Shown piece after piece: positions 1 through 52,345 of a DNA stretch of 52,345 nucleotides; the first letter of the stretch is position 1, and each line of letters opens with the position of its first letter. A program made the position numbers and the translations under genes. The notes beneath the pieces were generated by a model, which worked only from the letters and a program-made list of their open reading frames with translations, was not told the DNA's origin and did not search any database. The stretch covers positions 1 to 52,345 of IMG/VR virus record IMGVR_UViG_3300035070_002843. The stretch is one strand, 5' to 3'. Origin of the DNA: a virus.

Positions 1-2549
1 GCATAATTACCGTCTATTGCTACTAATTGGCCAAAGAGATCACTAGCACTTGTACTATAAGCATTAGGATTATCTAGTGTGTGTAGTAATGCGCCAGTAG
101 TGACATTAAAAATATAGGCTTTACCTGAACTAAGACCACCAGAATCATCTTCTCCGTAAGCACCAACAATAGCATAGTTGCCCGATATTGCTACTGAGAA
201 ACCAAAAAAATCACTAGCACTTGTATCATAAGCATTAGGATTGTCTAGCGTATGAACCAGTGTGCCTGTTACTACATTAAAAATATATGCCTTACCTGAA
301 CTACCACCACCAGCATCATCTTCCAGATAAGCACCAACGATAGCATAATTACCAGATATTGCTACTGAGAAACCAAAGTTATCACCAGCACTTGTACTAT
401 AAGCATTAGGATTGTTTAGAGTATGAACTAATGCTCCAGTGGTGATATCAAAAATATATGCTTTACCTGAACCACTACCACCAGAATCATCTTCTCCGTA
501 AGCACCAACAATAGCATAATTACCGTCTATTGCTACTCGAAAACCAAAATAATCCTGAAGACTTGTATCATAAGCATTGGGATTATCCAGCGTGTGAAGT
601 AATGCACCAGTAGTTACATTAAAAATATATGCTTTACCTGAACTAAGAGGACCATCATCTTCTTGATAAGCACCAACAATAGCATAATTACCTGATATTG
701 CTACTGAATAACCAAAGTTATCGGCAGCACTTGTACCATAAGCATTAGGATTATCTAAAGTGTGTAGTAATGCTCCAGTTGCGACATCAAAAATATAGGC
801 TTTACCTGAATCACTACCAGCAGAATCATCTTCAGCATAAGCACCAACGATAGCATAATTACCAGATATTGCTACTGATACACCAAAGTTATCATTAAGA
901 CTTGTATCATAAGCATTGGGATTATCCAGCGTGTGAAGTAATACACCAGTAGTTACATTAAAAATATATGCTTTACCTGAACCAGTACCACCAGAATCAT
1001 CTTCTTGATTAGCACCAACAATTGCGTAATTGCCAGATATGGCAACGTACAGGCCGCCGCCAAAGTTATCACCAACACTTGTACCATAAGCATTAGGATT
1101 ATCTAGAGTGTGCAAAAGTTTAGTTGCATTAAAAGAGGCGTTCTTAAAAGCTATATTATCCTTATTAAGAAAAGTTTTATCTGATAATTCTATCTGGTCA
1201 ATTCTATCCAATACAAATGATAAAGGAAATAAATATGCTTTACCTGATTCAGCACCACCTAGCAATTCATCTTCAGTATTAGCACCAACGATAGCGTAAT
1301 TACCAGATATTGCTACTGCCCGACCAAAGTTATCATCAGCACTTGTATCAAAAGCATTTGGGTTATCTAGCGTATAAACTAATACTCCAGTGGTGACATC
1401 AAAAATATATGCTTTACCTGAGCTAAGACCATCAGAATCATCTTCCAGATAAGCACTAACGATAGCGTAGTTGCTTGAAATTGCCACTGAATAACCAAAG
1501 AAATCACTACCACTTGTACTATAAGCGTTAGGGTTATCCAGCGTGTGTAGTAATGCACCTGTTGCTACATCAAAAATATAGGCTTTACCACTACTATTAC
1601 CACCAGCATCATCTTCTTGAGAAGCGCCAACAATTGCATAATTACCAGACATTGATACTGACCAACCAAAATAATCATTAAGACTTGTACCATAAGCATT
1701 TGGATTATCTAGTGTGCGTACTAAAGCGCCAGTTGCTACATTAAAAATATAGGCTTTACCCGAACTAGTACCACCATCATCCTCGGCATAAGCACCAACG
1801 ATTGCGTAATTACCTGAAATTGCTACTGAATAACCAAAGAAATCAAAAGAACTTGTGCCAAAAGCATTTGGATTATCTAGTGTGTGAACCAAAGCACCAG
1901 TAGTGGCATTAAAGATATAAACTTTACCTGAACTAGTACCACCAGAATCATCTTCAACAAAAGCACCAACGATAGCGTAGTCGCCCGATATTCCGACTGA
2001 GTTACCAAAGTTATCACTACCACTTGTACTATAAGCATTAGGATTATCTAGCGTGTGTAGTAATGCGCCAGTTGTGACATTAAAAATATAGGCTTTACCT
2101 GATTGAGTACCACCAGAATCATCCTCGTCAAGAGCACCAACGATAGCATAGTTACCAGACATTGATACTGAGTAACCAAATCGATCAAAACCACTTGTAC
2201 TATAAGCATTCGGGTTATCCAACGTATGAACTAACGCGCCTGTAGTGACATTAAAAATATAGGCTTTACCTGAAGTAGTACCACCAGCATCATCTTCAAA
2301 ATAAGCACCGACGATAGCGTAATTACCTGATATTCCGACTGTTACACCAAAATTATCTTCAAAACTTATACTATAAGCATTTGGGTTATCTAATGTAATA
2401 TAACTTGCTATATTATTATATCCAATATTAACGGTACCTCCGGTTGGTGCGGATGTTAATACCGTCGCATCGTTGAAGGTAACAGTACCTACATTGACTA
2501 GATTTTTACTATCATCTATAACGGTTGTATTGTTTACTTTAATTGCCAT
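1..2549 (-). CDS. FG-GAP-like double beta-propeller virion protein, copy 1 (C-terminus beyond window)
   Basis: Open frame from ATG at 2549 to the window edge (about 849 codons), so the C-terminus is missing. The N-terminus (MAIKVNNTTVIDDSKNL) is the short module that starts many marine T4-like phage fibre proteins. It is followed by 57-residue repeats with core FG-SV-ISGNYAIVGA and SGKAYIFNVTTGALLHTLDNP, resembling the FG-GAP_2 type. I count seven repeats, a linker at about 1111-1240, then seven more, the last one cut at base 1. Seven repeats would close one beta-propeller, so two propellers are predicted. The role is inferred: virion-surface adhesin or receptor binding. It lies 4 bases after the stop of copy 2, so it is probably co-transcribed. 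Upstream Shine-Dalgarno is weak (GGAATAA). Confidence 0.85.
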   Translation of the reverse strand, partial: MAIKVNNTTVIDDSKNLVNVGTVTFNDATVLTSAPTGGTVNIGYNNIASYITLDNPNAYSISFEDNFGVTVGISGNYAIVGAYFEDDAGGTTSGKAYIFNVTTGALVHTLDNPNAYSTSGFDRFGYSVSMSGNYAIVGALDEDDSGGTQSGKAYIFNVTTGALLHTLDNPNAYSTSGSDNFGNSVGISGDYAIVGAFVEDDSGGTSSGKVYIFNATTGALVHTLDNPNAFGTSSFDFFGYSVAISGNYAIVGAYAEDDGGTSSGKAYIFNVATGALVRTLDNPNAYGTSLNDYFGWSVSMSGNYAIVGASQEDDAGGNSSGKAYIFDVATGALLHTLDNPNAYSTSGSDFFGYSVAISSNYAIVSAYLEDDSDGLSSGKAYIFDVTTGVLVYTLDNPNAFDTSADDNFGRAVAISGNYAIVGANTEDELLGGAESGKAYLFPLSFVLDRIDQIELSDKTFLNKDNIAFKNASFNATKLLHTLDNPNAYGTSVGDNFGGGLYVAISGNYAIVGANQEDDSGGTGSGKAYIFNVTTGVLLHTLDNPNAYDTSLNDNFGVSVAISGNYAIVGAYAEDDSAGSDSGKAYIFDVATGALLHTLDNPNAYGTSAADNFGYSVAISGNYAIVGAYQEDDGPLSSGKAYIFNVTTGALLHTLDNPNAYDTSLQDYFGFRVAIDGNYAIVGAYGEDDSGGSGSGKAYIFDITTGALVHTLNNPNAYSTSAGDNFGFSVAISGNYAIVGAYLEDDAGGGSSGKAYIFNVVTGTLVHTLDNPNAYDTSASDFFGFSVAISGNYAIVGAYGEDDSGGLSSGKAYIFNVTTGALLHTLDNPNAYSTSASDLFGQLVAIDGNY

Positions 2550-2553
2550 TTTA

Positions 2554-5175
2554 TTATTCCAATACCATTTGAATGGCCTTATCTAAATATGTCATATTAT
2601 CTACTGCAAAAATATAAGCTACACCTGAAGCGTCAAATGATGGCGCCCCATCAGAGTCGCCTTCCAGATCAGCTCCAACAATGCAATAGTTTCCAGATAT
2701 TGCTACTGATACACCAAAATAATCAACAAAACTTGTGCCATAAGCATTAGGGTTATCTAATGTGTGTACTAATGCTCCAGTAGTGACGCTAAAAATATAT
2801 GCTTTACCTGATTCAGTACCACCAGAATCATCTTCATTCCGTGCACTAACAATAGCATAGTTACCAGATATTGCTACTGATATACCAAAGTTATCGCCAG
2901 CACTTGTACCGTAAGCATTTGGATTATCTAGTGTATGTAGTAATGCGCCAGTAGTGACGTTAAAGATATATGCTTTACCTGATTGAGTACCACCAGCATC
3001 ATCTTCCAAAACAGCACCAACAATTGCATAATTACCAGATATTGCTACTGACCGACCAAATTGATCATTAGCACTTGTACCAAAAGGATTTGGATTATCT
3101 AGTGTGTGTAGTAATGCTCCAGTAATGACGTTAAAAATATAGGCTTTACCCGAACTAGTACCATTAGCATCATCTTCATTCTCAGCAGCAACAATACAGT
3201 AATTACCTGATATCGCTACTTTATTTCCAAAATTATCACCAGTACTTGTACCATAAGCATTAGGATCATCTAGTGTATGGACTAGTGTACCAGTCACAAC
3301 ATTATAGATATAAGCTTCACCAGCCGAACCTACACTACCAGTCGCGTTGCCGATTATAGCATAATTACCAGATATTGCTACTGATCGGCCAACAGTGGCT
3401 ATTGTATGAATTAAAGCACCAGTGGTCACATTATAGATGTATACTTTATTAGAACCAGAAGCAGAAACTATAGCATAGTTACCAGATATGTCTGCCTCTC
3501 CACCAAAATAAGAAAAATTAGCCGGGCTAGGATTATCCAGCGTATGAAGTAATTTTCCAGTAGTTGCATTAAAGATATAAACTTTACCTGAATAAGTAAG
3601 GCCAGCATCATCTTCTCTTTCTACACCGAGAATAGCGTAATTACCAGATATTTTTACATAATGACCAAAATAATCACCAGAGGCCTCACCATAGCCACTA
3701 GGGTTATCCAATGTCTGAAGTAATTGACCTCCAACATAAGCTTGATTAAATATTGGATGTGCTGCGTCAAGTGCGCCACCACCAACAAAGTTTATTTGAT
3801 TAATCTTAGATATACTAATGGTATCATCAACTGCAAATGTATATGCTTTACCCGATTCAGTACCACCAGCATCATCTTCAAAATAAGCGCCAACGATAGC
3901 GTAATTACCAGATATTGCTACTCCCCAACCAAAATTATCACTAGCACTTGTGTCATAAGGATTAGGATTATCTAGAGTATGAATCAATGCACCAGTAGTT
4001 ACGTTAAAGATGTAAGCTTTACCTGATTGAGTACCACCAGCATCATCTTCAAAATAAGCACCGACGATAGCATAATTACCTGATATCCCGACTGACCGAC
4101 CAAAGAAATCACTAGCACTTGTGCTATAAGCATTCGGGTTATCTAGTGTGTGTAGTAATGCGCCAGTTGTTACGTTAAAGATATATGCTTTACCTGAATC
4201 ACTACCACCAGCATCATCTTCTTGATTAGCACCAACGATAGCATAATTACCTGATATTCCGACTGATAAACCAAAGTAATCAGCACCACCTGTACCATAA
4301 GCATTTGGATTGTCTAATGTGTAAACCAAAGCACCAGTCGTTACATCAAAAATATATGCTTTACCTGAGCCGAGACCACCAGCATCATCTTCAAAATAAG
4401 CACCGACGATAGCATAATTACCTGATATCCCGACTGACCGACCAAAAAAATCCTGAATACTTGTACCATAAGCGTTAGGATTATCTAGCGTATAAACTAA
4501 TGCTCCAGTAGTGACGTTAAAGATATAAGCTTTACCTGAAGCACTACCACTAGAATCATCTTCAAAATAAGCACCAACGATAGCATAATTACCAGATATT
4601 CCGACTGAGATACCAAAATAATCCTGAATACTTGTACCATAAGCATTAGGATTATCTAGAGTATGTAGTAATGCGCCAGTAGTGACGTTAAAAATATATG
4701 CCTTACCTGAACCATTACCAGCAGATTCATCTTCAGCATAAGCACCAATAATAGCGTAATTACCAGATATTGCTACTGAGAAACCAAAAAAATCACTAGC
4801 ACTTGTATCAAAAGCATTAGGATTATCTAAAGTGTGTAGTAATGCTCCAGTGGTGACATTATAGATATAGGCTTTACCTGAATTAGTACCACCAGCATCA
4901 CCTTCTTGATAAGCACCAACAATAGCATAATTACCAGAGATTGCAACTGATTGACCAAATCGATCGTTCCCGCTCGTACTATAAGCATTAGGATTATCCA
5001 ATGTGTGTAATATAGTAGAACCAATATTATCTGTGCTTACATTGGACTTATCATATACAGTGACAACTCCTGTGGCCGTTGAGATTGATGTGGTATCAGT
5101 AAAACCAAGACTAGTAACATTTGTTAAATTTCGGCTATCATCTATAACCGTGGTTCCCAAAACTTTAATTGCCAT
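2554..5175 (-). CDS. FG-GAP-like double beta-propeller virion protein, copy 2
   Basis: 873 residues, complete. A short N-terminal fibre-type module (MAIKVLGTTVIDDSRNLTNV) precedes 14 FG-GAP-like repeats of about 57 residues. Seven repeats are followed by a linker of about 35 residues (around IS-KINQINFVGGGALDAA) and seven more, fitting two seven-bladed beta-propellers. Repeats 9 and 10 are shortened and the most diverged. The linker looks like a second copy of the N-terminal module. No catalytic signature is visible. Likely a tail-tip or fibre adhesin, inferred from fold and position. The start lies 2 bases after the stop of copy 3 with no clear ribosome binding site, suggesting translational coupling. 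Confidence 0.88.
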   Translation of the reverse strand: MAIKVLGTTVIDDSRNLTNVTSLGFTDTTSISTATGVVTVYDKSNVSTDNIGSTILHTLDNPNAYSTSGNDRFGQSVAISGNYAIVGAYQEGDAGGTNSGKAYIYNVTTGALLHTLDNPNAFDTSASDFFGFSVAISGNYAIIGAYAEDESAGNGSGKAYIFNVTTGALLHTLDNPNAYGTSIQDYFGISVGISGNYAIVGAYFEDDSSGSASGKAYIFNVTTGALVYTLDNPNAYGTSIQDFFGRSVGISGNYAIVGAYFEDDAGGLGSGKAYIFDVTTGALVYTLDNPNAYGTGGADYFGLSVGISGNYAIVGANQEDDAGGSDSGKAYIFNVTTGALLHTLDNPNAYSTSASDFFGRSVGISGNYAIVGAYFEDDAGGTQSGKAYIFNVTTGALIHTLDNPNPYDTSASDNFGWGVAISGNYAIVGAYFEDDAGGTESGKAYTFAVDDTISISKINQINFVGGGALDAAHPIFNQAYVGGQLLQTLDNPSGYGEASGDYFGHYVKISGNYAILGVEREDDAGLTYSGKVYIFNATTGKLLHTLDNPSPANFSYFGGEADISGNYAIVSASGSNKVYIYNVTTGALIHTIATVGRSVAISGNYAIIGNATGSVGSAGEAYIYNVVTGTLVHTLDDPNAYGTSTGDNFGNKVAISGNYCIVAAENEDDANGTSSGKAYIFNVITGALLHTLDNPNPFGTSANDQFGRSVAISGNYAIVGAVLEDDAGGTQSGKAYIFNVTTGALLHTLDNPNAYGTSAGDNFGISVAISGNYAIVSARNEDDSGGTESGKAYIFSVTTGALVHTLDNPNAYGTSFVDYFGVSVAISGNYCIVGADLEGDSDGAPSFDASGVAYIFAVDNMTYLDKAIQMVLE

Positions 5176-5177
5176 TT

Positions 5178-7859
5178 TTATTGCACCATTGTGTATAGAC
5201 GATCTAAGTTACTAAGATCTTTTGTTGCAAAAATATATGCTTTACCTGACGCACTACCACCAGAATCATCTTCAAGCCGAGCGCCGACAATTGCATAATT
5301 ACCGTCTATTGCTAATGAGTAACCAAATTCATCACTAGCACTTGTGTCATAAGCATTGGGGTTGTCTAGTGTGTGTAATAATGCACCAGTGGTGACGTTA
5401 AAAATATATGCTTTACCTGAGTTACCACCGGCAGATTCATCTTCTAGAAAAGCACCAACAATTGCATAATTACCAGATATTCTGACTGAATCACCAAAGT
5501 AATCATTAAGACTTGTACCAAAAGCATTTGGATTATCTAGTGTGTGTAATAATGCGCCTGTTGCGACATTAAAAATATACGCTTTACCTGAAGTAGTACC
5601 ACCAGCATCATCTTCACTACTAGCACCAACGATTGCGTAATTACCCGATATTCCGACTGAATCACCAAACCGATCATTAGCACTTGTGTCATAAGCATTT
5701 GGATTATCCAACGTGTGAAGTAATGCACCAGTAGTGACGTTAAAGATATATGCTTTACCTGAACTATTACCACCAGCATCATTTTCAATGCTCGCGCCAA
5801 CAATAGCATAATTACCTGATATTGCTACTGACACACCAAAGTAATCATTAGCACTTGTACTATAAGCATTCGGGTTATCCAACGTATGAACTAACGCGCC
5901 TGTTGTGACGTTAAAAATATACGCTTTACCTGAAGTAGTACCACCAGAATCATCTTCACCGTAAGCACCAACGATAGCATAGTTACCAGACATTGCTACT
6001 GAGTAACCAAAGTAATCATTAAGACTACTGCCAAAAGGATTTGGATTATCCAGCGTGTGTAGTAATGCGCCGGTTGTTACGTTAAAAATATACGCTTTAC
6101 CTGAATTAGTTCCGCCAGCATCATCTTCCTGTCTTGCACTAACGATAGCGTAATTGCCTGAAATTGCTACTGACCAACCAAATTCATCACTAGCACTTGT
6201 ATCAAAAGCATTTGGATTATCTAGTGTGTGTAATAATGCGCCAGTAGTTACATTAAAAATATAGGCTTTACCTGAGCTAAGACCACCAGCATCATCTTCC
6301 AGATAAGCACTAACAATGGCATAATTACCTGAAATTGCTAATGAGTAACCAAATCGGTCAGCATCACTTGTACTATAAGCATTAGGATTGTTTAGAGTAT
6401 TTACTAACTCACCCTGGTTAACCCTTACAGACAGTAATTCACTGTCTGATCTTAACTCAGAACCATTTGAAAATTGTATTTTATCAACGTGGTTAACATT
6501 GTAAATATCATCTACTGTAAGGATATATGCTTTACCTGAAAATAATTCAATAGAATCAGATTCGGTTGGCGCACTAACGATCACATAATTACCTGATATT
6601 CCGACTGAGTTACCAAATTGATCACTAGCACTTGTGCTATAAGCATTAGGATCGTTTAGCGTATGTAGTAATGCGCCAGTAGTGACATCAAAAATATATG
6701 CTTTACCTGATGTAAAACCACCAGTATCATCTTCAAAAACAGCACCAACAATAGCATAATTGCCCGATATTCCGACTGAGTAACCAAAGTTATCATTAGC
6801 ACTTGTAAAATAAGCATTAGGATTATCTAGTGTGTGTACTAAAGCGCCAGTTGCTACATTAAAAATATATGCTTTACCTGAACCAGTACCACCAGCATCA
6901 TCTTCATATCTTGCACCAACGATAGCATAATTACCGTCTATTGCTAATGAGTAACCAAATTCATCACCAGCACTTGTGTCATAGGCGTTTGGATTGTCTA
7001 GTATATGAACCAGTGCGCCCGTTGCTACATTAAAAATATATGCCTTACCTGAGCTAAGACCACCAGCATCATCCTCGGTATAAGCACTAACAATAGCATA
7101 ATTACCTGAAATTGCTACTGAGCTAGCAAATGCATCAAAGGTAGCCGTTGAATAAGGATTGGGGTTGTCTAATGTGTGTACTAAAGCACCAGTAGTGACG
7201 TTAAAAATATATGCTTTACCTGAATTAGTATTGCCAAATTCATCTTCCAGATAAGCACCTACGATAGCATAATTACCTGATATTCCGACTGAGAAACCAA
7301 ATTGATCACCAGCACTTGTACCATAAGCATTCGGGTTATCCAGCGTATGTAGTAATGCGCCAGTAGTGACATCAAAAATATAGGCCTTGCCTGAACTAAC
7401 ACCACCAGAATCATCTTCCAGATAAGCACTAACGATAGCGTAATTGCCTGATATAGCAACTAACCGACCAAATTGATCACTAGCATTTGTGCCAAAAGCA
7501 TTAGGATTGTTTAATACATGAATTAGTAAACCAGTAGTAACATCATAAATATACACCCTACCTGTATCACTACCATCAGAATCATCCTCTTGATAAGCAC
7601 CAACAATTGCGTAATTACCAGATATTGCTAGTGAGGATCCAAATCTATCACCAGCACCACCAGTATAGATATTTGGATTATCCAATGTGTGAACTAAAGT
7701 GCCACCTGTCTGATGTATACTAAATGTGCTATTTAAATTTACAGTTACATTTACTGATGCTGATGAGAGTACTGAGGCATCAGGGAATGTAACGGATTGA
7801 ATATTGGTAAAATTTTTACTGTCATCAATAACGGTAGTTCCGTTAACTTTTATTGCCAT
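5178..7859 (-). CDS. FG-GAP-like double beta-propeller virion protein, copy 3
   Basis: 893 residues, complete and first in the three-gene array. The N-terminal module (MAIKVNGTTVIDDSKNFTNI) is followed by 7 repeats, a linker around VNHVDKIQFSNGSEL, and 7 repeats, matching copies 1 and 2. Within each repeat the scaffold (LDNPNAY, FG-S, GNYAIVGA, SGKAYIF) is nearly invariant. Variation is concentrated at the residues just before FG and in the acidic EDDAGG turn. A good ribosome binding site (AAAGGAG) precedes the ATG, and a T4-type late promoter core lies 36 bases further upstream, so this gene probably leads the operon. Inferred role: trimeric or peripheral adhesin of the tail. An environmental carbohydrate-binding role is also possible. 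Confidence 0.88.
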   Translation of the reverse strand: MAIKVNGTTVIDDSKNFTNIQSVTFPDASVLSSASVNVTVNLNSTFSIHQTGGTLVHTLDNPNIYTGGAGDRFGSSLAISGNYAIVGAYQEDDSDGSDTGRVYIYDVTTGLLIHVLNNPNAFGTNASDQFGRLVAISGNYAIVSAYLEDDSGGVSSGKAYIFDVTTGALLHTLDNPNAYGTSAGDQFGFSVGISGNYAIVGAYLEDEFGNTNSGKAYIFNVTTGALVHTLDNPNPYSTATFDAFASSVAISGNYAIVSAYTEDDAGGLSSGKAYIFNVATGALVHILDNPNAYDTSAGDEFGYSLAIDGNYAIVGARYEDDAGGTGSGKAYIFNVATGALVHTLDNPNAYFTSANDNFGYSVGISGNYAIVGAVFEDDTGGFTSGKAYIFDVTTGALLHTLNDPNAYSTSASDQFGNSVGISGNYVIVSAPTESDSIELFSGKAYILTVDDIYNVNHVDKIQFSNGSELRSDSELLSVRVNQGELVNTLNNPNAYSTSDADRFGYSLAISGNYAIVSAYLEDDAGGLSSGKAYIFNVTTGALLHTLDNPNAFDTSASDEFGWSVAISGNYAIVSARQEDDAGGTNSGKAYIFNVTTGALLHTLDNPNPFGSSLNDYFGYSVAMSGNYAIVGAYGEDDSGGTTSGKAYIFNVTTGALVHTLDNPNAYSTSANDYFGVSVAISGNYAIVGASIENDAGGNSSGKAYIFNVTTGALLHTLDNPNAYDTSANDRFGDSVGISGNYAIVGASSEDDAGGTTSGKAYIFNVATGALLHTLDNPNAFGTSLNDYFGDSVRISGNYAIVGAFLEDESAGGNSGKAYIFNVTTGALLHTLDNPNAYDTSASDEFGYSLAIDGNYAIVGARLEDDSGGSASGKAYIFATKDLSNLDRLYTMVQ

Positions 7860-7895
7860 CTTCGCTCCTTTGAACTCGGCTACTTATTATATCTT

Positions 7896-7903
7896 TATTT
7901 ATA
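7896..7903 (-). promoter_or_regulatory. T4-type late promoter core (TATAAATA)
   Basis: Exact TATAAATA on the minus strand in the 47-base gap between the small assembly-type gene and propeller copy 3, ending 36 bases before the ATG at 7859. This is the consensus recognised by the gp55 sigma factor in T4. gp55 is not in the window, but a gp33-like coactivator is. Confidence 0.65.
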
Positions 7904-7906
7904 ATA

Positions 7907-8383
7907 TTATATTTGAATATCTAATGTTGGTTCATCAATAAAATCAAATGGATTTTCCATATCTAAATACTTTTTCCACTCTTCAATGTGGTTTAATATT
8001 TTATTTCTATCCTCAACTGATATATTTTCATTAAAATATTGATCATTGGCAGTATCATCTGCACCACCAGGTGATACGTATAATATACAATGTAATCTAT
8101 AAATTTCAGAATTAATAAAATTATTAATCACCGTTCTTTTTTCTGATAATACCTGCTGTCTTTCAGCTTCCGTTATATCTTCTATTGTCCAGTTATTGCC
8201 ATCCCAGGCTACTTTTTTACGTGTAACATCATACGGCAAATCTCTAACTGGAGCTAATACATAGCCAGCATCAGCAATCTCTTCAGCAGTAAATGTAGAT
8301 TTATTAGTACGTGTTGTACCATTTGATAATCTGATTCTATCTGGAAGAACCGTAGGATATGCGCCGTTATAAGAATAAAGCAT
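7907..8383 (-). CDS. small tail-fibre-associated protein, possibly an assembly factor
   Basis: 158 residues with the ATG at 8383 (MLYSYNGAYPTVLPDRIRLS), preceded by AAGGA at good spacing. A longer frame reaching back to 8482 overlaps the upstream gene by 85 bases and is less likely. The N-terminal half (Y-PT-LP-RIRLSNG-TRT) resembles small proteins encoded beside fibre genes in marine phages and is vaguely XkdW-like. The C-terminal half is charged and helical (ERQQVLSEKRTVINNFINSEIY). No enzyme motif is visible. Its place directly after a tail protein and before the propeller operon suggests a fibre chaperone or connector role, but this is inference. Confidence 0.7.
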   Translation of the reverse strand: MLYSYNGAYPTVLPDRIRLSNGTTRTNKSTFTAEEIADAGYVLAPVRDLPYDVTRKKVAWDGNNWTIEDITEAERQQVLSEKRTVINNFINSEIYRLHCILYVSPGGADDTANDQYFNENISVEDRNKILNHIEEWKKYLDMENPFDFIDEPTLDIQI

Positions 8384-8397
8384 TATTAGTAATTCCT

Positions 8398-10197
8398 TTA
8401 GTATATTCCGACCCAAAGAGTATCGTCGGGATCCATCGGTGTTCCTGTTGGCCCAGTTAATGCATGCGCAATTCGAATCCAAGACCCGGCCGTTAATGAT
8501 ATCGAAGGGCTCCTAGCAACACAGACGTGATCAGTTGTTGTACCACTAGTTTCACAATACATGTAAGAGCTGCCTACAATTTGACTTACAGTAGCATCAC
8601 CTAATGGCAATATGTTTGTGGACCAGGTTGACGAAACACCAATACCATCAGCAGCTCCTGTATATGATGAGCCTGTTCCAGTTGCCCAGTTCATTCTATT
8701 TGCTGTGGAGCTAAAAGCAATAGATGAATAAGTATAACCACTAGCAGTTGCCGGTGTAAAATTAAGACCGGAGGCGGGTTGAAGACCTGCTGGACTTGCT
8801 GTTGTAGTAGTCCAAGAATTTCCAGTTCCACCACCAGTATCATAAAAAATAAATTGATGTAATATTGCAGTTTTAGATGAATTTAAAACCTGAATTCCAC
8901 CAATTGGAACATCATTATAGAAGCTAGTTGCTGCTGTGAATTTAACTACAATATAAATGCTGCCAGTACCTGTATAATCAAACTGAACCTCTCCCACATC
9001 ATAAGGGCCATTATAATCAGCAGTTGTACCCATGTAAGTTTGAGAATCTATAAATCTATTAGATATCTCATAAAATGAAGTAGTGATATCTGTACCAAGT
9101 GGTGCTGCAGCATCTGTTATTGTTACCGCTGTGCTTGTAGCAAGTATTGTGCCACTAGTACTACCGTACCTAATTTCTAATGTAAATGTCTCTCCTTCTG
9201 CTGAACCCTCAGCAATTGGAGTGATATCAATTGTGCCAGAGCCGCTGGTTAGAGCAAACGAGCCTGAAAGTGTTGCTGGACTAAAATCAGCAGCACTTAC
9301 ACCACCAGATGTATTAATCGTCCAATATAGTGTACCACCACTACCGGTTGAGTCAGTTACAGTAAAGGTAACTGTATTTCCTTCGGTAATATTCGTTGTG
9401 CTTGGTGTCACAGAAGAGATAGAAGGAAATACGGATGTATCAACAATTGTTAAGGTAGTCGATCCCCACGCAGCATAACCACCGTAAGATATTGCAACTG
9501 TTAATGTCTCGGGCCCTTCAGTTACTAAATCTTCTACTGTCGTATAAGATACCTGTACAAATGTTGCGGGGCTTTGAGATCTACTAAGCGGCAAACTTCC
9601 GTTAAAATCCGCTGCACTAGCGCTACCAGTATTTGTCAGTGTAAAATTTCTAGTTCTATTGGTACCAACATTGGAAAGATTAAAACCAAGAGAAGAAGAA
9701 ACCCCTTCATTTATCGCAGATGGTGTCCAAAAAAGGTTAAGTAGTGCTGGTTTCAGAATTGTTATGGTATTTGATTCATATAACACATCACCAGAGTATC
9801 CACCTCTTAAAATTTGAAACGTATATGTTCTTGTAGACTTATTAGGATCGCCAATAAAGTCGTGTTCAATACTAAAAGTTCCACTCTGAGTAGAAGCAAT
9901 TTGTGTAAATGTGCCCTGTACAGCTCCAAGATAAAAATCAGTACTAGTTGTGGTACCGTCTACTATTTTCCAATACAGAGTTTCATTTGCTACTAATCCA
10001 CTAGAAGTAACACTATGAGAATAAACTGTATTCTCAGTTTGTGTACCACTACTATTTGTTACAGACTCTATTTTTAATACTGTTGGCCAGTTATCAAGAA
10101 CTCTGGCATTATAATTGTCAAATGTATCGTGTACACCATTACCATTATTTGTAGTTACGCCTTGACGTGGACCTATTATATTACTATTTCTTCTCAT
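8398..10197 (-). CDS. virion tail protein with Calx-beta-like beta-sandwich repeats
   Basis: 599 residues. The N-terminus (MRRNSNIIGPRQGVTT) is a short conserved lead typical of marine T4-like tail proteins. Residues from about 40 to 330 hold three or more beta-rich repeats with Calx-beta-like features (I-EG, A-DF, TEGPETLTV, EGETFTLEI). The C-terminal 230 residues form another beta-rich domain rich in Ser, Thr, Gly and Trp, possibly for ligand binding. No signal peptide or transmembrane segment. It lies 1 base after the glycine-rich adhesin gene and 14 bases before the next gene, so it is in the same late operon. Likely a fibre or baseplate-periphery protein; exact position in the virion is unknown. 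Confidence 0.75.
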   Translation of the reverse strand: MRRNSNIIGPRQGVTTNNGNGVHDTFDNYNARVLDNWPTVLKIESVTNSSGTQTENTVYSHSVTSSGLVANETLYWKIVDGTTTSTDFYLGAVQGTFTQIASTQSGTFSIEHDFIGDPNKSTRTYTFQILRGGYSGDVLYESNTITILKPALLNLFWTPSAINEGVSSSLGFNLSNVGTNRTRNFTLTNTGSASAADFNGSLPLSRSQSPATFVQVSYTTVEDLVTEGPETLTVAISYGGYAAWGSTTLTIVDTSVFPSISSVTPSTTNITEGNTVTFTVTDSTGSGGTLYWTINTSGGVSAADFSPATLSGSFALTSGSGTIDITPIAEGSAEGETFTLEIRYGSTSGTILATSTAVTITDAAAPLGTDITTSFYEISNRFIDSQTYMGTTADYNGPYDVGEVQFDYTGTGSIYIVVKFTAATSFYNDVPIGGIQVLNSSKTAILHQFIFYDTGGGTGNSWTTTTASPAGLQPASGLNFTPATASGYTYSSIAFSSTANRMNWATGTGSSYTGAADGIGVSSTWSTNILPLGDATVSQIVGSSYMYCETSGTTTDHVCVARSPSISLTAGSWIRIAHALTGPTGTPMDPDDTLWVGIY

Positions 10198-10198
10198 T

Positions 10199-11164
10199 TT
10201 AATTCCGAGTTATAATTACCAGGCCATGGCCGGAATTATATGCAGCAGTATTAGATTGGTTAGAGCCTGCATTATAGGATCCAGCCCCAAAAGTAGGAAA
10301 TGTATTGTTATACTGGTTAGCACTAACTACCCTACCGCCCGAATATCCACCGCCACCACCGCCTTCCCAACGAGTTCCGCCACCACCGCCAAAACCGCCA
10401 TCTCCTCCGCCAACGCCAGTATCGCCTGCACCACCAACACCACCGTTTGTAAAGGAAAGTCCCGGGGTTGAATTACCGGTTGTTGGATTGCCTCCATTAC
10501 CGGTGTAACCACCACCACCTGAGCCACGCGCACCCAGTCCGCCGAGTGTGCCGCCAGTGACGTTACTATTGTTTGATAATCCATCAGGAGCCTGAGTATT
10601 CCAGCTTCCCCAGCTTTCACCGTTGCCGCCACCCGCAGTAACTAATAAAACGGCGGTAGTTTGATTAAGAACATATGAGCCTCCTCCGCCGCCGCCTGCA
10701 TAATTGCCGCCGATCACGCCGCCGTTTAGACCTTTCTGGCCTACAAGAATACTTAAAACGTCGTTTTTGGTTAACGAAAAATCTCCAATCATTCTTGCAC
10801 CCTTTCCTGTTCTTATAGGTTTGCCTTGGCCAAGGCTAGCTTCACCTTGTCCTCCTTCAGCCCCGCGTGCTTCTATAGTATAGTTTGCGCTGTCTGGTAC
10901 CCTCCAATACATTATTCCACTTACAACATTGAAATATGTTGAATTCGATACCCACCCTGTATCGCCATTAATAACTAATCCTGCTTGTGCCTGAGCAAGA
11001 GTAGGGCCAAGTCTTCCAGATGCAGCATCTGGAGTAAATGATACTGAATTGATAGAATAAAGAGAATCACCAATCAATTGTGAAGCGATGATATCATATA
11101 CTCCTTGTTTTTCACTAAGATCACCTGGACCCACTAAGCCACCATTTTTGGTATAATACCCCAT
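10199..11164 (-). CDS. glycine-rich adhesin-like tail protein
   Basis: 321 residues. The first 110 (MGYYTKNGGLVGPGDLSEKQ) are a compact conserved module. From about residue 110 to 300 the protein becomes very glycine-rich, with runs such as AGGGGGGSY, GGDGGFGGGGG and EGGGGGGYSGG separated by short variable loops, ending in GHGLVIITRN. This resembles the glycine-rich domain of ALK-type proteins and, in general design, the polyglycine-helix sandwich of gp38-type T-even adhesins, where short loops bind receptors. The GGN codons make this stretch much more GC-rich than its neighbours. It sits amid fibre genes. Receptor-binding role is inferred. Confidence 0.75.
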   Translation of the reverse strand: MGYYTKNGGLVGPGDLSEKQGVYDIIASQLIGDSLYSINSVSFTPDAASGRLGPTLAQAQAGLVINGDTGWVSNSTYFNVVSGIMYWRVPDSANYTIEARGAEGGQGEASLGQGKPIRTGKGARMIGDFSLTKNDVLSILVGQKGLNGGVIGGNYAGGGGGGSYVLNQTTAVLLVTAGGGNGESWGSWNTQAPDGLSNNSNVTGGTLGGLGARGSGGGGYTGNGGNPTTGNSTPGLSFTNGGVGGAGDTGVGGGDGGFGGGGGTRWEGGGGGGYSGGRVVSANQYNNTFPTFGAGSYNAGSNQSNTAAYNSGHGLVIITRN

Positions 11165-11176
11165 ACTCTAAAATCC

Positions 11177-11539
11177 TTAAGAGATTATTTCATATGAACA
11201 CACAGCGCTTAAGTCACTGTTTGCACTGGCTTGGAGATAAATTGCATCGTTCTCTTCCAAGTAAACACTAGTATCTTTTGATATTACAACCAACGTTGCA
11301 TCTGCTGGAACACTAATCGTGTATGCAAGATAATATGCAGTTGCACCATTTTTATAGACATAAGCGGTAATATCAGCCGCATTAGTGCCATCAATGTTTG
11401 CAACTATGAGTGAATTTATTTTTAAAATTGTTCCTGAAGCCGCAGCATTAGAAACAATTGCTGTTGCTGATGTTGTTACGGCTTGGCCAGTTACCTTACC
11501 ATATACACCAGCAACACTTACTATATTTGGGTTTGCCAT
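11177..11539 (-). CDS. small virion structural protein, beta-rich
   Basis: 120 residues (MANPNIVSVAGVYGKVTGQAV). Predicted all-beta, with a pattern of hydrophobic strands (ILKINSLIVANIDG, AADITAYVYKNG, YYLAYTISVPADATLVVIS). Small proteins of this type are common in marine T4-like phage fibre clusters and look like single jelly-roll or beta-sandwich virion decorations. No enzymatic motif. It lies between the collagen-like protein and the glycine-rich adhesin, with short gaps on both sides, in a single leftward operon. Function in the particle is unknown. Confidence 0.65.
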   Translation of the reverse strand: MANPNIVSVAGVYGKVTGQAVTTSATAIVSNAAASGTILKINSLIVANIDGTNAADITAYVYKNGATAYYLAYTISVPADATLVVISKDTSVYLEENDAIYLQASANSDLSAVCSYEIIS

Positions 11540-11552
11540 TTAAATTTTCCTT

Positions 11553-11942
11553 TTAACCAAAAACCATTGCCATAGCAATTGCTACACCGATACCACCAGC
11601 AGGCCCCTCCGGCCCGGTAGGACCCGGATCACCACTGTCGCCTTTTAGCCCCTGCACACCTTGTATACCCTGAATGCCTTGGATACCTTGTATGCCCTGA
11701 GACCCCTGTGGGCCTGTAGTACTACCAGAAGCAACGACTGTATTACCGTCTGTGAGATATAAGGTCAAAACACCAGTTAGACTATTAACACCAGCACTAT
11801 CTACTGTTAATGAAGCTCCAGTAGGAATTCTCCAATAAGATCTATCAGAATCCCATTGGTATGTTACAGTTCCACCACCAGCACCCGTAATATCATACGT
11901 ATCATTGTGTGCAGGTGATGCTGGGAAATTAATTGCGGCCAT
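11553..11942 (-). CDS. collagen-like short fibre protein
   Basis: 129 residues. The N-terminal part (residues 1-72) is beta-rich with an aromatic [10 protein letters not shown] motif. Residues 77-115 are a collagen-like G-X-Y tract ([19 protein letters not shown], then [14 protein letters not shown]). The C-terminus is a short hydrophobic cap ([14 protein letters not shown]) that may nucleate trimerisation. Its ATG at 11942 lies inside the 3' end of the long-fibre gene with a 14-base overlap in another frame, which suggests coupled translation. Likely a trimeric spacer or small fibre on the tail. The GIQ repeats are also near-identical in DNA, so copy number may vary. Confidence 0.75.
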
Positions 11943-14900
11943 TAACTATCTCCATCAATTGTTTTACTTGTAATTTCAAATCATCTATCTCTTTTGTATT
12001 AGATTTAACTGCTTCTATCAACACTCCAACCAACCCACCATAATTAACGGTCTTGGTTTGCATTTCATCATTAAGTGTTTTAGACGCTCTTGGTAATACC
12101 TTTTCAACCTGTTGGGCAATCAAGCCTAAATCAGGCTCACCATTCTTATCAAAGAACACACCTTCAAGTTGCTTAACAATATCTATTGCATTGCTAATTG
12201 GTTCAATATTCGTCTTAATTCTAGCGTCTGAAGTTGTATTAAAGTTTGCAGCAGTAACGTCACCAGTAAAGGTACCATCTACAGCAGAAATATTACCCGC
12301 AAAGGTACCGTTACTATCAACAATTAAATCACCAGTAATAATAACATCAGTGCCAGAGTCTCTTAAATTAGCCAGTGATGAACCACCACCACCGCCACCA
12401 CCACCAATTTGTACCCATTGACTGGTATCAGAATCGGTGTAGTAAATAAACAGTGTTGCACTGGTCTCATCAAACCATAAATCACCATCAGAAGCAGATC
12501 CGGGCGGATTTAAATCAGTAGTAACTGATGAACCAGCAGCAATTACAATGTCACCAGAACCTAATATGGAACTACCATTAATTGTTTTAATATTAGTGCC
12601 AGATACAAGTGTTGCTTGTTTACCCGCCAAAGCAGTTGTTACAGTGCCTGCAAAATTACTATCATCACCAAGAGCTGCAGCCAATTCATTTAGTGTGTCC
12701 AATGCAACTGGCGCACCATCAACCAGATTATTAATTGCAGTGGAAATCTGAGTATTAACATAGGCAGAATCCGTAAAATCTGCAGTCGTATATGTTATCT
12801 GCCGTGTCTGAACATATGTAGAATCAACCGTTGATGATATCAATCCAATTACGGTTGCGGAATCAGTGCCACCAGCAATTAATCCACCATTATAGAATAA
12901 TGTACCACCGACGGAATAAAGTTTATTGGTAGTAACATTTGGTGAAGAAGATGAATCAGCAAGTGTAACATTACCAAGGCTTAAATTACCAGATGTTTTA
13001 TCAAATGTAAACCTTGTAGTGCCATTATCAGTGATGATGAAACCCGTGGCGGCCGCTTCCAGCTCCAGTTCCATAGTGTTATTAACACCATTGTAGAACA
13101 TTACAACGTCATCTGAAGAACCAAATCTTAGATGCTCAATAGTAGCCGAACCATCGCCAAAGTCAATAACGCTGGGATAAATTGAACCACCACTTAAATT
13201 ACCATAGGAAAGAAAATTGGTGGCTGGGTTATAGTAAAGATTTGGATCTACACCTAACCCATAATTTCCCGTGGTATAGCCAGCAGCAAATGGAATATAG
13301 TAATTGGCGTTTGTACTAGTATTTGTTAACGTGACATTCGTAGCAACTAGAGCATTTGTAGCATTATCAACACTATCAACCAGACCGTTGACGTATGCTG
13401 AATTAATAACACCTTGAACCGTAGTGCTATCCAAATAGTTAGCGTCATTTACAAATGTGCTAACATTACTAGGTGTGTTGGTAAAGTTATTATAATCTAA
13501 ATGATAAGCACTATTCTGACCACCAAGTGTATCGGCATCAATTGTGAGTGCATTAATAAACGCAGCATCTACATCAGAGATAATGATTGAACTTGCAGTG
13601 GCAGAATCAATATAGTCATTACCAAATGACGGTATCGTCGGTGTGTTGGTAAAGTTGTTATAGTTTAGATAATAACTACCGTCTTGGCTATCCAATTTAA
13701 GCGCGTTAGTAGCATTACCAGTAAATGTGGAAGCAACTAAATTACTTGTTGATTTATTGAATGTATATCTTACAACACCGTTATCGGTAATAATGAAACT
13801 TTGAGCAGCTGCTTCAAGTTCTAGTTCAAAAGTATTGTCAGCACCAGTATAGTACAGTTTGGCATCCCGACTGTTACCAAAATTTACAGAGTTACTAGGG
13901 TCAGGACCAGACTTGTCACTTAAAACTATTTTATCAGGATATAAATTAGTTACATAACTGTTGGTAGAATAGTAAGTGGTTGCATATAATGTATTAGAGT
14001 AGGTGTCATAAGTTAGCAAGCCAACACTTAATCCATAATTTCCGGTGCCGTTTGAATCTGCAAACACAATGTGTTGGATATTAGCACCAAAATCGGATAA
14101 GTATGTTAGACCAACTTGTTCAGAAATTAATGCATTTGTTGCGTTATCAACACTATCAACTAAGCCGTTGACGTATGCTGAATTAATAACACCCGGTACA
14201 GTGGTACTATCCAAATAATTGGCATCGTTTACAAATGTAGTTACATTCGTAGGAACATTTGTAAAGTTATTATAATTTAAGTAATACGCGCCATTTTGGT
14301 TATTCAACAAGGCGGCGTTTGATGCGGTACCTGTTAATGCAGCGGTAATTGTACCAGCAGTAAAGTTACCACTTACGTCACGAGCAACGATTGCGGAACC
14401 AGTGTTAGCAGATGTTGCCGTTGTGGCAGCGTTCTGAACTTTACCTGCAGTACTTATTGTTGCAAGTTTTGTATCTTCAATTGCTGCGGCAGAATTAATA
14501 TCAGCATTAATAATTGAGTTAGCCGTAATTGCAGCGCTGAGTACCACATTACCAGTACCATCAAATGATATTGCAGAAGCGGTAACATCACCAGTAATAG
14601 AGAAGTTTCTACCTGAGCTCAAGGCTGAGGCAGTAGAAGCATTACCCGTCACATCGCCAGTTAGAGCACCCTCAAACCCTGAGGCCATCAAGATGCCTAA
14701 ACTTGAGTCTGTTACATTAATCACACCCGTTGGTGATGAGTCATATTCGTCAATAACTTTCCACTTTTCGTCAGAGACATCAAAGAAGAAACCCATGTGT
14801 GTATAACCCACACCTGAGGTGCCTGTGTTTCTATTTGTAAAGAAACCAGTATCAACATTTATTGGTGATGCAGTGCCTGACCATCTATCACCCGAATCGT

Positions 14901-17900
14901 GGCCGGTAGATGTACCGAAATCAACCGAAATATTATCAGCAGAGTGGATAAGTTGTGCTGAACCAGTAATGTTTTGTTTAGTTAGAACTGGTGATGTAAA
15001 TGCACTATCATTACCAAGTGCAACTTCAAATGTATCAACACCACCCGCACCAGTTCCTACACCATCAATACGAACATAGTAAGTCTGAGGTGCTAGGCCT
15101 GTGAAGTGACCTGCAAAAAATGCATCATCAAGACCAGTACCAGTAAAGACTGTTCCTGCCTCACCGATCGCGTCGCCTTCATTGAGACGATAGAATGGAG
15201 CACCTTGTGTCACATTCGCTTGACCGACAGTGGTTTGTGTTCCAAGAACCGTTAGGTTACCATCAACTTGTAGGTCTGTTCCAATATGTGCAGAGGTTCT
15301 TACACGGAATGAATTTACTGAGTGATTCTGTTGATTAACAAGCAAGATGCCCGTGTTAGAGTCACCAGTTTCAACAACCCAACCCAAACACATTGGATAG
15401 TTTGGATATGTTGGAGATGCGTTCTGAACCAGGCCAGGGCCAAGACCCACAAAGAAGTTTGTTCCGTTTGATAAACCTGTAGTATTGACTTCGGTTAACT
15501 GACCCGCAATGAGACAGTGCCCATAAGAATTATCCGGAATATCCTGTGCGGCGATACCTTGTGCGTTATATGCATTTACATCCGTTGCGTCAGCAAGGGC
15601 CACAGTTGGCACATTAATTACACCTGACGTATAATTACCAGAGAAGTAGAGTGGCTGACCTTTCCGAATCAACGCGCCAGTATCATTCCACACACGTTGG
15701 TGTTCCTGAATACCGAGCTCGTGGACCATACCAGTAATGTCATCATTATAGTTCAGTGTCTTATGCGCGTTATCATAATACAATAAACCTTCAGAGTATG
15801 GTTGATGTGAATCGAACCGAGTTGTATCGAACTGAACATTTAATAGTGATGCCGAATCTGCTTCAAGTTTACCTGAAACTTTAAGTCTATCTGAAATACG
15901 TAGATATTCAAAGTGTTCGGTAAATGGATCAACAAGGATTGAGCCGGTTGATGAATCGACCCTAATAACTTTACCAATATGGATGGGATAACCATCATCA
16001 ACGGTAACATTAGTGGTTGTAAACTTACCAGCAGAGTCTGCAGAAAGATAAACATCAGCACCAGCAATCAAACCACCAGTGTTTAGATCTCTTACAAGAC
16101 CAAAACGAGTGACGTAACCGTGAGCATTATCAACCATATCCATGGTTGCCATTGCGACAGTACCAGATACTGCAACATCAGCTTTGGCCTTTGTAATTTT
16201 CGGATGTTGCCCATGCGCAGTACCAGAGATATAAACAATGTCACCATTGCTGACCGTTCCACCCGTTTGGTTGTGTACATAAATTAAGGATTCTTGGCCA
16301 ATATTAATTGTAACTTCACTATTACCTTCATTGGTTGTGGGTGTGAAACTCAAGCCTTTCTGTGGGTCTGAGTCCCAATACAACGCACCAGATACGGATG
16401 AATATGTTCCAGGGGTTGCGTTAAAATTAATACCACCAACGTTGGCAGAATCAACCGTTACTTTGCCGAAAATAACATCACTTGTGCTGTCAACAGTCTG
16501 TCCGATTTCAACAGTACCATCTGTAATCGTCACACCCGTACCACCGGTAAAGTGAGCTCTTGTTTCAGTAGCGCTAGGGCCAGTATAGGTAAACACACCA
16601 GTGCCATTATTGTAAACAAGTGAACCATCACCACCAGCGTCGGTAGCACTTACCGAATTCTTTGCATCACTATCAGCACGTGCCGTAGTATAGTAAAGAT
16701 TATCACCTTCAGTCAATGTTGTTGTTGTATATGGATCAAGTGTAATTACATCACCAAATGAATTTCCATCAGCAGTTGAAACGGTAAATGTGCCCGTTGC
16801 AGAATCAAAGTTTGTACCAGTTACACCAGCAACAGTTACTGAACCTGCCGAATCCAATTGACCTTGTGCGTTAACGGTAAACACTGGAATTTCTGTTGAT
16901 GAACCATATGTCCCACCGGTAACACCAGTATTGGTAATGCTTAGTGTATTGGTGCCATCATTATAGGAAAGGCCCGTACCATCTAAAGCCGCTTCATCCA
17001 ATGCGACATTAAAGTCAGAATCAAAATTGGCCTTAGTATAAACCTGTTCAACATCAAATGTAAACTCACCAGTTGATGAATTATATGATAAATCACCACC
17101 AGCAGAGAAATATCCGCGTATTGTTTGTGTTGATTGACTAGTAGCTAATCTACCATCAAATGCACTATCTGCACGAGCAGTAGTATAGTAAAGATTATCA
17201 CCCTCAGCCAGTGTCGTTGTCGTGTATGGATCCAATGTTGCAACGGTAGTAAATGAATTACCATCAGCGGTATTGATCGTGAACTGCCCATTGGATGAAT
17301 CAAAGTTAAAATTAGTAACACCAGCCACCAATACTGTACCGATGGAATCGATTTGACCTCTATCGTTAACTGTAAAAACTGGGATCTGTGTTGATGAACC
17401 ATATGTTCCTGAGTCAACACCGGTGGCGGTAATGCTTAATTTATTAGTATTATTATCATAGGATAAACCATCGCCATTGATTGCTGCGTCATCAAGTGCA
17501 GAGTTAAAATCAGAATCAAAGTTTGATTTTGTATAAACTTGCTCAACATCAAATGAGAATATACCAGAACCTTCATCATAAGTAAGATCACCTTCGGCCG
17601 AAAAATAACCACGAACAGTAGCTACTGTTGTTAAATCACCAAGATCATTATCAAACCTAGCACGAGTATAATAGAGATTATCACCTGCACCTTCGGTAAG
17701 ATCATCGGTCGTTTTAGTAGCTAATCTAGTATCAAATGCAGAATCTGCTCTTGCGGTGCTATAATAAAGATTACTACCTTCAGCCAAATCACTCGTTGTA
17801 TTGCCATCCAAATTAAATGGGGCTGGATTACCTAATGAATCCTTTACAGCAAATGATCCACCTTGATCTTGTAAGCTAATACCACCCAAATAAATTGTAG

Positions 17901-18426
17901 AGCCACTTAGATAAAGGCTTTTCCATTTTAAGCTTGGTGTGCCCAGATCATAGGCACTATCGGTTAAAGGTATTAAATTTGAACCAATTCTGGTTAAGTA
18001 ATACGCAGATAACTCTGAACTATCAATGTTTAGTGTATTCGTTGCATTATCATATGTAAGCCCACTGCCACCAATAGCGGCTTCATCCAATGCAATATTA
18101 AAGTCTGAATCAAAATTTGACTTGGTATAAATCTGTTCAACATCAAATGAGAATGTACCAGTGGCTGAATCATAATTTAAATCACCACCACCACTGAATA
18201 ACGATCTTATGGCCTGACGAGGGACGGTGTCAGAAAAACCAAGGACTATAAAATTACTAGTAGCTGAATCATAAACTAAAATATCACCTTCGGATTTACC
18301 AGTGGTACTAACACCCGCAACACCTGTATTAATATTTACAGAAGCTGTAATTCTTTTAACTGCTGGTACACCAACTGTAACTCGTTTTACTATTGTATTG
18401 CCAGAGGATACTATTTTTGTAGCCAT
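11929..18426 (-). CDS. giant tail fibre with C-terminal S74 self-cleaving chaperone
   Basis: 2165 residues, the largest gene here. The N-terminus ([15 protein letters not shown]) is followed by repeated beta-segments with the signatures [16 protein letters not shown] and [17 protein letters not shown], several internal beta domains, and repeats ending in [14 protein letters not shown]. The last 100 residues from S2066 ([38 protein letters not shown]) match the intramolecular chaperone (peptidase S74) of endosialidase-type fibres. In that family the chaperone trimerises the fibre and then cuts itself off at the Ser of SD-R-K; both Ser and Lys are present here. Likely the long tail fibre. A late promoter core lies upstream of the preceding small gene. 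Confidence 0.85.
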
Positions 18427-18433
18427 TTATTAA

Positions 18434-18787
18434 TTACCTTGTGACGGATGGTGTGACTTGGATGCGACCTTCTAGAATTCTTTCTACAATTGTATCGCCA
18501 CTACTATCAAGATATGATAGTTCAACATCATATACATATCTCCCAGCCTTTAATACATCCGTCTGAGTATTTGTCAACGATAGTGAAACCATACCATCAG
18601 TAGGGTCTGTGCTGATGCCTGTAGTAAACGACACTGTATCTGAAGAATCACTATTATAGTTCTTCTTCATCTTAGCCGTAACATTATGATTGGTTAAATC
18701 CTTTGTTGCGCCTGATGTGTTTAATAGGTGCAACTCTATCGTGACGTCAGTACCCTGATCGATACTGAACTCTTCATAGGTGGCCAT
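18434..18787 (-). CDS. small Ig-like virion protein
   Basis: 117 residues (MATYEEFSIDQGTDVTIELHL). The protein looks like one immunoglobulin-like beta-sandwich, similar in layout to the N-terminal domain of baseplate upper proteins: an initial strand, DLTNHNVTAKMKKNYNS, then KAGRYVYDVELSYLDSSGD and a final strand. Similar small proteins precede fibre genes in marine T4-like phages. It is the first gene after a late promoter core and lies 7 bases before the giant fibre gene, so it may attach or cap that fibre. This role is inferred from position only. Confidence 0.65.
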   Translation of the reverse strand: MATYEEFSIDQGTDVTIELHLLNTSGATKDLTNHNVTAKMKKNYNSDSSDTVSFTTGISTDPTDGMVSLSLTNTQTDVLKAGRYVYDVELSYLDSSGDTIVERILEGRIQVTPSVTR

Positions 18788-18841
18788 GAAATACTCCCTG
18801 TAATTTCCTTGTCGGACGCAACATCACGTCCCTGCCCAAAC

Positions 18842-18849
18842 TATTTATA
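18842..18849 (-). promoter_or_regulatory. T4-type late promoter core (TATAAATA)
   Basis: Exact TATAAATA on the minus strand in the 74-base gap upstream of the Ig-like protein, 54 bases before its ATG. It would drive the whole fibre and adhesion operon leftward. Confidence 0.65.
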
Positions 18850-18861
18850 CATTAAATGAGT

Positions 18862-19425
18862 TTAGAACCCTATTATCATAAATCGTCTATAATTAGTTGT
18901 TTGCAACTCCATGGACTCAATAATATTTAAATTTAAGGAGTCTTCAAACTCTTTTAATGAGTTTTTACAATTCGTGTGACCCTGAATACCATAATAGTCA
19001 TTGCTTTGTACTATGGTTAGTTGTTTACGAGTTCTTTTATCTAAAAACTTATTTAATTCAATATCGTTGATATGTTCACACGCAGTACAAATAACTTGTT
19101 TATATAAATTTGGATCAATATCGCTCATTCGTCGAGTACTGTGTTTTAACCGTGGGTATAATTGCTGACCAATTTTCTTACATTTTGGATCCATATCACA
19201 TATAGTAATATCGTCACACATATCATTGCTGATTAGCATATCACCTAAAAATCCATACCAACCACCAACAATAACGGTAGGAGTATTAGTAATATATTTA
19301 AAGCAACTTTCAATCAACCATTCTTTACTAAAAACTTGATTCTGATTAACAGAGTTAATAATATCTTTGATGAGTGTAATATCATCACAGCAATTAATTA
19401 CATCTAATATGTTTTTATAGTTCAT
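18862..19425 (-). CDS. class I SAM methyltransferase-like protein
   Basis: 187 residues. Residues 49-62 (PTVIVGGWYGFLGD) form a Rossmann-type glycine-rich loop after a beta-strand. Residues 73-80 (ITICDMDP) fit the acidic end of strand 2 that binds SAM ribose, and VICTACEHIN near 111-120 fits the strand-4 motif region. This is the expected order for a class I methyltransferase, though the domain is small and lacks an obvious substrate domain. It is transcribed away from the glycosyltransferase genes, with only 13 bases between the two starts. Substrate is unknown; methylation of a sugar or small molecule in the same cassette is a guess. Confidence 0.6.
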   Translation of the reverse strand: MNYKNILDVINCCDDITLIKDIINSVNQNQVFSKEWLIESCFKYITNTPTVIVGGWYGFLGDMLISNDMCDDITICDMDPKCKKIGQQLYPRLKHSTRRMSDIDPNLYKQVICTACEHINDIELNKFLDKRTRKQLTIVQSNDYYGIQGHTNCKNSLKEFEDSLNLNIIESMELQTTNYRRFMIIGF

Positions 19426-19438
19426 ATAGATATTTATT

Positions 19439-20323
19439 ATGAAAAGAATTATCTTTAGTCTGTATATTGATATTGATAAGTCAGAGTTGGATTATCAAGC
19501 ACCCTATGCTTGGGATACTGAACAGTTGCCTAAGACGGAAAAAACCAAGCTGTTGTTCCAAGAGTATTATCCCTGGCTTAAAGAGCGGCACATTGATTAT
19601 GCACGAGCTCTTGGTGTTGACTATACTCTATATGAGAATGATGAGAAGTGGTATGAGTTTAAAAAGTATTTTAACAAAACATATCCACAGGTTACTGCCT
19701 ACAATGTCGTTAACTTTTATAAAATACATTTACTCTATGAGTTGAGTAAAGAATACGACGAAGTACTTTATCTAGACTTTGATGTAGTACCATTAAACAA
19801 TGATAATTTCTTTGAAACTTGGGATTTACAGAACAATGGCATTGCTATACTGCAAAACAACTCCCACGTCTTATATCGGTATCACGAAGTCACGGATGCT
19901 GTACACGTATCATCAATTCGTTCACCAACGGCAAAGTATTGGAACTGTAAAGCAATGCTCATCGAGAGTAATATGTCCGGCGATAATGATGTGTTTAACA
20001 CAGGTATTATTGGTGCTGCGGCAAGGGATATTAAAAAATTAGATTATTGGAGTGACTTCGATAAAACCATAGCACTAATGGACACACTGCAGAGTGATGT
20101 TGATATGTGGCCAAAAGAAATACGTCTCATGTTTGGTTATGATAACGAAACTATTTGGGGCTATAAAGTTAAAATGAATGATGTAAAGATCCAATGGTTA
20201 GATGAAAAGTGGCACCATTTCTTAGACCGATGGGATTATATTAAACCCGGTTGCACATTGTGCCACGTGATTAATAAAAAGTTTAAATATGTCAGGAACT
20301 GGTATGAGAAGAATAGTTTATAG
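19439..20323 (+). CDS. GT-A glycosyltransferase-like protein, tandem copy A
   Basis: 294 residues. The N-terminal strand (KRIIFSLYI), a central segment NFYKIHLLYELSKEYDEVLY and the DFD motif at residues 113-115 (YLDFDVVP) fit a GT-A fold (GT8-like), in which the DxD binds the metal and nucleotide-sugar. A later segment (DVFNTGIIGA) matches the acceptor-side loop of such enzymes, and a C-terminal H-I-LDRW region follows. It is a paralogue of the next gene. No clear ribosome binding site precedes the ATG; a TATAGATA sequence one base off the late promoter core overlaps the divergent gap. Possible targets are host surface glycans or phage proteins. Confidence 0.7.
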   Translation: MKRIIFSLYIDIDKSELDYQAPYAWDTEQLPKTEKTKLLFQEYYPWLKERHIDYARALGVDYTLYENDEKWYEFKKYFNKTYPQVTAYNVVNFYKIHLLYELSKEYDEVLYLDFDVVPLNNDNFFETWDLQNNGIAILQNNSHVLYRYHEVTDAVHVSSIRSPTAKYWNCKAMLIESNMSGDNDVFNTGIIGAAARDIKKLDYWSDFDKTIALMDTLQSDVDMWPKEIRLMFGYDNETIWGYKVKMNDVKIQWLDEKWHHFLDRWDYIKPGCTLCHVINKKFKYVRNWYEKNSL

Positions 20324-21077
20324 TACATTTACTGAGAACTTAGATCCAGGGCACTCGTCGTCTTCTGACTATAAACTAAGCCAATTCAAAAAATATAAAA
20401 CACAATTAGAAAAGGCACAAAGAGATTACGCTACTAGTTGTGGCGCAACCTATGTACTATTTAAAACCACAACAACGGCCTATGATGAAATACAATTTAA
20501 CAAGTTATTTTTATTAGAGGAACTTGCCAATGATTATGATGAGGTTCTGTATTTGGATTTCGACGTTGTGCCGGCTACGAAACTAAATTTCTTTGATGTA
20601 TGGAACTTAAATTCTATATGCGCTTATAATATAGAGCAAAATATAGATAGAAATGCACTGATTGGCGCGTTAAACCACGATGGCTTTGACGCAATGAATA
20701 TGTACAGTAAAACTTGTGCAAAGAATGCCATGTTAGAACTAGACGGCCTATCCGGTTCTAAAGGTGTTATTAATACTGGAGTCATTGGTGGTAATAGAGA
20801 ATCAATCTCTAAATTAAATTTCATTAATCGTCTTAATAAGATTAAAGATATTCTTCAAGAAGCTATTATAGATAATCTATACCCAGAGGAAATACACAAA
20901 CACTGGAGAGATAATAATGAGATTTTTATTACATATCTTATCGAAAGATATGGTGTTCCATTTACTAATATTGGTCTGCCTTGGAACTTTTTATTAGATC
21001 ACAACCACCCGAATATATCTGCCGGTTGTCACTTCCTACATCATGTCAATAAGGAATTTGGCAAGTCATTTGAATAA
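20304..21077 (+). CDS. GT-A glycosyltransferase-like protein, tandem copy B
   Basis: 257 residues from the ATG at 20304, chosen because AGGA sits about 8 bases upstream; an ATG at 20289 would add five residues. It overlaps the end of copy A by 20 bases in another frame. The segment NDYDEVLYLDFDVVP (DFD at residues 86-88) is almost identical to copy A, and GVINTGVIGG matches the same acceptor-side loop, so the two arose by duplication. The N-terminal third differs, suggesting another acceptor. The C-terminus has an H-HP-ISAGCHFLHHVNKEF region similar in position to that of copy A. Function is predicted only from the GT-A pattern. Confidence 0.7.
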   Translation: MRRIVYSTFTENLDPGHSSSSDYKLSQFKKYKTQLEKAQRDYATSCGATYVLFKTTTTAYDEIQFNKLFLLEELANDYDEVLYLDFDVVPATKLNFFDVWNLNSICAYNIEQNIDRNALIGALNHDGFDAMNMYSKTCAKNAMLELDGLSGSKGVINTGVIGGNRESISKLNFINRLNKIKDILQEAIIDNLYPEEIHKHWRDNNEIFITYLIERYGVPFTNIGLPWNFLLDHNHPNISAGCHFLHHVNKEFGKSFE

Positions 21078-21121
21078 CACTAAAGTGTATTATAAACTAT
21101 CTGCCTTACAATAAAATTACA

Positions 21122-21283
21122 ATGAATAAATCTCATATCATTTGGGGGATGTCCGGAAAGGGTCATGATGCATCCATAGTTGTGTTTGAAAACTATTGTG
21201 CTGTCTTTGCAAGTTATACATGCGGCGTTGAACACGATCCAATTATAATTGAAAAATTAAAACATGACTATGGTGATAAATGA
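21122..21283 (+). pseudogene. N-terminal remnant of a NodU-type carbamoyltransferase
   Basis: 53 codons ending in TGA. The translation starts MNKSHIIWGMSGKGHDASIV and continues with a strand, FASYT, then VEHDP and a lysine-rich helix. The strand followed by GHDAS is the hallmark of the N-terminus of NodU/CmcH-type O-carbamoyltransferases, which are normally over 500 residues and occur in marine T4-like phages. Here the frame stops after the first helix, and the usual SERF segment appears altered to TCGV. The stop overlaps the start of the next gene (ATGA). It is best seen as a truncated remnant, although the short frame could still be translated. Confidence 0.6.
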
Positions 21284-21849
21284 TTAGAGTTATCTGTGTT
21301 CGTACTGGTGACAAATATTCTCAGTGGTATGAGGACAATTTAAAGCATATGATTGACAAATACTCTGGCTTGGAGTATGACTCATTTAAAGTAATTCGTG
21401 ATAATGAATACGAGTTACAAGTGTTTAATAAACTTCAGATGTTTGATAGATATCGTGATGGTACTAACATTTACTTTGACCTTGATGTGTTGATTAAAGG
21501 TGATTGTAATAAGTTTCTAAGAGATGAATTAACTGTGTGTAGCGCATGGTGGAGAGAAGCCTGGCACACACCACTGAACTCATCAATCATATCTTGGACT
21601 GGTGATAGGTCTGACGTATATGATGAGTTTGCTTCTGATCCTGAGTATTATATGTTTAAATACGCTCTTGGTATGGATCAATATCTTTATGAAAGAAAAA
21701 CCCCCAGTACTTTCGTAGAGGGGTTCTGTTCATTTCAAACTATGACTGAAGAAGCCGAAGAGTTTGATGTATATCTATTTAATCAACGATATGAATATAT
21801 GGCACAACCTGGGTGGTGGTTGGATTATTTCTTATCTAATTCTTGTTGA
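21280..21849 (+). CDS. small glycosyltransferase-like protein
   Basis: 189 residues. N-terminal strand MIRVICVRTGDKYSQWY, then a helix, KLQMFDRYRDGTNIYFDLDVLI with a DLD at residues 67-69, and a tryptophan-rich C-terminal part (SAWWREAW, ISWTGDRSD, QPGWWLDYF). This order fits small phage GT-A glycosyltransferases. The start overlaps the stop of the carbamoyltransferase remnant, so both were in one plus-strand operon. The 3' end overlaps the convergent gene at 21825 by 25 bases; no terminator is visible there. Acceptor is unknown. Confidence 0.65.
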   Translation: MIRVICVRTGDKYSQWYEDNLKHMIDKYSGLEYDSFKVIRDNEYELQVFNKLQMFDRYRDGTNIYFDLDVLIKGDCNKFLRDELTVCSAWWREAWHTPLNSSIISWTGDRSDVYDEFASDPEYYMFKYALGMDQYLYERKTPSTFVEGFCSFQTMTEEAEEFDVYLFNQRYEYMAQPGWWLDYFLSNSC

Positions 21850-22310
21850 TATAGTTCACACGCACCCATAGTAGCTTCAATTATGGTCTTTGCTTTACGA
21901 ATTGCTGCTTTACCTGTTCTATCTTTACTATTCTTAATAATTTTATTCTCAAATAAGTTTAGTTTATAAGTAAACAAATGCTCTTTAAGTTCGGCTTCAC
22001 TTAATTCACTAAACAATGTATCAGCAAGTATTTTAAATCTATCATCATCCGTAGTCAATCCTCTTTTCTTTGCAATAGCAAGGACTTGTTTTTCAAATGC
22101 ATCATTTTGCTCACGGATGTGCTTATATGTATTTTCATGCAATTGATCTATGGTAATATGCGTGAGCAATTTTTCCCATGCCGCATCACCTTCTTTGGCT
22201 TCGGTATACTCAACCTGAATATCTTCGCCCTTATCATCACACCAATAAACCTCAACCGTGGTGCGGTCATTGTTAGAAAAATGAGCTGTGAGTAAATTAT
22301 ATCCTTGCAT
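21825..22310 (-). CDS. conserved phage protein, unknown function
   Basis: 161 residues. The N-terminal 60 residues are mixed alpha/beta (YNLLTAHFSNNDRTTVEVYW), and the rest is helical and charged (HENTYKHIREQNDAFEKQV, AIRKAKTIIEATMGACELY). I do not recognise a family with certainty; proteins of this type occur beside structural genes in marine T4-like phages. It is the last gene of the leftward structural operon and converges on the glycosyltransferase island with a 25-base overlap. A role in tail assembly is possible but unsupported by any motif. Confidence 0.65.
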   Translation of the reverse strand: MQGYNLLTAHFSNNDRTTVEVYWCDDKGEDIQVEYTEAKEGDAAWEKLLTHITIDQLHENTYKHIREQNDAFEKQVLAIAKKRGLTTDDDRFKILADTLFSELSEAELKEHLFTYKLNLFENKIIKNSKDRTGKAAIRKAKTIIEATMGACELYQQELDKK

Positions 22311-22328
22311 TTTCTTATTACCTTATAA

Positions 22329-23255
22329 TTAATTGATTTTCAAGAAGTATGTATTTGCAGTTACTGCTGTGCCATTGGGGAATTCTTGAGCACGATAATC
22401 GTCAGTATTAACAGACCTTGTCGTATATTCACCAGCGCCATTTAATATAGTATTAGTCATACCAGAACCCCTATTATTACCCGTTGTATAACTGTAACGT
22501 ATATTTGTTCCTACACCAGCAGCGGCATATCTTACATGATTTTGTAATAGTGTATCGAATAAACTTGTACTAAAAGCTTGTAGATCATCATTTGATGCCG
22601 TTACTCGTAATGGGTTAATATAACTAACGGCCGAACCATCGAGCTTATAGAGATAAAAATTACTAATGTTGGTTGGTTGATCCAATGCTTCACCAATACC
22701 GTCAGCAGTATATAGCGAAGTATCGGCTCTGGTATCTGTAAACACAGGAGTTGCACTTATCAAAGTATGACCACTTAGACCACCAGCATCCGTATGGATA
22801 CGATATGTACCACCTTGCAGAGTGGTTGTGCTACCACTGGTTAAAATGGCAATCGCTGGGTCGATGAACGTATCATACATATCAGTATTACTCATCGGTC
22901 TAAATCCACCATTATAATAATATATTGGATATGAACCTTCAGCACCAGCTGTTGGTTCTGAAACCGATGCAACTGTTTCACTTATCTTGGCAAAGTTAAC
23001 TGTGACCGTTCCAGGTTCTTCTGTTTCTGCTTCAGTCGCAAATCTATCAACTCGTGTTATGGCAGCACCTGCCGATTTACGTGTATCGCTTAAAGTACCA
23101 AGATTACCACCAGAAGCAACTACATCTAATGTGACTGATGGTGCTAATGAATACACATATGAAACTTGGCTGACAATATCAGCAACCTGGCCGGTTGTCA
23201 TTGTTTTTATGGACCCACTTCCGGTATCCCAATATAGTGGTTGTCGCACTGCCAT
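22329..23255 (-). CDS. virion structural protein
   Basis: 308 residues (MAVRQPLYWDTGSGSIKTMT). Beta-rich, with many Ser, Thr and Gly residues, no cysteine, and a C-terminal segment with a possible fibre-like fold (GGTYRIHTDAGGLSGHTL). The N-terminal phrase about a single value followed by QVADIVSQVSYVYS looks like a repeated short segment used by marine T4-like tail proteins. It is 3 bases after the next structural gene in a tight operon with the DUF4815 protein. Likely a baseplate-edge or fibre component; no closer assignment can be made. Confidence 0.65.
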   Translation of the reverse strand: MAVRQPLYWDTGSGSIKTMTTGQVADIVSQVSYVYSLAPSVTLDVVASGGNLGTLSDTRKSAGAAITRVDRFATEAETEEPGTVTVNFAKISETVASVSEPTAGAEGSYPIYYYNGGFRPMSNTDMYDTFIDPAIAILTSGSTTTLQGGTYRIHTDAGGLSGHTLISATPVFTDTRADTSLYTADGIGEALDQPTNISNFYLYKLDGSAVSYINPLRVTASNDDLQAFSTSLFDTLLQNHVRYAAAGVGTNIRYSYTTGNNRGSGMTNTILNGAGEYTTRSVNTDDYRAQEFPNGTAVTANTYFLKIN

Positions 23256-23258
23256 AAT

Positions 23259-23759
23259 TTAACTTCCAGGACTATAGATTGTTTTTACTGGGGTTCCAGC
23301 ATCGTCGTAGATTATAAGAGAAACAACAGAATTAAATTTAGCACTAGTGATCGAGGCACCTGCAATTTTATTTGCCGTAACACCAGAAGTGATAATGCTA
23401 AACTTACCTTCACCAAAGTTATAACCAATACCATTGGCGCTATCACTAGCAAAATAACCCTTTACAGTGTCACCATCCGCTGCGCCTACTAGTTTAATAA
23501 TACCAGTGCTACTGCTATAGGTTAATGATAACCCAAGAGCAGAGTCATTGTTGACGGATAATCCACCACGAGAAATTGAAACAATCTCCGATGAGTCATC
23601 AACGTCAATAATTGCTGCTCTTACTGTGTTAATGGCATCAACAACATTATCATCACCCGTGGTTAGTTGTGCAACATCACCAACATCACCCGAGATGGTA
23701 TTGGTTTTAGTGACCAGTGTTGATACTGGATCTGATAGGTTAATTACTGTTACTGCCAT
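23259..23759 (-). CDS. small fibre-like virion protein
   Basis: 166 residues. N-terminal helix-turn region (VSTLVTKTNTISGDVGDVAQ) with the phrase TTGDDNVVDAINTVRAAI, followed by beta segments (LGLSLTYSSSTGIIKLVG, KGYFASDSANGIGYNFGEG) like those in the giant fibre. It resembles short fibre shaft fragments with trimeric coiled-coil and beta-helix elements. The 5' end overlaps the 3' end of the 74-residue gene by 20 bases. Probable fibre or connector; the partner is unknown. Confidence 0.65.
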   Translation of the reverse strand: MAVTVINLSDPVSTLVTKTNTISGDVGDVAQLTTGDDNVVDAINTVRAAIIDVDDSSEIVSISRGGLSVNNDSALGLSLTYSSSTGIIKLVGAADGDTVKGYFASDSANGIGYNFGEGKFSIITSGVTANKIAGASITSAKFNSVVSLIIYDDAGTPVKTIYSPGS

Positions 23760-23964
23760 TTTTTTCCTCTAGCATTCTCAATAGAATATTTTTGATGTCC
23801 GAGATATCATTTTCTAGTTGTTCAATCTTAGACTGATTTTTTCTTACGACTGCCTTGGCTCTCCTTGCAGTATCTATTTGATTTTTATTTATATTCAAAA
23901 TAGCACCGGATACCGGATCCCTTACGAGACCCGGATGACCGTCAACCTTAATCAATTTACTCAT
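23740..23964 (-). CDS. small coiled-coil phage protein
   Basis: 74 residues. Starts MSKLIKVDGHPGLVRDPVSG and continues with a basic stretch (ARRAKAVVRKNQ) and a heptad-like coiled coil (IEQLENDISDIKNILLRML). Small proteins with this layout follow the DUF4815 gene in related phages. The ATG shares one base with the stop of DUF4815 (TAATG), implying translational coupling, and its 3' end overlaps the next gene by 20 bases. Likely a virion or assembly factor that oligomerises; nothing more can be said. Confidence 0.7.
   Translation of the reverse strand: MSKLIKVDGHPGLVRDPVSGAILNINKNQIDTARRAKAVVRKNQSKIEQLENDISDIKNILLRMLEEKNGSNSN
23886..23893 (-). promoter_or_regulatory. possible internal late promoter core (TATAAATA)
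   Basis: Exact TATAAATA on the minus strand, but inside the coding sequence of the 74-residue gene, 126 bases upstream of the next start. It could be chance in Asn-Ile-Asn-Lys codons. Confidence 0.25.
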
Positions 23965-26900
23965 TATGTGGCCAATGCAATAATTCTCAAGTCTCTAATC
24001 TTTGGAACTCTAGAACTATTAGTCGAGGTCATTACAATCTTAACCTGGTATGTGGTAAATGGTGCCAAGGTACCAGTAATACCACCAGCCAAGTATTCAT
24101 ACTCTCTATAAGTAGTTCTATCATTATCGGCTGGTAGGATAGTTTCCTTATCAACCAAGATCCAAAGTTTATCATCCAAAACATCGTCACCCGTACCGAC
24201 CTTATAGTAAACTTCAAAGTCGGCCTCAGTTGGTCTGTTTGCAGATAGTAGAATCTTAATGCCAACTGCTGGTTCCTGCAATGTAACTTGCTTGGTAATA
24301 TGTTTTGCAGCAGTTGATCCTTCCGTGGGATCCGTTTCTGCCACATACACCAACGGTACATTATAACCATTCGTGAGTGAAGCGTCTTGTTTATCAATTA
24401 CATTTTCAGTCAAGAGCAATGACGTTCTCTGCAAATCAATAACAGGGGTTACATTAGTATCCTCAGTGGTTAAATCAAGTTTAATGGTTGCAGATTTGGC
24501 ACCAGCTAAGAACTTTGTCTGACTTGCCGTAGTCAATATAACCTTAGGCTCAGTTGTAAAGTTAACACTGTTCAATGAAATTGGTGTATAAGCAGCGGCC
24601 TTGCCTCTCGTATTAGTACCTGTAGTTCTATTCTTACTTCCTGCGTATGAACCGCCTGATGTTAATTTACCGGTTGCAATAATATCGGTTCCTTCTGGCA
24701 ATAAGGTCTGAACCACTGGAATGAATTCATCAAAGTGTGCTTGTTGATTAACAATAATACCATCACCACCACCACGCAGTGTGGTATCTGCTTGTGAATC
24801 CGCACCAATGGTGAATCCAGTCCAATCAACACCAGTAATAACTCTACTACCATTAATACTTGAAGGTGCTATACCACCAATACTATCCTCGGCAAAGTCT
24901 GCTACCGTGACAATATCACCAGTAATAAAACCATGACCTTGTAAGTAAATATGTACATCAGAGTCACCAGCATCTGTACGAATTGGATTTGTAGCCAACA
25001 ACTCGTTTGGTGGTGGTCCATTCTCAAGCAATGCACTACCAGTAGATGTAAATGTGGCTTTATGCAATATAAACATCAAGTCACGAGTTTGATCTGCAGT
25101 CCATGTAGCCGAGTTTTGTGATTGGAACAACGAACCCAATGTTGGTTGTTTACTAACACGAGCAGCTGTGGTGCCTAATAGGAACTCATAGGTTTTAGCA
25201 ACATAAACATTGTAGTCAGTGGTTTCTGCTTTTAACACAATGGCGTATTGACCACCAGGAGATAAGAAAATAGGCTCAGCAAACGTAAACGTTGTTGCCG
25301 CTGCCCTTACGGAAGCAATATCATCAGTATCGGCAGGTATATTAATATCTGCGGGAAGTAGTGTAGCCGATCCAAGAACTATTTGTGTTGGGTAACCATT
25401 TTCTACTGTAACAAGCTCACATATTACTGGGATTACCGCGTCCTTGGTTGCAAAATATATACTAGTTTGTGTTAGGAACATTCCATTTGGATATTCTACT
25501 CTATCAACAAAAAAGGATTGAGCCAAAGGATCACCTGGTCCTCCCTCAGCGCCGGAGCCACCGAAGTCAGAGGATGTTTGTGCTGGTACTGGCATTGATA
25601 TTATACCAATAATATTTCTTGTAGATCTAAATGTTCTTTGTCTTGTTTCAATTGTACCTGATGCTGAATATAGTGCCCTTGTCTCTGATACAGCATTGGC
25701 CTCATTGTTACCAGATACATCAAGAAGTTTAAATTCAGCAAGGCCTGTTCTAAATCTAATACTTCTTGTTGAAGGAAGGAAGAATGAACCGATCAACTCA
25801 CCGGCAGCATCAGTAATCAAATTGCCACTACCATCTGGATGTGCAGTAGCGTTGGAAAATTCATTACCAAAATCTGTATCAGTAGAACTAAATAATGTAA
25901 ATGTCGATTCCTCTCTACACCAAGAACTTACATCCGTATTATTAAAGTAAGGAAAGTATCTGGTGTTGGGTCTTAATCCAATGGATTTGAATTGGATCTT
26001 TTTAGATCTCATCCAAGGTGCTACTTGAATATCGACAATGGTATTGGATGTGAGTTGTCTAACTACATTGCTTGAGGTTTGAACGAAAGTCCCACCCGGC
26101 CAATTTCCACCTCTAATAGTCCGGGTAGTGCCACCATTTACAATAACATCGGTTTCAAACCGTGTTTCAATCCACTCGTCTGATGATGGTGACAGAACAG
26201 TATAACCATTTTGTGTGATAACCGCAAATGGGTTAATATTCATTGTCTCTGTTGCAAGATTCTGATTTACCAATACCGTATTTGTATATGGTAGTGTAAT
26301 CAAATCACCCGACCGCATTACAGTATTACCCACGTTATCAGAATCGTAGATTAATCTAATATTCTTTGCAACAAATGGTGTATTCAATGTGTTATCGCTT
26401 GGATCCATTGACGCTCTATATCTATCACCAACCTCAGCAAATGAAGTGTCAGCAAAATTATCAGCAAGGAATCCAGACTTTGTTCTTGGATTTCCATTCT
26501 CATCCAATACTAATTGAATTGCCGTACTGTTCTCTAATATAGAGAGTGTAGTGTACTCTTCAAGATTATTAATTCTTTTCTCAAGCTTACCAATGTCTTG
26601 CATTGTATAACGCTTATGGTCTACAAAGGTAACCGTTAAATCAGAATCACTTACGGTGTATGGGTTTAATTCAAAATTATAAAGCTCCATAGAACCTGAA
26701 GGTATCTGTGGATACGACGGTTGGAAATCTGGCACACCTCGAATGTACTTTGCCTCAGCTCTATTTGTTTTAATATTACTTTCTACACGTCTGATAACGA
26801 GCGTATCATTTCTAGGTAAATAATAATCAACGTCTACGTCAATAGAGTTTGTATTCTGTGGCAAGAGTGAAATAAAGTCCTGGTCTTCAATAAAGGTTCC

Positions 26901-29003
26901 AGTAGAATCCACAGTTGGTCTAAAATCCAAAACATCCGTCAGTTGAATAATTTCGCCATTGTTCTTGCGATAACTAGGTATTTGATTATAATTAATACTT
27001 GCGTATGAATTTACACTAAAGAAATGACCTGGATCATGTTGGAAGTGACGATATTGGATATACACATCCGCTGTGGGTACGGCTAAACCAGTCTTTTGGA
27101 TTAATCGGCCACGTGCATAGAAATTATCTCTTTGGCCATTGTCGAAAATAAAGTTTTCAGATAAATCTCTACCTGTGGCGTTGTTTAGTCTAACATTTAA
27201 AATATCAATTGCATCAGCTCTATCTAGGTTTAACCAAGTTAGGCCGTTGCCGTCTGAATCAGCCGCGCCGGGCCATGCCTTAGTCAAGGTCCGTGTTGCT
27301 ACCGATTTTGCTCTCGTGACTGGTGTTGCAACATCAACCATTGCAATAAGTTCATACACAGTGGAATTTTCAAGACCTGTGATATTGACAGTGGTACCTG
27401 TTGGAGCACCAGCAAGAGTAAATGATGCCGAAGTTGCTGTGATACTACCATCCAACTTTGTGATAATCCAATCACCCGTATCGGTGAATGTCAGGCCAGA
27501 GCCACCAAAACTACCAGCGGTTTCCGTATATGTACCCGAACCACTTGATGTGAATTGATACCTTCTTTGAACTTTAAGATTGTTTACTGTAACCCCATTG
27601 CTCGTTGGCCTGTTATTCGGCAACGGAAATAATAGTGAATTATTTGCAGTCTCTTGAAGTAAAGCAATACCATCGGTTTGCTCAATATCAAAATATGAAT
27701 TGCTGCTATCACCAAGACTCTTCGCAGAGGAGAAGCTTTGACCGGGGTTTACTTTAATATCAAATAGATAGTGTCGAATCTTGCTTTGATTTCGTTCAAC
27801 TGCCCGTACCCTAGCAGTACCGATTGTACTGCCACCGTGAGTTACGGCGGATCTTAAATTAAGTTCTTGAAAACTATTAATATTGGGCAGACCCGCGCAA
27901 GCAGAATCTGAGAGTTGATTTACGTAGTTACCGTATTGTGCTACAACATTCTCACCCACAACTGATGTAAAGGTTTGTGCCTTAGGAATTGTGAGAGTTG
28001 TGATTGGTGACTCAAGTCGATAGCCGTCAACATACGCAACGCCACTAGAAACATTGAGTGTTAAGTTAGAATCATTTAAATCCTCAAACCTAGCAGTAAT
28101 TGGGTTAACAATATAATCACCAGATTCTTCTCTGGTTCGTTGAGCCATTAACTCATTAATTTTATTATATTCGTTAGTTCCAGTGGCCTCCGAGGACACC
28201 CTTCCATTTACAACTCGAGCAATAAACAAGAAATTATCTGCCGAATCAACCTCATCTCTTATAGTAAGTGTGAGTCTAATTCTATAACGATCCGCGCCAG
28301 GTGCTGCCGTATTCGGCACTGCCCCTTGATTATCATAGAGCGCTGAGTTATCAGTCGCTGTTACAATATCCTCGGTGATGAGGAAACCTAAGTCTGCTGT
28401 GGGGTTTGAAGTATACTTGCTAATAAAATACGTTTGTTTTTCAGCAAATACAAAATGGTCTTTAGTAAAATATTCACCAGAAGCAACAGCACCAATAGTA
28501 CCAATACCAGTAGCGCCTGAGGCTTCCAGTGTAAATGTATAGGTCCCATTGGAAATATCAGAACCGTTTGGAACTCTAATGGTGGTATCACCTGCTGGAG
28601 CATCTGCTGTATCAATATACTTAACGTACAACGTCGCAGGGTCACCAGTTAAGGCATCTGCAGCAACGACTTGCAACACTTTCACGGTGATATTGGTATC
28701 TGCCGTGGTAAAATCTTCACCTACTAAATCAACATCAGGTAATTGATTTATTGAGGTATCAAGTCTTAGGTACTCGTATCTATTGTTTACAGTAATGCCA
28801 CCAGGGCTAACCATTGCGCCTTCATTAAATATGTTACGGGCAAATCTTCCAATCTCTGATTGGATAATAGTCTGAAGTTGAGTTAACTCTCTAGCCTGAA
28901 GTGTCTTACCGCTATTAAATAGAATCCTATAATAATTATCACTGTCGCGATAATCATCCTTATAGGTATTAGCAAATGTGTTGGATGTAAATGTCGTTGC
29001 CAT
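23964..29003 (-). CDS. large virion protein, DUF4815 type
   Basis: 1679 residues. The N-terminal region (NTFANTYKDDYRDSDNYYRIL then SGKTLQARELTQLQTIIQSEI) is the DUF4815 signature found in a large structural protein of marine T4-like phages. Later parts are beta-rich with helices in between, including YTMQDIGKLEKRINNLEEYTTLS (about residues 790-820), and a C-terminal region with Ig-like strands ending YQVKIVMTSTNSSRVPKIR. It is probably part of the baseplate periphery or the fibre network, taking the place of T4 proteins such as gp10; this is inference. It lies 11 bases after gp8 in one leftward operon. Confidence 0.85.
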   Translation of the reverse strand: MATTFTSNTFANTYKDDYRDSDNYYRILFNSGKTLQARELTQLQTIIQSEIGRFARNIFNEGAMVSPGGITVNNRYEYLRLDTSINQLPDVDLVGEDFTTADTNITVKVLQVVAADALTGDPATLYVKYIDTADAPAGDTTIRVPNGSDISNGTYTFTLEASGATGIGTIGAVASGEYFTKDHFVFAEKQTYFISKYTSNPTADLGFLITEDIVTATDNSALYDNQGAVPNTAAPGADRYRIRLTLTIRDEVDSADNFLFIARVVNGRVSSEATGTNEYNKINELMAQRTREESGDYIVNPITARFEDLNDSNLTLNVSSGVAYVDGYRLESPITTLTIPKAQTFTSVVGENVVAQYGNYVNQLSDSACAGLPNINSFQELNLRSAVTHGGSTIGTARVRAVERNQSKIRHYLFDIKVNPGQSFSSAKSLGDSSNSYFDIEQTDGIALLQETANNSLLFPLPNNRPTSNGVTVNNLKVQRRYQFTSSGSGTYTETAGSFGGSGLTFTDTGDWIITKLDGSITATSASFTLAGAPTGTTVNITGLENSTVYELIAMVDVATPVTRAKSVATRTLTKAWPGAADSDGNGLTWLNLDRADAIDILNVRLNNATGRDLSENFIFDNGQRDNFYARGRLIQKTGLAVPTADVYIQYRHFQHDPGHFFSVNSYASINYNQIPSYRKNNGEIIQLTDVLDFRPTVDSTGTFIEDQDFISLLPQNTNSIDVDVDYYLPRNDTLVIRRVESNIKTNRAEAKYIRGVPDFQPSYPQIPSGSMELYNFELNPYTVSDSDLTVTFVDHKRYTMQDIGKLEKRINNLEEYTTLSILENSTAIQLVLDENGNPRTKSGFLADNFADTSFAEVGDRYRASMDPSDNTLNTPFVAKNIRLIYDSDNVGNTVMRSGDLITLPYTNTVLVNQNLATETMNINPFAVITQNGYTVLSPSSDEWIETRFETDVIVNGGTTRTIRGGNWPGGTFVQTSSNVVRQLTSNTIVDIQVAPWMRSKKIQFKSIGLRPNTRYFPYFNNTDVSSWCREESTFTLFSSTDTDFGNEFSNATAHPDGSGNLITDAAGELIGSFFLPSTRSIRFRTGLAEFKLLDVSGNNEANAVSETRALYSASGTIETRQRTFRSTRNIIGIISMPVPAQTSSDFGGSGAEGGPGDPLAQSFFVDRVEYPNGMFLTQTSIYFATKDAVIPVICELVTVENGYPTQIVLGSATLLPADINIPADTDDIASVRAAATTFTFAEPIFLSPGGQYAIVLKAETTDYNVYVAKTYEFLLGTTAARVSKQPTLGSLFQSQNSATWTADQTRDLMFILHKATFTSTGSALLENGPPPNELLATNPIRTDAGDSDVHIYLQGHGFITGDIVTVADFAEDSIGGIAPSSINGSRVITGVDWTGFTIGADSQADTTLRGGGDGIIVNQQAHFDEFIPVVQTLLPEGTDIIATGKLTSGGSYAGSKNRTTGTNTRGKAAAYTPISLNSVNFTTEPKVILTTASQTKFLAGAKSATIKLDLTTEDTNVTPVIDLQRTSLLLTENVIDKQDASLTNGYNVPLVYVAETDPTEGSTAAKHITKQVTLQEPAVGIKILLSANRPTEADFEVYYKVGTGDDVLDDKLWILVDKETILPADNDRTTYREYEYLAGGITGTLAPFTTYQVKIVMTSTNSSRVPKIRDLRIIALAT

Positions 29004-29014
29004 GTATAATTGCC

Positions 29015-30388
29015 TTAGAATGTAAGAATAACTTTAATATCTTCAGTTTGAGCAGGATCTCTTAAAATACGAGCTCTATTTTCTATGTATAAGAGATCTC
29101 CGGACTGTGCATCTACCTGACCACCGAAACCGATACTATCCTGAGCATTCACAACGGTTGCAGTACCACCACCATCATCAGTAATGGTTTCACCACTACC
29201 GAATGTGCCGAAACCCGTGGTTTCGTTTTGATGATAAAATACCGTAGTACCACTGATTTGGTCAATATACGCACTTGCTGAATCACCAGACATTAAGTTA
29301 TCAATGGCTAGTGTTCCGGCGTTATCAACTCTGAGTGCTTTTAATGCCTTGCCGGAAGTTCCGTCAAATAATCCATCACTATCTTTCCACTCAAGATTTT
29401 TCATTAAAAGAATTTGTCTAAAATCTTGTCCAGTTAAGAATGTACCTGATTCGTCACCGGCCGGTTTTGATACAACCATAATGGATGTTGATAACAAGTC
29501 AATTACTGGATCATAGCCAATACCACGTATTGTTGAAATAATAGGACGCACAGCTGCGGGTACTGATGGACTGCCGCCAGTAAGCTCAATACTACTGTAA
29601 AGATAACCACTACCTAATGAAGCACTTTCATTATTCATTTCAATCTTTACCACGGACCCATTGTTTATTGTTGCCGTTGCCTGCGCGCCCGAACCGTCAC
29701 CCCTAAAAGTAACTGTCGGAGCAGTAGCATAACCAGCACCACCATTGGTGATTGAAACGCCAGTAATTTGACCACCCACTGCTGCTTCTTTAACTTGTGC
29801 TTGTTGAATTTCAAATGTGTTTAATCCAACAGTGCCTGAGGAATCCGTAATGAATTGAGTCGGTATGTAGTTTGATGATAGAAAATTATTTGCCTTTGTT
29901 GGGCTTAATGCATATAAAAATTTCCATCGATACCCATCTGCCGTTTCAAATGCTTGTGTCTGTGTGACACCAGCAGAAGTATAATTTGGCTTAACAATAG
30001 AGTTAACAGCAATGCCTAGTGAGTTACGACCTTGCTGCAAACAGATATACACCTCATTATCCTCGGTAAGCACATAATAAGTATTTGCAGGAATATCTGC
30101 ATACGTATCACTCCAACCAGAGTACACAGTGCCTGAAGCCCAGTTATACCGAGGTACCACAAATGATGCACCACCAGATGTAATTTGTTTTACTGATTGA
30201 AGATTTGCCCTAGCTATTCTTTGTTCTCTTAAAGAATTTACTGGTGTAACTACGGTATCACTCGAGTCGTATTGATCCGATTTACCCACGCCAATAAAGT
30301 AGCTATTGTTTCCTGCTGTATCCAAAACCTCTGTTAAAAGAGTATCAGCCGTTTGTCTTCTCAGCGTATCAGTAATAATTGCTGCCAT
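29015..30388 (-). CDS. gp8: baseplate wedge protein gp8
   Basis: 457 residues. The order of features, MAAIITDTLRRQTADTLLTEV, then YFIGVGKSDQYDSSD, YYVLTEDNEVYICLQQG, ADGYRWKFLYALSPTKA and NNFLSSNYIPTQF, matches marine T4-like gp8. T4 gp8 is a dimeric wedge component that binds gp10, gp7 and gp6. The central domain (GQITGVSITNGGAGYATAPT) has a glycine-rich repeated strand. The protein is longer than T4 gp8 (about 334 residues) by a C-terminal extension. Gene order 6, unknown, unknown, 8 is close to the T4 wedge cluster. Confidence 0.8.
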   Translation of the reverse strand: MAAIITDTLRRQTADTLLTEVLDTAGNNSYFIGVGKSDQYDSSDTVVTPVNSLREQRIARANLQSVKQITSGGASFVVPRYNWASGTVYSGWSDTYADIPANTYYVLTEDNEVYICLQQGRNSLGIAVNSIVKPNYTSAGVTQTQAFETADGYRWKFLYALSPTKANNFLSSNYIPTQFITDSSGTVGLNTFEIQQAQVKEAAVGGQITGVSITNGGAGYATAPTVTFRGDGSGAQATATINNGSVVKIEMNNESASLGSGYLYSSIELTGGSPSVPAAVRPIISTIRGIGYDPVIDLLSTSIMVVSKPAGDESGTFLTGQDFRQILLMKNLEWKDSDGLFDGTSGKALKALRVDNAGTLAIDNLMSGDSASAYIDQISGTTVFYHQNETTGFGTFGSGETITDDGGGTATVVNAQDSIGFGGQVDAQSGDLLYIENRARILRDPAQTEDIKVILTF

Positions 30389-30400
30389 TTTTATTCCCTA

Positions 30401-31216
30401 TTATGCTATTGTTGCGCCGTAATGACCAGACACATACCAATTGGTTCCGTCCCATACGAGTGTTGCTGCATCATATTGATCCAAGGCAACAGTGGTACCT
30501 TGTGCAAAACTTGCTGGTGTAATTGTCGCGATACCAACACCTTTATTGGTAAAGATTTTAGACTCACCGATTAATGTACCATTTGCTAAAGTAACGGCCA
30601 GTGCTGTGGCTTTATTACAAATGATGTATGATGTGTTTGCCGATGCCGCGCCGTTAGCCGTAATCTCAGTAGATGAAAATGCTACCTTACTCATACGAAC
30701 AGAACCAGTGCCTTTAGCATCAAGTCTTAAGTTAATATTCGTATCACCACCAGTAGCACTAACGATAACTGGGTTACCGGTCGAATTGTTTGAGACTGTA
30801 ATCTCATTTACCGCAGACGCCACGGTTGTAAACTTAATTAACTCATTGCTATTTGCATCGTTAATAGTTGGTGCCGTAATTGTTGGCGCACTAATAGTAG
30901 GACTGGTTAGTGTTTTATTTGTTAGTGTCTGCGTCGCGGAAGTGACGACAATAGTACCACCCGCATCAGGCAATAGAATAACTCTATCAGCAGTGGGATT
31001 AACCACAGCTAATCGTGTTTCAAAATCATCAGTACTGGAACCTTCAAATGCAATCGCACTATCCTCTAAAGAAATTTGTGAATTAAGTGAATTACTATCA
31101 CCAATCCAGTTGAAAAGTTCTATAAAGTTACTATTAATTTTTTGGCCAGCACTGCGTAGTGTGTCACCTGTGCCATCATTGGCAGAAGAGCCTACAGAAA
31201 TACTTTGTCTTGTCAT
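30401..31216 (-). CDS. virion fibre-like protein
   Basis: 271 residues. Starts MTRQSISVGSSANDGTGDTL, a short lead motif (GTGDTLRSAGQKINSNFIEL) common in marine phage tail proteins. The middle has the fibre-type phrase TQTLTNKTLTSPTISAPT, followed by beta-helix-like strands and a beta-sandwich end (YDAATLVWDGTNWYVSGHYG). Such proteins attach to the wedge in related phages, but no T4 counterpart is clear. A T4-type late promoter core lies 29 bases upstream, so this gene heads an operon with gp8 and DUF4815. Confidence 0.75.
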   Translation of the reverse strand: MTRQSISVGSSANDGTGDTLRSAGQKINSNFIELFNWIGDSNSLNSQISLEDSAIAFEGSSTDDFETRLAVVNPTADRVILLPDAGGTIVVTSATQTLTNKTLTSPTISAPTITAPTINDANSNELIKFTTVASAVNEITVSNNSTGNPVIVSATGGDTNINLRLDAKGTGSVRMSKVAFSSTEITANGAASANTSYIICNKATALAVTLANGTLIGESKIFTNKGVGIATITPASFAQGTTVALDQYDAATLVWDGTNWYVSGHYGATIA

Positions 31217-31245
31217 ATCTTATTCCGTTTGGATAAATCAATTTA

Positions 31246-31253
31246 TATTTATA
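31246..31253 (-). promoter_or_regulatory. T4-type late promoter core (TATAAATA)
   Basis: Exact TATAAATA on the minus strand in the 37-base gap between the 411-residue baseplate gene and the 271-residue gene, ending 29 bases before the latter's ATG. Confidence 0.6.
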
Positions 31254-32489
31254 TTAGAAAGTTGAATCGCTAAGGTAACGCGTAAACATATCGTTATCCA
31301 TTGTTTCGAGTGATAGTGAAAAATCAGCTCCACTTATTATACCTGATCCAAGTAATAAAGGTGCGAATTTAACAGTATCGGATAGAAGCTTAGGTTTAAA
31401 TACATTATCAATATATGGTGCATAAGGTGAAGATGAACCATTGGTGAGGTAATTACTCCAAGCTCCGGCATCGGATGCCGTCAGTGTACCAGTATTGTTA
31501 ATATCACCAAGAATTCTACCTGCGCCGTCGCTTTCGTCTTCTAACAAAGGTTCGTATGTTGGATCCCCGACACTTGCCAAAAGCAAGAAGCTTCCCATAT
31601 CAGAATCATTTACCGCCGATCGAGCATTATCAAAGGTGAAAGAGTTGGGTGTAACCAGTGTTGCAATTGTACCATAAAATCCATCCAACTGAGTTAGTGT
31701 TACATCCTTATAGGCACTAATAATCTGAGATATATTGAATCTATAATCAGCCAATGTATCACCATTAGAATCCCATAGTGCAGTTGTTTCTGTAAACGCA
31801 GTGTTTAGTGTAATGAAACCTTCTGATGATAAGACCAATGCCGTTGATGGCACCGCCAATGGATCTTCACTGAAACTGGTTAAACCCAATGCTTTTTCAG
31901 TTTGTGTAATTACTTGACCCTGATAATAAAAACCAGCAGGGTGTACAAATTTTAAATATAGGTCACGCCAATCAGCAGTTGAGAATGGTGTCTTAATTAA
32001 TAGTGAAAACGTTTGGTATAAGGCATTATCTTGGATAAATTTTAGTGATTCGTAACCTACTTTTGAATCACCTATTGTAAATAGATCTCTTTTTGGATAA
32101 TCAACAACAACATTTTCACCAAAAAATCCTCTAAAGAATCCTTCAATTGATGCAAGGGAACCTTTTACTCTATAAAACTTGGCTAATAGAGCTGTCATCA
32201 ATCTTGGGTTATCAAAGAAACTGGATGATTTTAAACCGTTACCGAATTCTTCAACAAGAAAGTCCAGACTCGCTTCATCCGTTTGCTCAGGATCTCTTGA
32301 AACAAATAAGTTATTGATCTGAGTTTTAAATGAATCCCTATTCTCACCCTCTAGATACTCATAATACTTCTCTAAAAATAAAAGTAAGTTAGGATATGAT
32401 TCTTGGAAATACTCTGGCAGTACCTCCCTTACTTTACTTTGAGAGAAACTTAAGTTTCTTCTTTCTAAATCTTCTGCTGGATTAATCAT
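31254..32489 (-). CDS. baseplate-associated virion protein with a dockerin-like loop
   Basis: 411 residues. The N-terminal half (LPEYFQESYPNLLLFLEKYYEYLE, LDFLVEEFGNGL, KGSLASIEGFFRGFFGE) is a helical domain conserved next to gp6 in marine T4-like phages. Around residues 328-340 is GDINNTGTLTASD, which fits a calcium-binding loop of the dockerin type. The C-terminus is probably involved in the virion, not secreted. It starts 4 bases inside the end of gp6 (ATGA overlap), so it is translated with gp6. No T4 gene number can be assigned with confidence; a gp7-like role is possible. Confidence 0.75.
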   Translation of the reverse strand: MINPAEDLERRNLSFSQSKVREVLPEYFQESYPNLLLFLEKYYEYLEGENRDSFKTQINNLFVSRDPEQTDEASLDFLVEEFGNGLKSSSFFDNPRLMTALLAKFYRVKGSLASIEGFFRGFFGENVVVDYPKRDLFTIGDSKVGYESLKFIQDNALYQTFSLLIKTPFSTADWRDLYLKFVHPAGFYYQGQVITQTEKALGLTSFSEDPLAVPSTALVLSSEGFITLNTAFTETTALWDSNGDTLADYRFNISQIISAYKDVTLTQLDGFYGTIATLVTPNSFTFDNARSAVNDSDMGSFLLLASVGDPTYEPLLEDESDGAGRILGDINNTGTLTASDAGAWSNYLTNGSSSPYAPYIDNVFKPKLLSDTVKFAPLLLGSGIISGADFSLSLETMDNDMFTRYLSDSTF

Positions 32490-34318
32490 GAGAGGACATT
32501 AAGAGTATTTTGATAATCAATTTGAGCTTTTGCGAATGAAAGCCCACTATCAATATCTATAACATAATTTCTTAATGGTCTAATTGTAGATTCATTGGTA
32601 GGTACTGCTGAAATTTTAATAATATCATTCGTTGCTGCTTCAGGATTAAATGCCGTTAGCTCAACCACACCCGTTGATGGTGTGTATTCACCTATGTTAT
32701 CAATGATAACCTCTTCAGCAAGAGACTGAATTTGTAAAATATTAGTGCCAAGTCTATTTCTAATTACAGCAGTTTGGCCAAGATAAGTAAACCTTGATGA
32801 TGTAACTGTAGGTGTATTAAGATTTGGTGCTGCTAGAGTTACTGGGTATGATAGAATAAAATTATTTAATGCACCAAATGTTGGCTCAATTCTTAATTGA
32901 ATTTTAACATCCATGCGAGAGTTAAGAATAGCCTGATTTATATTATCAATTCTTGATAACAAGGTTGATCTTCTAAATACTTTACCGAATTTCTTTAACT
33001 CTTCATTAAAGTAAGTTTCAATTATACTTGTTACGCTAGACTCAGCTGATCTAACCGTAGTGTTGGTTTGATCAGGATCAAAATTAAATCTAGTAGTAAG
33101 TTCTAAATAAACATTTACTGGATCTGAGAATACAGTGTCAATTGACATAATTGCCAGATTATTAGTCAGATTGGTAACAATAGAATCCTTAATCGTCTGC
33201 TTTTGAGCATCACTTACACCATCAATAAACTGTAAACCTACATACGTTCTACCGTATATGGGTGGTGTGTTATCCTGACCACCCCAAGCAATAACATCAG
33301 CTATGGATGAGGAATAATTGGCCAATATTTGTGCCTTATAATCTTCAGCTGTAACCATACGTTGTTGTGAAGCAAACGCGATGGATGCATTTTGTTTAAT
33401 TGATGCAATAGATTCATTCGCACTACCACCATTGGATGCTGAAACCGTAGTCGTAATAAGTGGATAATCAATACCACCGACGAACACATCATTTTGTGCA
33501 GTAAAAACATCCGCGCCATTAGCTTCATTAGCAGATGTGGCTAGATATGAAATTACAATCTTATTACCAACACTCGGTGCGTTACCCAAAACACTACCAT
33601 CACCAAAGATTAGCTCAAAATACCCATTCGGTACTTCCTTAATCTGGTACAAATAACTTGACTCATCAATTCTAATTGCTTTATTTAAATCACTATATGT
33701 GGTGTATGATGTACTCGTCGTCGTATCGTATACATTTACCACTACCGTTGTGGTATCAATGTCCTTATCAGGTATTACATAAATCTGTTGATCTGAAACA
33801 TCACCTACGATAAATGTTTTTGTTCTTATTACGCCTTCAGCAATTGTTAAATTCTGATTATTATTCTCATTCACAAATACATACTCACCAGAGCCATCAT
33901 CTGTGGCAACGTAATTCTCTAATGTTTGAAAAACATATGAGCTACCTTCAATAGATGTATTAAATTTAGTAAACGCTGGAATTGAAATCGTATTAGGTCT
34001 ATCTCCAGCTGTAATAAGTAAACTTAAATTTACACTTGCCTTTGATGTTGTTTTTGATCTTGGTGAGTAGCCAAGCATTTCTGCATGCGATACCACTGAT
34101 GATCTCAACTGAGCTGAATTTAGAAATGTCTCATTTAATGCAAAGTTTGCAATGAGACCGTTCATATGTGTATTATAAGCTAAAACATCCAATATATTGG
34201 ATAAACCAGAGGCTTCAAAATCGTAGTCAGCAAATTCACTCTGCTGTCTAAAATAAGCAGTCAAGTTCGCTTTAATATTATTAAAATCTAAATCTGATGA
34301 TTGAATGGTGGATGCCAT
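32486..34318 (-). CDS. gp6: baseplate wedge protein gp6
   Basis: 610 residues. The opening (LDFNNIKANLTAYFRQQSEFADYDFEASG then SNILDVLAYNTHMN) is the typical start of T4-type gp6, the protein that closes the ring between wedges and the hub. The central part (RMVTAEDYKAQILANYSSSI, AWGGQDNTPPIYGRTYV) is a baseplate J-like domain. The size is close to T4 gp6 (660 residues). It follows gp25 directly, as in T4-like phages, with no gap, and overlaps the next gene by 4 bases. Confidence 0.92.
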   Translation of the reverse strand: MASTIQSSDLDFNNIKANLTAYFRQQSEFADYDFEASGLSNILDVLAYNTHMNGLIANFALNETFLNSAQLRSSVVSHAEMLGYSPRSKTTSKASVNLSLLITAGDRPNTISIPAFTKFNTSIEGSSYVFQTLENYVATDDGSGEYVFVNENNNQNLTIAEGVIRTKTFIVGDVSDQQIYVIPDKDIDTTTVVVNVYDTTTSTSYTTYSDLNKAIRIDESSYLYQIKEVPNGYFELIFGDGSVLGNAPSVGNKIVISYLATSANEANGADVFTAQNDVFVGGIDYPLITTTVSASNGGSANESIASIKQNASIAFASQQRMVTAEDYKAQILANYSSSIADVIAWGGQDNTPPIYGRTYVGLQFIDGVSDAQKQTIKDSIVTNLTNNLAIMSIDTVFSDPVNVYLELTTRFNFDPDQTNTTVRSAESSVTSIIETYFNEELKKFGKVFRRSTLLSRIDNINQAILNSRMDVKIQLRIEPTFGALNNFILSYPVTLAAPNLNTPTVTSSRFTYLGQTAVIRNRLGTNILQIQSLAEEVIIDNIGEYTPSTGVVELTAFNPEAATNDIIKISAVPTNESTIRPLRNYVIDIDSGLSFAKAQIDYQNTLNVLS

Positions 34319-34762
34319 TTATCGTGTCCTTGCTAATGAAACTTCAACCGAAGTTATCTCTGATGTTGATACAACCTCAAACACAACGGTTACCTTTACC
34401 TCATACGAGTCTGGAAAAACATAAACCTGTACATCCAATACCCGAGCTCTTGGCTCATAGTTCTCAATAGCGAGAACGACATGATCCTGAATATCCTGCG
34501 CATCAAACTCTGATGATAACTCAAATAAGAATTTATTTAAATCACCGCCATAATAAGGTTCGAATGGCTTTTCGGTCCTATTAGTAAGCAACAAGTTTTT
34601 AACCGATTGCTTTACCGCCGCTGCGTTTGTCTTTTTATAAATCTCGCCGGTCGTTTTATTTGTAAAAGATAAATCAATATCCTTATATTCTTTTCTACGC
34701 GCTACTATTATAGACCTTGTAGCAAGATTTCCGTCTTCGATTGAAAAAGCTTTTGTAACCAT
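34319..34762 (-). CDS. gp25: baseplate wedge protein gp25
   Basis: 147 residues, similar to T4 gp25 (132). A GPW/gp25-type fold is indicated by the start of the central domain (TNAAAVKQSVKNLLLTNRTEKPF) and the conserved NYEPRARVLDVQV motif, whose EPR is the family signature. gp25 joins gp6 and gp53 at the wedge and contacts the sheath. It ends one base before the gp6 start. The name lysozyme-like is historical; no enzymatic activity is expected. Confidence 0.93.
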   Translation of the reverse strand: MVTKAFSIEDGNLATRSIIVARRKEYKDIDLSFTNKTTGEIYKKTNAAAVKQSVKNLLLTNRTEKPFEPYYGGDLNKFLFELSSEFDAQDIQDHVVLAIENYEPRARVLDVQVYVFPDSYEVKVTVVFEVVSTSEITSVEVSLARTR

Positions 34763-34774
34763 AGTTAGTATTTA

Positions 34775-35374
34775 TTAAACTTCTAATATTTCTACAAGCT
34801 CATTTGTACTTTGTACGTAATTATTAAAGGTTGTTTCAATCTTATTTGCATATGTCACAACCCATGGTGGTCTAATCTCTGGCATGATAATGGCAATTTG
34901 AGCATTCAGCTCACCATTTGGATCGTATGAATCATAGTCCAAAATAAGTTTATCAAATTCAATATGATCTTTTAAGAACACGGCCAAATCAAATGTTTTC
35001 TCTGGAGCGTTATTGCCTTCCTCATCAATGAGTTCGTAGACAACACACTGCCCATTTGCCATATAGCTATTTGTGCTACCGATGTCAAGAATCTCACCCG
35101 GCGCTGGACGATATAAACCTTCAGCAACCACGAGCCTATAATCAGCAAACTTACCACCAATGTTATCGGCAACAACTCTAATTACTTGAGCTTGCAAGTA
35201 ATATTGTTTGGCCAATTTTAATCTCTCAGCAGGACTGATGATATGTGTCATCGTCTGCTTATCGCCATAACCACCTAAAAATCTACCCATGCTAATACCA
35301 GGTGCCAATCGCGTTCGTGGTGTAATAACGGATTGGTTGGCTGGGTTATAAGCAGCATCTGGATTAATAATCAT
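34775..35374 (-). CDS. conserved baseplate-region protein, unknown
   Basis: 199 residues (MIINPDAAYNPANQSVITPRTRL). Mixed alpha/beta with a helical segment PAERLKLAKQYYLQAQVIRV, a beta domain (VAEGLYRPAPGEILDIGSTNSY), and a C-terminal strand-helix part ending FNNYVQSTNELVEILEV. No known motif is seen. It lies between the spike gene and gp25 with an ATGA overlap to the former. Its constant position between the spike and the wedge in marine T4-like phages suggests a baseplate component, but this is based on context only. Confidence 0.65.
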   Translation of the reverse strand: MIINPDAAYNPANQSVITPRTRLAPGISMGRFLGGYGDKQTMTHIISPAERLKLAKQYYLQAQVIRVVADNIGGKFADYRLVVAEGLYRPAPGEILDIGSTNSYMANGQCVVYELIDEEGNNAPEKTFDLAVFLKDHIEFDKLILDYDSYDPNGELNAQIAIIMPEIRPPWVVTYANKIETTFNNYVQSTNELVEILEV

Positions 35375-36696
35375 TTGCTATACCTCTTCGTCAAATCACC
35401 ACTATTGCCTATTGAAATACTACCTCGTTGTGGTGATGCATCAACACTTACGGTACGGCCAATTTTACTTGGTGCTGCCTGAATATATCCAGGACTTAAC
35501 TTACCTTCGGCAATCATCGCACCAATAAACTTAGCATTACCTAAAGTATTTCTATCTCTTAATTTAGACCGAACCTCCGATACCGTGAGTTCTCTATTTG
35601 CAACTCCTCCGTACTCATTGGTTTTATCAATCGTATCTTTTAACACATCACCCGGATCAATGGAAACCTCTTTCACACCAAATGATGATGCATGCAAGTA
35701 ATCAGTCATGATTGCCGCCGTTGGCTCAACCGTAACCGTAGTGTCGTGTGTGGGGTAGTTTGCAGAACCTGGACTACCAAGACCACCAGCAACATTTGCG
35801 CCACTTGCTAAATCTGCCAACGCAGCCTCATCGGCTTTACCATTCAAAGTGCCGTGGAATGTCTCACCGTAATATGACTTGCCATAATGAATAATATTAT
35901 CGCCACCAATAGTGCCAGTGTCGCCGATAAGCGTTAAACTCTCAGCCCCTATGTTGATATTGGGTGAGGATATGCTTGCAACGTTTTCAGCAGTAATCAT
36001 AAACTCATCACCACTGTACAGTTCAAATCCACCCTCAACGATTTGTTTCGTATCACCTTTGATAATCTTATTGGCATTACCCAAGATCGTTTCGGTCTGC
36101 TCACCACCAACGAAGTTGGACTGATGTTCCGTAATAACGGTCTTTTGTGTCTTACGAACTATTTTCTTATGTGACCCACGGATCTCTTCATTATTATTAC
36201 CACCCGTCGTTACGTTAAAATCACCACCGACGACGAGGTCAAAGTTACCCGCAACCTGTAGCGATAGGTTACCATTATAGACTAGTTCACCATCACCATC
36301 GACGATTACCTTTTCATCATGGCAGGTGACTCTAACCGTATTACCCACAGAGCTAAAGATCATGGTACCATCTGATCTCATCTCTACACCAGAACCCGTC
36401 CGATGACGAATTAAAATTCTCTCAGAACCAGGCGTATCATCATACTCTGTAATATGCCCACTGGCCGTTTGTTTAACCTGGTTGTTAGGATAACCAGACG
36501 GAGCGAGGGGTTTTAAATCAAGTGATACGTTTTTATAACCACCACCAGTGTATACTCTATTGATCTTATAACCACGTGCTGCCTCGTTTGTTGATGCAAC
36601 ATTTATGTATGATCTGTATGGATACTCGGCATTATGATCCGTAAAACCATTGTCACGTTTGCCTTCATTTGTTGGTTCAATGTCTATATCAGCCAT
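35371..36696 (-). CDS. gp5C: gp5-type central spike protein (beta-helix part)
   Basis: 441 residues. Residues from about 90 to 250 show short repeated strands typical of the gp5/VgrG triple beta-helix (SLQVAGNFDLVVGGDFNVTT, NNEEIRGSHKKIVRKTQK, GGEQTETILGNANKIIKGD). In T4 this helix is the C-terminal part of gp5; here it is a separate protein, while the OB-fold and lysozyme are in the gene at 39314. The C-terminal third is less regular (IDKTNEYGGVANRELTVSEV). It would form the membrane-piercing needle after assembly with the hub. A PAAR tip protein is not seen nearby. Confidence 0.82.
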   Translation of the reverse strand: MADIDIEPTNEGKRDNGFTDHNAEYPYRSYINVASTNEAARGYKINRVYTGGGYKNVSLDLKPLAPSGYPNNQVKQTASGHITEYDDTPGSERILIRHRTGSGVEMRSDGTMIFSSVGNTVRVTCHDEKVIVDGDGELVYNGNLSLQVAGNFDLVVGGDFNVTTGGNNNEEIRGSHKKIVRKTQKTVITEHQSNFVGGEQTETILGNANKIIKGDTKQIVEGGFELYSGDEFMITAENVASISSPNINIGAESLTLIGDTGTIGGDNIIHYGKSYYGETFHGTLNGKADEAALADLASGANVAGGLGSPGSANYPTHDTTVTVEPTAAIMTDYLHASSFGVKEVSIDPGDVLKDTIDKTNEYGGVANRELTVSEVRSKLRDRNTLGNAKFIGAMIAEGKLSPGYIQAAPSKIGRTVSVDASPQRGSISIGNSGDLTKRYSK

Positions 36697-36701
36697 GATG
36701 T

Positions 36702-39314
36702 TTACCTATTATTTTGATCTTGTTGATTCTTTTCAGATGCGGCAAGAGTTCGTTCGGCTTGTGCCAATTCGGATTCTTTTGCTGAAATTTGTGATTCCAG
36801 TGATGCTAATTGACTATTGTATTCACTATCAGATAATACGCCTACTTTAGAAGCGCCCGGTTGTTGTGCAAAAATCCTATCACTATTTAATTTACTTCTC
36901 TTAGCTCTAAGTGAGAATAACTCACGCCTAATCTTATTACGATTAGTTCTTTCCTCACTGGCGGATTCATACTTTTTAATCGGTTCCTTCTTAGGTGTTT
37001 CCTCAGTAAGCTCATCCTCACATTCTTTATATTCTATTTCCAATTGCTTGATTTCAGCATCAAGTTCTTTCCATTTTAAATTCAGATCATCTTTTTGTAG
37101 TTCCCATTGCGCCTTATCAGATCTTTGTAGGTTACTAAGTTCACTAGATATACGGCCTTTTTCCTTGACCTTTTTATCTATCTCTTCAGATAGACTTTGC
37201 ATTTTATCTTCACAACTCTTCTCTTCTGCTGGAGTTGGTTTTGGTTTTTCACCCGTATCTGGATCTGCTGGTTTCTTAGGTGGATCCACAGCCTTTGTCA
37301 CAACGGGAGTAATTGTGGGTTTTACTATCTTCTCAGGTATTGCGTTATTTAATTCCGTGGGTAGTAACGCACCCAACTTATCTTCAATACGAGTATTTAA
37401 CTCATAATTTCCTGTATATGATGTTTCCCAACCAAAGCGAGTTTTGGTCCATTCTCTTACATCAAAGAAGGGTTGAGCAAATACGGGCTTGTTCGGCTCA
37501 CCGTCTGTATATGTATCAATCAATCCAATACCTTCACCACCAGGAATTGCTGCTTCAAATGCCTTACAAAACATTTCAAATGTTTCCCATTGCTTTGTGG
37601 TATAGTTTTTTGCCGAACGATAAAGATCTCGATTAAAAGACTTATCACTATATTGACTGAATGTTGCATCAAGGCCACCCTCAAAATCAATGTGTATAAG
37701 TCTTGCTGTAAATCCATTAAACCCCGCTGTTTTACTGCCGTCCCATAGTGGTTTAATCAACGGTCGGCCTCTTTGTAAACTTCCGTCCCGTCTAATATAA
37801 TAATGAGTTTGTGTGCCACCGTGCTTGGCAACAAATGCCTTTAAATAATTCGTATCGGAATTACCAAGTCTATCACCTAATTTTTTTAAATACGTTGTTG
37901 TATTATAAATTCTAACTGTAGCATTGTGCATTACATCCGCAGGACTTGAACGGTCGTATGGTATATTGGTTGCACCAACCATAAAAGCAGTAATGGGTCT
38001 TTTTGTTGAGATGTTTCTTATCTCGGCCTCAAGCTCTTCCTTTGAGTTTACAAAGCTAAAATAATCTCTTGGTAATACCGTGGTGCCATTAAAATCATTT
38101 ATTTTATCTGGATTATCAAGCTTAGTAATCGGTGTGGTTGCTTTAACACTCGGATCGGTAAGTGTGCTTTTATTAATTGCTTTGGATAAATTAGTACTTC
38201 CGTCCTGTTTAACGATTTCAACCGGTTCTGTTTTAGGCAGTTGTGTGGTTAGTTTAAAGTTACTAGGATCAAGTTGTGTTCTTGATGAAACGCCTGGTAT
38301 GGCACCAGAACCAGGAAACCCACCTGTTGGAAGAACACCAGATGATGCGGTTCCGGGCAACGTAGGCTGGGGTAAATTAATACCTAATGCCTTTGAAGCA
38401 AATGCTGTTAATGATTTATTTAAAGCAACGTTACGTTGTACCTGTGTTGTATCAACTGCCGTTTGTGACGTTGCCACATTGGTCAAGGCAGGCTTTGACG
38501 CGACAGATGCTACTGTACCCGTATTCGCATTGATTTGACCTTTTTTCAACACACCTGCAATAAGACCACCAACGTTACCGAGAATATTGGCAAATGGATT
38601 ACCAGCAGAACCACTTAATGAGCTAGTTAATGCGCCGAATGGATTGGCCAAGTTATCATTATTCTTTTGTGTTACCTCTGTAACATTATTCGTCACCTTT
38701 TCGCCAATATTTACATTGTAATTCTGTTCTGCAACGTCACCATTGGATGATGTTGCTCTCATCTTTATCTTAATTGCTTCCGGACTAGCACCCACCGTCG
38801 ATGTAAGTGTTTTCTCAATACCCTTGGGTGAACCCTGTGTAACCGTTGTGGTTAGGAAACCATTCGTTGCGACTTTACCCGTCAGTGTTGTAATCTCTGT
38901 CTTTTTACCTGACGTCCGAGTAACGGTAATACCACCACCATCAACGGCAGAGGTCATCATCGCAAGTGAAGGTTCTGCCGTAACCGTCTCACCCTCGTCA
39001 GTGGTGACGGTAAGCGATTTAAACCCACCAGCAGTCTCACCAATCTTTACACCAAGTACAGAACCTTGTGTTGCCTGACGCTCAAGCTTTGCAGTGTCAC
39101 CTGTATTCTGTAATGATTTTGCATTTACTTTCTTAACGATTGCTGTTAAGTCTAAATTAAACTTATCTTTGCTAAAAAGGCCTGATGCTGCACCAGTTAA
39201 TGAATTATTTAATTTTAAATTTCTATCAACCTGTGCCTCTGCCTCAGCACGAGTCATACCAGGGTTGCTGGCAAGTACCTTCTGTATATCTTCTTCTCTA
39301 TTATACTCAGCCAT
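36702..39314 (-). CDS. baseplate hub-associated protein with degenerate amidase_2 fold
   Basis: 870 residues. Residues 1-430 are Thr/Ser-rich and structural, with no recognised domain. Residues 437-625 resemble N-acetylmuramoyl-L-alanine amidases such as T7 lysozyme: RPITAFMVGATN, THYYIRRDGSLQRGRP, IHIDFEGGLD and FFDVREW align in order. By eye, all three zinc ligand positions of T7 lysozyme (His in IVIH, His near RAHH, Cys before PSFDLKRW) are replaced (Gly, no His, Ala/Gln), so it is probably inactive. Residues 696-870 are a charged coiled coil. It shares a base with the gp5 stop (TAATG). Likely a structural hub or spike partner that may still bind peptidoglycan. Confidence 0.75.
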   Translation of the reverse strand: MAEYNREEDIQKVLASNPGMTRAEAEAQVDRNLKLNNSLTGAASGLFSKDKFNLDLTAIVKKVNAKSLQNTGDTAKLERQATQGSVLGVKIGETAGGFKSLTVTTDEGETVTAEPSLAMMTSAVDGGGITVTRTSGKKTEITTLTGKVATNGFLTTTVTQGSPKGIEKTLTSTVGASPEAIKIKMRATSSNGDVAEQNYNVNIGEKVTNNVTEVTQKNNDNLANPFGALTSSLSGSAGNPFANILGNVGGLIAGVLKKGQINANTGTVASVASKPALTNVATSQTAVDTTQVQRNVALNKSLTAFASKALGINLPQPTLPGTASSGVLPTGGFPGSGAIPGVSSRTQLDPSNFKLTTQLPKTEPVEIVKQDGSTNLSKAINKSTLTDPSVKATTPITKLDNPDKINDFNGTTVLPRDYFSFVNSKEELEAEIRNISTKRPITAFMVGATNIPYDRSSPADVMHNATVRIYNTTTYLKKLGDRLGNSDTNYLKAFVAKHGGTQTHYYIRRDGSLQRGRPLIKPLWDGSKTAGFNGFTARLIHIDFEGGLDATFSQYSDKSFNRDLYRSAKNYTTKQWETFEMFCKAFEAAIPGGEGIGLIDTYTDGEPNKPVFAQPFFDVREWTKTRFGWETSYTGNYELNTRIEDKLGALLPTELNNAIPEKIVKPTITPVVTKAVDPPKKPADPDTGEKPKPTPAEEKSCEDKMQSLSEEIDKKVKEKGRISSELSNLQRSDKAQWELQKDDLNLKWKELDAEIKQLEIEYKECEDELTEETPKKEPIKKYESASEERTNRNKIRRELFSLRAKRSKLNSDRIFAQQPGASKVGVLSDSEYNSQLASLESQISAKESELAQAERTLAASEKNQQDQNNR

Positions 39315-40312
39315 TATGGATTTTCCATTTTCTCAAGAAGTTCTCTTGCATATTTCTGACGTTTAGGTATGTTGGCCTCATCTTTCCCTGGCCGTTCAAA
39401 TTTAAGACAAAACACCTCTGTGGCCTCATCCAAACTCTTTGCATTTAACAACTGTTTTTTGCCAAAATAACCGAAGGTATCAAGTTCATATTTAATGAAT
39501 AAACATTGTGCAATTACACTGAACCAAGGAATGTTTCTTTCAGCCGCAAAGTTTTTCATATTATCTCTTCGGTTCTCCCATTTGGTATTTAACCATTGAG
39601 CAATACCGGTTGCACCAATCGAATTTACAATCGCCGGTTGTATATCACCACCATAACTTGATTCTTGTAATAAATTGCCAACGATTCCCGCCGATTGAAG
39701 TGGAGAGTATCCACCACCTTCTGGTGTCAAGAAAAAGGTAAAAGCCTTTTCAGCATTTGATTGACCAGGTAATTTTCTATCAATAGGACACTGTTCGTAA
39801 ACCTTACGGCCACGGGAGTTTGTTTTTACCGTTGAGGGTACTCCCGTTGTAGATACAGATGGTGTATATGTACCAGTACTTAAAGCAGCGGTATCCTCTG
39901 TTGTAAGGGATGTGCCACTTGCTCTTTCAGCCGGTGTGTTGTCGGTAGTGATATCAAGGACTTTTCTATCCTTGGTTTCCGTGGCAGTTAATGTTTCTAT
40001 CTTTGGTATGGATCCCATCACCAATGGTAGTTGTGAGTTTTTACCGTCCAAGAAAATACCAAATACTTGTGACTTCGGCTTAATACCAACGTTGGCACCA
40101 AGGCCTGAAACGCCACCTTCGGTGACAGGGACTACCGTCTGCGCCCACGGTAAATCACTTAATGGAATATCAATCGTACTGGCTGAGTGTATCCCATGAA
40201 TCCTTACCTGGACTCTACCAAGCTGTAATGGATCATTTACGTTTACAACGATGCCGATAAACCATCTAGTCTCGTCACCATAATACTCGCTATAGGAAGA
40301 TGGAATTGACAT
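39314..40312 (-). CDS. gp5: gp5-type baseplate hub lysozyme (OB-fold plus lysozyme)
   Basis: 332 residues. Residues about 17-104 (RWFIGIVVNVNDPLQLGRVQ, LPWAQTVVPVTEGG, VFGIFLDGKNSQLPLVMGS) are the gp5 OB-fold. Residues 186-330 (AEKAFTFFL, GIVGNLLQESSYGGD, GIAQW, FCLKFERPG) are a phage tail lysozyme domain of the lysozyme2 type with the catalytic glutamate E217 in LLQESSY. The protein therefore cuts peptidoglycan during injection. Unlike T4 gp5 it has no C-terminal beta-helix, which is in a separate gene. It shares a base with the gp27-like gene's stop (TAATG). Confidence 0.85.
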   Translation of the reverse strand: MSIPSSYSEYYGDETRWFIGIVVNVNDPLQLGRVQVRIHGIHSASTIDIPLSDLPWAQTVVPVTEGGVSGLGANVGIKPKSQVFGIFLDGKNSQLPLVMGSIPKIETLTATETKDRKVLDITTDNTPAERASGTSLTTEDTAALSTGTYTPSVSTTGVPSTVKTNSRGRKVYEQCPIDRKLPGQSNAEKAFTFFLTPEGGGYSPLQSAGIVGNLLQESSYGGDIQPAIVNSIGATGIAQWLNTKWENRRDNMKNFAAERNIPWFSVIAQCLFIKYELDTFGYFGKKQLLNAKSLDEATEVFCLKFERPGKDEANIPKRQKYARELLEKMENP

Positions 40313-41646
40313 TATTTAACACTCCCCAATTTTGCACCAGACATTGAAATATAATAACCATCGCTTTTAAACATATGGCGACAAGCAATAATTAAATGGT
40401 CACCCGACTGCTTGGGGTCCGTCTTAATATCACCATCAGTATTAAAGGGCACATTTACTGCAATTACCCTACCAATGGACGTGTTGTGTCGACCATCAAT
40501 AAAGTCAACACCATTTATCATCCAATACGATACTGTTTTTAATAGAAAATTCCACATCGATTCTGAGATAATTTTTCTTTTATAGCCTTCAACCGTATCC
40601 TCTTGGTTATAGGATAAACCTTTGTCGTAGCTTTCCGTCATATATGCACCAGAAGACATTACCTGCGCTATTGTTCTGGACTGATATGTGTTGAGTGAAG
40701 CATCATTATATGTGAAGGCTGGATCAAAGGGTAATGTTCTAAGATTCTTTGTCGTAAGTGAACTTTTATATTTCTGAAGTGCATCGGCGTTTACATCAAA
40801 ATTGAATTCCTTAGGCACCCCCGTCATCGTATCAATTGATACGTGTTTACTACCGACCATGCCTGCTGTAATTAATGAATATAGATCATCATTATTGGAG
40901 TAATCATACCCATATACTGTGCGCCTTTGAGCTACGATGCTAGAGCCAGTACCTGCCTGAGCCTGATCAGTGCCAAATGCTACCGTATTCATAGCATTTT
41001 GATCCATTAGTGATGCTAAATCCGTAAATACTAAATCATCACCTACTAGGGTTGAGAACAAATAAAAGGGAAATCCCAGTTCATTTGTGGCCTTACGCTT
41101 AATCCACTGCATCGACCCGATTGGTGCCAGGTTGGGAATGATTACTTTAAACTTACGTTGATAATCATCACCAACTTGTGCAATATTTCTTTTTAAATAT
41201 GAATCTGAGATTTTACTAATAATATCACCACACGTGCCAGTGTAGGATTTACTGATATTATACAACGCGGATATAAAAACAATATCCTCAATAAGGCTTA
41301 ATGATACAATCTCATTTGAGTTATTAACCCTCTTCGCATTATTAACGGACTTTACATAAAATGTTTTCTCTACTGGAAAGGTCCCTGGTTTTGTTGACTG
41401 AATTGAAACCGCAATCTTTTCACCACCAATAATATCAACACCAGCCAAAACACCACGTGAATCAATAAACACAATATTGCCCGTTAGGTAAGGCATTGTA
41501 ATATTTTCAAATATTTCTAGCTCTACCGTTACTGGTGCTAAATCAAATTCCTTGTTCGGCAATCTATCGGACGTCAACAGAACGCTTTTAAAATAAAAAC
41601 TTTTATTACTTAAAGTAGGATCACCACTTTTAATTGCATCTGCCAT
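40312..41646 (-). CDS. gp27: baseplate hub protein, gp27-like
   Basis: 444 residues. The start (FYFKSVLLTSDRLPNKEFDL) and the pattern VTVELEIFENITMPYLTGNIVF, then KTFYVKSVNNAKRVNNSNEIVSL, match the tube-like domains of gp27 in marine T4-like phages. gp27 forms a trimeric ring that joins gp5 to the tail tube. It lies between gp53 and gp5, which fits, with 1-base coupling to gp5. The remaining part (GSKHVSIDTMTGVPKEFNFD, SMWNFLLKTVSYWMINGVDF) is helical and beta mixed as expected. Confidence 0.75.
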   Translation of the reverse strand: MADAIKSGDPTLSNKSFYFKSVLLTSDRLPNKEFDLAPVTVELEIFENITMPYLTGNIVFIDSRGVLAGVDIIGGEKIAVSIQSTKPGTFPVEKTFYVKSVNNAKRVNNSNEIVSLSLIEDIVFISALYNISKSYTGTCGDIISKISDSYLKRNIAQVGDDYQRKFKVIIPNLAPIGSMQWIKRKATNELGFPFYLFSTLVGDDLVFTDLASLMDQNAMNTVAFGTDQAQAGTGSSIVAQRRTVYGYDYSNNDDLYSLITAGMVGSKHVSIDTMTGVPKEFNFDVNADALQKYKSSLTTKNLRTLPFDPAFTYNDASLNTYQSRTIAQVMSSGAYMTESYDKGLSYNQEDTVEGYKRKIISESMWNFLLKTVSYWMINGVDFIDGRHNTSIGRVIAVNVPFNTDGDIKTDPKQSGDHLIIACRHMFKSDGYYISMSGAKLGSVK

Positions 41647-41649
41647 TTA

Positions 41650-42402
41650 TTAACTTCTCAATGAATCGTTGAACGCATCATACACTTGTGTGATAACATT
41701 AGTCTTTAATACTCTTATTATCTTTAGCGCATCATTGATGGTATTGTATCTATCCAAATGAGTCTTTTCCGTTATTAATGCACCCGGTCCAACTGTGGGA
41801 TCAATATCAACGTGTACACCACTAGCATCTTCATAATGGTGCGCAGATAAGTACTCATCGCCGATGGAGTTTAGCACAATATTAGCACTAACGAAGGGAA
41901 CACCATCAACGAATGCCGCCTCACTAGTAGTGATCAATGTCTCACCCGTTTGAAAAGTACCGACAATATCTTTAACCACTAACTGGCCTAGTTCAATATG
42001 CCTATGATGAACAGTGGCTGTAGCACCAGAACTCAACCCCTGCAAGGTTTCTCCAACCTTAAACACTGAGGCCAATAAATCCCTGGTTGTAATAGTTGTA
42101 TACGGAAAATCCTTCGCCACCTTGTCAAATAATTCTTTATTGGATAAAGGCCAACCTTGCTCACGGATGTGATCATTAATGGCAAAGAAAGTCCAATAGT
42201 AATCAGTAGTACCATAAAGTTTAAACGAGAGTTGGTCTGGCCGTTCTCTATCTTGAACATGATAATAAGTGTATGCAGAAGAATTATCCTTTATGGCATC
42301 AAAAATCTCAACATAGGTTGATAAATCTTGAAACCGATTCGTTGTGGTTTCATCACCAAAACGATATAATGTTCTAGGAAAATTATTAAAATAAGTAGAC
42401 AT
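41650..42402 (-). CDS. gp53: baseplate wedge protein gp53
   Basis: 250 residues; T4 gp53 has 196. The middle (YYHVQDRERPDQLSFKLYG, DYYWTFFAINDHIREQGWPLS) carries the gp53 signature, a LysM-like fold in T4 that clamps neighbouring wedges. Residues from about 115 onward add a beta-rich extension (VGETLQGLSSGATATVHH) that repeats a GET motif (FQTGETLITTSE). It lies 3 bases after gp27 and shares a base with gp48 (TAATG), so the operon gp48-gp53-gp27-gp5 is translated in series. Confidence 0.88.
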   Translation of the reverse strand: MSTYFNNFPRTLYRFGDETTTNRFQDLSTYVEIFDAIKDNSSAYTYYHVQDRERPDQLSFKLYGTTDYYWTFFAINDHIREQGWPLSNKELFDKVAKDFPYTTITTRDLLASVFKVGETLQGLSSGATATVHHRHIELGQLVVKDIVGTFQTGETLITTSEAAFVDGVPFVSANIVLNSIGDEYLSAHHYEDASGVHVDIDPTVGPGALITEKTHLDRYNTINDALKIIRVLKTNVITQVYDAFNDSLRS

Positions 42403-43640
42403 TAGTATCCAACTCCTTGATCGAATTCAACATTACTAGTTGTTGTACCATCACCAGATGAAGTAATATCTGCTCTACTGATTGTAGTATGTTCAGTAAA
42501 TGATAAGGATAAATCAATCTCCGTTGGATTACCATCCGCATGAAAACTTGCCGCAGTTGGATTATACGATGTTTGCACATTTCTGAGATAACACATCTTT
42601 ATTTTTGAACCAACATCCTTACCTTTATACTGAACTTTTATTTTAAAGAGATCTGGATATTTATAGCCAACTGCAACAGGTCCTGCAAAAATGGCCTCTG
42701 GGTACGCATGCGTTCTGAATGTTCGGATAATATCAGCAATTGCTCTAGATTCTTCAGCTGAATATGGAATAAACTTAAATTGGAATGTAAATTCTCTTAA
42801 TGATACACCACGAAATGTTGCCCTAACATTTGGATTTACCGTGACGCGAGCCGCAATACTGCCCGCAGCTTTTAAACCAGCAGGTATTGGTGCTTTGGAT
42901 ATACCACGGGCCAGTGCAACCCTTGCAGCATTTGCACCCATCCCTTGCTTAAATAAATCCGTAACAGAGCCCGTAAAAGAACCTAATGCTGCACTTAATG
43001 CTGAACCCATCTCACCCGTTCGTTCCATGGCATTTAAGGCAGCAGCACCACCGAGACCTAATTCAGCATTTTCATAACCAATCATATCATTTACAACATA
43101 TGCGATGGGCATATTTAAAATAATTTTTTGATCAAGCAACGGTGTATATGTGACCAGGTTTTTGGTACTAGTACTCGTCGGCTCGGCGACAGAACCATTT
43201 CCTGCAAGTGCATTTTGTCTAGCTGCAGCTTCACCTGCATTACCATCATTTGCCCCAGCGCCAAGGCCTTGACGGTTTCTTTGATATTGTCTAGCTTCAG
43301 CTTCACCTGCATTACCATCATTTGCACTAGTACTTGTGCTCTCAGATTCTTTTAATGTTTCATTATCAGAACCAAAGAAATTTCGCCAAGACTCACCAGT
43401 AATAGCAAATTTTGGAATATTAACTTCGATCGGCATAAAGGTAATCTTACCTTCAAATCTATCCGCATTATGGATTGGATATATGTACGGTCCACTTGCG
43501 TTGGTCTTCGCCGCAGGTGATGGCGTTATATTTTCGGCCTGGTCCTTTTGCGTTGCTGACGATGTTCTACCTCCAGGTGGTATTGAAGGTCCGCTGCCGC
43601 CAAAGGCGTCTAGTCCAGGTTCTTTTTGTGGAAAGTCCAT
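42402..43640 (-). CDS. gp48: tail tube cap protein gp48-like
   Basis: 412 residues; T4 gp48 has 364. The C-terminal half (FRGVSLREFTFQFKFIPYSAEE, IRTFRTHAYPEAIF, DLSLSFTEHTTIS) matches gp48, which sits on the hub and starts tube growth. The N-terminal part is low-complexity with an internal near-duplication (ANDGNAGEAEARQYQRNRQG and ANDGNAGEAAARQNALAG, about residues 108-145), matched by near-identical DNA near 43205-43320. A late promoter core lies 38 bases upstream of the ATG, so this gene heads the leftward baseplate operon. Confidence 0.78.
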   Translation of the reverse strand: MDFPQKEPGLDAFGGSGPSIPPGGRTSSATQKDQAENITPSPAAKTNASGPYIYPIHNADRFEGKITFMPIEVNIPKFAITGESWRNFFGSDNETLKESESTSTSANDGNAGEAEARQYQRNRQGLGAGANDGNAGEAAARQNALAGNGSVAEPTSTSTKNLVTYTPLLDQKIILNMPIAYVVNDMIGYENAELGLGGAAALNAMERTGEMGSALSAALGSFTGSVTDLFKQGMGANAARVALARGISKAPIPAGLKAAGSIAARVTVNPNVRATFRGVSLREFTFQFKFIPYSAEESRAIADIIRTFRTHAYPEAIFAGPVAVGYKYPDLFKIKVQYKGKDVGSKIKMCYLRNVQTSYNPTAASFHADGNPTEIDLSLSFTEHTTISRADITSSGDGTTTSNVEFDQGVGY

Positions 43641-43678
43641 TTTATCTTCCTAATAAATAATTCAGAATTTATTTTAAA

Positions 43679-43686
43679 TATTTATA
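43679..43686 (-). promoter_or_regulatory. T4-type late promoter core (TATAAATA)
   Basis: Exact TATAAATA on the minus strand in the 61-base gap between the divergent gp48 and gp4 genes, 38 bases before the gp48 ATG. The gap on the plus side has no exact late core before gp4. Confidence 0.65.
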
Positions 43687-43701
43687 AGGTTTAGCATAAT
43701 T

Positions 43702-44202
43702 GTGGCTTATTCTGGCAAATTCAAGGTAACAAATAGACAAAAATATAAAGGTGATCCATCAAATATTGTCTATCGTTCGATGTGGGAAAAGCACTGTTTT
43801 AAATGGTGTGATACCTCAGTGGATGTTGCTGAATGGGGATCCGAGGAAATCGTGGTTCCCTATTACTATGATGTTGATAAAAAATACCACAGATACTTTG
43901 TTGATCTTAAAATAAAAATGTCCAACGGCGCTGTGTACCTAATTGAAATAAAACCGGATAAGGAAACACGACCACCTGAGGGTAAACGTAAGACAAGACA
44001 ATACGTCAGTGAGGGGTTAACGTATATTAAAAATATGAATAAGTGGGAAGCAGCAACATCATATGCAAAGGACCGAGGTTGGAAGTTTGAGATATGGACT
44101 GAGAATACACTTCGCAATATGGGTATTATGCCCAAAGCACAACCGGGTAAATTAAAACCTTTAAAACCATTAGCGCCATATAAACGTCGCAAATCCATAT
44201 AA
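43702..44202 (+). CDS. gp4: head completion protein gp4 (nuclease-like fold)
   Basis: 166 residues; T4 gp4 has 150. The protein starts at a GTG (43702) and has the gp4 features MAYSGKFKVTNRQKYKGD, FKWCDTSVDVAEWGSEE, KYHRYFVDLKIKM and LIEIKPDKETRPPEG, the last being the EIKP motif of a TnsA-like nuclease fold. T4 gp4 acts after packaging to complete the head before tail joining. The ending PLAPYKRRKSI is basic. It leads the plus-strand tail operon. An AAGGT lies about 12 bases before the start. Confidence 0.9.
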   Translation: MAYSGKFKVTNRQKYKGDPSNIVYRSMWEKHCFKWCDTSVDVAEWGSEEIVVPYYYDVDKKYHRYFVDLKIKMSNGAVYLIEIKPDKETRPPEGKRKTRQYVSEGLTYIKNMNKWEAATSYAKDRGWKFEIWTENTLRNMGIMPKAQPGKLKPLKPLAPYKRRKSI

Positions 44203-44205
44203 ATA
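44198..44205 (+). promoter_or_regulatory. late promoter core at the end of gp4
   Basis: Exact TATAAATA on plus, overlapping the gp4 stop and ending 5 bases before the ATG at 44211. If used, the transcript would start at or near the ATG, giving almost no leader; it may also be chance. Confidence 0.3.
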
Positions 44206-44210
44206 TTCGT

Positions 44211-44819
44211 ATGAGTCAAATATTTCAAAGATTAGAACTAGAAGCATTCCGTGCTGGTATTACGCCACGTACTCGTGAATCACGTGATTGGTTTAGAGGT
44301 AAGGTTGCTACGATGCGAAGTGGTAACATTAATCGTAATCAATTAATGCGTGAGAAGGAATTATCATTACAAGCGCCACGGTATACTCGTGACTTAATTG
44401 GCCGAATGTTCATGTTCTTTTATGATCCAAAGACAAAAGACACACTGCCCTTTTACGATAGGTTTCCATTAATTGTGATGGTAGGCCCAGCTGCGGGTGG
44501 ATTTTATGGACTCAACCTACATTACTTGCCTCCTATTTTAAGGGCAAAAATGTTGGACGGTCTTATGGATATTACCAATAATCGCGCGTATGATGATACA
44601 ACGAAATTCAGAATACGGTACGAAACATTAAAGAGAATGTCAAAATTAAGATATTATGAACCATGCTTTAAGCATTATCTTACCGCGCATGTGAAGGGTA
44701 GGTTTGCTAGAGTCGAGGCCCCGGAATGGGAAATTGCTGCATTCTTACCAACAGCTCAGTGGAAAAAATCCACGGCGCAAAATGTATATAAAGATTCCAG
44801 AACGAAGGTGTTAACTTAA
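44211..44819 (+). CDS. conserved T4-like structural-cluster protein, unknown
   Basis: 202 residues (MSQIFQRLELEAFRAGITPR). Basic and mostly helical with a conserved central region (YDPKTKDTLPFYDRFPLIV then GGFYGLNLHYLPPILRAKM) and a C-terminal charged part. I know this protein as a widely conserved neighbour of gp4 in marine T4-like phages, but no function is assigned. It ends where the next gene begins (1-base overlap), so it is co-translated with the tail-tube-fold protein. It may act in tail completion or DNA ejection. Confidence 0.75.
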   Translation: MSQIFQRLELEAFRAGITPRTRESRDWFRGKVATMRSGNINRNQLMREKELSLQAPRYTRDLIGRMFMFFYDPKTKDTLPFYDRFPLIVMVGPAAGGFYGLNLHYLPPILRAKMLDGLMDITNNRAYDDTTKFRIRYETLKRMSKLRYYEPCFKHYLTAHVKGRFARVEAPEWEIAAFLPTAQWKKSTAQNVYKDSRTKVLT

Positions 44820-45511
44820 TGGCTACCATTGATCAATTAAAAGGTATGGTCTCGGCCAAACTAGGATATGCTAGAACCAACAACTATATGGTAGAACTAC
44901 CACCCCTTGGATCCGGTGGTGGTTTGTCCGGTCTTCTTAATTTTGTAAAGCCATTCATCCCTAGTATTCCAGGGATCACGGGTGGTGGGCCCGCATCGAC
45001 TGAAGAGTTAAACCTATTATGTAAAAACGTCGCATTACCGGGTAAACAAATCTTTACATCAAATCGTCAGATTGGTAATGTAAATGAGAAAATTGCATAC
45101 GGTTATGGGGTCGATGATGTTCAGATGACATTTTATCTCTTAAATGATTATGGCGCAAAGACGTATTTCGACCAATGGATGGAACAGGCGTACAATAGCA
45201 AAACACACGAACCTGGTTACAAAATAAATTACGCCAAACCTGTTACCATTCATCAGATGAGAAAACCGCTGGTGGGGTTAAGTGGGGGGCTTGGACCCAT
45301 ACGTGTTAACGTAGGCATTGGCGGCGGTAATGTTTATAGCGTAAAGCTTGTGGATGCATTTCCTACTACACTTACACAGATTGATTTTTCGAATGAACAA
45401 GATGGACTGATCGAGGTATCAGTGCAACTATCCTATACGAATTGGGAAGTTGTAAAGCCATCACAACAGTTCTTGAGCTTCTCGATAGGCCCTGGACAAA
45501 TTTTTGGATGA
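44819..45511 (+). CDS. gp54: tail-tube-fold protein, probably gp54 (tube initiator)
   Basis: 230 residues. The layout ELNLLCKNVALPGKQIFTS, KIAYGYGVDDVQMTFYLLND, YFDQWMEQAYNSKTHEPGY and AFPTTLTQIDFSNEQDGLIE is the tail-tube fold shared by gp19 and gp54. A glycine/proline loop (GSGGGLSGLLNFVKPFIPS) is inserted near residue 32. Because it lies with gp4, gp26 and the tape measure and not with sheath genes, gp54 is the more likely identity, but a gp19-type protein cannot be excluded. Confidence 0.65.
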   Translation: MATIDQLKGMVSAKLGYARTNNYMVELPPLGSGGGLSGLLNFVKPFIPSIPGITGGGPASTEELNLLCKNVALPGKQIFTSNRQIGNVNEKIAYGYGVDDVQMTFYLLNDYGAKTYFDQWMEQAYNSKTHEPGYKINYAKPVTIHQMRKPLVGLSGGLGPIRVNVGIGGGNVYSVKLVDAFPTTLTQIDFSNEQDGLIEVSVQLSYTNWEVVKPSQQFLSFSIGPGQIFG

Positions 45512-45528
45512 AATGAAAGGAAATTATT

Positions 45529-46248
45529 ATGGCTTTACCTATTTTGGCCAACTCCGTACCCAAGTATGATACGGTAGTACCCTCTACGAAAAAGAAGATT
45601 AGGTTCAGACCTTTTCTCGTAAAGGAACAGAAAACACTTTTGATTGCATATGAGTCAAAAGATAAGACGGCAATGATTAGGGCGATGATTGATACAATTA
45701 AATCATGTACCGTTGATGAGGTTGATGTCTATAAATTATCAACATTTGATATTGATTATCTATTTGCTCAGATCCGTGCAAAGTCCGTTGGTGAAAACAC
45801 ACAACTACTTTTTAACTGCAGTGAATGTGACACACAGAACGAAGTCAACGTTGATATTTCTAAAGCACGTGTTGATATCTCACCAGATGTTGAGTCGACT
45901 ATTAAGATCACGGACACCATCTCTGTGAAAATGAAATACCCCGATTACAATTACTTTATTAAAAACATCCAAATGTTTGATGAGTCCAAGTCAGGGGTGG
46001 AATCACTTACTGATATTGTTGTATCGTGTATTGATACCGTATTGACGGAGGATGAGGCAATTCGTATTGCTGATGAGCCGCGCGAAGAGGTGATTACATT
46101 TATTGAATCACTTACATCCGAACAGTTTGAAAAGATCAATAAGTTTATTGAATCATTACCAAAGATTAAACAAGAAGTTAAATTCAGCTGTGCCAACTGC
46201 CAGCATGAAAATGTAAGAACATTGGAGGGTCTTGAAGATTTTTTTTAG
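45529..46248 (+). CDS. gp26: baseplate hub assembly protein gp26
   Basis: 239 residues. Starts MALPILANSVPKYDTVVPST and has the T4 baseplate family pattern KIRFRPFLVKEQKTLLIAYES and IDTIKSCTVDEVDVYKLSTF. Two CxxC pairs (CSEC at 97-100, CANC at 221-224) suggest one zinc-binding site formed by both, a feature I recall for marine gp26. The ribosome binding site AAAGGAAA is good. The stop shares a base with the next gene. gp26 is needed for hub assembly but its stoichiometry in the virion is not clear. Confidence 0.8.
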   Translation: MALPILANSVPKYDTVVPSTKKKIRFRPFLVKEQKTLLIAYESKDKTAMIRAMIDTIKSCTVDEVDVYKLSTFDIDYLFAQIRAKSVGENTQLLFNCSECDTQNEVNVDISKARVDISPDVESTIKITDTISVKMKYPDYNYFIKNIQMFDESKSGVESLTDIVVSCIDTVLTEDEAIRIADEPREEVITFIESLTSEQFEKINKFIESLPKIKQEVKFSCANCQHENVRTLEGLEDFF

Positions 46249-46433
46249 TGTGTCTCTCTCATGAAACGTTGGAGAATTACTACAAGGTAAATTTCCAACT
46301 ACTCCAGAACTTTCACTACTCATTATCTGAGATAGAAGAAATGTTACCTTGGGAGAGAGAAATCTATTTGTTTATGCTAATGGAAGATATTAAAGAAAAG
46401 AATGACCGCAATAAAGCAGCAAATCAAGGATAA
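46248..46433 (+). CDS. small hub-assembly protein
   Basis: 61 residues with a GTG start at 46248 that shares a base with the gp26 stop (TAGTG). The sequence (LENYYKVNFQLLQNFHYSL, EIEEMLPWEREIYLFMLMED) is a known conserved small phage protein with a PWEREIY motif, usually between gp26 and the tape measure. It may function as the C-terminal extension product of gp26 or as a chaperone of the tape measure, like the tail chaperones of other phages. No frameshift site was recognised in gp26. Confidence 0.75.
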   Translation: MCLSHETLENYYKVNFQLLQNFHYSLSEIEEMLPWEREIYLFMLMEDIKEKNDRNKAANQG

Positions 46434-46436
46434 AAA

Positions 46437-48002
46437 ATGGCCGTAACCCTAGCAACAATCAACAATACACTGGTAAATCAGAATGGTATTCTCAAGTCCA
46501 CTGATGCTGGAGTTAGGAATACATCACAGAATATTGATAAACTAGTCTCATCACTGTATGCAGATAGACTTGATAGGCTTGAGTCTGATAAGGAAGCAGA
46601 GCGTGGGGTGAAGGTCAAGACCGATAAAGCCAAAGGTGAATCCAACAGTGGTGGAATGTTTGGTGGTCTTGGCAATATGTTTAAAGGTGTTGGTGGTGCT
46701 TTGGCTGGTATCCCGATCCTAGGTGGATTCTTAACATCCTTTCTTAAATTTGGTAAATTATTATTGCGCTTTGGTCCCTTGGCATTGTTAATCGGCACTA
46801 TTGCTAGTGGTGTTGACACTGACGAATTCAGTCGTTTATTTACCAATATAGGTAAAGCATTTGAGAGTCTTAAAACCACTATCTCTGGATGGATGACCAG
46901 TACTGATAAATTCATGACAGAAAATGGTATTCAATTACCATCACTAAAGGAAGTACAGACATTTATTGTTGATAAGTTTAATGGTGCTCTTAAAGGTTTA
47001 AACAATATCCTTGAAGGTGACTTTGAAACCTTTGGTACTGATATAAAGAATATTGGTATCACTCTGGGTTTACTTGCATTTGCATTTAGGCCACTTGGGG
47101 TTATAGGATTAGCATTTAAAGCTTTAAAAGGAACTTTAGGTATTGCTGCTGCCGCTGCCGCTACAGGCGCTAGTGGTGCTGCAAAATTGGGAAGTGCTGC
47201 CGCTGCTGCCGCCACCGCTGCTGCTACTACAACCAAACAACCTGCTGCTGCCACCACAACGGCCAAACCAAGAAAGTTTAAAGTTGATAAGGCAGGCAAT
47301 TATACTAGTCTTAAAACGGGTAAACCACTTACAGGTGCTGCACTTAAAACTGCACAAGCAACCACGGCGGCAGATGCTGCTGCAGTGGCCAAGAAATTTC
47401 CCCGGTTTGGTGCATTGAGTAAATTTGCAACCAAAATACCAGTACTAGGTGGCCTTATCAGTGCCGGTCTAATTGCCAATGTATTAATGGGTGACGGCTC
47501 TAAAGATGATAAGATAAAAGGTGTCTCTGGCATATTGGGTGGTATCGGTGGCGCAGGCCTTGGTGCGTTGGTTGGTTCATTGGTCGCACCTGGACTTGGA
47601 ACAATTGCTGGAGCAATAATAGGTGGTTTGTCTGGTGATATGCTTGCAACAAGCTTGGCTGAATGGTTATTGGGCGGAAAATCCGATACATTAAAATCAG
47701 CGGCAAAATCACATGAATTGGCAACAACACCTAATGTGAGAATGGATGCTACATCAGATTCAAGATCAACAACGTATAAACCAAAACCTGCACGACCAAT
47801 GAACGCTGAGGTGCTAGGTACTTTAACTGCTGAACAATCACAGGTTGAAGCAATGCGCCGTAATGGTCGTGGTGGTGGTTCTGCACCAATTGTGATCCAG
47901 GATAACAGTGTAAGGTCAAGTAGCAATAATAGCGCTCTTGCACTACCACCAGCATCATCCGTTGATACTAGGTATAACAACCATTCGGGTTATATTAGAT
48001 AA
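46437..48002 (+). CDS. tape measure / hub length-determining protein (gp29-like)
   Basis: 521 residues, close to T4 gp29 (590). The N-terminal 70 residues are helical (NQNGILKSTDAGVRNTSQNI). Hydrophobic glycine-rich stretches follow at about 75-120 (LAGIPILGGFLTSFLKFGKL) and 335-415 (LGGLISAGLIANVLMG, GLGALVGSLVAPGLGTIAG), with an alanine-rich segment at about 231-262. This is the usual composition of tape measure proteins, which occupy the tail tube lumen and enter the membrane on ejection. It is the last gene of the plus operon. The Ala-rich codons are GC-rich compared with neighbours. Confidence 0.75.
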   Translation: MAVTLATINNTLVNQNGILKSTDAGVRNTSQNIDKLVSSLYADRLDRLESDKEAERGVKVKTDKAKGESNSGGMFGGLGNMFKGVGGALAGIPILGGFLTSFLKFGKLLLRFGPLALLIGTIASGVDTDEFSRLFTNIGKAFESLKTTISGWMTSTDKFMTENGIQLPSLKEVQTFIVDKFNGALKGLNNILEGDFETFGTDIKNIGITLGLLAFAFRPLGVIGLAFKALKGTLGIAAAAAATGASGAAKLGSAAAAAATAAATTTKQPAAATTTAKPRKFKVDKAGNYTSLKTGKPLTGAALKTAQATTAADAAAVAKKFPRFGALSKFATKIPVLGGLISAGLIANVLMGDGSKDDKIKGVSGILGGIGGAGLGALVGSLVAPGLGTIAGAIIGGLSGDMLATSLAEWLLGGKSDTLKSAAKSHELATTPNVRMDATSDSRSTTYKPKPARPMNAEVLGTLTAEQSQVEAMRRNGRGGGSAPIVIQDNSVRSSSNNSALALPPASSVDTRYNNHSGYIR

Positions 48003-48004
48003 AA

Positions 48005-48034
48005 CTAAAAAGGGTCCCGAAGGACCCTTTACTA
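48005..48034. terminator. bidirectional intrinsic terminator
   Basis: Perfect 9-bp inverted repeat (AAAGGGTCC at 48009-48017 and its complement at 48022-48030) with a four-base loop. Read on minus the loop is UUCG type and the stem is followed by TTTTTAG, ideal for ending gp32-tmRNA transcripts. On plus it follows the tape measure stop and is followed by a weaker TTTACTATTTT. Confidence 0.9.
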
Positions 48035-48069
48035 TTTTGGGTGATAAGGTATAGTTACCTCAGCTATGC

Positions 48070-48102
48070 TTAAGCGGCAATAGCAAATAACTCGTCGTTT
48101 GC
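48070..48102 (-). other. tmRNA tag reading frame (ANDELFAIAA)
   Basis: Ten codons GCA AAC GAC GAG TTA TTT and on to GCC GCT, then TAA, on the minus strand, giving ANDELFAIAA. The upstream AATAACTGCAAACG is the usual resume site of tmRNAs. The start AND-E and end AA are as in known degradation tags recognised by ClpXP. The stop is enclosed by a stem (48063-48067 with 48080-48084). Confidence 0.93.
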
Positions 48103-48190
48103 AGTTATTGGATTTTGCTTGATTTACAGTCATCGCCTACTGTGCTGTCCACTCCGTTACTCTTTGCTCTGTCGAAACCTGTACACCCCC

Positions 48191-48324
48191 ATCAAAAGTA
48201 GACTCAAGGGTGACACCTCACCCAAGGATAAATATCAGAGTCCAATTATCACTGACAGCCTTTCTAGGTATGTAACACATGGTCTAGAATCTGTTACACT
48301 GCCTATCTGTCTCTAGTCTACTTT
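48191..48324 (-). other. tmRNA intervening segment removed in maturation
   Basis: 134 bases between the encoded CCA and the start of the 5' half. The sequence 48194-48204 and 48315-48325 (AAAAGTAGACT and its complement) form an 11-bp stem that continues the acceptor helix, with the rest as a large loop. Such an extended stem is expected to guide trimming. No reading frame of interest is seen inside. Confidence 0.8.
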
Positions 48325-48383
48325 TGGTGGAGGTGGGGGGAATCGAACCCCCGTCCAGAACACCTTTCTCTTTGCTTCTTACA
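48325..48383 (-). ncRNA. tmRNA acceptor piece
   Basis: Carries the P2 strand (48356-48362), T-arm (48336-48352) and acceptor 3' strand (48329-48335), then the discriminator A and an encoded CCA at 48325-48327. No anticodon arm is present, so this is not a normal tRNA. The 5' end is uncertain and lies in the short gap after the gp32 stop at 48393. Confidence 0.85.
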
Positions 48384-48392
48384 GCAATAATA

Positions 48393-49295
48393 TCAATCGT
48401 CTTGTGCCAATTTGGCAAAATAACTCATAGTATCGTCATCATCTGCACTCACATCGGCAGCGGCAACTGGTTCCTTAAATGTTGGAGCAGGCGCAGGTGT
48501 ATTCATCATACGCTCCTCTTGAATTGAAGGTGAACCGGTTTCAGCAACCTGACCCAATACTCGTTGCAATTTTACTTGCAGTTCTGAGTATGATTTATAG
48601 TTCGCTGGGTCCAAGAACTCTTGCAATGGATGCATTTGGCCATAAATGGCTTCAAGTTTAGAATCATCATCAGACAGGGGTGCTGGAGATGAGAACTCTG
48701 ACTTGTCGTAGTTACGGTAACCCTCAACCTGACGAATCTTTAATTTAAAGTCAGCGCCTTCCCAGAAATCAAATGGGTTGACTGCCTTTTCATCTTGAAA
48801 CGCTGGTTGCATTACATCCATAATTTTATCGAAGATCTTTTTACCAAACTTAAAGAGCATTACTTTGCCCTCGTTATCCGGATTGCTAGGATCACTTACA
48901 ACGTATGCATTAACGACATAGTGTAGGCGACGCTTTTGAGCACGTGCAACTTCCTTATCGGATTCAATACCAGAGTTCCATAGTTTAGAGTTTAACTCAC
49001 CAACAGGGTCGGCCTGACCGATTGACGTGAGACTATTCTCAATATACCATTGACCCGTAGGGCCTTTGAATCCATGATCCCAGTAACGAACCCAAGGCAA
49101 ATCCTCACCACCTGCTGGGGGCAAGAAACGAAGTACGGCGTAACCGTTACCTGCCTTATCCACTGTTGGTTTCCAGAGCCGAGTGTCCTCGTAGGATTTT
49201 TTCTCACCACCACCAGCACCACCACCGACTTTTTCGGCTGCGTTGATGAGTTTAGAGATTTGGTCGCGATTGCGCTTAAGATTTTCAAATGACAT
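48393..49295 (-). CDS. gp32: single-stranded DNA-binding protein gp32
   Basis: 300 residues, close to T4 gp32 (301). Basic N-terminal LAST-like region (NLKRNRDQISKLINAAEK), then the OB-fold (GYAVLRFLPPAGGEDLPWVRYWDHGF, KRRLHYVVNAYVVSDP, GKVMLFKFGKKIFDKIMD), and a very acidic C-terminal tail (DDDDTMSYFAKLAQDD) that recruits other replication proteins. There is no cysteine at all, so the zinc-binding module of T4 gp32 is absent. It has a good ribosome binding site (AAAGGA) and its own sigma70-like promoter. The tmRNA follows directly. Confidence 0.95.
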   Translation of the reverse strand: MSFENLKRNRDQISKLINAAEKVGGGAGGGEKKSYEDTRLWKPTVDKAGNGYAVLRFLPPAGGEDLPWVRYWDHGFKGPTGQWYIENSLTSIGQADPVGELNSKLWNSGIESDKEVARAQKRRLHYVVNAYVVSDPSNPDNEGKVMLFKFGKKIFDKIMDVMQPAFQDEKAVNPFDFWEGADFKLKIRQVEGYRNYDKSEFSSPAPLSDDDSKLEAIYGQMHPLQEFLDPANYKSYSELQVKLQRVLGQVAETGSPSIQEERMMNTPAPAPTFKEPVAAADVSADDDDTMSYFAKLAQDD

Positions 49296-49338
49296 TGTAT
49301 TTTTCCTTTGTATAAACTGAAGTGTAAATTGAAATATA

Positions 49339-49367
49339 ATTATACCACATTTTTCGGATGTTGTACA
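49339..49367 (-). promoter_or_regulatory. sigma70-like promoter for gp32
   Basis: On minus: -35 TGTACA (49362-49367), 17-base spacer, -10 TATAAT (49339-49344). It lies just after the gp33 stop and about 44 bases before the gp32 ATG. It would give an early or middle transcript of gp32 and the tmRNA independent of the small-gene operon. Confidence 0.7.
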
Positions 49368-49370
49368 CTA

Positions 49371-49610
49371 TTATATATCATCAAACGGAAGTGTATTTTG
49401 CTTGGGCAGATAATTTAATTCCCTCGCCTCTACTTCCAACTTATCACGGATAGCTGTGGAGACATATTTCTTTATTTCTTCGATGTCAATAAAGTTTTTC
49501 TCACAAATACCAATGATAGCATCCATGTATGAAACACGATCCTTAAGGACGGTTTCCTCTATTAGTTTTGAAAATTTCTGTTTATTTAAAAACTGACTTT
49601 CAAGGGTCAT
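49371..49610 (-). CDS. gp33: late transcription coactivator gp33
   Basis: 79 residues; T4 gp33 has 112. The sequence (MTLESQFLNKQKFSKLIEE, VSYMDAIIGICEKNFIDIE, ELNYLPKQNTLPFDDI) matches marine gp33. In T4 this protein joins the sliding clamp to the polymerase flap; the hydrophobic-acidic C-terminus NTLPFDDI is the clamp-binding element. A ribosome binding site (AAAGGTAAG) precedes the ATG. Its presence supports use of the TATAAATA late promoters in this window. Confidence 0.8.
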   Translation of the reverse strand: MTLESQFLNKQKFSKLIEETVLKDRVSYMDAIIGICEKNFIDIEEIKKYVSTAIRDKLEVEARELNYLPKQNTLPFDDI

Positions 49611-49619
49611 AACTTACCT

Positions 49620-49685
49620 TTATTCATTTACTATGGCTATGGCAATACCGGCTAGCCATGCGATAACTATTATTTCCAATATCAT
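49620..49685 (-). CDS. 21-residue single-pass membrane peptide
   Basis: Short frame MILEIIVIAWLAGIAIAIVNE. The start overlaps the stop of the upstream gene (ATGA) and the frame ends ten bases before the gp33 start. Eighteen successive residues are hydrophobic, enough for one transmembrane helix. Tight coupling supports translation. Possible roles are membrane disturbance or superinfection effects, but nothing specific is shown. Confidence 0.5.
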   Translation of the reverse strand: MILEIIVIAWLAGIAIAIVNE

Positions 49686-49996
49686 ACCATATACTCCACA
49701 TTGGTTACATTCGCCCAACGAAAGCTTCTCCAACCTTGGGCGTTAATATCCCACACTGAACAGACGTCGGCATTTTCCTTCTTGGCTTTAACCATCTCAC
49801 CTTCAGCAAGTGCTTTTGGCGCTGGCGCTGGTGGTACTACCGAGGGGTCGAGTGTACAGGTCATAACACGTACATCACCACTTACTTTTGTAAAGGTAAC
49901 GACGGCCTCTTGCTCTTTTAAGAGATCTTTTAGCCACTGACGGCCTTCTGGTATATCCAATTGAACCATATCTAATCGAACCATTTGTTTTTCCAT
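49682..49996 (-). CDS. small SH3-like beta-barrel phage protein
   Basis: 104 residues from ATG at 49996, chosen because AAAGGAAG precedes it; five extra residues are possible upstream. It begins EKQMVRLDMVQLDIPEGRQ and has GDVRVMTCTLDPSVVP and VWDINAQGWRSFRWANVTNV, typical of the phage SH3-like beta-barrel family (DUF2693 type), which are small and of unknown role. A proline/alanine linker (PPAPAPKALAEGE) is inserted in the middle. It starts 1 base after the previous stop and overlaps the 21-residue gene by ATGA. Confidence 0.7.
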   Translation of the reverse strand: MEKQMVRLDMVQLDIPEGRQWLKDLLKEQEAVVTFTKVSGDVRVMTCTLDPSVVPPAPAPKALAEGEMVKAKKENADVCSVWDINAQGWRSFRWANVTNVEYMV

Positions 49997-49997
49997 T

Positions 49998-50177
49998 TTA
50001 CTTCCTTTCACCCCAGCAGTAGCCGGTTCCTTTAATGTTTAATTCCTTATACTGTGTATCAATATACTCCAGTGCCATTTCACAATGTTCCCGTGTAATG
50101 AAAGTATCCATCACAATGGGTTTGTTCAACGGCGCACCGGTTGATTCAATCATATAAATTAAAATCCACGTTGCCAT
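49998..50177 (-). CDS. small membrane protein
   Basis: 59 residues from ATG at 50177, 2 bases after the upstream stop. The start MATWILIYMIESTGAPLNKP gives a short hydrophobic N-terminus. A TTG at 50222 would extend this to a full transmembrane helix (VLPSIVGLIMATWILIYMI), but it overlaps the previous gene by 43 bases and lacks a ribosome binding site. The rest is soluble with two cysteines (REHCEMALEYIDTQY, TGYCWGERK). Possibly periplasmic after a signal anchor. The correct start is not certain. Confidence 0.55.
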   Translation of the reverse strand: MATWILIYMIESTGAPLNKPIVMDTFITREHCEMALEYIDTQYKELNIKGTGYCWGERK

Positions 50178-50179
50178 AA

Positions 50180-50803
50180 TTAATCCCACAATGCTCGGTA
50201 ATACTTGCCAAAGAGTCGGCAACCATTATCGACGCGTTTATCTCCAACACCTTCTACATACCATTCGTCGTCGTCATTGAGAATACTAAAGGCATAGATC
50301 ATTTCATCCAACACCCAATCCCAACGAGCTTCTTCAATTGTAATGTGTTCTGGGTTACACACCTCATAGTCAAATAGTTGCATCTGACCACCAAAAAAGT
50401 ATTCCTCAGCGGTGTCAACTGCTCGTAGGTTTTCCGGAACATCTTCAAGATCAATTCCAGTAGGATATCCATGCTTCGTAGCTTTCAACTGCACTAACAT
50501 TGGATGCACTATCTTGGCTAGTGTGTTATCCATAGACCATGTATCATACGGATCGATGTGGATTACTTCCTTACGAGTGTCGGTCTTTTGCCACCATTGC
50601 ATCAGTCTGTATAACCAAGTCTCTGGTCGCTCATCCTTTTTAAAGATATCAGAGACTGTTGTGTATGGTACCCATTTGCCATGAGCGATAAAATCACCCA
50701 TGGTCATAATGATATCATCATCCTTGTCTTTCCAAAAAAGGATCTTCTCAGCCAACTGATATGGACCAAACCAATTTTTATAGGGACCTAATTCGATTTT
50801 CAT
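50180..50803 (-). CDS. conserved phage protein of unknown function
   Basis: 207 residues from ATG at 50803 (MKIELGPYKNWFGPYQLAEK). An 18-base longer start at 50821 lies upstream of the -10 box of a strong promoter and is unlikely to be used. Tryptophan-rich and acidic, with YDTWSMDNTLAKIVHPMLVQ, KATKHGYPTGIDLEDVPE and RWDWVLDEMIYAFSILND. The family is common in phages of many hosts, but I know of no function. It lies at the head of a short operon of small proteins. Confidence 0.8.
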   Translation of the reverse strand: MKIELGPYKNWFGPYQLAEKILFWKDKDDDIIMTMGDFIAHGKWVPYTTVSDIFKKDERPETWLYRLMQWWQKTDTRKEVIHIDPYDTWSMDNTLAKIVHPMLVQLKATKHGYPTGIDLEDVPENLRAVDTAEEYFFGGQMQLFDYEVCNPEHITIEEARWDWVLDEMIYAFSILNDDDEWYVEGVGDKRVDNGCRLFGKYYRALWD

Positions 50804-50809
50804 AATAGT

Positions 50810-50838
50810 ATTATAACACAAAGTTGAGCAAAAGTAAA
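50810..50838 (-). promoter_or_regulatory. sigma70-like promoter at the start of the 207-residue gene
   Basis: On minus: -35 TTTACT (50833-50838), 17-base spacer, exact -10 TATAAT (50810-50815). The -10 ends 6 bases before the ATG at 50803, so transcription would begin at or next to the start codon and the mRNA may be leaderless. Confidence 0.65.
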
Positions 50839-50842
50839 CACT

Positions 50843-50992
50843 TTAATATTCTTCAGTCTCTATGTCTATTAAAAGTTTGCTATAAAAGAGTAACAACTCC
50901 TTATTACTCCACTGATTCCATGGTTTAATATCATAGTTAATCTGACTGTATGGCATCAACTTTATTATTGCTTCGATTACTAAATTACGCAT
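50843..50992 (-). CDS. 49-residue small protein
   Basis: Frame MRNLVIEAIIKLMPYSQINY, then IKPWNQWSNKELLLFYSKLL and an acidic end. Starts 13 bases inside the 3' end of the gene at 50980 in another frame and ends just upstream of the sigma70-like promoter of the next gene. A tryptophan motif and helical pattern suggest a real small protein, but no family is recognised. Confidence 0.5.
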   Translation of the reverse strand: MRNLVIEAIIKLMPYSQINYDIKPWNQWSNKELLLFYSKLLIDIETEEY

Positions 50993-51183
50993 TTATTATA
51001 AGTGTACAGCCCAAAATAACGATTGCCAAACTCAGGATGAGGGGATTCCCTAAAGAAAACATCAACAGGGTGATCGCTAACGCGAAGGTCAGTGGTACAG
51101 ATATACGTGATAGGAACGTTGTCTTTTTCTTCATAGTGTTTAATTACTTTCTTTGTATCAAATTGGGGGTAGTGTTTAATCAT
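50980..51183 (-). CDS. small conserved phage protein
   Basis: 67 residues. The sequence (IKHYPQFDTKKVIKHYEEKD, VPITYICTTDLRVSDHPVDV, RESPHPEFGNRYFGLY) has the character of a compact beta fold; a similar PHP-FGNRYF motif occurs in small proteins of other marine phages as I recall. GGAG precedes the ATG. Function is unknown. Confidence 0.65.
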   Translation of the reverse strand: MIKHYPQFDTKKVIKHYEEKDNVPITYICTTDLRVSDHPVDVFFRESPHPEFGNRYFGLYTYNKCVI

Positions 51184-51201
51184 ACAACTCCGAAATGTTT
51201 T

Positions 51202-51417
51202 TCATGAATTCTTCTCCTTCAGCTTGAGTTCAATGGCGCGTACCCATTTTAATTCGCTGCTGTGTTCAAGCGCCATAGGAGAACCATGAAGTTCATCAAT
51301 CTCTGCATTCGTCAGATTAACCCATTTTTTTTCAACTTCCAAAACCAAAGGCGTTTCTGGATCCACTGGCACCACTCCAATATTTGGAATGAACCACTGC
51401 TTAAATTCAAGTTTCAT
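51202..51417 (-). CDS. small phage protein, unknown
   Basis: 71 residues (MKLEFKQWFIPNIGVVPVDP). Has a WVNLTNAEIDELHG helix and an ending WVRAIELKLKEKNS rich in lysine and glutamate. No family recognised. It lies 3 bases after the preceding gene. Confidence 0.6.
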   Translation of the reverse strand: MKLEFKQWFIPNIGVVPVDPETPLVLEVEKKWVNLTNAEIDELHGSPMALEHSSELKWVRAIELKLKEKNS

Positions 51418-51420
51418 ATA

Positions 51421-51687
51421 CTATTCGAAATGTTTTTGGATATGAACTACGCCTTCGGCTATACCATCGTTAAATCCAAGATTGTTTCTTAAAGCAACAT
51501 CATTAGCAAGGACGGCACCCCGAACACAGTCAATACATTCTTGAATGATTAGATCAGCAAATTTTTCTAACCCGTCTAATGGTTCAATGACGTTGCCTTC
51601 TTTGCTGACAGCAACCATAAATTTGGGCTCGTCATGCAATCTACTAATGCCTGCTTCTAACCGCAGTTCATTTAATTTTGCTTTCAT
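51421..51687 (-). CDS. small phage protein with a FADLIIQEC motif
   Basis: 88 residues. Charged start (MKAKLNELRLEAGISRLHDE), then KFADLIIQECIDCVRGAVLA and an ending VVHIQKHFE. The motif FA-LI--EC and the end -HFE are shared with the gene at 51965, so both belong to one small family found in operons like this. ATGA overlap with the previous gene. Function unknown. Confidence 0.65.
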   Translation of the reverse strand: MKAKLNELRLEAGISRLHDEPKFMVAVSKEGNVIEPLDGLEKFADLIIQECIDCVRGAVLANDVALRNNLGFNDGIAEGVVHIQKHFE

Positions 51688-51968
51688 ACATTGTTCCTTC
51701 CTATTCGACTGTAGCCCATGTTCCGCATAATCTCCTTGCGGTTCTCTTTTCGAACTTGACGCTGTTCTGGTGACAGTGCGTTGTCACGATCGATTGGTCG
51801 AAACATTGGAGTCGATCCCATCATACGATCAAACACCAGACCATCCAAGGATAGTGTTTCTAGCGTACCACGATGCCGTTCGATCCTTACTTCACCGTTT
51901 TGCTCAGTGCCGTAGAAAAACTGATCTGTAGCACCACCTTCGATTTGTTCTTTAAAATATTCGTTCAT
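51684..51968 (-). CDS. small basic phage protein
   Basis: 94 residues. Starts MNEYFKEQIEGGATDQFFYG and has a strongly basic C-terminal segment (SPEQRQVRKENRKEIMRNMG), which could bind nucleic acid. No family recognised. It overlaps both neighbours by ATGA, showing tight translational coupling. Confidence 0.6.
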   Translation of the reverse strand: MNEYFKEQIEGGATDQFFYGTEQNGEVRIERHRGTLETLSLDGLVFDRMMGSTPMFRPIDRDNALSPEQRQVRKENRKEIMRNMGYSRIGRNNV

Positions 51969-52171
51969 TCTTCAACTCCGAAATGTTCTCTAATCTCTTC
52001 GTAAATATCCAATGCTTCGTGCTCGGCAGCAACATCAGCACATTCCCGAACAATCAACCCGGCAAATCTTTCTGCATCAATTGTAATCACCGACTGTAAC
52101 ACACCATCCACCATCATAGTCTTAGGCGTTTTGGATAGTTCAGCAAGTTGTTTAATTCGTTCGTTCATCAT
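51965..52171 (-). CDS. small phage protein with FAGLIVREC motif
   Basis: 68 residues; ATG at 52171 or the adjacent one at 52168. Contains AERFAGLIVRECADVAAEHE and ends REHFGVEE, like the gene at 51421. This RF-LIVREC...EHFGVE pattern is widespread in small phage proteins of unknown role. Confidence 0.7.
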   Translation of the reverse strand: MMNERIKQLAELSKTPKTMMVDGVLQSVITIDAERFAGLIVRECADVAAEHEALDIYEEIREHFGVEE

Positions 52172-52344
52172 ACTAAGTCCAATTCAAGTTGAAGTGACTT
52201 AAGGTGATTCATCTCTTCTGCTTGTTGCATTAGGTACATATTATAGTACGCATCATCAATGGTATCGGTTCGATATGTTTGTCGGCCGTCAATAAGAACA
52301 TTAAAGAATCCATCATCAGCACAAATAATTTTGTAATCAGACAT
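52168..52344 (-). CDS. 58-residue small phage protein
   Basis: Complete frame MSDYKIICADDGFFNVLIDG, then QTYRTDTIDDAYYNMYLMQQ and an end SLQLELDLV. Its stop overlaps the start of the next gene. The pattern of two short strands and a helix suggests a compact fold. It lies one base from the window edge, so its upstream region is not visible. Function unknown. Confidence 0.6.
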   Translation of the reverse strand: MSDYKIICADDGFFNVLIDGRQTYRTDTIDDAYYNMYLMQQAEEMNHLKSLQLELDLV

Positions 52345-52345
52345 T

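Follow-up and report, generated by a model that had tools for sequence, protein, structure and literature searches.

A permuted betaproteobacterial-type tmRNA gene between gene 32 and its terminator in a T4-like phage

Introduction

Does the virus record IMGVR_UViG_3300035070_002843 carry a working tmRNA (ssrA) gene of its own, and what would a phage gain from it? The question arises from one locus of this record, the whole of which (positions 1-52,345; 52,345 bases) was analysed and is called the window here. An initial annotation had read the locus as a phage-borne, circularly permuted two-piece tmRNA with the tag ANDELFAIAA. Phage-borne permuted tmRNAs are already known, for example that of phage Melnitz, and a 2021 collection held 53 two-piece forms among 133 unique phage tmRNAs (PMC9004378). 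Our analysis indicates that the record comes from a T4-like phage and that the feature is probably a working ssrA gene, circularly permuted and of betaproteobacterial type.

Results

Identification and parts of the gene

Across the whole window ARAGORN made one tRNA-type call, a permuted tmRNA with the tag ANDELFAIAA at 47979-48417 on the minus strand. The Rfam model beta_tmRNA (RF01850) aligned along its full length (positions 1-331 of 331) to 48433-48006, scoring 156.2 bits (E 3e-48), and tmRNA_permuted (RF04321) matched 48386-48070 with 142.5 bits; the gathering scores, 84 and 47 respectively, were both exceeded. This support is far above chance, and the feature is a complete circularly permuted tmRNA gene of betaproteobacterial type at about 48386-48031 on the minus strand. 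The reading as a permuted tmRNA gene, for which the permuted Rfam models and ARAGORN had been proposed as checks, was thus confirmed, tag included. The range first given for it (48046-48383) had the right locus but ended slightly early at the 3' side, where the RNA reaches about 48031. The parts of the locus are as follows.

48393-49295, minus strand: gene 32, single-stranded DNA-binding protein, directly upstream on the same strand (phrog_224, E 5.6e-110)
48323-48386, minus strand: acceptor half, the upstream piece, beginning with a 5' region ahead of P2 (alignments to RF01850 and RF04321, sequence)
48362-48356, minus strand: P2 5' strand TGTTCTG, in the acceptor half (counted from the sequence)
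48352-48336, minus strand: T arm GGGGG-TTCGATT-CCCCC, in the acceptor half (counted from the sequence)
48335-48329, minus strand: acceptor 3' strand CACCTCC (counted from the sequence)
48328-48325, minus strand: ACCA closing the acceptor half (counted from the sequence)
48191-48324, minus strand: 134-nt intervening segment, absent from the two-piece form (no ORF with a Shine-Dalgarno site; no separate Rfam match to E 10)
48315-48335, minus strand: 5' arm of a 21-nt helix made of acceptor stem and intervening-segment stem (repeat search, 90% complementary; covariation across phages)
48184-48204, minus strand: 3' arm of the same helix, TGAT followed by the acceptor 5' strand GGGGGTG (repeat search)
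48031-48190, minus strand: coding half, the downstream piece (Rfam alignments; 1 change in 160 bases against the sibling contig L009)
48190-48184, minus strand: acceptor 5' strand GGGGGTG, in the coding half (Rfam alignments)
48171-48165, minus strand: P2 3' strand CAGAGCA, in the coding half (Rfam alignments)
48070-48102, minus strand: tag frame GCA AAC GAC GAG TTA TTT GCT ATT GCC GCT TAA, giving ANDELFAIAA and a stop (ARAGORN)
48031-48061, minus strand: probable post-tag H-type pseudoknot (homologous position in L324, L328, L304, L306, L310 and L314; weak in the window alone)
48009-48030, minus strand: intrinsic terminator hairpin common to gene 32 and the tmRNA, directly 3' of the RNA end (alignment with L008 and L010)

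Both ARAGORN and Rfam placed the acceptor half upstream of the tag-coding half. The acceptor stem, CACCTCC/GGGGGTG, has 7 bp, and its third pair is G-U, that is, G3-U70, a known alanine identity element; the T arm carries a TTCGA loop and CCA is encoded. The coding half runs from GGGGGTG through GGTTTCGAC, the D-loop region stretch before P2, to CAGAGCA, a hairpin at the PK1 position, the tag and the post-tag region. The tag begins at the resume codon GCA and has hydrophobic residues and AA at its end, followed by a stop. Every element that the initial annotation had named was found (acceptor stem, CCA, TTCGATT T loop, 7-bp P2, D-loop region stretch, resume codon and tag); it had made no mention of the 134-nt intervening segment or of its 21-nt, 90% complementary closing arms.

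Conservation of pairing among relatives

A set of 56 distinct permuted tmRNA genes was gathered from viral contigs and bacterial genomes. All cells of the acceptor stem (70/70) and of the T stem (45/45) were paired, and G3-U70 was invariant in all distinct acceptor pairs. In P2, 212 of 224 cells were paired, compared with a mean of 164.5 and a maximum of 181 in 500 shuffles. Compensatory changes occurred in the acceptor, T and P2 helices, with several positions showing pair types in which both partners differ. Acceptor and P2 pairings that are lost in relatives had been named beforehand as a result that would speak against a tmRNA, and no such loss was seen. The tag ANDELFAIAA was also shared by six other contigs (L009, L324, L325, L326, L327 and L328).

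The initial annotation had seen no obvious pseudoknot after the tag, which is probably wrong. The pairings GAGGT (48061-48057)/ACCTT (48050-48046) and ACTAT (48055-48051)/ATAGT (48035-48031) are possible at the known position of the beta-type pseudoknot, and L324 and L328 differ there by a compensatory change. In the window alone this pairing did not exceed chance, with 82 of 200 shuffles doing equally well, and we regard an H-type pseudoknot here as probable from the comparison with relatives.

The gene 32 locus in sibling phages

PHROG matches for genes of the baseplate wedge, the tail and single-strand binding identify the contig as a T4-like myovirus. By gene 32 and a baseplate gene, the nearest isolates are Phage C48C1 and Melnitz (Kyanoviridae), with 36-57% identity; for Melnitz the values were 55% for gene 32 and 36% for the baseplate protein. 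On the strand of gene 32, the tmRNA follows the stop codon of that gene and precedes its terminator. Just beyond the terminator ends an opposite-strand ORF of 521 aa (46437-48002, plus strand), for which no Pfam match was found and which tape-measure-like families matched only weakly.

Siblings were chosen among viral contigs by the closeness of their gene 32. L009, with 86% identity to the window in that gene, has the same tmRNA at the same site. L008 (97.5% identical in gene 32 DNA) and L010 (84%) have no tmRNA, and in both a spacer of about 20 bases is followed by the same terminator. The tmRNA is thus a cassette with precise limits, present in the window and L009 and absent from L008 and L010, within what is apparently the transcription unit of gene 32; it may have been either gained or lost there. 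The close relatives that lack it altogether also mean that the tmRNA is dispensable.

A cassette of this kind might be a passive passenger, mobile among phages and sites, that brings this phage no benefit. The precise presence or absence beside gene 32 is consistent with this, and so are the different gene neighbourhood of the same-tag tmRNA in L324, the tmRNA sites of L369 and Melnitz, which precede the late-transcription coactivator gene, and the hypervariable intervening segment. However, the mature parts stayed almost constant, with 1 difference in 222 bases between the window and L009 that lies in P2 and keeps the pair (U-A to U-G), while gene 32 diverged by 14% and the segment completely; nor was an integrase or homing gene seen directly at the window's site. 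We therefore consider a mere passenger unlikely. Recent exchange of the tmRNA among these phages could also partly explain why the mature parts are so alike.

The intervening segment

The segment is 134 nt long in the window and 68 nt in L009, and the two gave no sensible alignment outside the closing stem. This stem is kept with different letters, AAAGTAGACT/AGTCTACTTT in the window and GAAGCATACTAC/GTAGTATGTTTC in L009. It extends the acceptor helix, with ACCA opposite TGAT and one C-A mismatch. Over the first 12 positions of 39 distinct segments, 390 of 468 cells were paired, whereas shuffles gave 276 on average and 302 at most; TGAT closes 33 of the 42 segments of 45 nt or more. The same stem is often found in short bacterial segments (Herbaspirillum), so the helix is not an invention of phages.

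The short contig L326, a near-copy of the window locus, has the window's segment plus one extra unit (L326:1177-1284). This unit has its own closing stem and a T-arm-like hairpin, GTGG-TTCGAAT-CCAC, in a tRNA-like shape, followed by GGTGGTG and a second CTCCACCA.

Several candidates for content of the window's own segment were rejected. The fold of 48386-48160 is strong (z -4.2); the segment taken without its closing stem gave z -1.1, with 24 of 200 shuffles as good, which does not indicate a structured internal domain. The longest ATG frame has 20 codons and no Shine-Dalgarno site, Rfam up to E 10 gave only the tmRNA and no riboswitch or other known RNA, and the best match to isolated phages was weak and partial (E 0.4). 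Judged by its sequence, the segment of the window is noncoding.

Small genes in the segments of related phages

Phage permuted tmRNAs gathered without ORF selection included 49 segments at least 55 bases long. In 7 of these, CCA is closely followed by a Shine-Dalgarno site and an ATG that begins a frame of 18 codons or more; over 200 rounds of shuffling the mean was 0.55 and the maximum 3. Three contigs that share the tag of the window, L324 (2560-2872, minus strand), L325 and L328, encode MDDDLTRFIIGFAIIVLILFVFL or a two-residue variant of it in the segment. A directed scan for ORFs found more. Shine-Dalgarno-led frames are present in L121, L167, L332 and L382; L157 and L426; L116, L158 and L372; and L200, L344, L376 and L398, and the segments of L369, L383 and L386 hold a 146-aa protein of the SNase family (Pfam PF00565, E 2.6e-12).

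L369:3264-3718, minus strand: SNase-family nuclease gene between the tmRNA halves (PF00565)
L383:2903-3357, minus strand: the same
L386:1580-2033, minus strand: the same

The SNase frame stops within two bases of the acceptor strand, and between L369 and L386 the gene has 55% synonymous and 8% nonsynonymous differences. In L369 the tmRNA with this gene lies upstream of the late-transcription coactivator, the helicase loader and gene 32. The frames in the segments of relatives would encode membrane mini-proteins, small charged proteins and this nuclease. Often the stop codon of the ORF is the TGA within the conserved TGAT that precedes the acceptor stem, and several ORFs are kept across phages, with synonymous changes outnumbering nonsynonymous ones. 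In the cultured phage Melnitz (MZ577097, L298:5985-6437) a 54-codon frame (MFKWLSKTRLVVITRDYF...) starts in the segment with GGAG ahead of its ATG, and the phage's own record has no annotation for it. The literature searched, with key subscription papers outside it, gave no mention of ORFs in tmRNA segments, which is weak evidence.

These features suggest that the excised segment of phage permuted tmRNA genes could be a cargo site for any RNA or small gene, with the closing helix and TGAT kept, an idea to which we give an even chance. The cargo would be the 134-nt noncoding segment in the window, and in L326 one more tRNA-like unit. As far as the sequences go, the relatives argue for a cargo site more strongly than the window itself does.

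Discussion

Comparison with known tmRNAs

The window gene shares piece order, the tRNA-like domain, G3-U70, a tag of the form ANDE..A.AA and the position of the probable post-tag pseudoknot with the permuted tmRNA of Betaproteobacteria (RF01850, RF04321). It differs in being carried by a phage and in its 134-nt segment, compared with 35-44 nt in the measured Herbaspirillum and Duganella genes. The closest bacterial match, in 399 genomes of one betaproteobacterial order, has about 79% identity over about 115 bases of the coding half and the tag ANDENFALAA.

Some bacterial tmRNAs were unusual in their own right. In Herbaspirillum and Duganella genomes (L221, L245, L252, L253, L256 and L291) the permuted tmRNA tag ends in GT and not AA, for example ANEPQFVAYGT; in L245 a standard tmRNA tagged ANDNSYAQAA occurs in addition. 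The genome of Novimethylophilus kurashikiensis (L212; L301, L303) has a standard tmRNA (ANDETYALAA) and a permuted one (ANDESYRLVA) that is perhaps phage-derived.

The two-piece tmRNA described for Methylophilales phage Melnitz and related marine myophages (PMC9004378) likewise belongs to T4-like myoviruses. That of Melnitz is reported to be alphaproteobacterial in type, whereas that of the window is of beta type; it precedes the late-transcription coactivator gene, whereas that of the window follows gene 32; and it is reported with a glutamine riboswitch (PMC9004378), whereas none was matched near the window's tmRNA, with no Rfam riboswitch match in the window at gathering score and none in 47950-48450 up to E 10. 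The tmRNAs of Stenotrophomonas phages (Menderavirus such as Marzo) are also phage-borne and permuted, with an extended segment stem and TGAT, but they have the tag VAANDDSYTVRIAA, a 57-nt segment and a place in a tRNA cluster. The ssrA genes listed earlier for mycobacteriophages and Bacillus phage G (PMC4131195) are phage-borne too, in other phage groups, whereas that of the window is permuted and in a T4-like phage. A separate point concerns Synechococcus phage S-CAM1 (L447, KU686192), in which a 'hypothetical protein' at 676-801 is annotated over both permuted tmRNA halves and is probably a wrong gene call.

The window tmRNA thus has its own traits in the beta-type RNA, the gene 32 site and the long noncoding spacer. 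What is new is a tmRNA between the gene 32 stop and the terminator that some siblings lack; a segment fully different from that of L009, yet forming in both a long covarying helix that extends the acceptor stem; and small Shine-Dalgarno-led genes in the segments of other phage permuted tmRNAs, three of them with the window's tag.

Proposed function

We infer the following course from transcription to benefit. The tmRNA would be transcribed together with gene 32 and end at the shared terminator, and the precursor would fold with its acceptor stem prolonged into the intervening segment as a long helix. Host RNase P and tRNA 3'-processing enzymes would excise the segment, and the acceptor and coding pieces would remain paired with each other through the acceptor and P2 helices. 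The charging enzyme would be host alanyl-tRNA synthetase, acting via G3-U70, and host SmpB would deliver the RNA to stalled ribosomes, where ANDELFAIAA would be added, its hydrophobic end marking the protein for ClpXP-type proteases. No SmpB was found in the window, in the 102-kb record of L009 or in the record of L324, all of which may be fragments, so the tmRNA appears to depend on the host for it; the phage would contribute the RNA and leave SmpB, charging and processing to the host. The likely benefit would be that ribosome rescue is kept up while infection stops host transcription and breaks host mRNA.

Since the phage was not found to supply SmpB, its RNA might instead act as a decoy that occupies SmpB or alanyl-tRNA synthetase of the host and so weakens trans-translation there. 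PMC4131195, citing Mao et al. 2009, gives a precedent in the tag-less tRNA-like domain of mycobacteriophage DS6A, for which such inhibition was proposed. But a decoy would not need a tag frame, resume codon, stop and P2, all intact in the window, or a conserved tag, and several related phages carry this very tag, so we consider a decoy quite unlikely. Very unlikely is a main role as a structured 3' end that shields gene 32 mRNA from decay, because the place in the gene 32 3' untranslated region upstream of the terminator and the strong fold would suit it, but a simple hairpin would be enough, the conserved tag, G3-U70 and T loop would be left unexplained, and L008 and L010 manage without a tmRNA.

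A working tmRNA gene remains our preferred reading. A change in host tagging, as had been suggested for this locus, is no more than a possibility, and a host lineage cannot safely be deduced from the permuted type, because Melnitz has an alphaproteobacterial-type tmRNA in a methylotroph host (PMC9004378).

This locus is a clean case of a phage permuted tmRNA with matched siblings that have or lack the gene, and its value to the phage is thus testable. The part discarded in processing is the variable part, closed by a conserved helix and holding conserved small genes in related phages. If these segment genes are translated, a structured noncoding RNA gene would be a container for protein genes, akin to introns that carry homing nucleases, but without splicing.
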